This document shows, piece by piece, positions 1-35,804 of a DNA stretch of 35,804 bases; the first letter of the stretch is position 1, and the number at the start of each line of letters is the position of its first letter. Origin of the DNA: Spirochaetia bacterium (GTDB lineage Bacteria; Spirochaetota; Spirochaetia; PWKH01). Made by a program: the position numbers and the translations under genes. Below the pieces are notes generated by a model. The model was given only the letters and a program-made list of their open reading frames with translations, was not told the DNA's origin and did no database searches. The stretch covers positions 1 through 35,804 of the forward strand of contig JAIPFU010000005.1 in NCBI GenBank assembly GCA_021736505.1, read 5' to 3'.

Positions 1-621
1 GAAATTGTAGAAGAGAGAAAATCAGATCATAGAATAAACAATAATGAAATAATGAAGCTTAAGGGGAAGAAGTATGATATTCTAGATTATTTCTATAGTG
101 AAAATGATTCGGGTGAATTGTTTGAGATCCCGGAAACATATATAGAAACTTCTGTTCATCTCATGCTTCGTGATCCTTTTTGGGCTTATGCGTATTGGAA
201 TTTGAATCACCTGGATATTGATCAAATTTCAGAAAACCATCCTTCTTTTGAATTGAAGTTACGGGTTTTTGAAATTGATGATGAAAACACACCTGTTAAT
301 AAGGTTAAAACATATTTTGATATTCCTATAAAAGCTGCAGATAAAAGCTGGTATATCAATTTATCAAAACTTGACACCTGGTATGCAGCTGCAGTTATTG
401 CAGTCGACGAAGGATGGTGTTCTCGTCTCTGTCTATCTAACAGGATCTTCAGTCCAGGTGGTTACTGGGTTCACCATATTGATGAACTTTATAATGATAA
501 AAGAGCCCTTGAATTGTTCCATGCCGGCGCTTCGGATAATTCAGGTCATAAAGTAGACAGTTCAGTAGTAAGTGTCATTCTTGATGAGTTGGAGAAAGAG
601 TGGAAAGGAGATAGAACATGA
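1..621 (+). CDS. DUF4912 domain protein, 5' end outside window
   Basis: The reading frame is open back to base 1 with no stop. The first ATG in the window (52) has no Shine-Dalgarno sequence, so I infer that the gene starts upstream and only its C-terminal part (about 206 codons) is present. The visible protein contains the DUF4912 hallmark, with VHLMLRDPFWAYAYW near the start of the domain followed by an alternating beta-rich region. DUF4912 has no proven biochemical role. In spirochaetes and some other bacteria it sits beside GH57 alpha-glucan enzymes, as here. The stop codon overlaps the ATG of the GH57 gene by four bases (ATGA), so the two are translationally coupled. The role is probably linked to polysaccharide handling, but this is inferred from context only. 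Confidence 0.75.
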   Translation, partial: EIVEERKSDHRINNNEIMKLKGKKYDILDYFYSENDSGELFEIPETYIETSVHLMLRDPFWAYAYWNLNHLDIDQISENHPSFELKLRVFEIDDENTPVNKVKTYFDIPIKAADKSWYINLSKLDTWYAAAVIAVDEGWCSRLCLSNRIFSPGGYWVHHIDELYNDKRALELFHAGASDNSGHKVDSSVVSVILDELEKEWKGDRT

Positions 622-2222
622 ATAATGGCTACGTCGGATTAATGCTTCATGCACATCTCCCTTTTGTAAGACATCCGGAATATCCAAGATTTCTGGAAGA
701 AGATTGGCTTTTTGAGGCCATAACAGAGACTTATTTACCCCTTCTCAGAAAGTTGAACAGTTTAAAGAATGATAATATTTCATTTACAATAACAATATCC
801 GTATCTCCCACTTTGGTGACTATGTTGGCAGACCCCCTGCTTAAGAAAAGGTATGTTCAATATTTGGAACAGCATATAGAACTAGGAGAGAAGGAAGTAG
901 AGAGAACTTCTGATGATAAAGATTTCAATGAATTGTCTCTGATGTATTATGAACTGTATAAACGTGCATTATTCGATTATAACAATGTTTATAGACAGGA
1001 TCTCATTGCTGCATTCAGGGACCTGGAAACCAGCGGACATCTAGAGATAATAACGACTTGTGCAACTCATGCCTTTCTACCTCTCTATCAGGAATATCCT
1101 GAAGCAATCAAGGCTCAAATTGAATTGGCACTTCTTACGCATGTATCCCATTTCAGGAAAAAGCCTAAGGGGATATGGCTGCCCGAATGCGGTTATTTCC
1201 CGGGACTTGAAAAATTTTTAAAAGTACATGATATCAATTATTTCTTTACTTCATCTCATGGGGTGCTTCTTGCTTCGGAAAAAGCAGAGAGAGGGGTTTA
1301 TGCTCCAATAACTTGTCCTAATGGCATACATGCCTTTGGGCGTTCTTTTGAAATTTCTCAGGCTGTCTGGTCAGAAGAGGATGGTTATCCTGCTGATTAT
1401 GAATATAGAGACTTCTATAGAGATATTGGTTATGATTTGGATTTGGATTATATTCGCCCATATATTCACAAGCCTGATGTAAGAGTTTTTACAGGTTATA
1501 AATACTGGGCAATTACCGGAAAAACAGATAAAAAAAGGGTGTATAATCCAGAGAAAGCTGAGGAACGAGTTTCTGCCCATGCAGGTAATTTTCTGTATAT
1601 GTTGGAACGAACGAATCAGCGGGCTGGAAAACTGATTGACCGACCTCCATATTATACAATCCCTTTTGATGCTGAGCTCTTTGGGCACTGGTGGTTTGAA
1701 GGTATTGATTGGCTTGATAAGGTTATTCGGGGTATAGCAGAAACAGAACATCTTTCCATGGTTTCACAGACTCAGTATATTCACAAGTTTCCGGTTAACC
1801 AGAAAATTCAGCCGGCTTTGTCTAGTTGGGGAAATAAAGGCTATGCTGCAGTTTGGCTTGACGGGTCAAATGATTGGATATATCGGCATATCCACAAATC
1901 AATAGAGAGAATGATAGAACTTGCAAACCGGTTCCCGAATCAGACTTCTTTGAAAAAACGATTTCTTGATCATGCTGCTAGGGAAGTTCTATTAGCCATG
2001 GCATCTGACTGGCCTTTTATTATTAATAACGGGACGACCATGACTTATGCAGAAAGACGCTTACGGGAGCATATTCATAATTTTAATGTTGTGTATGATA
2101 ATCTATGTCGTAATACAGTTGATACTGAGTGGCTTACAAAAACTGAAAAGAAATATACCATTTTCCCTGATATTGATTACCAGATGTTTACTTCCATAAA
2201 AACAAAAAATAAAGAGTCCTAA
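618..2222 (+). CDS. GH57 family 1,4-alpha-glucan branching-type enzyme
   Basis: This 534-residue protein has all the GH57 landmarks: HAHLPF at residues 11-16, the nucleophile motif WLPECGY with Glu190, and the acid/base motif FDAELFGHWWFEG with Asp351. Length and motifs fit the DUF1957/GH57 branching enzyme group, which makes alpha-1,6 branches in glycogen. A GH57 4-alpha-glucanotransferase or amylase is the main alternative; the branching assignment rests on the length and the WLPECGY and HWWFEG forms. Translation is coupled to the DUF4912 gene by an ATGA overlap, with a GGAG-type ribosome site at about 606. With glgC and glgA on the other side of the window it would complete a glycogen synthesis set. 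Confidence 0.85.
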   Translation: MNNGYVGLMLHAHLPFVRHPEYPRFLEEDWLFEAITETYLPLLRKLNSLKNDNISFTITISVSPTLVTMLADPLLKKRYVQYLEQHIELGEKEVERTSDDKDFNELSLMYYELYKRALFDYNNVYRQDLIAAFRDLETSGHLEIITTCATHAFLPLYQEYPEAIKAQIELALLTHVSHFRKKPKGIWLPECGYFPGLEKFLKVHDINYFFTSSHGVLLASEKAERGVYAPITCPNGIHAFGRSFEISQAVWSEEDGYPADYEYRDFYRDIGYDLDLDYIRPYIHKPDVRVFTGYKYWAITGKTDKKRVYNPEKAEERVSAHAGNFLYMLERTNQRAGKLIDRPPYYTIPFDAELFGHWWFEGIDWLDKVIRGIAETEHLSMVSQTQYIHKFPVNQKIQPALSSWGNKGYAAVWLDGSNDWIYRHIHKSIERMIELANRFPNQTSLKKRFLDHAAREVLLAMASDWPFIINNGTTMTYAERRLREHIHNFNVVYDNLCRNTVDTEWLTKTEKKYTIFPDIDYQMFTSIKTKNKES

Positions 2223-2245
2223 TTCACAAAATTAAAAAATCTAAT

Positions 2246-2276
2246 CAGCAGCTTGTAAATAGCCTGCAAGCTGCTG
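2246..2276. terminator. Hairpin after the GH57 gene
   Basis: A perfect 10-base inverted repeat (2246-2255 and 2267-2276, CAGCAGCTTG arms) with an 11-base loop lies 23 bases after the GH57 stop. There is no T tract on either side, so intrinsic termination is uncertain. It could stabilise the mRNA 3' end or act with Rho. Confidence 0.4.
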
Positions 2277-2492
2277 GTAATAGCCCAATTAAAGTGGTTG
2301 ATAGTAAAATGATGAAAAAGGACAAAACCACAATTAATCGCGCCTATTGTATTTTTAATTCTTAAATCGCATTTCTTAATCTCATTCCTAAAAAATAAAG
2401 AGATTCACCTCAATACGCTTGACAACTATACACATGTTAAGCCTGTGATAACTTTGACGCATAATATGCTGAACCATTATCAAATTCTCAAC

Positions 2493-2520
2493 TTGACAAC
2501 TAGAATGGAAAAGTTAGTAT
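2493..2520 (+). promoter_or_regulatory. Predicted sigma-70 promoter of the mraZ/dcw operon
   Basis: The -35 box TTGACA (2493-2498) is a perfect consensus. It is followed after 16 bases by TAGTAT (2515-2520), within TTAGTATAAA. Transcription would start near 2527, inside the MraZ-box repeats, which is a classic repressor position. This is a prediction from sequence only. An upstream TTGACA at 2419 may serve a second start, but its -10 is poor. Confidence 0.65.
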
Positions 2521-2522
2521 AA

Positions 2523-2567
2523 AAAGTGTAAGAAAGTGGAGTAAAATTTATAGTTTGTGGAGTAAAA
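2523..2567 (+). promoter_or_regulatory. Candidate MraZ operator (helically phased GTG repeats)
   Basis: AAAGTGT (2523-2529) is followed 10 bases later by AAAGTGG (2533-2539) and 21 bases after that by a third GTGG (2557-2560). The 11-mer GTGGAGTAAAA occurs twice (2536-2546 and 2557-2567), exactly 21 bases or two helical turns apart. MraZ in E. coli and Mycoplasma is known to bind direct repeats with GTGG/TGGG-type cores spaced by about 10 bases in front of its own gene. Position and phasing fit autoregulation; binding itself is inferred. Confidence 0.6.
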
Positions 2568-2585
2568 GAGGTAGGAATTCCCAAA

Positions 2586-3041
2586 ATGATGTTAGGTGGA
2601 AGTTTTAAAGTTTCTATCGATGACAAAGGCCGTATTCTCATACCCGCCAGGCTGAAAGATGCTGTTCCTGATGATACCTTGATCATTACACGCGGTGTTG
2701 AGAAATGTTTATGGCTGCTTGTTGATGAGACTTGGAAGGAATTATCTGATCGCATTATGGGGAATCCTTGGTCGATGTTTGATAAACGCTCAAGGCTGCT
2801 TCAGAGAAGAATCATCGCTCCCGCTCAGGAATGCAGAATCAAGTCTGGCCGTTTGACTATTCCTGCTTCTTTACGAGAAAGTGCGGATTTGACTTTAAAA
2901 AGTGAAGCAATGCTTCTAGGAATTCAGAACAGGCTGGAACTATGGAATATGGAAAAATACGACAAATATATTGAAGAAAGCGAGCTTGATTTTGCTGAAG
3001 CATCAGAAGCTATTGGAGAAGATTTGAGGAATCTTCTTTAA
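2586..3041 (+). CDS. mraZ: Transcriptional regulator MraZ
   Basis: A 151-residue member of the MraZ family: two tandem AbrB/SpoVT-like swapped-hairpin domains, each with the family core (DDKGRILIPARL near residue 15, and KSGRLTIPASLR near residue 95). It is normally the first gene of the division cluster and represses or tunes that cluster by binding repeats at its promoter as a ring-shaped oligomer. An AGGTAGG ribosome site lies about 10 bases before ATG 2586; a second ATG directly follows at 2589 and is equally possible. The stop codon overlaps the next start by one base. Confidence 0.95.
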   Translation: MMLGGSFKVSIDDKGRILIPARLKDAVPDDTLIITRGVEKCLWLLVDETWKELSDRIMGNPWSMFDKRSRLLQRRIIAPAQECRIKSGRLTIPASLRESADLTLKSEAMLLGIQNRLELWNMEKYDKYIEESELDFAEASEAIGEDLRNLL

Positions 3042-4030
3042 TGGTAAAAAAGGAAAGGACTTATCATATGCAGGCGGTTCACTATTCTGTTTTAAAACAA
3101 GAAGTTATTACTCATTTAGTACCTGTCCGCGATAAGGGAACGTTTTTGGACTGCACCATGGGAGAAGGCGGACACAGTGAAGCCTTTTTATCTTTATATC
3201 CTCATATAACTGTAGTCGGAATTGACAGAGATCCTCTTATTCAAAAGAGGGCAAAAGAGAGGTTGTCTTCATTTGACGGCAGAGTTTTTTTCTATAATGC
3301 ATGGTTCGATGATTTCTTAGAAAATTATCCTGATAATGAACTGCAGAATCCGGATTTAATCCTTTTTGATCTAGGAATTTCTCTGTTTCATTATGAGGAT
3401 TCAGGCAGAGGCTTCAGTTTTTCTGCTAAAGAGCCCCTGGATATGCGCTTAAACTCCGTGGCTGGATTAACTGCTGCTGATATTCTGAATACTTTTTCTG
3501 AAAAAGGTATAGCTGATATTATTTACTATTTTGGAGAGGAAAGGTATTCCCGACGTATTGCCAGGGCTATATGTGAAAGTCGTTACAAGAAACCCATAAG
3601 AACTGCAGATGAGCTGCGGGAGATCGTTTTTTCAGCAGTACCGTCAGGATATCGCCACGGACGGATCCATCCTGCTACTAAAACTTTTCAGGCTTTGAGG
3701 ATAGAAGTTAATGGAGAGCTTAACAGACTGCATGAGGGTATGGCGGCTGCCGTAAAATTGATAAAAGTCGGGGGACGGATTGGGATTATCACATTTCATT
3801 CTCTAGAGGATAGAATTGTAAAACACTACTTCCAGCTTCTCAGCGGAAGGGATTATCAAAAAAGAAGTCACAATGCTGAATATTACAAAGATTATCCTCT
3901 GCTTAAAATGATTAATAAGAAACCAATAACTGCAAGTAGAGAAGAAATTCAGATAAATAAAGCATCAAGAAGTGCCAAACTTCGTATTGTAGAAAAAATT
4001 CGGCCTGTTTCGCTGGAGGATGAACTATGA
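3041..4030 (+). CDS. rsmH: 16S rRNA (cytosine-1402-N4)-methyltransferase RsmH (MraW)
   Basis: SAM-dependent methyltransferase that N4-methylates C1402 in the 16S rRNA decoding centre. Visible motifs are the SAM loop LDCTMGEGGH, the acidic VGIDRDP, the RsmH signature LFDLGIS followed by GRGFSF and PLDMRL, and the late motifs FQALRIEVN and ITFHSLEDRIVK. Two starts are possible. ATG 3041 has GAGGA ten bases upstream and overlaps the mraZ stop (TAATG). ATG 3068 has AAGGAAAGGA and gives an N terminus (MQAVHYSVL) that matches the usual family start. I list the longer form, but 3068 may be the real one. The gene ends with an ATGA overlap into the next. Confidence 0.94.
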   Translation: MVKKERTYHMQAVHYSVLKQEVITHLVPVRDKGTFLDCTMGEGGHSEAFLSLYPHITVVGIDRDPLIQKRAKERLSSFDGRVFFYNAWFDDFLENYPDNELQNPDLILFDLGISLFHYEDSGRGFSFSAKEPLDMRLNSVAGLTAADILNTFSEKGIADIIYYFGEERYSRRIARAICESRYKKPIRTADELREIVFSAVPSGYRHGRIHPATKTFQALRIEVNGELNRLHEGMAAAVKLIKVGGRIGIITFHSLEDRIVKHYFQLLSGRDYQKRSHNAEYYKDYPLLKMINKKPITASREEIQINKASRSAKLRIVEKIRPVSLEDEL

Positions 4031-4518
4031 AACGAAGTAAAGAACAAGAAAACAAACAAGGGAGAATTCGAGGAAAGAGACGTCATCCAGCATATCTAAA
4101 AAGGAAACATGAACATACTGAAAAAATCATGCTTTTTGTGATGATACTCCTATTTCCCTTTATGTTCGCGCTGCCAATTTTTCACAATAGTTTTGTATAT
4201 GAGAAAGAAAAGGGCATGCAGGAAATGGTAATAGAGATTCATGAGAATTATGAAAAGTGCAAAATACTCTTAGGAGAACTTGAAACACAACAATCTTATA
4301 ATGGAGAAAACACATATATTGCAGTAATGCAGGACACTGAGCAGAAAGTTCTGGCTTCTTCAGATTACTCAGCAAACTCGTATCAGGAGAGCAGAACAAG
4401 GCCTTCAATCGAAGATGGAACTACAGTTGCTGTAATTCCTTATCCTCTAATTGAAGGGGGGCGTTCTAATTTTCAAATGAGTGAATCCCCAGTACAATCA
4501 CTTACAGATGGGAGGTGA
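4027..4518 (+). CDS. Putative FtsL-like bitopic division protein
   Basis: A 163-residue protein in the exact position of ftsL (between rsmH and murF). It has a strongly basic cytoplasmic N terminus of about 33 residues, one transmembrane segment (about 34-53, IMLFVMILLFPFMFALPIF) and an extracytoplasmic part. That part opens with a short helical heptad-like stretch (MQEMVIEIHENYEKCKIL) and becomes polar and probably disordered. FtsL proteins are very divergent, usually 100-120 residues with a leucine-zipper segment; this one is longer and its zipper is short. Topology and synteny support FtsL, sequence alone does not. GGAGG (4015-4019) precedes the start, and the ATG overlaps the rsmH stop. 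Confidence 0.7.
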   Translation: MKRSKEQENKQGRIRGKRRHPAYLKRKHEHTEKIMLFVMILLFPFMFALPIFHNSFVYEKEKGMQEMVIEIHENYEKCKILLGELETQQSYNGENTYIAVMQDTEQKVLASSDYSANSYQESRTRPSIEDGTTVAVIPYPLIEGGRSNFQMSESPVQSLTDGR

Positions 4519-4520
4519 AA

Positions 4521-6044
4521 ATGCCATTATCTCTAGCTCCCATTAAGACCTTGAATAAGCATTCGTATAAACCTGAGAATAAACCTCAGCCAAAGAATAA
4601 GCTGCTCTTTACCATATCTGAACTGCAGAGCATAATTTCTGGTTCTGAAACTCCTGATAAGAGATTTCCCAGCAATGAACTTCATTATGACGACTTAAAG
4701 AGAGTTAAAATCAATCAAATAACTATTGATTCCAGGATTATATCTGGTGATAATACATTCCAGAAAGGAATAAATAATGCTAGCCCATTGTTTATTCCTT
4801 TACCTGGTTTGCATGTTAATGGTCACAAGTATGTTCCCCAAGCTCTGAATGATGGAGCAGCTGCTTTAGTATCAGAAAATGAATGGCCTGAGTTGCAAAA
4901 GAAAATCCCGGATTATTGGAAGAAAAAAATTCTAGTGGTTCCAGATACTTTAAAGGCTTTGCATGAACTCGCTGCTTATTGGGTAAAGCAGTGCAATATT
5001 AAAAATACTATAGCTGTTACTGGAAGCACCGGTAAAACAACTACTAAAGAGCTCATTTATTCTATCCTTTCTTTGATGGGGCCAACAGTTAAAAATCATG
5101 GAAACCTAAATTCAACCATCGGGCTTCCATTATCAGTATTTACAATGAGACCCAATGATGAGTATGCCGTCTTTGAAATGGGAATTGACCATAAAGGTGA
5201 AATGGAACAGCTTACGAATATATTTCCGCCGGCTTACGGTGTTCTGACAAATATCGGCAATGCTCATTTAGAGTATTTCGGAACTCAACAGAATATTGCC
5301 AGAGAAAAAAGCCGTATTTTTTCGAAAGAGACAATTCAAGGATATACTCATGAGAATAATATATGGAAATCATATATTGAAAGGCTTCGGTCAAAACAGT
5401 TAGAGAGTTTTGGCTTGTCCCGATTTTATGAAAATAGCATGAATTCTGCAGAACCTATCGGTTTGAATGGCTGGAAGTTGAACTATGCTGGCAGGGAAAT
5501 TCAGTTCCCTCTAATTGGAACTCACAATTTGGAGAATGCCTTAGCAGCAATTAGAGTAGCAGAAAATTTTGGAGCTGATGCAGATGACATAAAAAAGGGA
5601 CTTGAACGGGTCAGACCGCTGTTCGGCCGAAGCAGAATTATACATGGACCAGTAACAATCATAGAAGATTGTTATAATGCCAATGAGGAGTCCATGCGGT
5701 CTATATTAAATTATCTCAGTACACTTCACTGGAAAGGTCGGATGGGTCTTATTTTAGGTGATATGAAAGAGCTTGGCTCTGATACAGATAAGGCTCACCG
5801 TATGGTGGGGAAGGCAGTTAGCCTTTTAGCTCCTTCTGCTGTATTCCTGTATGGTAAGGAGATGGAAACAGCTTACAGGCTGCTTAAAGAGAAGAATTTC
5901 ACAAATGAATTAATGTTTACAGATGATATCAGCCTCCTTGAAAAAAAGATTTGTTCTTATAAAAAGAATGGGGATCTTTTTCTCATAAAAGGTTCCCGAG
6001 CAATGGGACTTGAACGGCTGGTCGGTTGTTTGAGAAGTGCATGA
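4521..6044 (+). CDS. murF: UDP-N-acetylmuramoyl-tripeptide--D-alanyl-D-alanine ligase MurF
   Basis: Mur ligase that adds D-Ala-D-Ala to UDP-MurNAc-tripeptide, the last cytoplasmic step of the peptidoglycan nucleotide precursor. Domain 1 binds the UDP substrate (ITIDSRIISGDNTF, FIPLPG). The central ATPase has the P-loop TGSTGKTTTKE, the FEMGIDHKGE segment and a TNIGNAHLE strand. The C-terminal domain carries DCYNANEESM. An N-terminal extension of about 30 polar residues precedes the first domain. I chose ATG 4521 because GGGAGG (4510-4515) sits five bases upstream; a GTG at 4515 is in frame but lies within that site. The preceding gene stops at 4518, so the spacing is two bases. Confidence 0.95.
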   Translation: MPLSLAPIKTLNKHSYKPENKPQPKNKLLFTISELQSIISGSETPDKRFPSNELHYDDLKRVKINQITIDSRIISGDNTFQKGINNASPLFIPLPGLHVNGHKYVPQALNDGAAALVSENEWPELQKKIPDYWKKKILVVPDTLKALHELAAYWVKQCNIKNTIAVTGSTGKTTTKELIYSILSLMGPTVKNHGNLNSTIGLPLSVFTMRPNDEYAVFEMGIDHKGEMEQLTNIFPPAYGVLTNIGNAHLEYFGTQQNIAREKSRIFSKETIQGYTHENNIWKSYIERLRSKQLESFGLSRFYENSMNSAEPIGLNGWKLNYAGREIQFPLIGTHNLENALAAIRVAENFGADADDIKKGLERVRPLFGRSRIIHGPVTIIEDCYNANEESMRSILNYLSTLHWKGRMGLILGDMKELGSDTDKAHRMVGKAVSLLAPSAVFLYGKEMETAYRLLKEKNFTNELMFTDDISLLEKKICSYKKNGDLFLIKGSRAMGLERLVGCLRSA

Positions 6045-6081
6045 GATTATGTATGGAGATTGCTGTATGGAGGGGAAATAA

Positions 6082-7104
6082 GTGCTCAGCCAGCTGCCCG
6101 TATTCTATCGATTATTCTACTCTTTTTTATTATCATATGGTTTAACCCTCATAAGCGGTCCCAAATGTATACAATGGTTAAAAAAACATCAACTCGGGCA
6201 AATAATAAAAAAAGATGGTCCTAAAAATCATATGGTAAAACAGGGTACTCCATCCATGGGCGGATTGTTCTTAATCGGATCACTTTTAATAACTGTTTTT
6301 ACATTTACTTTCTGGTTGTCAGGTGAAATTCTGATATTGCTGACTTCACTTCTTCTTTTTTCTTCAATAGGCTTCCTAGATGATTTCTTGAAAATAAAGA
6401 AGCAGACTGGAGACGGGTTGGGCTTCCTGCAGAAAATAAGTTTGCAGAGTTTTGCAGCATGGGGAATTATTTATTCTGTTTATTTGCTGAAGGGCAGCAG
6501 CATGACTAAGCTGTCTATACCTTTGTCAGCTGGATTTTCGGTTGAAATGGGAATCTATTATTATATAATATCCTGGATTTATTTAGTTGGGTTCGTAAAC
6601 TCAGTAAATTTAACTGATGGCTTGGATGGTTTAGCTGCCGGACTGAGCAGTTTTACTGCTTTTGCAGTAATAATAATCTCTTTTTTCGCTGTATCCTCAA
6701 ATGTATCGGGATATGGGCCAGTAAAAGGGACTGAAGAAGTAGGAGTTTTTTATGCTGCTCTCCTGGGAAGTCTTATAGCTTTCATGTTTTTCAATAGATA
6801 TCCAGCCAAGGTATTTATGGGAGATACAGGGAGTGAAGCCTTGGGAGGTCTATTCGGGGTAACGGCAATTCTTTTAAAAGCTGAAATACTGGTGCTACTT
6901 ATTTCTGGGGTCTTTATTTTTGAAAGTATCTCTGTGATACTTCAAGTTGGGTATTTCAAAATGAAACATAAAAGAATTTTCCTAATGGCTCCCCTTCATC
7001 ATCATTATGAACTGAAAGGATGGAAAGAAGGAGCTATTGTGTTCAGATTTTGGCTGGTCGGTGGGATTTTAACCGGATTAGGAACAGCTGCAGTATTTGT
7101 ATAA
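6082..7104 (+). CDS. mraY: Phospho-N-acetylmuramoyl-pentapeptide transferase MraY
   Basis: Polytopic membrane enzyme that transfers phospho-MurNAc-pentapeptide to undecaprenyl phosphate, making lipid I. The 340-residue protein has the expected roughly ten membrane segments and the three catalytic signatures: GFLDDFLKIKK (metal-binding Asp pair), NSVNLTDGLDGLAAG and the APLHHHYELKGW histidine motif. Near the N terminus the RxxGP/GTPSMGG region is also typical. The start is GTG at 6082 with a strong GGAGGGG site (6069-6075). The gene follows murF after 37 bases. Confidence 0.95.
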   Translation: MLSQLPVFYRLFYSFLLSYGLTLISGPKCIQWLKKHQLGQIIKKDGPKNHMVKQGTPSMGGLFLIGSLLITVFTFTFWLSGEILILLTSLLLFSSIGFLDDFLKIKKQTGDGLGFLQKISLQSFAAWGIIYSVYLLKGSSMTKLSIPLSAGFSVEMGIYYYIISWIYLVGFVNSVNLTDGLDGLAAGLSSFTAFAVIIISFFAVSSNVSGYGPVKGTEEVGVFYAALLGSLIAFMFFNRYPAKVFMGDTGSEALGGLFGVTAILLKAEILVLLISGVFIFESISVILQVGYFKMKHKRIFLMAPLHHHYELKGWKEGAIVFRFWLVGGILTGLGTAAVFV

Positions 7105-7146
7105 GCTGAATACATGTATATTATAAATTTTTATTTTTTATAGAGT

Positions 7147-8355
7147 ATGAGTAAAATTATGGATGCTGAATTATTAGAGAATAGGGGAGGTGATTCACAA
7201 ACCGATAAAAGTAAAATCTTGTACCCATTTATTATTTCCATGATGTTTCTGATAGGCTTAGGTTTGGTCTCTTTGTATTCTGCGTCATATTTCAAAGCTG
7301 TTCAGCTGAATTTGCCATCTTATTATTTCATCAAACGGCAGCTTATTTTTGCAGGTTTAGGCTTACTTGGCGGGTTAACAGCGTTTTTGCTGCCTCAGAA
7401 GGCCTTTAAATGGCTGATACCCATGGCTTTAGTACTCTCTTTTATACTAATGATGTTGACTCAATTTACATCTTTAGGTGATACAAGGATGGGAGCGAGA
7501 AGATGGATTGTTATTGGTCCAGTAAGTTTTCAGACTTCTGAACTCGTGAAAGTTTCAGTTTTACTGTTCCTTGCGAATTATCTGCATAAGAATTCTGAAA
7601 AATTGAGTACATTTTCATTTGCCATTATTCCAATGATTATTGTAAGCGTTTTTTCAGGAATGATAGCATTACAGCGTGATTTTTCTGGAACAGCATTGTT
7701 TTTATTTATCTGTTTTACCATACTTGCTGTGGGCGGAGTAAAAAGGACGTACTTTATTTACTTTTTACTTATAACTGTTATACCGGGAATATTCTTCCTG
7801 TTAAAGGAGGAATACAGATTAAGAAGAGTTATTGGTTTTCTATATCCCGATTTGGATCCGACAGGCTTAAACTATCAAGTCCGTATGTCTCTGGAAGCAA
7901 TTCAAAATGGAGGAATTTTTGGAACCGGTATTGGGAATGGACAAATGAAGCTTGGTTTAATCCCTGAAGTTGAATCAGACTTCATATTTTCTTCCTTTGC
8001 AGAAGAATTTGGTTTACTGGGTGTTTGTATCGTATGGCTTTTTTTTATGATATTTTCGATTACCGGAATAATTGGTGCACGTCAGCATAAAGAAAGCAAT
8101 GGTTTTAGATATCTTCTTGGTTTTGGTGCTGTAAGTTTTATTTTATGGCAAGCTTTACTTAATTGGGGGGTTGCTATTGCTGTATTACCTCCTACGGGTA
8201 TTCCACTCCCTTTCTTTTCATTGGGAGGAACTAATTTGGTCATCACTATTAGTATGTGTGGTTTTATAGCGAGAAGCATATTTGAAAAAGTCCAACCCGT
8301 AGAATATGAAACCTTTGAAGTAGGGCAAGATGATTATTTTAACGGTATAACCTAA
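7147..8355 (+). CDS. ftsW: SEDS peptidoglycan glycosyltransferase FtsW
   Basis: SEDS-family septal glycan polymerase that works with a class B PBP. The family signatures are present: GARRWIVIGPVSFQTSELVKV, LIPEVESDFIFSSFAEEFGL (containing the catalytic-type Asp of the SEDS fold) and LPPTGIPLPFFSLGG. About ten membrane helices are visible. Position in the division cluster favours FtsW over RodA. The assigned ATG has only a weak TAGAGT upstream, and a 42-base AT-rich gap separates it from mraY, so an internal promoter or a different start is possible. The stop codon lies at the junction of a 13-base tandem duplication (8340-8365). Confidence 0.9.
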   Translation: MSKIMDAELLENRGGDSQTDKSKILYPFIISMMFLIGLGLVSLYSASYFKAVQLNLPSYYFIKRQLIFAGLGLLGGLTAFLLPQKAFKWLIPMALVLSFILMMLTQFTSLGDTRMGARRWIVIGPVSFQTSELVKVSVLLFLANYLHKNSEKLSTFSFAIIPMIIVSVFSGMIALQRDFSGTALFLFICFTILAVGGVKRTYFIYFLLITVIPGIFFLLKEEYRLRRVIGFLYPDLDPTGLNYQVRMSLEAIQNGGIFGTGIGNGQMKLGLIPEVESDFIFSSFAEEFGLLGVCIVWLFFMIFSITGIIGARQHKESNGFRYLLGFGAVSFILWQALLNWGVAIAVLPPTGIPLPFFSLGGTNLVITISMCGFIARSIFEKVQPVEYETFEVGQDDYFNGIT

Positions 8356-8365
8356 CGGTATAACC
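8340..8365 (+). repeat. 13-base tandem duplication at the ftsW stop codon
   Basis: TAACGGTATAACC occurs twice without interruption (8340-8352 and 8353-8365). The TAA that begins the second copy is the ftsW stop. It looks like a recent slippage duplication. The rest of the ftsW-ftsA gap (8366-8550) is AT-rich and holds no gene. Confidence 0.9.
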
Positions 8366-8550
8366 TGATAAACTTTTCCTTTTCTAGTAAAAATGCTATT
8401 GTAAAGAACATTTAATAATAGATTTTTCATAGTTTTCTATTTGAAAAGCTGTATTTTGGTTTTATATTAAAAAGAACTTGATTTCAGAAATGTATAGCTT
8501 ATGCAGATCGGGCTGAAGGGTAATGGTATAATTAAGGGGGCAAAATTAGC

Positions 8551-9792
8551 GTGGATTCTGAAAAACTAATTGTAGGCTTAGATATTGGTTCAACAAAAAT
8601 TTGTGCTGTTGCTGCTGGTTTTACCGATTATGGTGAACTGGAAATAGTTCATACAAGTGAGCTTCCCTCAGAAGGAATACGTGCAGGCGTTATTATTAAC
8701 ATTGAGACTGCCATGAAAATCATTCAGCAGGTAATTGAATATATAGAGCTGGATACAGGAAAAGAAGTTTCAAATGTAGTAACAGGGATCAGCGGTCAGC
8801 ATATTGAGTGTACAATTTCTGAAGGTGTTGTTGGAATAAGCAGTAAGGACAATGAGATACACTCAAATGATATTGTTCGCTCCATGGAAGTTGCTAGAGC
8901 AATAGATATTCCCCTGGATAAGGAAATAATACATACCTTAGTTCAGGATTTTACAATTGACGGCAGAAGCGGTATTAAAGATCCCATAGATATGATTGGA
9001 CATCGCTTGGAAACTAAAGTGATGATTGTTACCGGAGATGTAACTGTTTCTCAGAATTTGCGGAAATGTGTAAATCGTGCAGGGTACAAGGCGAAAAAAA
9101 TGGTTCTTCAGCAGCTTGCAGATTCTGAAGCTGTACTAACTCATGAAGAACGTGATATGGGTACTTTGCTCATTGATATCGGCGGTGGGATGACAAATAT
9201 GATTGGATTCCATGGTGGTGCTCCTGTATATGTAGGCGGTATTGGAATTGGCGGAAATCAAGTAACTTCAGATTTGGTGTACATACTTAATAAGCCGTAT
9301 GATCTAATTGAGAAGATAAAGCAGGAGTATGGCTGCTGTTATGAGGATTTATTGGATGGAGATGAGAGTTTTACCATTCCACCAGTCAGTGGATGGGCCT
9401 CAGTGAGAATGCCGCGAAAAGAGTTGTGCAAAATAATTGAGCCCCGGGTTGCAGAAATTTTTTCTTTGTTAAAAACAATGCTTCTGAAAAACAACATTAT
9501 GAATCAATTTGGAGGCGGTATCGTTTTAACTGGCGGGGGGGCACTCATGCCTGGTACAGTAGAACTTGCAAGTGAAATATTTAATTTACCTGTTCGCTTA
9601 GGAATACCCAAAAATATACTTGGCCTTGAAGACAGTTTTGCATCCCCTCAGTATGCAACGGCGCTCGGCTTAGTTCTCTATGAATCAAAAAAACATGTTA
9701 AGAGAAATAAAGATATTGATGAAGAAAAGACACAAGAAAAGAAAAATGGTTTCGGCAGGAAAGTAAAAGATTTTTTCAATATGCTGTTTTAG
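8551..9792 (+). CDS. ftsA: Cell division protein FtsA
   Basis: Actin-like ATPase that tethers FtsZ to the membrane and recruits the divisome. The 413-residue protein shows the phosphate 1 loop [12 protein letters not shown] at the N terminus, phosphate 2 [12 protein letters not shown], the adenosine motif [12 protein letters not shown], and a C-terminal amphipathic membrane-targeting helix ([10 protein letters not shown]) after a charged linker. The start is GTG at 8551 with AAGGGGG (8534-8540) upstream. It follows ftsW after a 195-base gap, where most bacteria, and as I recall other spirochaetes, have ftsQ/divIB. Confidence 0.95.
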
Positions 9793-9836
9793 CATGTTAC
9801 TGCCTATTATCCTTTAAGAATAGATATGGAGGAATT

Positions 9837-11045
9837 ATGAATTTAGAAATATTACACGATGAGAGAATGTATAACTCAGATAAATCTACTCCCACAGTAA
9901 TACGTGTATTAGGAGTAGGCGGAGGCGGTGGAAACGCTGTTAACAGAATGATAGCCGCTGGATTAAAAAAAGTTGAGTATGTAGCTATGAATACAGATAT
10001 TCAAGCTCTTCAGCGTTCTCATGCCGAAACAAAACTCCCTTTAGGTACTGAACTTACCGGCGGTCTAGGGGCAGGAGGAGTACCGGAAGTCGGAGAACAG
10101 GCTGCTGATGAATCAAGGGAAGATATAAAAGCTCTTCTGAAAGATACTGATATGGCTTTTATTACAGCTGGGATGGGAGGCGGCACAGGAACTGGTTCTG
10201 CACCGATAGTTGCTGAGGTTGCCAAGGAAATGAATGCTCTCACGGTTGCTGTAGTAACTACTCCTTTTTTATTTGAAGGCCGGAAGAAAATGAAACTTGC
10301 CGAAGAAGGGATAGAAAAACTCAGGAAGCAGGTGGATACGCTAATAATCATTCCCAACCAGTATCTATTAAAAATTGTTGAAAAAGATACTCCCATTAAG
10401 CAAGCTTTCCACTTAGCTGATGATGTATTAAGACAGGGTGTTCAGGGAATAAGTGAACTTATTACTGAACCAGGAGAAATAAATATTGATTTTGCTGATG
10501 TGAGAACGGTCATGAAAGGCCGAGGGGATGCCTTAATGGGAATTGGAGTAGGCGAAGGTGAAAATAGATCTATTGATGCTGCAACATCTGCTATAAATAA
10601 CCCACTTCTTGAAAATGCACGAATTGAAGGAGCAAAGGGTATTCTCGTCAATGTTACCGGCGGAGATGATTTAACACTTAAGGAATATCAGGATGTAGTG
10701 GAAATAATTACTAATAATTCAGATGATGATGCTCTCGTAATTGCCGGTCAATCATACAACCCTGATCTTGGTGACCGGTTAAAAGTTACAGTGATTGCAA
10801 CGGGCTTCAATCGGGAAAATGATAAAGTTGATGAACTTGAACAAGAGAATGATCAGCCCTCGGATGATTACCATGATTCCAGGAAACAGAAGCGTGAACC
10901 TGTAGAGGAAAAAGATGAGGTCGTAACCATAGAACGATGGCAGGATCTGCAGAGAAAACTGAAAAAACAGAATGGAATTCCAGAGGATATATCCTACCCT
11001 GCTGTTTTACGGTATCGGAAAGCACGGGGTGAAGAAGACGCTTAA
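9837..11045 (+). CDS. ftsZ: Cell division GTPase FtsZ
   Basis: Tubulin homologue that forms the Z ring. It has the N-terminal [13 protein letters not shown] loop, the tubulin signature [10 protein letters not shown], the PFLFEGRKK region, the T7-loop segment [12 protein letters not shown] and the C-terminal core domain. After residue about 330 comes an acidic/basic linker of some 45 residues. The C-terminal peptide reads [13 protein letters not shown], where the usual consensus is D-IPxFLR; the core Pro, Leu and Arg positions are kept. Start ATG 9837 has GGAGG seven bases upstream. FtsA, its membrane tether, is the preceding gene. Confidence 0.97.
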
Positions 11046-11057
11046 TGCTTTATTATT

Positions 11058-11978
11058 ATGATTAAAGATAAGCTGCTCTTAAAAAATTATGAGAATTATC
11101 TTCTAGTGGAATTGAGGCTTTCATCAAGTACGGTTCATGCATATTGTAATGAATTATCTGCCTTGGTTCATTTTTTGGATAAGTCTCCACCAGAAAAAGA
11201 AAAGGACTCTGCAGATCTAGCCACTTTAAAGAGTGATGATCTCATCAATTTCATTGTTCAAAGAAAAGCTTCTGGTAACCTGAAAAGAGCTTCCATCTCA
11301 AAGGTGATTACGGCTCTTCGTTCATTCTATGGATTTTTGATAGATGAGGGGGTTCGGACGGATAATCCTGCAGCACGGATTGAATCGCCCGGAAAAGAAT
11401 TCAGGATTCCCGATATTCTTGATTCTGAAGATATTGAAGCATTATTTAAAGTTATTCCTACGGATAATGCTTTGGGAATTCGTGATCGCGCTCTTTTTGA
11501 GCTTGTGTATTCCTGCGGACTCCGAATTTCAGAAGCCTGCAGTGTTCGATTTTCAAAACTTTTTTTGGATGAGAAAATTCTGAGAATCACTGGTAAGGGG
11601 AATAAGGAGCGAATTGTTCCTTTGGGGAATGCGGCGGTTTACTGGATTAAAACCTATAAAGATTCTATTCGTAATCAGATGAATGTGAATTCAGAGTATC
11701 TTTTTATTAATAAAAGAGGGAAGTCTCTTACAAGACAAGCGGTCTGGAAGCGTTTTCATTTATACACAGAAAAAATTGGAATTTCTTCAAAAGTTCATAA
11801 CTTAAGGCATGCCTATGCCTCTCATATGCTGCAGGGAGGTGCAGATTTACGGGTAGTCCAGGAACTCTTAGGTCATTCTGATATTCAAACGACACAAATT
11901 TACACACATATTCATACCGGAGAGCTACAGGGGAAACATCATCTGTATCATCCAGAAAATAAAATAGGTAGAAAATAA
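11058..11978 (+). CDS. Tyrosine recombinase, XerC/XerD family (first copy)
   Basis: A 306-residue tyrosine recombinase with an N-terminal SAM-like core-binding domain (about 1-100) and a C-terminal catalytic domain. The full active set is visible: Arg in CGLRISEA, Lys in GKGNKERIVPL, His and Arg in HNLRHAYASHML, His in LGHSDIQTTQ, and Tyr in IYTH. Length and motifs fit chromosome-dimer resolvases acting at dif. It begins 12 bases after the ftsZ stop with no clear ribosome site, so it is probably read from the division operon. Whether it is XerD or XerC cannot be settled by eye; the second copy at 13026 sits in the codV/xerC position, so this one may be XerD. Confidence 0.85.
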   Translation: MIKDKLLLKNYENYLLVELRLSSSTVHAYCNELSALVHFLDKSPPEKEKDSADLATLKSDDLINFIVQRKASGNLKRASISKVITALRSFYGFLIDEGVRTDNPAARIESPGKEFRIPDILDSEDIEALFKVIPTDNALGIRDRALFELVYSCGLRISEACSVRFSKLFLDEKILRITGKGNKERIVPLGNAAVYWIKTYKDSIRNQMNVNSEYLFINKRGKSLTRQAVWKRFHLYTEKIGISSKVHNLRHAYASHMLQGGADLRVVQELLGHSDIQTTQIYTHIHTGELQGKHHLYHPENKIGRK

Positions 11979-12001
11979 AAAAATTATAAAAATTCCTCAA
12001 A

Positions 12002-12030
12002 ACATGAAGTAAAAATTCATTTCTTCATGT
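12002..12030. repeat. Inverted repeat between recombinase gene and dprA
   Basis: ACATGAAG (12002-12009) and CTTCATGT (12023-12030) form an 8-base stem with a 13-base loop, just before the dprA start. No T tract follows. It could attenuate read-through from the division operon; no firm function. Confidence 0.4.
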
Positions 12031-12040
12031 CATATATTAT

Positions 12041-13039
12041 ATGAAGGAAGAAAAAAAATATGTACGTTTATGTATTTCTTTGCTGCCGGGCCTTACTTGC
12101 AAGGAAAAATGGGAAGTTGAAAGAAACATCAATTACGAACGTTCTTTTATCAATTTGCATATAGAAGACATCAGTACGCTAATCCAAAGAGATTACAAGA
12201 GTAAACGGTTTTTTCCTGAAAAAATACTAACCGAAGCGGATGAAATCCTTAATACTGTCCAAAAACGTGGGTATCAATTTATTCACTTTCTTGATAGCTC
12301 TTATCCTCCCCAGTTAAGGGAAATATACAATCCGCCCTACCTCTTGTATGCCTGGGGGGAGCTTTGCGAACAGTCAATGCCTTCTATCAGCATAGTCGGG
12401 ACTAGGCGATCCACCGAAAAAGCAGATATCGCTGCGTTTGGAATGGGCTTGGAGTGCGCTTATGCGGGTATACCTGTTGTATCAGGCCTTGCTGCAGGGA
12501 TTGATAGCGCTTCACATCGTGGCGCCGTAAGTGCAGACGGAGTATCACTTGCAGTCATGGGAAGCGGCTTGGATAATATTTATCCGCAATGCAATAGTAA
12601 GCTTGCAGAAAAAATGGTGAGTAAAGGAGGATGCATTTTAAGTGAATTTATACCCAAAGAAAAGCCTCTTCGCTATAATTTCCCTAAAAGAAATAGAATA
12701 ATAAGCGGTTTATCTCGAAGCACTATTGTCATTCAGGCTCCGGAAAAATCAGGCTCTCTTATTACAGCTGATTATGCTTTGGAACAGGGGCGTGATGTAT
12801 TTATTCACGAAACAGGAACTTCTCATAGATTTTACGATGGTACAAAAAGACTTGCCGAAGAGGGGGCTCCGGTTATATCTTCTATCAAAGAAGTTTTTGA
12901 AAACTGGGCATGGAATGTAGAAAAGTATCGTCAAGTAGCGTACCATTATCCTGCCGAAATACAGCAAAGTGAATTAATTAAGAAAGAAATTAAAGGGGAA
13001 ATCATTAGATACCGAAGAGGTTGGTTTGAAAGAATTTAA
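12041..13039 (+). CDS. dprA: DNA-processing protein DprA/Smf
   Basis: Rossmann-fold single-strand DNA binding protein that loads RecA on incoming DNA in competent bacteria and is also conserved in non-competent ones. Motifs of the family are IVGTRRSTEKA, VVSGLAAGIDSASHRGA, MGSGLDNIYP, NFPKRNRIISGLS and EKSGSLITADYALEQGRDVF. The N-terminal part (about 1-80) is a degenerate SAM/HhH-like region. The protein ends soon after the Rossmann fold and seems to lack the C-terminal winged-helix (DML1-like) domain found in many homologues. A GAAGGAAG site near the start supports ATG 12041. Its 3' end overlaps the next gene by 14 bases. Confidence 0.92.
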   Translation: MKEEKKYVRLCISLLPGLTCKEKWEVERNINYERSFINLHIEDISTLIQRDYKSKRFFPEKILTEADEILNTVQKRGYQFIHFLDSSYPPQLREIYNPPYLLYAWGELCEQSMPSISIVGTRRSTEKADIAAFGMGLECAYAGIPVVSGLAAGIDSASHRGAVSADGVSLAVMGSGLDNIYPQCNSKLAEKMVSKGGCILSEFIPKEKPLRYNFPKRNRIISGLSRSTIVIQAPEKSGSLITADYALEQGRDVFIHETGTSHRFYDGTKRLAEEGAPVISSIKEVFENWAWNVEKYRQVAYHYPAEIQQSELIKKEIKGEIIRYRRGWFERI

Positions 13040-13940
13040 TGAACTAGTTGAACACTACTTACAATATCTAAAAGAGGTTCGCAATCTTTCTGCAAGAACC
13101 ACTGTATCTTATAAGCAGGATTTGATAAAATTTAAAAATTTCCTGCATATCAATGGAATTGATATTCAGAATACGGATAAGCAAATCATACGAGCTTTTT
13201 TTGGAGAGCTTCAAAAGGAAAAGCTTTCATCCTCTACGGTGAACCGAATAATATCAGCTTTAAAGGGTTTTTTTTCCTATCTTGTAAGGTATGAGTATAT
13301 TAATAATAATCCAGTTGAACGGGTAAAAAGCATTAAAGGAAGCAGAAAACTCCCTTCTGTACTGACTTTGGAAGAGATCCACCTTCTTCTTAATGCTCCT
13401 GATAATTCTTTCCAGGGGATAAGGGATGCCTCCCTTTTCCAGATTTTTTACTCAACTGGCTGCAGATTATCAGAACTGACTGCTATGAATGAAGATGATC
13501 TTGATATTAATAAAGGCTTTATTCTAGTTCATGGGAAAGGGAATAAAGACCGCTTTGTATATTTAACTGAACCTGCAAAGGCTGTTCTTAAGCAGTATTT
13601 GTCTTTTAAACATACATATCTGCAAACTAATAAGGTGTACATGAATGAAGAAAAAGCTTTAATAATTAATACACGGGGCAAAAGAATAACAGCACAGGGA
13701 GTACATTACATTTTCAAGAAATATACTGATCAGCTCCAACTGAACAAACATATTACTCCCCATACCTTGCGTCATACCTTTGCAACGCATATTCTTGATA
13801 ATGATGCCGGTATTCGTGTTGTACAAGAGCTTTTAGGGCATGAGAATATTTCAACAACTCAGATTTATTCTCATGTAGGTATTGAACGTCTAAAAAAGGT
13901 ATATGAAAAAACACATCCGCATGGAAGGAGAAAGAAATGA
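13026..13940 (+). CDS. xerC: Tyrosine recombinase XerC-type (second copy)
   Basis: A 304-residue tyrosine recombinase. The catalytic residues are complete: Arg in [12 protein letters not shown], Lys in [23 protein letters not shown], His in [11 protein letters not shown], and Tyr in IYSH. The start is TTG 13026 inside the end of dprA, with GAAGAGG (13014-13020) upstream; no in-frame ATG is near. Directly upstream of hslV it occupies the place of codV (xerC) in Bacillus (dprA-topA-trmFO-codV-clpQ-clpY), with topA and trmFO missing between. It is clearly different in sequence from the first copy, so the two could form a XerC/XerD pair. Confidence 0.88.
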
Positions 13941-14467
13941 GTTTTCATGGAACAACAATACTTGCTGTGAAAAAAGATGGGAAAACAGCAATGGCAGGAG
14001 ATGGTCAAGTTACATTAGGAAATACCATTATAAAAGGTAACGCAAAAAAAATTCGTAAACTGTATGATGGGAAAATTATGGCTGGTTTTGCCGGAGCAAC
14101 AGCTGATGCATTTACCCTGCTGGAAAAATTTGAAGGAAAAGTTAAGGAGCATGGCGGTGATATTACGCGTGCGGCAGTGGAAGTTGCAAAAGAGTGGAGA
14201 ATGGATAAGGCTCTTCAAAAGCTTGAAGCTATGATGCTGGTAGCAGATAAAGAGAAAATATTGTTAATATCCGGAACAGGCGATGTCCTTGAACCGGAAG
14301 AACAAGCTATTGCCATTGGTTCAGGTGGAACGTATGCTCTTGCTTCAGCAAAAGCTTATATTGATGCATCAGACTTGGCTGCATCCGAAATAGCTTTACG
14401 CTCTTTAAAAATAGCTTCGAGCATATGTATTTATACGAATAATAATATATTACTGGAGGAATTGTAG
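13937..14467 (+). CDS. hslV: ATP-dependent protease subunit HslV (ClpQ)
   Basis: Proteasome beta-like peptidase that forms a double hexamer capped by HslU. The 176-residue protein starts [11 protein letters not shown] and has the [25 protein letters not shown] and [11 protein letters not shown] blocks of the family. In E. coli the mature protein begins with the catalytic Thr of TTI. Here that Thr (residue 6) is preceded by MSFHG, resembling Bacillus ClpQ (MSSFHATTI), which as I recall uses an N-terminal Ser. Either Ser2 or a processed Thr6 could be the nucleophile. ATG overlaps the xerC stop by four bases. hslU follows after one base. Confidence 0.95.
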
Positions 14468-14468
14468 A

Positions 14469-15869
14469 ATGGACAAAATCAATTTAGATGAAATGGCTCC
14501 TAAAGAAATAGTCCAGCAGCTGAATAAATATATAATTGGACAAGATAAAGCAAAAAAATCTGTTGCAATAGCTCTAAGAAACAGAGTGAGAAGAAAGAAA
14601 TTGTCACAAGATTTGAGGGAAGAGATTGCTCCAAAAAATATTATCATGATAGGGCCTACAGGGGTTGGAAAAACTGAAATTGCCAGGAGACTATCTAAAT
14701 TATGCGGTGCTCCTTTTATTAAAGTTGAAGCAACAAAATTTACAGAAGTAGGTTATGTAGGCCGCGATGTGGAATCCATGGTCAGGGATCTCATGAGAAT
14801 TGCGCTGAACATGGTAAAAAATGAACTCGCTGAAAAAGTTAGGGATGAGGCAGAAAAAATTGCTGAAGAAAAACTTCTTGATCTGCTTCTTCCTGGAGTA
14901 TCAAAAAGAAAGAGCGATAAAAGTACTGAAAATAGTAGTGAAAAACAGAATAATCTCATAACACAGACGCATTCCGTTTCGGAAGAGGCAAATTCTGATA
15001 CACGTGAGAAGTTCAGGAAAATGCTTAGAGAAGGTAAACTGGATGAAAGACAGATAGATGTGGAAGTGTCAAAGAAGAAGAACCAAGGAATTGAGATTTT
15101 TTCCGGTGGTAATATGGAGGATATACAGTCAGCTATATCCAGTCTTGGAAGTATGTTCGGAAGCAATAAGAAGAAAAAACATGTTTCTGTTGAACAGGCT
15201 AAAGAAATTCTTCTTGAAGAAGAGATGAGTAAATTGATTGATGATGATCAGGCTACGGAAATTGCAAAAGAGCGCGTGGAGGAGATGGGGATCATTTTTG
15301 TTGATGAAATTGACAAAGTTACATCAAAAAACAGTTCTAGTGGGGTAGATGTATCCAGAGAAGGTGTTCAGAGGGATATTCTGCCAATAGTTGAGGGTGC
15401 AAAAATAAACACAAAGTACGGAATTGTTGATACCTCTCATATTCTTTTCATTGCAGCTGGGGCTTTTCATATAAGCAAACCTTCTGACCTCATTCCTGAA
15501 CTGCAGGGGAGATTCCCGCTTCGGGTAGAACTTGATAATCTACAAAGCGGAGATTTTTTCAGGATACTGACAGAGCCTGAGAATTCTCTCACAAAACAGT
15601 ATCGTGCACTTATGGAGACTGAAAATGTAAAAATTGAGTTCAAGGAAGATGCTCTGAAGCGGCTCAGCCAAATTGCGGAAGATGTAAATGCTAAAACAGA
15701 AAATATTGGTGCTAGACGGCTTCATACAATAATGGAGTTGCTTCTTGAGGATATTTCGTATACTGCTGTGGAATTAAAAGGCCAGACTATCCCAATAACT
15801 GAAGAATATGTAAACGAAAAACTTGCTAGCGTTGTGGAAGACCGCGATTTAAGTCGATATATCTTGTAA
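14469..15869 (+). CDS. hslU: ATP-dependent protease ATPase subunit HslU (ClpY)
   Basis: AAA+ unfoldase that feeds proteins to HslV. Motifs in order are KYIIGQDKAKKSVAIALRNR (N-domain), Walker A GPTGVGKTE, the pore/VGYVGRDVES segment, a charged variable I-domain (about 135-260), Walker B IIFVDEIDKV, the LQGRFPLRVEL sensor 1/arginine finger region and GARRLHTIME (sensor 2). It ends DLSRYIL, matching the conserved C-terminal tail that docks on HslV. The start has GGAGG (14456-14460). Length of 466 is normal for the family. Confidence 0.96.
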   Translation: MDKINLDEMAPKEIVQQLNKYIIGQDKAKKSVAIALRNRVRRKKLSQDLREEIAPKNIIMIGPTGVGKTEIARRLSKLCGAPFIKVEATKFTEVGYVGRDVESMVRDLMRIALNMVKNELAEKVRDEAEKIAEEKLLDLLLPGVSKRKSDKSTENSSEKQNNLITQTHSVSEEANSDTREKFRKMLREGKLDERQIDVEVSKKKNQGIEIFSGGNMEDIQSAISSLGSMFGSNKKKKHVSVEQAKEILLEEEMSKLIDDDQATEIAKERVEEMGIIFVDEIDKVTSKNSSSGVDVSREGVQRDILPIVEGAKINTKYGIVDTSHILFIAAGAFHISKPSDLIPELQGRFPLRVELDNLQSGDFFRILTEPENSLTKQYRALMETENVKIEFKEDALKRLSQIAEDVNAKTENIGARRLHTIMELLLEDISYTAVELKGQTIPITEEYVNEKLASVVEDRDLSRYIL

Positions 15870-15920
15870 ATATATATACATACATTGCATGATAGTAATC
15901 AATTTGAATTCTTAAATATG

Positions 15921-15961
15921 GAGCTGAAAGTAAATTCCTAATTAATATCTACTTTCAGCTC
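15921..15961. terminator. Possible bidirectional hairpin between hslU and the PBP gene
   Basis: A perfect 12-base inverted repeat (15921-15932, GAGCTGAAAGTA, and 15950-15961) with a 17-base loop lies between two convergent genes. One arm is inside the last codons of the PBP gene. T tracts are weak on both sides, so efficiency is unclear, but the position is right for stopping both transcripts. Confidence 0.5.
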
Positions 15962-17599
15962 ATTTATTAGCTTTCTAAGATATGGAACCACAACGGAACT
16001 TCCATAAATCTCCCCTGATTTGGGGTTGTCTGCTGCAATATAGACAATGTATTGTGGTTTTTTATATGGAAAAATAGCTAAACATGAAGAAAGATAACGT
16101 TCTTTAGAGTATTCACCAGTTTCAGTACTCATTAACTGGGCTGTTCCTGTTTTAGCAGCGATGGTAAAATCTTCATTCTGCAAACCGTGGGCTGTTCCGC
16201 CCTGTTCTACTGCGGCTGTCATATAATCCAGAATACGTTCAGCTGTCTTTTTTGAGATTGCTGAGCCTAACTCAATACGGGTAGTATCTTTAACAGTAGT
16301 ATCTTTAGTATCTTTAAAATCAGAAGAATTATTTGATTCAATTCTTTTAACAAGATTAGGTTTCAGCAGTACTCCATTATTTGTCAAAGCAGTTGCTGCA
16401 GTGGCAATTTGTATGGCAGTTACGCCGGATTCCTGTCCAAAAGCTATGGTTGGTTTACTTCTGGAAGACCAATTGTCAGGATGAGGAAGAATGCCGGATG
16501 TTTCTTCAGTTAGAGGCAAGCCTGTTCTGGCAGAAAAACCAAAATTTAAAAGTGAATTATAAAAAAAACTGTCAGAAACTTGTAATGCATAATTTGCAAT
16601 AGCTCCGTTGCAGGAGTACTTGATTACTTCGCGGGGCCCTACATTCCCATGGGGATGAACACAATTTACTGTTATGCGGGATCCATTATCCAGTTCAAGC
16701 AGAGAACTTCCATCACAGAAAAAACGTGAATTCAGATCTGCCTGTCCGCTTTCTAGAATAGCAGCAAGGGAAAATACTTTAAACACGGAGCCGGGCTCGT
16801 ACATTAATGAAACAGTTCTATTTCTCAACGCTTCTTCAGAAGCTTTTCTATAATTGTTTAGATCAAAAACAGGAAAAGAACTCATTGCGAGTATATCACC
16901 GTTATCGGCATCCATAACAATACCGGAAATCCCATCAGGAGAGTGATCTAAATATAGTTCTAAAAGAGCTTTATGCAAATTTTTCTGAATATTCATATCC
17001 AGTGTAAGGGATATGTCATCTCCGAATGTAACAGCAGAAGACGGGTTTGGAAGGGGATAGAGTTGATCATTAAAAAAGTATTCAAGACCAGTAAGGCCTT
17101 GGTTGTCAATATTCACAAAACCAATAGTTTGTGCGGCCAGTTCATGAAAAGGATAGTATCTGCCGTAGGCTTTTTCAAAATAAATACCTGAGATTTCGTT
17201 TTTCTGTAATTCATTCTCAATCGCCTTTTTTTCTTCCTGGCTTAATCCTCTTTTTATATAGAGAAACCCTTGTGTACTCTTCAGCCTTTTTAATAGATTT
17301 TCGGCGGGTTCCTCAAGTGATTCAGCTAATAACTCAGCAGTTTTACTAAAATCGTTTATTGCAGGAATCCAAGCTGTAAGTGAATATGATGGAACTTCCG
17401 TGGCAATAAGGGTATTATTTCTATCGTATATACTTCCTCTTATAACACGTTCATTTATCGAAAGAGTATAATCATTTTCCTGCACTGGAGCAGCTTTTGC
17501 GGTCATGTTGTAGGCAAATAGGATTAGTATAAATAAAGCGAAAGAGAATGTGAGAATGAGAAAGAAATAGTAAATTTTATTATTTCCTCTGGTATCCAT
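15938..17599 (-). CDS. Class B penicillin-binding protein (FtsI/PBP2-type transpeptidase)
   Basis: A 553-residue peptidoglycan DD-transpeptidase with a single N-terminal membrane anchor (about residues 9-31), a dimerisation module with RVIRGSIYDRN (typical of class B PBPs) and a C-terminal transpeptidase domain. The active-site motifs are complete: SVFK (near residue 270), SCN (near 330) and KTGTAQ (near 480). There is no C-terminal PASTA domain. In many bacteria ftsI lies between ftsL and murF. That slot is empty here and this gene lies 10 kb downstream, so it is the likely partner of FtsW, though a PBP2/elongation role cannot be excluded. A short KDT-rich run (about residues 428-439) comes from three 9-base repeats. 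It is divergent from the LysM/LytM gene. Confidence 0.88.
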   Translation of the reverse strand: MDTRGNNKIYYFFLILTFSFALFILILFAYNMTAKAAPVQENDYTLSINERVIRGSIYDRNNTLIATEVPSYSLTAWIPAINDFSKTAELLAESLEEPAENLLKRLKSTQGFLYIKRGLSQEEKKAIENELQKNEISGIYFEKAYGRYYPFHELAAQTIGFVNIDNQGLTGLEYFFNDQLYPLPNPSSAVTFGDDISLTLDMNIQKNLHKALLELYLDHSPDGISGIVMDADNGDILAMSSFPVFDLNNYRKASEEALRNRTVSLMYEPGSVFKVFSLAAILESGQADLNSRFFCDGSSLLELDNGSRITVNCVHPHGNVGPREVIKYSCNGAIANYALQVSDSFFYNSLLNFGFSARTGLPLTEETSGILPHPDNWSSRSKPTIAFGQESGVTAIQIATAATALTNNGVLLKPNLVKRIESNNSSDFKDTKDTTVKDTTRIELGSAISKKTAERILDYMTAAVEQGGTAHGLQNEDFTIAAKTGTAQLMSTETGEYSKERYLSSCLAIFPYKKPQYIVYIAADNPKSGEIYGSSVVVPYLRKLINELKVDIN

Positions 17600-17664
17600 G
17601 TAGAAAATATATTAATATCAATTAAGAGTATTGTCGATAGATAATAATATACAAGTTGAGTACT

Positions 17665-18963
17665 ATGAATAGTCATCCGAATGAACGAAATTATGACGAT
17701 ATGACCAGATCCGATAAATATGATGAATATAACGGGAAACAAAAAATGCTTCGTTTTATTGTCTCTTCACTGATGATATTAATAATTCTCGCAGCTGTTT
17801 TTGCTTTAGGGTGGATGATAGTGAACCCTGAAGGTTCAAGTCCAGAAAGTGAAGAGGGAAATAATTTAGAATCTACCGCTGTTGAGGATAACTCCTCCGA
17901 AATAGCATCTGCTGAAAATGCTCAAATTAAGGATATTATTGAAGAATCTCTTTCTGATACTTCCCTGGAAAGTGAATCCAATATTGAGTCACCAAGTGTA
18001 GATGGTGAACTGGATCAAAGCAGTATTCCCGCTGAAAAAGATTCTGATATAAACAAAAGTCAGGAACTCTCTGAAGAAAAAAATGATGAAACCCAGACGG
18101 ATGATTTGGAAAAAGAGGAAGAAGAAATAATTCCGGGAACAGAAGAGAGAAATGAATCTTCTGCTGAAGAAACTTCAGAAGATTCGGTAAGCTATACCTC
18201 TTATACAGTGAAAGAAGGAGATACTGTATCTTCAATTGCTGAATCATTTAATCTGTTGCCGGAAACAATTTTGGGAGTTAATATTATTGATTCCTCCGGG
18301 GAAATACGCAGGGGAATGAAATTGCGAATACCCGATAGAGATGGTCAGGTATACATCATTCAGTCCGGTGATTCTCTATCCGAAATTGCACACTCCTATG
18401 ACATGGGATATCTGACTTTAGCTGAAATAAATGATCTAAATCCTAGTGCAATTATCTATCCGGGGGACGAATTATTCATACCCAAAGTTACAATTTCTGA
18501 TGAAGAAACAAATGCAGAAATAGGAAATGGTGAAGATGAAGAAATTTCTCTTGGTGAACTTTTTATTTGGCCTGCTGAAGGTAATTTAATGACTACTTTC
18601 GGAGAGAAGCGTGATCCCATAACTGCTGAAATAAAAGATTTTTATGGGATAGATATTTCCAATGTTACTGGGACTCCTGTAATTGCATCCATGGGCGGAA
18701 CTGTTGAGGAAATTTCGCGGGATGTAACTACGGATAATGGTAAATTAATACGTATTAGCAAAGGTGAATATACAACAATTTATGCACACCTAGATGTAAT
18801 TCTTGTTGAACCAGGGGAAACGGTAGAGCAGGGGCAGCTGATTGGAGAAATGGGCAATACTGGTAAGTCTCTGGAACCACACCTGTATTTTGCAATTCAG
18901 AGAAATGGGAATTCGCTTGATCCGCTTACTTTAGTAAAACAGGAAGATAAACAGGAAGAATAG
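17665..18963 (+). CDS. Membrane-anchored protein with two LysM domains and a degenerate LytM (M23) domain
   Basis: Layout: short cytoplasmic tail, one membrane helix (about 31-53), a long acidic Ser/Glu-rich linker, LysM1 (about 180-226, YTVKEGDTVSSIA), LysM2 (about 230-275, YIIQSGDSLSEIA) and a C-terminal M23/LytM fold (about 300-420). The zinc site is altered: the usual HxGxD reads FYGID (Phe326 for His, Asp330 kept) and the usual HLHF reads HLYF (His406 kept, Tyr408 for the metal His). His375 in YAHLD is kept. Loss of two of three ligands suggests a non-catalytic regulator like EnvC or NlpD, which activate amidases. ATG 17665 is used; TTG 17656 is in frame; neither has a good ribosome site. 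It is divergent from the PBP gene, with about 65 bases between. Confidence 0.85.
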   Translation: MNSHPNERNYDDMTRSDKYDEYNGKQKMLRFIVSSLMILIILAAVFALGWMIVNPEGSSPESEEGNNLESTAVEDNSSEIASAENAQIKDIIEESLSDTSLESESNIESPSVDGELDQSSIPAEKDSDINKSQELSEEKNDETQTDDLEKEEEEIIPGTEERNESSAEETSEDSVSYTSYTVKEGDTVSSIAESFNLLPETILGVNIIDSSGEIRRGMKLRIPDRDGQVYIIQSGDSLSEIAHSYDMGYLTLAEINDLNPSAIIYPGDELFIPKVTISDEETNAEIGNGEDEEISLGELFIWPAEGNLMTTFGEKRDPITAEIKDFYGIDISNVTGTPVIASMGGTVEEISRDVTTDNGKLIRISKGEYTTIYAHLDVILVEPGETVEQGQLIGEMGNTGKSLEPHLYFAIQRNGNSLDPLTLVKQEDKQEE

Positions 18964-18970
18964 ACAGATT

Positions 18971-19020
18971 TATCTTCCGCTATCTTCCGCTATCGTTCGC
19001 TATCGTTCGCTATCTTCCGC
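18971..19020. repeat. Five tandem 10-base repeats at the secA 3' end
   Basis: Five contiguous decamers: TATCTTCCGC, TATCTTCCGC, TATCGTTCGC, TATCGTTCGC, TATCTTCCGC. They fill the gap between the convergent LysM/LytM gene (stop 18961-18963) and secA. The last unit and part of the fourth encode the final codons and stop of secA (C-G-R-stop). No other terminator was seen between these genes. Confidence 0.95.
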
Positions 19021-21748
19021 AACAGTGTTTATATTTTTTCCCGCTCCCACAGGGGCATGGGTCATTTCTTCCAACCTTTGGCGTATTTCGTTTAATCTGA
19101 ATCGCTTGCTGACTGCTGTTTGTTGAATTAGGAATACCGGCTGCCCTTGAAGCCTGTCTTGCCGGTCCGAACTGACCCATTCCGGCATGCTGCTCCTGAA
19201 CTCTTCGACTGTTGTAGGGCTGTCGCTTTTGGTGATCCTGTGATATTTTTACACGGATTGCAATCCTTCCTATGGAATATCTGATATCCTGAAGCATTTC
19301 ATCAAAAATATCAAATCCTTCAAGCTTATATTCAAGCAAAGGATTTTTCTGGCTGTATGATCGAAGATAAACAGCTTCGCGCAGAGCTTCCATATTTTCT
19401 AAATGATCCTGCCAACGTTTATCTATTTGGCGAATATACTGGTATCGAATAAAAGAATTAAAAATTTTCTCACCCGCCATATTGATTTTTTCTTCAAGAT
19501 TGCTATTTAGATAAGAAATTATTTGTTTCTTAAGTTCTTCTTTTTTATTCTGACTGCAGTCGAGGTTTAATGAAGAAAAATCCAGATGAAATTGCTCAGT
19601 TAGATTTTCCAAAATTACTTTTCGCAGCTGTTCTGGTGACTTATTGCTTGAATATGCTTCCTCAAGAATTGAATGTACCAGTTCATCAGCTGTCTGCATA
19701 ACACGATCTTTTAGCTGTGTATCCTGCAGTATCTCATCACGACGTGAATAAATAAAATTTCGCTGTTCATTAAGGACATCATCAAAATCCAAAAGATGTT
19801 TACGTATCTCAAAGTTTCTCTCTTCTACTTTTGATTGCGATTTTTCAATAGCCCGAGAAATCATTTGATGTTTAATAGGCTCTCCGCTGTTCAACCCAAG
19901 TTTTCCCATAAATTCTTTAAGGTTGTCTTTTGCAAATAAGCGAAGAAGCGTATCATCCAGGGAAAGAAAAAATTTAGAAAGTCCCGGGTCTCCCTGCCTT
20001 CCGGATCGTCCTCTCAACTGATTATCTATTCGCCTTGATTCATGACGTTCCGTCCCTAAAATATAGAGGCCGCCGAGTTCTTTAACTTCTTTATATTGGG
20101 ACTCCCATTTTGCTCTCTCCTCAGCATAAACTTTCTGAAATTCCTCTTCTGATGCTTCCGTTCCTGCTTTACTTCTTGCACGAAATTCAGGATTTCCCCC
20201 AAGCTTTATATCAGTTCCACGTCCTGCCATATTTGTAGCGATGGTTACTGAGCCTTTAGCTCCAGCTTCAGCAATAATATGGGCTTCTCTTGCATGATTT
20301 TTAGCATTGAGTACTTCATGTCGTATTCCGCGGTTTTTCAAGTGAGAAGAGAGCATTTCTGATTTATCTATAGTAACCGTTCCAACTAATATTGGCTGCC
20401 CCTTTTTATTGACTTGCTCAATCTCATCGCAGATAGCTTTAAATTTAAATTCTTCATTATAGTAAATAAAATCATCTTCATCTAAGCGGATTACAGGTCT
20501 GTTTGTAGGAATAACAATAACTTCGAGTCCGTATATTTTTGAAAACTCTGTAGCTTCTGTATCAGCAGTACCGGTCATACCGGAAATTTTGTCATACATC
20601 CTGAAAAAATTCTGAAAAGTAATCGTTGCCAAAGTTCTATTTCTTTTGGCGACTTTAATACGCTCTTTTGCTTCAATTGCCTGATGCAGACCATCGGAAT
20701 ACCTTCTACCATGCAGAATACGTCCAGTAAATTCATCAACGATTTGGACAAGCCCATCTTTAACAACATAATCTGTATCCTTTTTGAATAGTTTATGGGC
20801 TTTTACTGCCTGAGTAAAATAGTGTATGTACTCAAAATTTTCATCGTCAAAAAGGGAACCGCCAATTATTTTCTGTTTTTGAAGTAAGGCCTCAATTTTA
20901 TTCATTCCTTCATTGGTGAAAGAAACTTTTTTTGATTTTTCATCTAAAGTAAAATCTCCTTCCGGCAATTCCGGGTATTTCCCTGTTTCAGGATCTTTAG
21001 GAGCTTCATTCAGTGAATTTACAAGCCGGTTCACTTCTTCAAATTTCTTGGTATCATCTTCTGCAGCACCAGATATGATAAGTGGCGTTCTTGCTTCATC
21101 AATTAATATCGAATCAATTTCATCTATTATCGAGTATGAATGCTTTGGTTGAATTTTCTGACTTATATCAACCTTCATATTGTCACGGAGATAATCAAAT
21201 CCGAATTCATTATTTGTTCCGTAGGTTATATCTTTGCTGTAAGCTGTTTTTCTGCGTTCATTATCAAGTTCAGATACAATGACACCAACAGAGAGTCCCA
21301 GAAAACTGTATACAGGCCCCATCCATGCCGCGTCTCGTTCTGCTAGATATTCATTAACAGTGATAATATGAACACCCTCTCCAGTTAATGCATTTAAATA
21401 TGCCGCAGGAACACAGGAAAGAGTTTTTCCTTCACCCGTTTTCATCTCCATAATTTTACCCTGATGAAGCACAATGGCACCGAGTATTTGCACATCATAA
21501 TGGCGTTCGCCAAGTACCCTGCGCGCAGCTTCTCTGCTGAGTGCAAAAGCTTCCGGTAAAAGGGATTCCAGATCCTTGCTATTCCTGTATTTCTCTTTAA
21601 GTCGAGCTGTTTCTGCAGGAAAATCCGAGTCCTGAAGTGAAATTGCCCAGTTCTCCTTTTCATTAACCTTATGCAGAAGTGGAACAAGAGCCTTCAAATC
21701 ATGTTCCTGCTTTGAACCGAACAGATTCTTAAGAAAATCAATAGCCAT
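19010..21748 (-). CDS. secA: Preprotein translocase ATPase SecA
   Basis: Motor of the Sec export pathway, 912 residues, normal full length. Visible are the Walker A motif MKTGEGKT, the DEAD-type [21 protein letters not shown], the preprotein crosslinking region after it, [45 protein letters not shown] and the helical scaffold. A linker follows, then the C-terminal zinc motif [13 protein letters not shown], which binds SecB or phospholipid and ribosomes. Start ATG 21748 has AAAGGAT upstream. The last three residues and stop codon are encoded inside a tandem decamer repeat. Confidence 0.97.
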
Positions 21749-22063
21749 ATATATACGATCCTTTAGTTTTTTAAAATAAGTTCTTAAAAAAGATTATAGA
21801 GTATTTTCAACTTTTTGTAATCAGCAGTAATACTATAATAGTTCTTTCTACAATGTACAAGTTTTCTTCGGAGTTGTGTACTCTCTTAACTAAAACAGTT
21901 ATAATTTGCCATATAAGTTTAGATTTGGAAGAATTTAGCGATACTAGCTGCAGGAAATACTGCTTACTGAACAACAATTCTTTTACCTGCAGATTCTTCG
22001 ATGAATAGTTCGATGATTCAATGAATAGTTTGATGAATAGATGTTTGTCTGAAGGGGGGATAC
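21749..22063. other. Divergent intergenic region between secA and the NAD(P)HX repair gene
   Basis: These 315 AT-rich bases hold the predicted secA promoter (21793-21821). Before the downstream gene, the octamer ATGAATAG occurs three times (22001-22008, 22021-22028, 22033-22040), and a GAAGGGGGG ribosome site follows. No convincing gene is seen; short frames here lack any family signature. Confidence 0.6.
21793..21821 (-). promoter_or_regulatory. Predicted secA promoter
   Basis: On the - strand ATTACA (21821-21816) and a consensus TATAAT (21798-21793) are separated by 17 bases. Transcription would start near 21786, about 38 bases before the secA ATG. Prediction from sequence only. Confidence 0.45.
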
Positions 22064-23689
22064 ATGGAAGCAATAGTGAGTTCGGAACAAATGGCTGATA
22101 TAGATACTAAAGCTCAGCAGATTCTCGGTATTCCGGGTATTCTGCTGATGGAGCAGGCCGGTATAAAAGCTTTTCAAGAGTTTCTTGAGTTTTTTCCCAG
22201 AGTGTCAGAAACGGCTCAAATGGTTTTTCTAGCGGGGGGCGGCAATAACGGCGGTGATGCCCTTGTAATGGCCAGGACAGCGCTCCTAAAAGGCTTTAGA
22301 AACGTTTCTGTTATCATAACAACACGGAAACTAAATGAGCAAATGCAGCTTCATGAAAAAATCTGCAAAAATCTAAATATTCCAGTTTATTACTGGAATG
22401 ATGATAAAGAAAAATCTGAAGAAATCATTAAGGAGGCTGAATTCATATTTGATGGTATTGCAGGAAATGGGATTAAAGGGGAGCTGCATGGAACTGCAGA
22501 GCTAGTTGTTAAGAGTGTAGATGAAATTTTAAAGCTTTCAGGGAAAGAGGAAGATGGTTTTGCAAGGGGAAAAAGAACGCAGGCCTCTCCGAAGGTAATT
22601 GCAGTGGATTCACCCAGTGGACTCTTTGATTCATATACACAGGGAATGGCTGTATTACCCGCCGAATTAACAATAACCATGGGGCTGCCGAAAAGATTTT
22701 CCTTTCTCCCCCATATTACACCCTTAATGGGGAAACGTGTAACTGTAAATCCTGGATTTCCTCAATTCTTGTTGAATTCAACACCAGAAGCCCCCCAAAT
22801 TCTACGTTCTGAGGATATCAAACTTCCACCGATTCCAGTTGAATCATATAAAAATAAACGCGGTCATGCGGCTGTGTTTGCCGGGGCTATTGGTACAACT
22901 GGTGCAGCTGCCCTCAGTGCTCAAGCATGCTCGAGAATGAGAACAGGTCTAGTCACTGTGTTTGCTGATGAAGAAATATACTCAACTCTAGCTGCAAAAC
23001 TTGATTCGCAGATGGTTGTACCGAAAAATAGGGAGGAAATGATAGGTAATGAAAAGAAAAAATTTACTTCTTATATTATCGGTCCCGGTTGGGGCAGGGC
23101 TGAATATAGATCCACCCAGCTGCTTTCTGCTTTAAACTCAAATATAATGGGAGTTATTGATGCTGATGGTATTGCAGCATTAAGGAAGTTACTGGAGAAA
23201 AAAAGAATCAATATGGCTGATGGCCTATTGGGGAAATGGGTTATCACTCCACATCCTGGAGAATTCGATCCGCTTTATAAAATATTAAAAGATGATGCCA
23301 AATATCATAATAATGCATCTACTATGAAAAAAGAAAAGGGAATATCTGATAAAAGAGAGGATATTTTTGAAAAAATAAGGTTCACAGCAACAAATATTAA
23401 CTGCTGTGTTGTTTATAAAACACATAATATCATAATTGCGTCTCCTAAAGGAGAGGTTTTTGTTATTGAGGGAAATAATCCGGCTATGGGTACAGCCGGT
23501 TCAGGAGATGTCCTATCCGGTATGATAGGCGGTTTAATAGCTCAGGGGCTTACAATTACAGAAAGTGCCTGTATGGGAAGTTTTATTCATCAGTATATTG
23601 GGCGAAAACTTTTTGAGAAGGATGGCTGGTTTATAGCAGAAGATTTGGTAAAAGAGATTTCTCAAGCAGTAAAATACTTCACAAATTAA
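22064..23689 (+). CDS. nnr: Bifunctional NAD(P)H-hydrate repair enzyme (epimerase/dehydratase)
   Basis: Repairs hydrated NADH/NADPH. The N-terminal half (about 1-230) is a YjeF_N epimerase: MADIDTKAQQILGIPGILLMEQAG, LAGGGNNGGDALVMAR and AVDSPSGLFDS. The C-terminal half (about 255-540) is a ribokinase-like ADP/ATP-dependent dehydratase: KRGHAAVFAGAIGTTGAA, ITPHPGEFDPL and the nucleotide/catalytic block NPAMGTAGSGDVLSGMIGGL. At 541 residues it is slightly long, with a charged insertion around residues 415-440 (NNASTMKKEKGISDKRED). A very strong GAAGGGGGG site precedes ATG 22064. It is transcribed away from secA. Confidence 0.93.
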   Translation: MEAIVSSEQMADIDTKAQQILGIPGILLMEQAGIKAFQEFLEFFPRVSETAQMVFLAGGGNNGGDALVMARTALLKGFRNVSVIITTRKLNEQMQLHEKICKNLNIPVYYWNDDKEKSEEIIKEAEFIFDGIAGNGIKGELHGTAELVVKSVDEILKLSGKEEDGFARGKRTQASPKVIAVDSPSGLFDSYTQGMAVLPAELTITMGLPKRFSFLPHITPLMGKRVTVNPGFPQFLLNSTPEAPQILRSEDIKLPPIPVESYKNKRGHAAVFAGAIGTTGAAALSAQACSRMRTGLVTVFADEEIYSTLAAKLDSQMVVPKNREEMIGNEKKKFTSYIIGPGWGRAEYRSTQLLSALNSNIMGVIDADGIAALRKLLEKKRINMADGLLGKWVITPHPGEFDPLYKILKDDAKYHNNASTMKKEKGISDKREDIFEKIRFTATNINCCVVYKTHNIIIASPKGEVFVIEGNNPAMGTAGSGDVLSGMIGGLIAQGLTITESACMGSFIHQYIGRKLFEKDGWFIAEDLVKEISQAVKYFTN

Positions 23690-23814
23690 TGTGTATTATT
23701 AATTGAAAATTGGCAGGAATACTGATATGATTATGTTACCCTTTGTAACAGGTAGATGTTTAATGAATACACAGTAGCTGAAAATGTTATGTTTTATATA
23801 TCATGGAGTTTGGA

Positions 23815-24276
23815 ATGATTCAATTCTATTTTTTAACAGTGGTTCTTGAACTGCTAGGAGCTGCTATTCTCTTATCTGATCATTTAGGCAGTAAATTTGA
23901 GTTTGTTATTTTTACAAGACGCACATTTATTGAGAACGTAAATGCTCGAATTGTTTTAATTGTATTAACCAGCATTGTAGGAATTATGAAGCTGATAACT
24001 CCTGTCGACCCGGGTCCTGTAGTTGTAGGGGATTTTTTTCCAGCTCTAAATTTACTTGCATTGAGCGCTTTTTACATTTTTGAAATAAAGAGAAGCCAGC
24101 AGGAAGATGAAGACGAAATAGAAATTGATGTAGAAGAGGAAGCAAAAAGCAATTCCAGCGATGATTCTATAGAAAAAGTAAAAACATTCTATTACACAAA
24201 TAAGAAAATAATAGGATATACCACATTGGGAATAGCTTTCTTTCATTTCCTTTTTCCTGGCGCAGTACTCTTATAA
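23815..24276 (+). CDS. Small membrane protein of unknown function
   Basis: No family is recognised. The 153-residue product has about four hydrophobic segments: near residues 3-22, 45-62, 74-90 and a C-terminal one (133-152, IGYTTLGIAFFHFLFPGAVLL). A strongly acidic cytoplasmic-type loop of about 35 residues (EDEDEIEIDVEEE) lies before the last. A conserved-looking PVDPGP sits between segments two and three. I favour ATG 23815, because GGAG (23805-23808) lies six bases upstream; an in-frame ATG at 23803 overlaps that site. It lies between the nnr-type gene and the Nudix gene, possibly co-transcribed, with 125 bases upstream. Confidence 0.75.
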   Translation: MIQFYFLTVVLELLGAAILLSDHLGSKFEFVIFTRRTFIENVNARIVLIVLTSIVGIMKLITPVDPGPVVVGDFFPALNLLALSAFYIFEIKRSQQEDEDEIEIDVEEEAKSNSSDDSIEKVKTFYYTNKKIIGYTTLGIAFFHFLFPGAVLL

Positions 24277-24345
24277 TTCTCATAGTTTATAATTCTCAAA
24301 GTATCGTTTCAAAGATCCTAAAAAAAAGTAAATGGAGTAAGTTCT

Positions 24346-24738
24346 TTGCGCATAACTACTGCCGGAGTAGCATTTTATAATAATACTTTTTTAGTAGCCC
24401 TCAGAAAACCAGGTAGCTCAATCGGTGAATCATGGGAATTCCCCGGTGGTAAAAACCGGGAAGGTGAAACCCCTTGTGAAACCTTAAAAAGAGAATATAG
24501 CGAAGAACTGGGAATAGATATAATTGTTAAGGATAAATTATTTACAACGCATTTTAAAAACCGCAACAAGCAGTATGAGTTGCAAGCTTATCTAATACAG
24601 ATAATGGATGATTGTTTTCAATTACATGAACATCAGAAAGTATTGTGGTTAAGTATCGATGAAATACTTAACTTACCTTTAGCAGAATCTGACAGATCTT
24701 TAGCTGAATTTTTGAAGAACTATTTTATGAAAAAATAA
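24346..24738 (+). CDS. Nudix hydrolase, MutT-type
   Basis: A 130-residue (deoxy)nucleoside triphosphate pyrophosphohydrolase of the MutT/CTP-pyrophosphohydrolase group. The full Nudix box is present (residues about 34-56): G-x5-E-x7-REYSEELGI. Just before it is the MutT-like WEFPGGK. Likely job is cleaning oxidised or non-canonical nucleotides such as 8-oxo-dGTP; the exact substrate cannot be read from sequence. The start is TTG 24346 with GGAG (24333-24336) nine bases upstream; no in-frame ATG is near. Confidence 0.88.
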   Translation: MRITTAGVAFYNNTFLVALRKPGSSIGESWEFPGGKNREGETPCETLKREYSEELGIDIIVKDKLFTTHFKNRNKQYELQAYLIQIMDDCFQLHEHQKVLWLSIDEILNLPLAESDRSLAEFLKNYFMKK

Positions 24739-24800
24739 AGAGAAGAGTCTTCTTTAGAATTCCTTAAATAATCTTTTTTATTCCAACAGTAATAGAACAA

Positions 24801-24815
24801 GGGGCCTGCAGCCCC
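24801..24815. terminator. Weak GC-rich hairpin between convergent genes
   Basis: GGGGC (24801-24805) and GCCCC (24811-24815) form a short stem between the Nudix gene (+) and glgC (-). The following sequence on the + strand is only moderately T-rich. Possible terminator. Confidence 0.35.
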
Positions 24816-24880
24816 CTGATTATTTCCCTTCCCGCCAAGCTTTTTCCGCATGTTTCACATCTTCAGATTATTTAATACAA

Positions 24881-26170
24881 CTATATAACAGTGCCGGATG
24901 GAATAATTCCATTTTTAGGTATTACTATTAAACCGTCTTTTACCCAGTAATTATCGTACATACCATCTTCGCGAAGTTTATTATCTATACCAATACGACA
25001 ACCGTCCCCAATTCTCACGTTCTGATCAATAATGGCATTTTTTATAATAGTTCCGCGTCCAATCCCAATATTGGGAATGTTTTTTTCTTTATTTAACATT
25101 TTTTCTTTTTCAGTCTCGTAATAGCCGGATCCCATACAGTACACTCCATCCAAATTAGCACCTGATTCAATGAGGGTTCGAACACCTATGATTGAATTTA
25201 CAATTGATGCATTAGTGATGATGCTTCCTTCAGAAGCAAGAGACTGACTAATAGTACAGAAATTCATTTTGGTTGCTGGAAGATGCCTTCTATGGGTATA
25301 AATAGGCATTAATTCATCATAAAAATTAAATTCAGGTTCAATGGATGCAATATTTAAGTTAGTTTCATAGAAAGCTCGTATGGTTCCAATATCTTCCCAG
25401 AAATCATCAAAAATATATGCACTAACTTTCTTATTATCAATTGCATTAGGTATGATTTCTTTTCCGAAATCTTTAAAGTCATTATCAAGCATTGCTTCCA
25501 TATCGGGAGCATTAAAAATATAAATACCCATGGAAGCGAGAAAATTCTTTTTATTAAGTTCACTGGAAGCAATAGATTCCCGCATAACCGATTCTGGTGC
25601 TTTTAAATAATCAATATCATCCTCAGGGGCTGGTTTTTCAACAAATGAGTTGATATAGCCTTTTTTGTCAATTCCCATCATACCCAAGCCGGTAGCTTCT
25701 TCTCTTGAAACCGCTTTAGCAGCAACGGTTAAATTTGCTCCAGAATCGATATGTTTTTTAAACATTTCCATAAAATTCATTCTGTAGAGCTGGTCACCGG
25801 AAAGAATAATATAGTAATCAGGAGCCTGGTCGTGGAAATGTTTAATATTCTTTCTTACTGCATCAGCGGTGCCCTGATACCAGTCATCACTTTGATGAGT
25901 TTGTTCTGCAGCCAAAACTTCTACAAAGCCTTTGGAAAAAGAATCAAAGATGTAAGTGTTAGAAATATGGTTATGGAGAGAAGCTGTATTAAATTGTGTC
26001 AATATATAAATTTGTCGTAAATCACTATTAATGCAGTTTGAGATAGGAATATCCACTAATCGATATTTTCCTCCAAAAGGGACTGCCGGTTTTGATCTGT
26101 CTTTTGTCAAAGGATATAGTCTTGTTCCTTTCCCTCCGCCAAGTACAATAGCTAAAACTTTACTCATCAT
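24881..26170 (-). CDS. glgC: Glucose-1-phosphate adenylyltransferase GlgC
   Basis: Makes ADP-glucose from ATP and glucose-1-phosphate, the committed step of bacterial glycogen synthesis. It has the nucleotide-binding LGGGKGTRLYPLTKDRSKPAVPFGGKYR start, IPISNCINSDLRQIYILTQ, WYQGTADAVR and the effector/sugar-phosphate EKP segment. A C-terminal left-handed beta-helix carries hexapeptide-type repeats. The open frame extends further upstream, but I place the start at ATG 26170 (or 26167): GGAG lies six bases before it and the protein then begins MMSKVLAIVLGGG as in the family. This start overlaps the end of glgA by 11 bases, so the two are coupled. Confidence 0.94.
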   Translation of the reverse strand: MMSKVLAIVLGGGKGTRLYPLTKDRSKPAVPFGGKYRLVDIPISNCINSDLRQIYILTQFNTASLHNHISNTYIFDSFSKGFVEVLAAEQTHQSDDWYQGTADAVRKNIKHFHDQAPDYYIILSGDQLYRMNFMEMFKKHIDSGANLTVAAKAVSREEATGLGMMGIDKKGYINSFVEKPAPEDDIDYLKAPESVMRESIASSELNKKNFLASMGIYIFNAPDMEAMLDNDFKDFGKEIIPNAIDNKKVSAYIFDDFWEDIGTIRAFYETNLNIASIEPEFNFYDELMPIYTHRRHLPATKMNFCTISQSLASEGSIITNASIVNSIIGVRTLIESGANLDGVYCMGSGYYETEKEKMLNKEKNIPNIGIGRGTIIKNAIIDQNVRIGDGCRIGIDNKLREDGMYDNYWVKDGLIVIPKNGIIPSGTVI

Positions 26171-27629
26171 AATGCACTCCTTTTGAAGAATAGATATTCT
26201 CATATTGTTTTGTTGCTCGTTCCCAGGAAAAGTCTTTCTGCATCGCATTGGCGACATAATGCAGATATTTATCTGGTGAGTTTACATATAGCTGTATCCC
26301 TCTTACTAAAGCCTCGTAAATTGATTCCGGAGAAAGCTCAGAAAAAACAATTCCTGTACCAATATCATCAGGGCTTATTTCAATATCATCTACAGTATCC
26401 TTTAGTCCTCCTGTAGCATGCACTATGGGAAGGGTTCCGTAACGCAGTGAATAAATTTGGTTCAGTCCGCAGGGTTCATACCTACTGGGCATGAGAAAAA
26501 AATCGGCACCAGCCTCTATAAGATGAGCAAGATAATCATTAAAAGTGATTTTCACTGATATAGTATCATATTTTTTATCTAACAGCAGAAGTTTCTTTTC
26601 AAGCTCCTGATCCCCTGTCCCTACAATAACAAGTTGAATATCGAATTCATCAGCTATCCTTTCCAAAACACAAGGAGATCCCTGCAACAGTTCTATGAAC
26701 CCTTTTTGGTCTGCGATTCTTGAGATAATTCCAAATATAGGAATAGATTCAATTTCCTTTAATCCAAATTCCTGCTGAAGCTTGATTTTATTAACTTTCT
26801 TATCGTGAATAGTTTGCATAGAATATGTCTGAGGAATGAACTGATCCTTTTCAGGACTCCAATCTTCATAATCTACACCGTTAAGAATTCCTGTTAAATT
26901 TTCAGCTCTTGATTGAAGCAGATACTCTAAGCCATGACCAAATTCAGGTGTTTTAATTTCCTCTGCATAATTCTCTGATACTGTAGTTATCCAATCAGCA
27001 TGTAAAATTCCTGTTGAAAGCATATTAATTTGCGAATTCTGTTTTGGTACAGAATCCTTAAATAGCTGTTTCCTTGAAAAACCAGTAAGGACGATATCTA
27101 GTCTGGGGAAAATGCCCTGATATCCTAAATTATGAATTGTTAATAAACTTTTTGTCTCATTAAAGTCACGGAAATCACTGGACTTGGCAAGAGAAGGAAT
27201 GAAGCCTGTTGTCCAGTCATGACAGTGCATAATATCCGGTATCCACTCTTCCTGTTTCAGCAATTTAAAGACAGCATACGAGAAAAATGAAAATCGGTAT
27301 AAATTATCTGGATAAGGGGTATGCGAAGTCTCTCCATAAATACCTTTACGCTCGCAAAATAAGGGATTATCGATGAAATACCATGTAATATTTTTGTATT
27401 TTTCAATAATATAAGAAAAAGATTCCGTTTGATCTATTCCCCATGATACGCTCAAATTCGGACTAGTTGCTGAAGAAGGTGCATGTTGTATATTTCCATA
27501 ATTAGGTATGATGATCCGAACATCATAACCTCGGTCAGTTAATGAGTAAGATAAGGAGGTAACAACATCTGCCAAGCCTCCAGATTTTGCATACGGAACA
27601 GCTTCACTTGTAATCATCAGTATTTTCAT
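26160..27629 (-). CDS. glgA: Glycogen synthase GlgA (ADP-glucose, GT5)
   Basis: Retaining glycosyltransferase that elongates alpha-1,4-glucan with ADP-glucose. It has the N-terminal KSGGLADV loop, the MHCHDWTTGFIP and LTIHNLGYQG blocks, the linker ISRIADQKG and the C-terminal catalytic MPSRYEPCGLNQIYSLRYG followed by THGGL-like ATGGLKDTV. I place the start at 27629 so that the protein begins MKILMITSEA as in the family; an ATG six codons earlier (27647) is in frame, and neither has a clear ribosome site. GlgC starts within its last codons, so both enzymes are made from one message. Confidence 0.94.
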   Translation of the reverse strand: MKILMITSEAVPYAKSGGLADVVTSLSYSLTDRGYDVRIIIPNYGNIQHAPSSATSPNLSVSWGIDQTESFSYIIEKYKNITWYFIDNPLFCERKGIYGETSHTPYPDNLYRFSFFSYAVFKLLKQEEWIPDIMHCHDWTTGFIPSLAKSSDFRDFNETKSLLTIHNLGYQGIFPRLDIVLTGFSRKQLFKDSVPKQNSQINMLSTGILHADWITTVSENYAEEIKTPEFGHGLEYLLQSRAENLTGILNGVDYEDWSPEKDQFIPQTYSMQTIHDKKVNKIKLQQEFGLKEIESIPIFGIISRIADQKGFIELLQGSPCVLERIADEFDIQLVIVGTGDQELEKKLLLLDKKYDTISVKITFNDYLAHLIEAGADFFLMPSRYEPCGLNQIYSLRYGTLPIVHATGGLKDTVDDIEISPDDIGTGIVFSELSPESIYEALVRGIQLYVNSPDKYLHYVANAMQKDFSWERATKQYENIYSSKGVHYDE

Positions 27630-27710
27630 ATATTTAAATTCAACCATGTAAAAAATAAATCGTCAAGCTTGATTTGATGAATTTCTAACTAATTAATTTT
27701 GAGTTTCTAT

Positions 27711-28970
27711 TTATTTCATAATGAGGAAATTGGGATTCTCAGAAAAAATTTCTATACAGATATCGACTATTTCCGGTAAAAACTTTATACCGCGATCGTT
27801 CTTTATGGTTTCCATTGTTTTTTCAAGACCAAGTGACTTTCTATAGGGGCGATCATTTGTCATGGCTTCTACTGTATCTGCAACAGAAATAATTTGAGAT
27901 TCTGGAAGAATTTTTTCTCCAATTAAACCAAGAGGGTAGCCAGAACCATCAATCCGTTCATGATGCTGGAGAATATAAACATCTATTGGAAATTGGGAAG
28001 ATACTGTATGAAGGATATCATACCCTATTCGTGGATGTCTTCTAATGAGATTCCACTCATGGGGAAACAATTGTCCTTTTTTATTCAGAATTTCGGTGGG
28101 AACAGCTATTTTCCCAATGTCATGCAGCATTGCAGCATACCAAATTGCTTCCTGCTTCTCCTCTGACATTCCCATTCTACTGGAAATTTCCTTGGAGAGT
28201 TTTGCAACTTTAACTTGATGACCAGAAGTGTATCTATCTACTTTTTCTGTTGCTTTAGCTAGAGCTAATATTGTCTGATCAAGCATATGCTTTAAATTGT
28301 AGACAGAAGAACTAGTTAAGTTTTCAATATTGTATAGCCAAGTTTCAAGTTCCTGTTTAGAAGTCATATCTTTATACAGTTTAGGGTTAATGTAATAAGG
28401 GTTTTTGTGCGTTTCTCCCTTCCAAACCACGAAAGGATGGGTTTTAATTATCTCAAGAGATAATGCAGATGGTAATTTTTCAATATTATACTGGCAGACT
28501 GCGGCAATAGGAAAAAAAGGGAAAATTTCGTTGTTTAAAAGGTTTTCATATTCAACTAATTCAGCTGACACATTTTCATGCTGGTAAACCCAGTCAGTTC
28601 CTCCAGTAATTGCAAGGAATGAATATTGGCTTTTTTCAACCTCTTTTATCATCTCTTTAAGCCGTTCAATCATAATTGAGGCTGTGAATTTACCATCTTT
28701 AATATATGTTTTATCTGCATCAAAAATTCTTAACTGGTTTGAATGCACCAAAGAATCAAAATCTATACCTGCTTGTAAAAAAACTTGTTTGAGTTCTTCT
28801 GTTGAGTGACCTGATTTAATATAAACACAAAGAGCATTTTGTTCAATTTTTGTTGTCAGGAAATTTAATATTACATCAGCCCATTCTTGCTTGCTGCGAT
28901 AAAGAAGAGCAAGGTGGTCTCCACCTTTCAATTCTTCAACTGATATATTTTCATTTAAATTATACTGCAA
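27711..28970 (-). CDS. MEDS sensor domain fused to HD-GYP domain
   Basis: Residues about 15-190 match the MEDS (DcmR sensory) domain, a RecA-like fold: GDHLALLYRSKQEW, LRIFDADKTYIKDGKF, ITGGTDWVYQ, LVEYENLLN, AVCQYNI and THPFVVW. Residues about 235-415 form an HD-GYP domain: LHDIGKIAVP (metal-binding HD), a downstream HH in LQHHERIDGSGYPLGL (GYP motif) and VADTVEAMTNDRPYR. HD-GYP proteins usually hydrolyse cyclic di-GMP, and the residues needed for metal binding seem intact. I favour TTG 28970, five bases after AGGAG, over TTG 28985, where that site would be inside the gene. glgA follows after about 80 bases in the same direction, so co-transcription is plausible. Confidence 0.85.
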   Translation of the reverse strand: MQYNLNENISVEELKGGDHLALLYRSKQEWADVILNFLTTKIEQNALCVYIKSGHSTEELKQVFLQAGIDFDSLVHSNQLRIFDADKTYIKDGKFTASIMIERLKEMIKEVEKSQYSFLAITGGTDWVYQHENVSAELVEYENLLNNEIFPFFPIAAVCQYNIEKLPSALSLEIIKTHPFVVWKGETHKNPYYINPKLYKDMTSKQELETWLYNIENLTSSSVYNLKHMLDQTILALAKATEKVDRYTSGHQVKVAKLSKEISSRMGMSEEKQEAIWYAAMLHDIGKIAVPTEILNKKGQLFPHEWNLIRRHPRIGYDILHTVSSQFPIDVYILQHHERIDGSGYPLGLIGEKILPESQIISVADTVEAMTNDRPYRKSLGLEKTMETIKNDRGIKFLPEIVDICIEIFSENPNFLIMK

Positions 28971-29026
28971 AATAACTCCTGTCAAAAAAAAGAATTTATA
29001 CTAAAGCTCTTTTATATGGTATATGT

Positions 29027-29056
29027 AAAAAAGGAATAGGTGAATACCTATTCCTT
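29027..29056 (-). terminator. Rho-independent terminator after trxB
   Basis: On the - strand an 11-base perfect stem (AAGGAATAGGT arms, 29046-29056 with 29031-29041) with a 4-base loop runs straight into a six-T tract (29032-29027). It separates trxB from the MEDS-HD-GYP gene. Two further small hairpins lie between it and the trxB stop. Confidence 0.88.
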
Positions 29057-29110
29057 GAATATTTCTAAATACTGAGGAGCTTAACCATCCTCATAGGGGA
29101 AACCGCCCCC

Positions 29111-30049
29111 TTAATTATAAGCTTGCCCTTTTATTTCATCAATATATTGGGAAGCACAATGGCTGGCAATAGCTCCTTCTCCTGCTGCTACAACTAATTG
29201 TCGAAAAGGAGTCGCTCTAACATCGCCTGCCGCATATATCCCGGCAACAGAAGTTTTCATACATTGGTCTGTTTCTATATATCCTGCTTCGTCTAATGTT
29301 ACTCCCTGGGGGACAGAATCTGTCTGCGGTATTGATCCAACAAAAATAAATACAGCATCAAACTCTTCTTCATATGTTTTATTGTTTTTATTATCGAACA
29401 GAACTGCTGAACCGACTTTAAGATCACCCTTAATCTCCTGTAGTTCATGATTAAATCGTACTTCAATGTTTTCATTGGCTAGAACCCGGTCTCCTAAAGA
29501 CTTTTGGGCACGAAATCGATCTCTTCGATGGATTTGTACAATTTTGTCTGATAACTTTGAAAGATAAGAAGCTTCATCGCAAGCGGCATCTCCTCCGCCG
29601 ACAACCAGCATTTTTTTGCCTTTAAAAAACGGGCCGTCACAAGTTGCACAATAAGAGACCCCTTTACCAGAGAATTCTTCTTCACCGGTGCAATTCAATT
29701 TTCTATGATGAGCCCCGGTGGAATAAATAACTGTATACGAAGTAACTTGACCTTCAGTAGTGTCGATAATGAAATAATTCTTCTCTTTCCTTACAGATTT
29801 TACTGTTGCACTCATTAACTCAGCTCCAAATTTATTTGCCTGATCCATGAAACGCTGAGTTAGTTCAAAACCTGAAAGGGGAGTCGGAAATCCTGGGTAA
29901 TTCTCAAGATCATCTATAACTAGGGCTTGTCCGCCTGGTGACATTTCTTCTATTAATGTAGTGCGCATGTTTGCTCTAGCACCGTATTGAGCTGCCGATA
30001 GTCCAGCTGCTCCTCCTCCAATGATCACAATGTCCTTTTGTACTTCCAT
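29111..30049 (-). CDS. trxB: Thioredoxin-disulfide reductase TrxB
   Basis: Low-molecular-weight FAD/NADPH thioredoxin reductase, 312 residues. It shows the FAD loop GGGAAGLSAAQYGARA, the redox-active CATC within SYCATCDGPFFKGK, the NADPH loop GGGDAACDEASYLSK with the HRRDRFRAQ phosphate-binding arginines, and the C-terminal GIYAAGDVRATPFRQLVVAAGEGAIAS. Start ATG 30049 has a strong GGAGG. It appears to be a single-gene unit with its own terminator; no trxA is beside it. Confidence 0.95.
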   Translation of the reverse strand: MEVQKDIVIIGGGAAGLSAAQYGARANMRTTLIEEMSPGGQALVIDDLENYPGFPTPLSGFELTQRFMDQANKFGAELMSATVKSVRKEKNYFIIDTTEGQVTSYTVIYSTGAHHRKLNCTGEEEFSGKGVSYCATCDGPFFKGKKMLVVGGGDAACDEASYLSKLSDKIVQIHRRDRFRAQKSLGDRVLANENIEVRFNHELQEIKGDLKVGSAVLFDNKNNKTYEEEFDAVFIFVGSIPQTDSVPQGVTLDEAGYIETDQCMKTSVAGIYAAGDVRATPFRQLVVAAGEGAIASHCASQYIDEIKGQAYN

Positions 30050-30188
30050 GTTTAAGTACCTCCATATAGTATATTTTTACAAAATGTACTGTTTAATGAT
30101 GTCCAATCAGAATTAAGCTCAATTATTACATAAGTTTAATTTAATTTCATGGGTTTTTTCCTAAAAAAGCTTTATTTGAAGTTTTTTA

Positions 30189-30911
30189 TCAGTCCTTTTC
30201 ATTTGTATTAAGTTCTTTTGCATTAAGTGTTTGTAACATTTTCTCTTCCGCTTCACTTCTGCGAATATAAAGAGGTCCAGAATCCTCATGTTCTCCACCG
30301 AATTGATTATATAGATCAATACCTGAATGTATTAATGATGAAGTATTAATATATGAATCTGTCATCACATATTTTTTTTCATCCCAGAATGTTTTCCCTT
30401 TCTCATCTATAATAAAATCGGACAACATCCCTGCATCTGGGCCGCAGATTAGACAGGAATTAAAGTCCTTAATCATATTAAACAAATTTACTAAGGAAAT
30501 GTCTAAAAATCCAGTAATATTTTCACTGTTTTTATATACCGCTGAATAGACTCTTTTTTTTCTAGCATCCATCACAGGAATTACTGTTTCCGGATACCAA
30601 GAAAAGTCTGAAAACAGAGTGTCCAATACTGGTACAGTTACCAAAGGAATTGATGCTCCCAGAGAAAGACCTTTTGCTGTCGATAAAGCTATTCTTAAAC
30701 CGGTAAAAGAACCGGGTCCTCGACTGCAGACAATGAGATCAATGTCCCTTAATACTAAAGCTGATTGATGTAAAAGGAAATCTAAGATTTTCAGTAAATG
30801 TTCACTATGTGTGAGTCCCGTATTAGATGAGAAGCTGGTCAATTTCCCTTCTTTCATGACTGCTGCATGAATAAAAATAGTTGAAGTATCAAAAGCTAAA
30901 ATATTCTTCAT
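30189..30911 (-). CDS. tsaB: tRNA threonylcarbamoyladenosine protein TsaB
   Basis: Actin/Hsp70-fold partner of TsaD in making t6A37 of ANN-decoding tRNAs. At 240 residues it has the N-terminal ILAFDTST, the TGLTHSEHLLK stretch and the signature CSRGPGSFTGLRIALSTAKGLSLG, without the metal-binding histidines of TsaD, which identifies TsaB. It lies 78 bases after tsaE on the same strand, so the two t6A genes are a likely unit. No terminator with a good T tract is seen after it. Confidence 0.92.
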   Translation of the reverse strand: MKNILAFDTSTIFIHAAVMKEGKLTSFSSNTGLTHSEHLLKILDFLLHQSALVLRDIDLIVCSRGPGSFTGLRIALSTAKGLSLGASIPLVTVPVLDTLFSDFSWYPETVIPVMDARKKRVYSAVYKNSENITGFLDISLVNLFNMIKDFNSCLICGPDAGMLSDFIIDEKGKTFWDEKKYVMTDSYINTSSLIHSGIDLYNQFGGEHEDSGPLYIRRSEAEEKMLQTLNAKELNTNEKD

Positions 30912-30989
30912 CTTTATTGCCTTTCACAGTTTCCTGCTGAAAACTTTCCAAAAAATGCTCTATTCAGTCTGATCATGAAAGTTTTCCTT

Positions 30990-31415
30990 TCAGGGGAATG
31001 TTATTGTGATTTTTCGGTATTGATTTTCAAGTATTTCAAAATATATAAAAATCGTAGAGGGGGGGAGCAGCTCAGTTATAAGCTCACTCCATTCAATGAT
31101 AGTAATCCCGTTGTCATAGAAGTATTCTTCAACTCCAAGTAATTCAAATTCTTCAAGGGATTCTATTCTATATAAATCAAGATGAAACAAGGTAAGATCC
31201 CCAGTATATTCCTGAAAAATTGTATAAGAAGGGCTGGTTACTGCTTCTTGGATAGTAAAATACTGAGCAATCCCTTTTGTAAAAGTTGTTTTTCCAGTAC
31301 CAAGACTTCCCCGAAGAGAAATAATTGAACCTTCTGTAAGGAGAGCCCCTGTTTCTAAACCAATTCGAAGCGTATCTTCTGGTGAACGGCTTATATATTC
31401 TTTTACTGCTGCCAT
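30990..31415 (-). CDS. tsaE: tRNA threonylcarbamoyladenosine ATPase TsaE
   Basis: P-loop ATPase of the TsaBDE complex, 141 residues. It has Walker A SLGTGKTTF, the switch-like TSPSYTIFQEY, HLDLYRIESLEEFELLG and a Walker B-type ITIIEWSE. It starts 19 bases after the TPR gene stop, with a poor ribosome site, which suggests coupled expression. tsaB follows. Confidence 0.93.
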   Translation of the reverse strand: MAAVKEYISRSPEDTLRIGLETGALLTEGSIISLRGSLGTGKTTFTKGIAQYFTIQEAVTSPSYTIFQEYTGDLTLFHLDLYRIESLEEFELLGVEEYFYDNGITIIEWSELITELLPPSTIFIYFEILENQYRKITITFP

Positions 31416-31434
31416 GATTTTTAGCTGTTTATAA

Positions 31435-32622
31435 TTATTTCTCAGAAAACTGTGCTAATTTTTCAAGATAATGATTCACTAATGGATCATTATCATTAAT
31501 TTCATATGCTGCTCTGAAATAGCGGTATGCTTCCTGGTCTTTTCCGACTTTTAATGCTAATATACCAAAATTTGAAATAATTTTAATATTTTCCGGTTCA
31601 ATATGAAGAGCTTTTTTTAATGAAATTTTTGCTTCTTCAAACTTTTCCTGTTCCATTTGGCAAATTGCCAATTCATTAAAAACATCTGCCTGGTCAGTTT
31701 CGTAATCAAGGCAGGAAAGGAATGCCTGTTCCCCCTCACTGAACCTTTCAAGTCTCCGCAAAGCCCAACCTTTTAGAAACCAGGCATTCCAAATGGTTGG
31801 ATGACGTTCTAAATATGAAGCAATCAAATCCAGAGCTTTATCTTCATTCCCAAGTTTAATCATATCATAAGCTTCAGCAAAGATGTCATCATCCGTTGTC
31901 TGCTGATTCAGACGCTGAACAATAGTCTGAACTGAATCTGAACGTTCATCTTCAGGAGAAAGGCCAAGAAACAGTTCAAAATGTTCTTTAGCTTTGGATA
32001 TGTTATTATGTTTAAGATAAAATGAGGCTGCAAAATAATGGGCATCCGGCGAATCAGGATGTTTTTCTATTACTTCCTGGTATATTTGTACGGCTTTTTT
32101 TATGAGGAGTTCATATTCTTTATTATTACGGGTATTCTTATCCTTGTCATCATACTTTTTTAACTGATCTTCATAGACAAAAGCAAGATTCAAAAAAGTT
32201 GTTTCTTCTTCAGGGGCAAGTGTCTTCAGAGCAGAGAAAATCTCTTCAGCTAAAGCATATTCCTTAGATTCTGCTTTTATTATTCCAGTTTTAGTCATTT
32301 CCACTACTAAATTAGGTTGTACTGCGTTGATAAAATTTCTGAAATATTTAATATGACGATGCCCTGGATCATAAGCCAAAATTTTCAGCATTCCAGAGAC
32401 GATCATTTCCCAAGAGAGCTCCTCTAAATCTATACTACTTCTACCGGGAGGTATTTCTACAGGAATAGGAACAGAACTGTCAATAGAAAAATTCCCGATA
32501 GTCTTTTCGAGTTGTTTTGGAATCTGAATATATATTATTGCTGAAAGGGGATCTTGCATCATAAATTTCACCAGTACTCTTTTTTTTCGTGAATCATGAC
32601 AAACTGTAAAATTAAGCATCAT
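31435..32622 (-). CDS. TPR-repeat protein
   Basis: A 395-residue protein without a signal peptide. The first 100 residues are beta-rich and unrecognised (PLSAIIYIQIPKQ, PVEIPPGRSSIDLEELSWE). From about 110 to the end it is mostly tetratricopeptide-like helices: a clear set at about 185-225 (YQEVIEKHPDSPDAHYFAASFYLKHNN) and three or four more at 250-385, with the usual W/L/G/Y/A/F/P spacing and ALHIEPEN-type turns. It is probably a scaffold for protein contacts. It precedes tsaE-tsaB on the same strand, and a link to tRNA modification is only positional. The 6S RNA gene lies directly upstream. Confidence 0.85.
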   Translation of the reverse strand: MMLNFTVCHDSRKKRVLVKFMMQDPLSAIIYIQIPKQLEKTIGNFSIDSSVPIPVEIPPGRSSIDLEELSWEMIVSGMLKILAYDPGHRHIKYFRNFINAVQPNLVVEMTKTGIIKAESKEYALAEEIFSALKTLAPEEETTFLNLAFVYEDQLKKYDDKDKNTRNNKEYELLIKKAVQIYQEVIEKHPDSPDAHYFAASFYLKHNNISKAKEHFELFLGLSPEDERSDSVQTIVQRLNQQTTDDDIFAEAYDMIKLGNEDKALDLIASYLERHPTIWNAWFLKGWALRRLERFSEGEQAFLSCLDYETDQADVFNELAICQMEQEKFEEAKISLKKALHIEPENIKIISNFGILALKVGKDQEAYRYFRAAYEINDNDPLVNHYLEKLAQFSEK

Positions 32623-32658
32623 GATATAACACGGTTTTAGACATTAAAGTTTTTACAT

Positions 32659-32914
32659 AAAAAAACCCGCGATGCCGATCAAGAATAAATCTCTTGAACT
32701 CCATAAGTTCAAGTGGGTTTCTTATTCCCGACATCCTGTTCCAGAAAGACTGGAGCAATTCAACCGGAAAAAACAGAATCCCGATTAGATAGTTTGACCC
32801 AAGAGATTTGTATCTATCCCGTACACCGCAGGCAAAAATTACGTTCTGATATCATGTGGCGGAAATCTCCGAACCGAGTCTGCTTCACTATTCTTGAAGA
32901 ACATTGAAAGCTTA
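32659..32914 (-). ncRNA. ssrS: 6S RNA (RNA polymerase regulator), ends approximate
   Basis: 6S RNA mimics an open promoter and sequesters the housekeeping sigma-RNA polymerase. On the - strand the 5' arm has ATGTTC then TCAAGAATA (32904-32889). The 3' arm has TATTCTTGA then CGGCATC (32679-32687 and 32671-32677). These give a closing stem of 9 bp plus ATGTT/GGCAT, like the E. coli AUGUUC/GGCAUC arms. A 7-bp hairpin CTTGAAC/GTTCAAG (32713-32693) lies 15 bases before CGGCATC, the same spacing I recall for E. coli. A bubble stretch GGAGATTTCCGCCACA resembles the E. coli 5' bubble, and TTCC/GGAA with ACAT/ATGT starts the apical stem. The RNA ends in GCGGG plus seven T. At about 250 bases it is longer than usual (about 185), with the excess in the apical part. 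Confidence 0.78.
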
Positions 32915-32946
32915 TTACGTAAATTTAAGTAAATTCTACGTAATAA
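32912..32946. promoter_or_regulatory. Large inverted repeat at the 6S RNA start
   Basis: TTATTACGTA (32912-32921) and TACGTAATAA (32937-32946) are perfect inverted arms. Inside them AATTT and AAATT extend the stem, with one bulged C at 32936 and an AAGT loop. It overlaps or abuts the expected 6S promoter, so it may be an operator. A 3' hairpin of the upstream coiled-coil gene is the alternative; there is no T tract. The remaining bases to 33065 hold no gene. Confidence 0.6.
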
Positions 32947-33065
32947 AATAATGCATTAATAATTCACATGCAGACAATCAAAAATCCTGTTTCCCTCTCT
33001 TTAGTTTTACAATAAAAAGAAGGATTAGAAAAGGGGAGTCTGCAAAAATTGCGTATGATTAAAAT

Positions 33066-33509
33066 TCAATACAGCGGTTCATCTTCAGCATCGACATTTT
33101 GCGGAGAGCTATTGTTTCGAGAATCATGATTTGTACCATTATTTGTACCATTAATCGTTTCGGCATTCCGCTGTCCCGCTTGACTGCTTTTCTGAGAAGT
33201 TTTCTGTCCCTCAAAATTATTTTTTACTGAATTTTCTTCTGAATTATTCTCAGCGTTTTCTTCATCCGGATTATTAACTGCCAGTCCTTCCAAAAAGTCC
33301 AGTTGATGAAGAGCACTAGTAACTCCCTCTTCTATAAGACGATTATTCTTACTATAATCATTATAAAAGGTTTCAAGCTCTTCATTATGCATTTTAAGAG
33401 ATTCTATCTCATCTTTCAGAGAAGCATTTTCAGTTTTAAGTTTTTCAATTAAAACTACTGCTCTTTTGATTCTCTCTTCCATCAACTGAACTTTTTCTAA
33501 TGTACTCAT
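33066..33509 (-). CDS. Coiled-coil protein, ZapB-like
   Basis: A 147-residue protein. Residues 1-60 form a strong heptad coiled coil (VQLMEERIKRAVVLIEKLKTENASLKDEIESL), much like ZapB or short Zap-type division factors. The second half is low-complexity Asn/Ser/Glu-rich and probably disordered (NGTNNGTN). It follows rplT with three bases between, so it is the last protein gene of the infC-rpmI-rplT unit. The 6S RNA gene comes next; in E. coli ssrS is beside the division gene zapA, an interesting parallel. The function is inferred from the coiled coil and context only. Confidence 0.7.
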   Translation of the reverse strand: MSTLEKVQLMEERIKRAVVLIEKLKTENASLKDEIESLKMHNEELETFYNDYSKNNRLIEEGVTSALHQLDFLEGLAVNNPDEENAENNSEENSVKNNFEGQKTSQKSSQAGQRNAETINGTNNGTNHDSRNNSSPQNVDAEDEPLY

Positions 33510-33512
33510 AGT

Positions 33513-33872
33513 TTATGCCTCTAATGCTTTTTTTGCCTGATCTACTAGTGCAGAAAAAGCTTTTTTATCCTCTATAGCTAAATTAGAAAGTACTTTTCTG
33601 TTAATATCAATTTGAGATTTTTTCAGGCCGTGCATAAACTGTGAATAATTCAATCCTTCGTTTCTTACAGCTGCTGAAATACGAGCTACCCAAAGACGTC
33701 GAAAATCTCTTTTCTTTCTTCTTCTATCTCTATATGCATATTGTCCTGCCTTGGTAACTGCATCTTTTGCAGTTCGGTAATTTGTGCTTCTTCTCCCAAA
33801 ATACCCCTTTGCACTTTTGACAATTTTTTTTCTTTTATTTTTATGTAAAGTTCCATTTACTGCTCTTGGCAT
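33513..33872 (-). CDS. rplT: Large ribosomal subunit protein bL20
   Basis: 119-residue bL20, normal length, with the basic N-terminal extension (KNKRKKIVKSAKGYFGRRSTNYRTAKDAV) that threads into 23S rRNA and the globular domain with RDRRRKKRDFRRLWVARISAA and NYSQFMHGLKK. Essential early in 50S assembly and often an autoregulator of its operon. AGAGGAG precedes the ATG. It is 155 bases downstream of rpmI, a larger gap than usual, containing a strong hairpin. Confidence 0.97.
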   Translation of the reverse strand: MPRAVNGTLHKNKRKKIVKSAKGYFGRRSTNYRTAKDAVTKAGQYAYRDRRRKKRDFRRLWVARISAAVRNEGLNYSQFMHGLKKSQIDINRKVLSNLAIEDKKAFSALVDQAKKALEA

Positions 33873-33979
33873 TGTTTTCTCCTCTAAAAAAGTTATATAT
33901 CTTCATTCGACTGACACATTGAAATGCATTCCAGAAAAAATTCACTTATACAATTCATTTATACAATTACATTGAACAC

Positions 33980-34012
33980 GTAAACAACTAAATGAAAAAG
34001 TTTGTTGTTTAC
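33980..34012. promoter_or_regulatory. Hairpin in the rpmI-rplT gap
   Basis: A 9-base perfect inverted repeat (33980-33988, GTAAACAAC, and 34004-34012) with a 15-base loop sits 15 bases after the rpmI stop, with no T tract. It may attenuate, protect or process the mRNA. Further along, the decamer TTATACAATT occurs twice (around 33947-33968). Confidence 0.45.
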
Positions 34013-34027
34013 CTGAATACTAAACTG

Positions 34028-34228
34028 CTAGAATTTGTAAGGAAGCAGAATTTTTGCTTTTTTTGTTTCAGGCTTGCTCAAAACGTCATCATGTCGTAAG
34101 CGCATTTTACGTTTTGAATTTTTTTTGGTGAGAATGTGTCGAAGCCCCTGCTTTTTATATTTAACTTTTCCAGTTCCAGTAACTTTGTACCGTTTCGCAG
34201 CAGACTTTCTTGTTTTCATTTTAGGCAT
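34028..34228 (-). CDS. rpmI: Large ribosomal subunit protein bL35
   Basis: 66-residue bL35, very basic: [20 protein letters not shown] at the N terminus and a [18 protein letters not shown] core. GGAGG lies eight to ten bases before the ATG. It stands between infC and rplT, the standard order for this operon. Confidence 0.97.
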
Positions 34229-34387
34229 AATATATCCTCCAGCGGCGCTCTAAAGGAACAAGAATGTAACCCTTTGAGCAACCAAAAGTATTTAAGCACC
34301 TGTATAGGTGGTTTTGTGTATATGTTTAAAAAATTTTTGTTTACAGCAATTCAGAGACCTGATTATGATGAAATTTCAGATGTAAAA

Positions 34388-34924
34388 TCAGCTCTTTTTA
34401 GAACGCTTCTGATGGCTCAAAATCATGGACATAAATCGACCTTCCATTTGAGGTCTTCTGTCTAAAGAATAGCCAACTTCCTGTTCATCGAGCTTATCTA
34501 AAACTTTCATCAGAACATCTCTTCCCAGTTCAGTATGGGCCATTTCGCGCCCCCTGAAACGTATAGTAACCTTAACTTTGTTACCAGCATCCAGAAATTC
34601 TCCTACATGCTTTGTTTTAAACTCCAAGTCATGGCTCTCAATTTTAGGCTGCATCCTGATCTCTTTCAATTTAATTTGAGTCTGGTTCTTCTTTGCTTCT
34701 TTTATTTTTTTCTTTTGCTCGTAAATAAATTTTCCATGATCCAGGATTTTACAGACTGGAGGGTTAGCGTTCGGAGCTACCTCAACTAAATCCATTCCAG
34801 CTTCTCTGGAAAGCTCTTTAGCTTTCTGTAAACCTACTATTCCTCTCTGTTCTCCATTATGATCAATAAGCCGTACTTCTCGAGAACGAATTTGATCATT
34901 AATTCTTAAATTCTTAGTGGCCAA
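34388..34924 (-). CDS. infC: Translation initiation factor IF-3
   Basis: 178 residues with the IF-3 N domain (LRINDQIRSREVRLIDHNGEQ, DLVEVAPNANPPVCKILDHGKF), a lysine-rich linker (YEQKKKIKEAKKNQTQIK) and the C domain (KEIRMQPKIESHDLEFK, VTIRFRGREMAH). The open frame runs further upstream, but that part has no family match. I place the start at TTG 34924, four bases after AGGAGG, giving the N terminus MATKNLRIND. Non-ATG starts are normal for infC, since IF-3 discriminates against them to control its own level. The 158-base gap to rpmI contains a small CACCT hairpin. Confidence 0.93.
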   Translation of the reverse strand: MATKNLRINDQIRSREVRLIDHNGEQRGIVGLQKAKELSREAGMDLVEVAPNANPPVCKILDHGKFIYEQKKKIKEAKKNQTQIKLKEIRMQPKIESHDLEFKTKHVGEFLDAGNKVKVTIRFRGREMAHTELGRDVLMKVLDKLDEQEVGYSLDRRPQMEGRFMSMILSHQKRSKKS

Positions 34925-35032
34925 TCTCCCTCCTTTGGAAAATATTCCTAACTGTTTAGGTCTTCGAAAAATATAACATGTTGCTCCATGAGAGTCAAAG
35001 GGCAAAACCAATAAACAGTATACTTTAAAATG

Positions 35033-35061
35033 TATATAATAGTATTGAATTATAATGTCAA
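35033..35061 (-). promoter_or_regulatory. Predicted infC operon promoter
   Basis: On the - strand a perfect -35 TTGACA (35061-35056) is 17 bases from TATATA (35038-35033). The transcript would begin near 35026 and carry a leader of about 100 bases to the infC TTG. A small CCTAA/TTAGG hairpin lies close to the ribosome site. Confidence 0.65.
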
Positions 35062-35113
35062 TAATATTCTTTGGTATATCTTTCCAGTAATACCAATTTC
35101 TTTCCAGTAATAC

Positions 35114-35151
35114 AAAAAAAAGGGCACTCGACAAATAATTCAAGTGCCCTT
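35114..35151 (-). terminator. Rho-independent terminator after the aldolase gene
   Basis: On the - strand AAGGGCACTTGA (from 35151 down) pairs with TCGAGTGCCCTT (ending near 35120), with one G-T pair and an 8-base loop, directly followed by a run of eight T (35121-35114). It separates the aldolase gene from the infC promoter. Confidence 0.92.
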
Positions 35152-35193
35152 GCTGTTTCTTTTAAACAGTTTATTATAAAAAATGAGTTTCTC

Positions 35194-35804
35194 TTATGCT
35201 TTACCTGCTGAACCAAGAACATCCTTATTTTTTCTCATATACATATCTTTCAAGGATTCTCGAGCAGGACCTAGATATTTTCTCGGATCAAAAACATCCG
35301 GTTTTTCGGCCATTGTTTTTCTTATTGCTGCTGTCATAGCAAGTCTTCCGTCTGAATCAATATTTATTTTACAGACTGCAGATTCTGAAGCTTTTCGCAG
35401 CTGTTCTTCAGGAATTCCAACAGAATCTTTTAAATCACCGCCGAACTCATTGATGGTATTAACATATTCAACAGGAACAGAAGATGATCCATGAAGAACA
35501 ATAGAAAATCCAGGAAGAATTTTTTCAATCTCTTCAAGGATATCAAATCGAAGGGGAGGTGGAATGAGAATTCCATCTTCATTTCTCGTACATTGATCGG
35601 GAGTGAATTTATTAGCTCCATGACTTGTTCCAATGGAAATAGCAAGTGAATCAACTCCAGTTTTTGATACAAAGTCCTTGACCTCTTCAGGTTTTGTGTA
35701 ATGAGATTTCTCTGCAACCACATCATCTTCAATACCAGCCAGTACTCCAAGTTCACCTTCAACAGTTACATCAAACTGGTGTGCATAATCTACAACTTTT
35801 TTTG
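35194..35804 (-). CDS. fba: Class II fructose-bisphosphate aldolase, 5' end outside window
   Basis: Zinc-dependent glycolytic and gluconeogenic enzyme splitting fructose-1,6-bisphosphate. The frame is open to the window edge, so about 203 C-terminal codons are visible. Recognisable parts are FDVTVEGELGVLAG (Glu of the metal region, coded at 35732-35773), DSLAISIGTSHGANKF (zinc His), SIVLHGSSSVP (second zinc His and phosphate loop), and CKINIDSDGRLAMTAAIRK with the substrate-phosphate Asp/Ser. The tail PDVFDPRKYLGPARESLKDMYMRK matches the bacterial class IIB form. An internal GTG at 35721 could be mistaken for a start, but homology clearly continues upstream of it. Confidence 0.94.
   Translation of the reverse strand, partial: KKVVDYAHQFDVTVEGELGVLAGIEDDVVAEKSHYTKPEEVKDFVSKTGVDSLAISIGTSHGANKFTPDQCTRNEDGILIPPPLRFDILEEIEKILPGFSIVLHGSSSVPVEYVNTINEFGGDLKDSVGIPEEQLRKASESAVCKINIDSDGRLAMTAAIRKTMAEKPDVFDPRKYLGPARESLKDMYMRKNKDVLGSAGKA

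Follow-up and report, generated by a model that had tools for sequence, protein, structure and literature searches.

A 178-nt 6S RNA gene downstream of rplT and a zapB-like gene in a spirochaete: identity, structure and neighbourhood

6S RNA is a small RNA of about 200 nt that binds and inhibits bacterial RNA polymerase; it is an abundant and stable transcript whose level rises in stationary phase. In a 35,804-nt stretch of DNA from a member of the Spirochaetia (contig JAIPFU010000005.1, here called the window), an initial annotation made from the sequence alone had proposed a 6S RNA gene with an enlarged apical domain on the minus strand, between a gene for a coiled-coil protein and a gene for a TPR protein. 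The locus thus raises the questions whether this RNA is indeed a 6S RNA, where it begins and ends, and how it would be produced from its position among the neighbouring genes, which in our survey (rpmI was left out) follow each other on the minus strand in the order infC, rplT, zapB-like gene, 6S, TPR gene and tsaE. The coordinates of the features discussed below are collected in Table 1.

Table 1. Positions of the 6S RNA gene, its structural elements and the surrounding features in the window
Feature	Coordinates	Strand	Evidence
6S (SsrS) RNA gene, 178 nt	32660..32837	-	RF00013 complete model; R1 181.7 bits
Closing stem, 5' arm (RNA 5-19)	32819..32833	-	pairs with 32665-32678; 91.6% of cells paired (23 sequences), 8/14 pairs changed on both sides
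Internal stem below the bubble, 5' arm AUCUCUUGGG (RNA 31-40)	32798..32807	-	93.4% of cells paired, 2/10 pairs changed on both sides
Central bubble, 5' strand (RNA 41-55)	32783..32797	-	unpaired in the scored structure
Apical stem-loop (RNA 56-123)	32715..32782	-	helices 3-6: 87.6, 72.0, 91.3 and 81.5% of cells paired; 17/22 pairs changed on both sides
Candidate release hairpin CUUGAAC/GUUCAAG at the 3' side of the bubble	32693..32713	-	95.7% of cells paired, near-invariant
Internal stem, 3' arm UUCAAGAGAU (RNA 140-149)	32689..32698	-	same count as 5' arm
Closing stem, 3' arm (RNA 160-173)	32665..32678	-	same pairing count, 23 sequences
U tract immediately 3' of the closing stem, likely terminus of the RNA	32660..32665	-	T-rich here in relatives
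Upstream flank outside the RNA (the additional 77 nt of the initial annotation)	32838..32914	-	unconserved in 5 aligned relatives; unpaired with the 6S body
AT-rich inverted repeat with 15-nt arms (87% complementarity)	32912..32946	.	within the 228-nt gap
zapB-like coiled-coil gene	33066..33509	-	PF06005 28.6 bits, below the cut-off of 31.5
rplT (ribosomal protein L20)	33513..33872	-	PF00453 150.4 bits
TPR protein gene, starts 37 nt after 6S	31435..32622	-	PF07719 and other TPR families

Identity and extent of the RNA

A search of the window with Infernal and Rfam 15, the check that the initial annotation had proposed, returned a single match in the whole window, to RF00013 at positions 32837 to 32660 of the minus strand. 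With 70.9 bits it exceeds the gathering score of 46.4 bits (E 3.1e-12 for the window), and neither end of the model is truncated, positions 1-187 of 187 being aligned. The assignment to 6S RNA, the strand and the placement between the coiled-coil (ZapB-like) gene and the TPR gene were therefore correct. The 178-nt RNA folds with -60.7 kcal/mol as compared to a mean of -43.3 for shuffled sequences (z -4.53), and none of 200 shuffles was equally stable. The length of the RF00013 match is 172-190 nt (median 179) in 22 close relatives and 130-196 nt (median 182) in the 92 over-threshold matches of a sample from the phylum. The window RNA thus shows a full-model score over the gathering threshold, a rod with closing stem, bubble and apical stem, and a size in the class of about 200 nt. 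It resembles the RF00013 family in the complete model match, in size, in the closing stem, the bubble and the apical stem, and in the hairpin on the 3' side of the bubble. No essential difference from the family was seen, 178 nt comparing with 187 model positions and with the 184 nt given for E. coli 6S RNA in PMC7641849. We consider the minus-strand segment 32660-32837 to be almost certainly a canonical 178-nt 6S (SsrS) RNA gene of a spirochaete.

As a 6S RNA gene the window gene is ordinary, and Rfam detects it. Spirochaete 6S RNAs had been called little studied in the initial annotation, which overlooked Borrelia burgdorferi: according to PMC6041397, the 6S RNA of this organism was identified bioinformatically (Barrick et al. 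2005), is visible in RNA-seq data and rises in level under the stringent response. It is likewise a spirochaete 6S RNA but belongs to a different lineage, and the two are likened here by description, not by sequence. The window RNA thus adds one more case to an established family, and its gene neighbourhood is familiar too.

The initial annotation had assigned positions 32659-32914 to the RNA and so misplaced its 5' end by 77 nt in the upstream direction. When this 256-nt interval is folded to minimum energy, its first 81 nt form small local hairpins and remain unpaired with the 6S body. In an alignment with five relatives (L008, L002, L003, L012 and L011), conservation is continuous from CCTGCGG onwards, where the true closing stem has its base, while the DNA before it is unconserved. 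This closing stem is formed by GCCUGCGGUGU/GCAUCGCGGGU together with CGG/UCG (RNA positions 5-19 with 160-173) and not with the ATGTTC near 32905 that had been taken for its 5' side. In L008 and L003 the DNA before the 6S RNA is the end of zapA (PF05164), and the RF00013 match opens with the TAA of this gene. Since the upstream DNA is unpaired and unconserved, and since zapA ends at the 5' boundary in L008 and L003, the length of the RNA is about 178 nt, and this is the transcript size to be expected instead of the roughly 250 bases announced before. The 3' end probably lies within the U tract after the closing stem; at least six T in 8 nt are present at this site in 18 of 23 close sequences and in 15 of 30 distant ones.

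Two other readings of the interval have to be weighed at this point. A 6S RNA enlarged to about 250 nt in its apical domain, some 60 bases longer than that of E. coli, is hard to reconcile with an RF00013 model that ends at 32837 and is complete within 178 nt, a length inside the ranges of both the close relatives and the phylum sample. The additional 77 nt neither pair with the remainder nor show conservation, and the zapA coding region of L008 and L003 stops at the same 5' boundary. The inner helix ATTCTGTT/AACAGGAT, which had been drawn into the apical part, is without covariation: 62.0% of the cells are paired in 23 sequences, a value equalled by 138 of 500 shuffles, and its covariation score was equalled by 396 of 500. 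The interval does hold a 6S RNA, and its 256 nt fold more stably than most shuffles (z -2.52; 2 of 200 equally stable), but we judge an enlarged RNA highly improbable. The claim of enlargement arose because the 5' end was put 77 nt upstream and non-covarying bases were paired, a caution that RNA ends cannot be judged by eye from a single sequence. We give equally little credence to a degenerate, functionless 6S relic. Such a relic would go along with the loss of the usual neighbour zapA from the window, but the RNA scores 181.7 bits with our own model R1, level with the 181.8 bits of the best relative (both are members of R1), and the letters of the closing stem, the bubble and the hairpin are retained. 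A canonical 6S RNA of 178 nt is thus the reading followed below.

Conserved stems and a hairpin competing with the internal stem

Covariation was assessed in two alignments, one of the window and 22 close loci (A4) and one of the window and 35 loci, made up of five close ones and the 30 best-scoring of 107 matching genomes (A2). In A4, 87.7% of the cells of the canonical stems are paired and both partners have changed in 27 of 46 pairs, and none of 500 shuffles reached any of the five measures. All six slid versions of the structure scored far worse than the unslid one, which is somewhat favoured in this comparison as the scored structure derives from the window's own fold. In A2, with 36 sequences of which 30 are distant, 82.3% of the cells are paired and the number of pairs with both partners changed is again 27 of 46 (0 of 500 shuffles). 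This set agrees poorly with the outer apical helices, in which 54-63% of cells are paired. RF00013, the fold and covariation together confirm the proposed 6S layout with bubble and apical stem, and the matches in 22 close relatives and the compensatory changes in 27 of 46 pairs, both of which the initial annotation had named as further tests, were likewise found.

The CTTGAAC/GTTCAAG hairpin pointed out in the initial annotation is present as well. In A4 one of its seven pairs changed on both sides, which was equalled by 77 of 500 shuffles; as the hairpin is nearly invariant, covariation says little about it. Its GUUCAAG strand (139-145) shares positions with the 3' arm (140-149) of the internal stem, so that six of the ten pairs of this stem are incompatible with the hairpin. 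In the partition function of the free RNA, the hairpin pair 128-142 has a probability of 0.79, the competing pairs 38-142 and 36-144 have 0.21 and 0.46, and the compatible pair 34-146 has 0.92. When two fixed structures were compared, the internal stem was favoured, with -52.6 versus -48.5 kcal/mol for the hairpin. Blocking positions 34-46 in silico, as by a 13-nt product RNA, raised the hairpin probability from 0.79 to 0.996. As the hairpin already prevails over the upper internal stem in the free RNA while the fixed structures favour the stem, the switch amounts only to a shift of balance.

Judged from its family, the RNA would mimic an open promoter, bind the RNA polymerase holoenzyme with the housekeeping sigma factor and block the polymerase when growth stops. 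Upon the return of nucleotides, the polymerase is predicted to copy the 5' strand of the bubble into a short product RNA beginning about GUUUGACCCAAGA. The predicted template comprises the 5' arm of the internal stem (31-40) and the bubble strand; with E. coli and B. subtilis as guides, the start of the product RNA is predicted near position 46 or 47. The product RNA would then open the internal stem and thereby free GUUCAAG for pairing with CUUGAAC, and this refolding would eject sigma and then the RNA. In PMC12005410, a hairpin in the central region is described for E. coli 6S RNA upon refolding induced by the product RNA, whereas B. subtilis 6S-1 RNA forms a bulge-collapse helix instead; for E. 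coli, 9-mers are reported there to trigger sigma release and 13-mers RNA release. Because its hairpin competes with the internal stem and a refolding hairpin is reported for E. coli in this source, the window RNA looks E. coli-like in this respect, and we infer that it may refold in the same manner.

Occurrence and gene neighbourhood

In a sample of 392 genomes of the phylum, searched under stricter filters, RF00013 had a match at E 0.001 or better in 107, of which 92 were over the cut-off. Among 41 genomes near G001 it matched 21, with 17 over the cut-off. Five of the 22 close relatives (L011 and L058-L061) lie below the Rfam cut-off. The family model is not sensitive everywhere, given that it found the RNA in only four to five of 14 control genomes. 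R1 matched 23 of the same 41 genomes near G001, so that in the other 18 the 6S RNA is either absent or of a more divergent form. Two 6S matches of R1, G192:C4:89330-89501 and G233:C5:47601-47777, have no RF00013 match; both lie downstream of rplT.

Using the window protein in tblastn, the L20 gene was found upstream of the 6S RNA in all 22 close loci, and also in L062 and L063, whose 6S loci were detected only with R1. For zapA, tblastn with the ZapA proteins of two relatives gave 15 of 22 close loci, and an iterative profile built from the same loci gave 18, adding L047, L055 and L057. In all 18 (L008, L003, L045-L049 and L051-L061), zapA is the gene directly upstream of the 6S RNA and points in the same direction, and in most of them a zapB-like gene precedes the zapA-6S pair. 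In 15 of these 18, the zapA stop codon ends at a point ranging from 4 nt within the 6S match to 11 nt upstream of it; in the remaining three the distance upstream is 29, 57 and 63 nt. The ZapA profile gave no match at the window locus, L002, L012, L011 and L050. Of the two additional loci, L062 has zapA and L063 shows no match to the profile. The Pfam check of zapA (PF05164) at the loci covered L008 and L003; at the genome level, PF05164 has a match in G001 and G003 and none in G002, G005 and G008, for which completeness is not stated.

In the window, a gap of 228 nt separates the zapB-like gene from the 6S RNA. An alignment inspected by eye had suggested a decayed zapA at 32838-33065, a candidate that found no support in protein or DNA comparisons. 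In local protein comparisons with the ZapA of two relatives, the best scores were equalled by 229 and 240 of 500 shuffles; at the DNA level, when the gap was compared with its counterpart in five relatives, 33 to 125 of 300 shuffles were equally good; and phmmer and tblastn with the ZapA of two relatives yielded nothing significant over the window. As a separate observation, the zapA-less window, L002 (5712-5759) and L012 (1433-1482) carry AT-rich inverted repeats with arms of 15-22 nt between the zapB-like gene and the 6S RNA. The zapA-less L011 has a shorter, G+C-rich inverted repeat and L048, with zapA, a shorter AT-rich one (L050 was left out). The TPR protein encoded downstream has seven detected relatives, all of them in spirochaete metagenome assemblies.

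Outside the close relatives the picture changes. In the 30 distant loci L013-L042, taken with roughly 1.5 kb of flanking DNA (less at contig ends), tblastn with the window proteins gave an L20 match in one (L015, on the opposite strand), and the ZapA profile matched in two (L015 and L020), where the gene lies on the opposite strand just downstream of, and convergent with, the 6S RNA. With L20 in one and zapA in two of 30 distant loci, the rplT-zap-6S locus is not phylum-wide.

A ZapB-ZapA-ssrS array, with 6S always immediately after zapA, is described for beta- and gamma-proteobacteria in PMC7641849. The spirochaete locus agrees with it in that zapA and 6S are adjacent and point the same way in 18 of 22 close relatives, where a zapB-like gene mostly precedes the pair. 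It differs in lying downstream of infC and rplT; moreover, the window has a TPR gene and tsaE downstream instead of ygfA/EVE, and is itself without zapA directly upstream of the 6S RNA. Among the literature matches listed, as represented by titles and the starts of abstracts, there was no paper on zapA beside 6S in spirochaetes. The zapB-zapA-6S order known from that proteobacterial array thus extends to most of the close spirochaete relatives, where it stands beside rplT, and the shared order suggests that 6S RNA and division genes have long been linked.

Possible modes of transcription

The 5' end at about 32837 would arise either from a promoter just upstream or by processing of an rplT-zapB transcript. 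A scan of positions 32400-33300 with a crude consensus, which covers sigma-70-type sites only, gave three sites, no excess over the shuffle mean of 3.0. The one site on the minus strand is far upstream, at 33243-33216, and none lies next to the 5' end. By eye, a promoter-like arrangement of TTGATT, 17 nt and TATATT was noticed in L002 (about 5730-5757) and L012 (about 1450-1480), overlapping the inverted repeats there; an inspection of the window by eye for this site gave no clear counterpart.

It is conceivable, though rather unlikely, that the 6S RNA has no promoter of its own and is cut from the 3' part of an infC-rplT-zapB(-zapA) mRNA, in which case its level would follow the transcription of ribosomal and division genes. 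The close contact between the zapA stop-codon end and the 6S match in 15 of 18 relatives speaks for such processing, as does the lack of a promoter-like site beside the 5' end in the window. However, a promoter within the zapA coding region would serve equally well, the 228 nt before the 6S RNA of the window leave room for a promoter, and the scan was coarse and confined to one type of site. We regard as doubtful the more specific proposal that in these spirochaetes the 6S RNA is the 3' product of an infC-rplT-zapB-zapA operon, processed at or inside the zapA stop codon. If it were true, a brake on the polymerase would be made in parallel with the expression of ribosome and division genes, and zapA-less lineages such as that of the window would have needed a separate promoter or have kept the link via zapB. 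This gene context, in which the stop codon of zapA mostly abuts the start of the 6S RNA, makes the mode of transcription testable in spirochaetes.

A minor observation concerns infC. Counted by hand, its start is probably a TTG after AAAGGAGG near 34924 on the minus strand and not the listed ORF start at 35143, because the preceding 73 residues match no IF3 domain.
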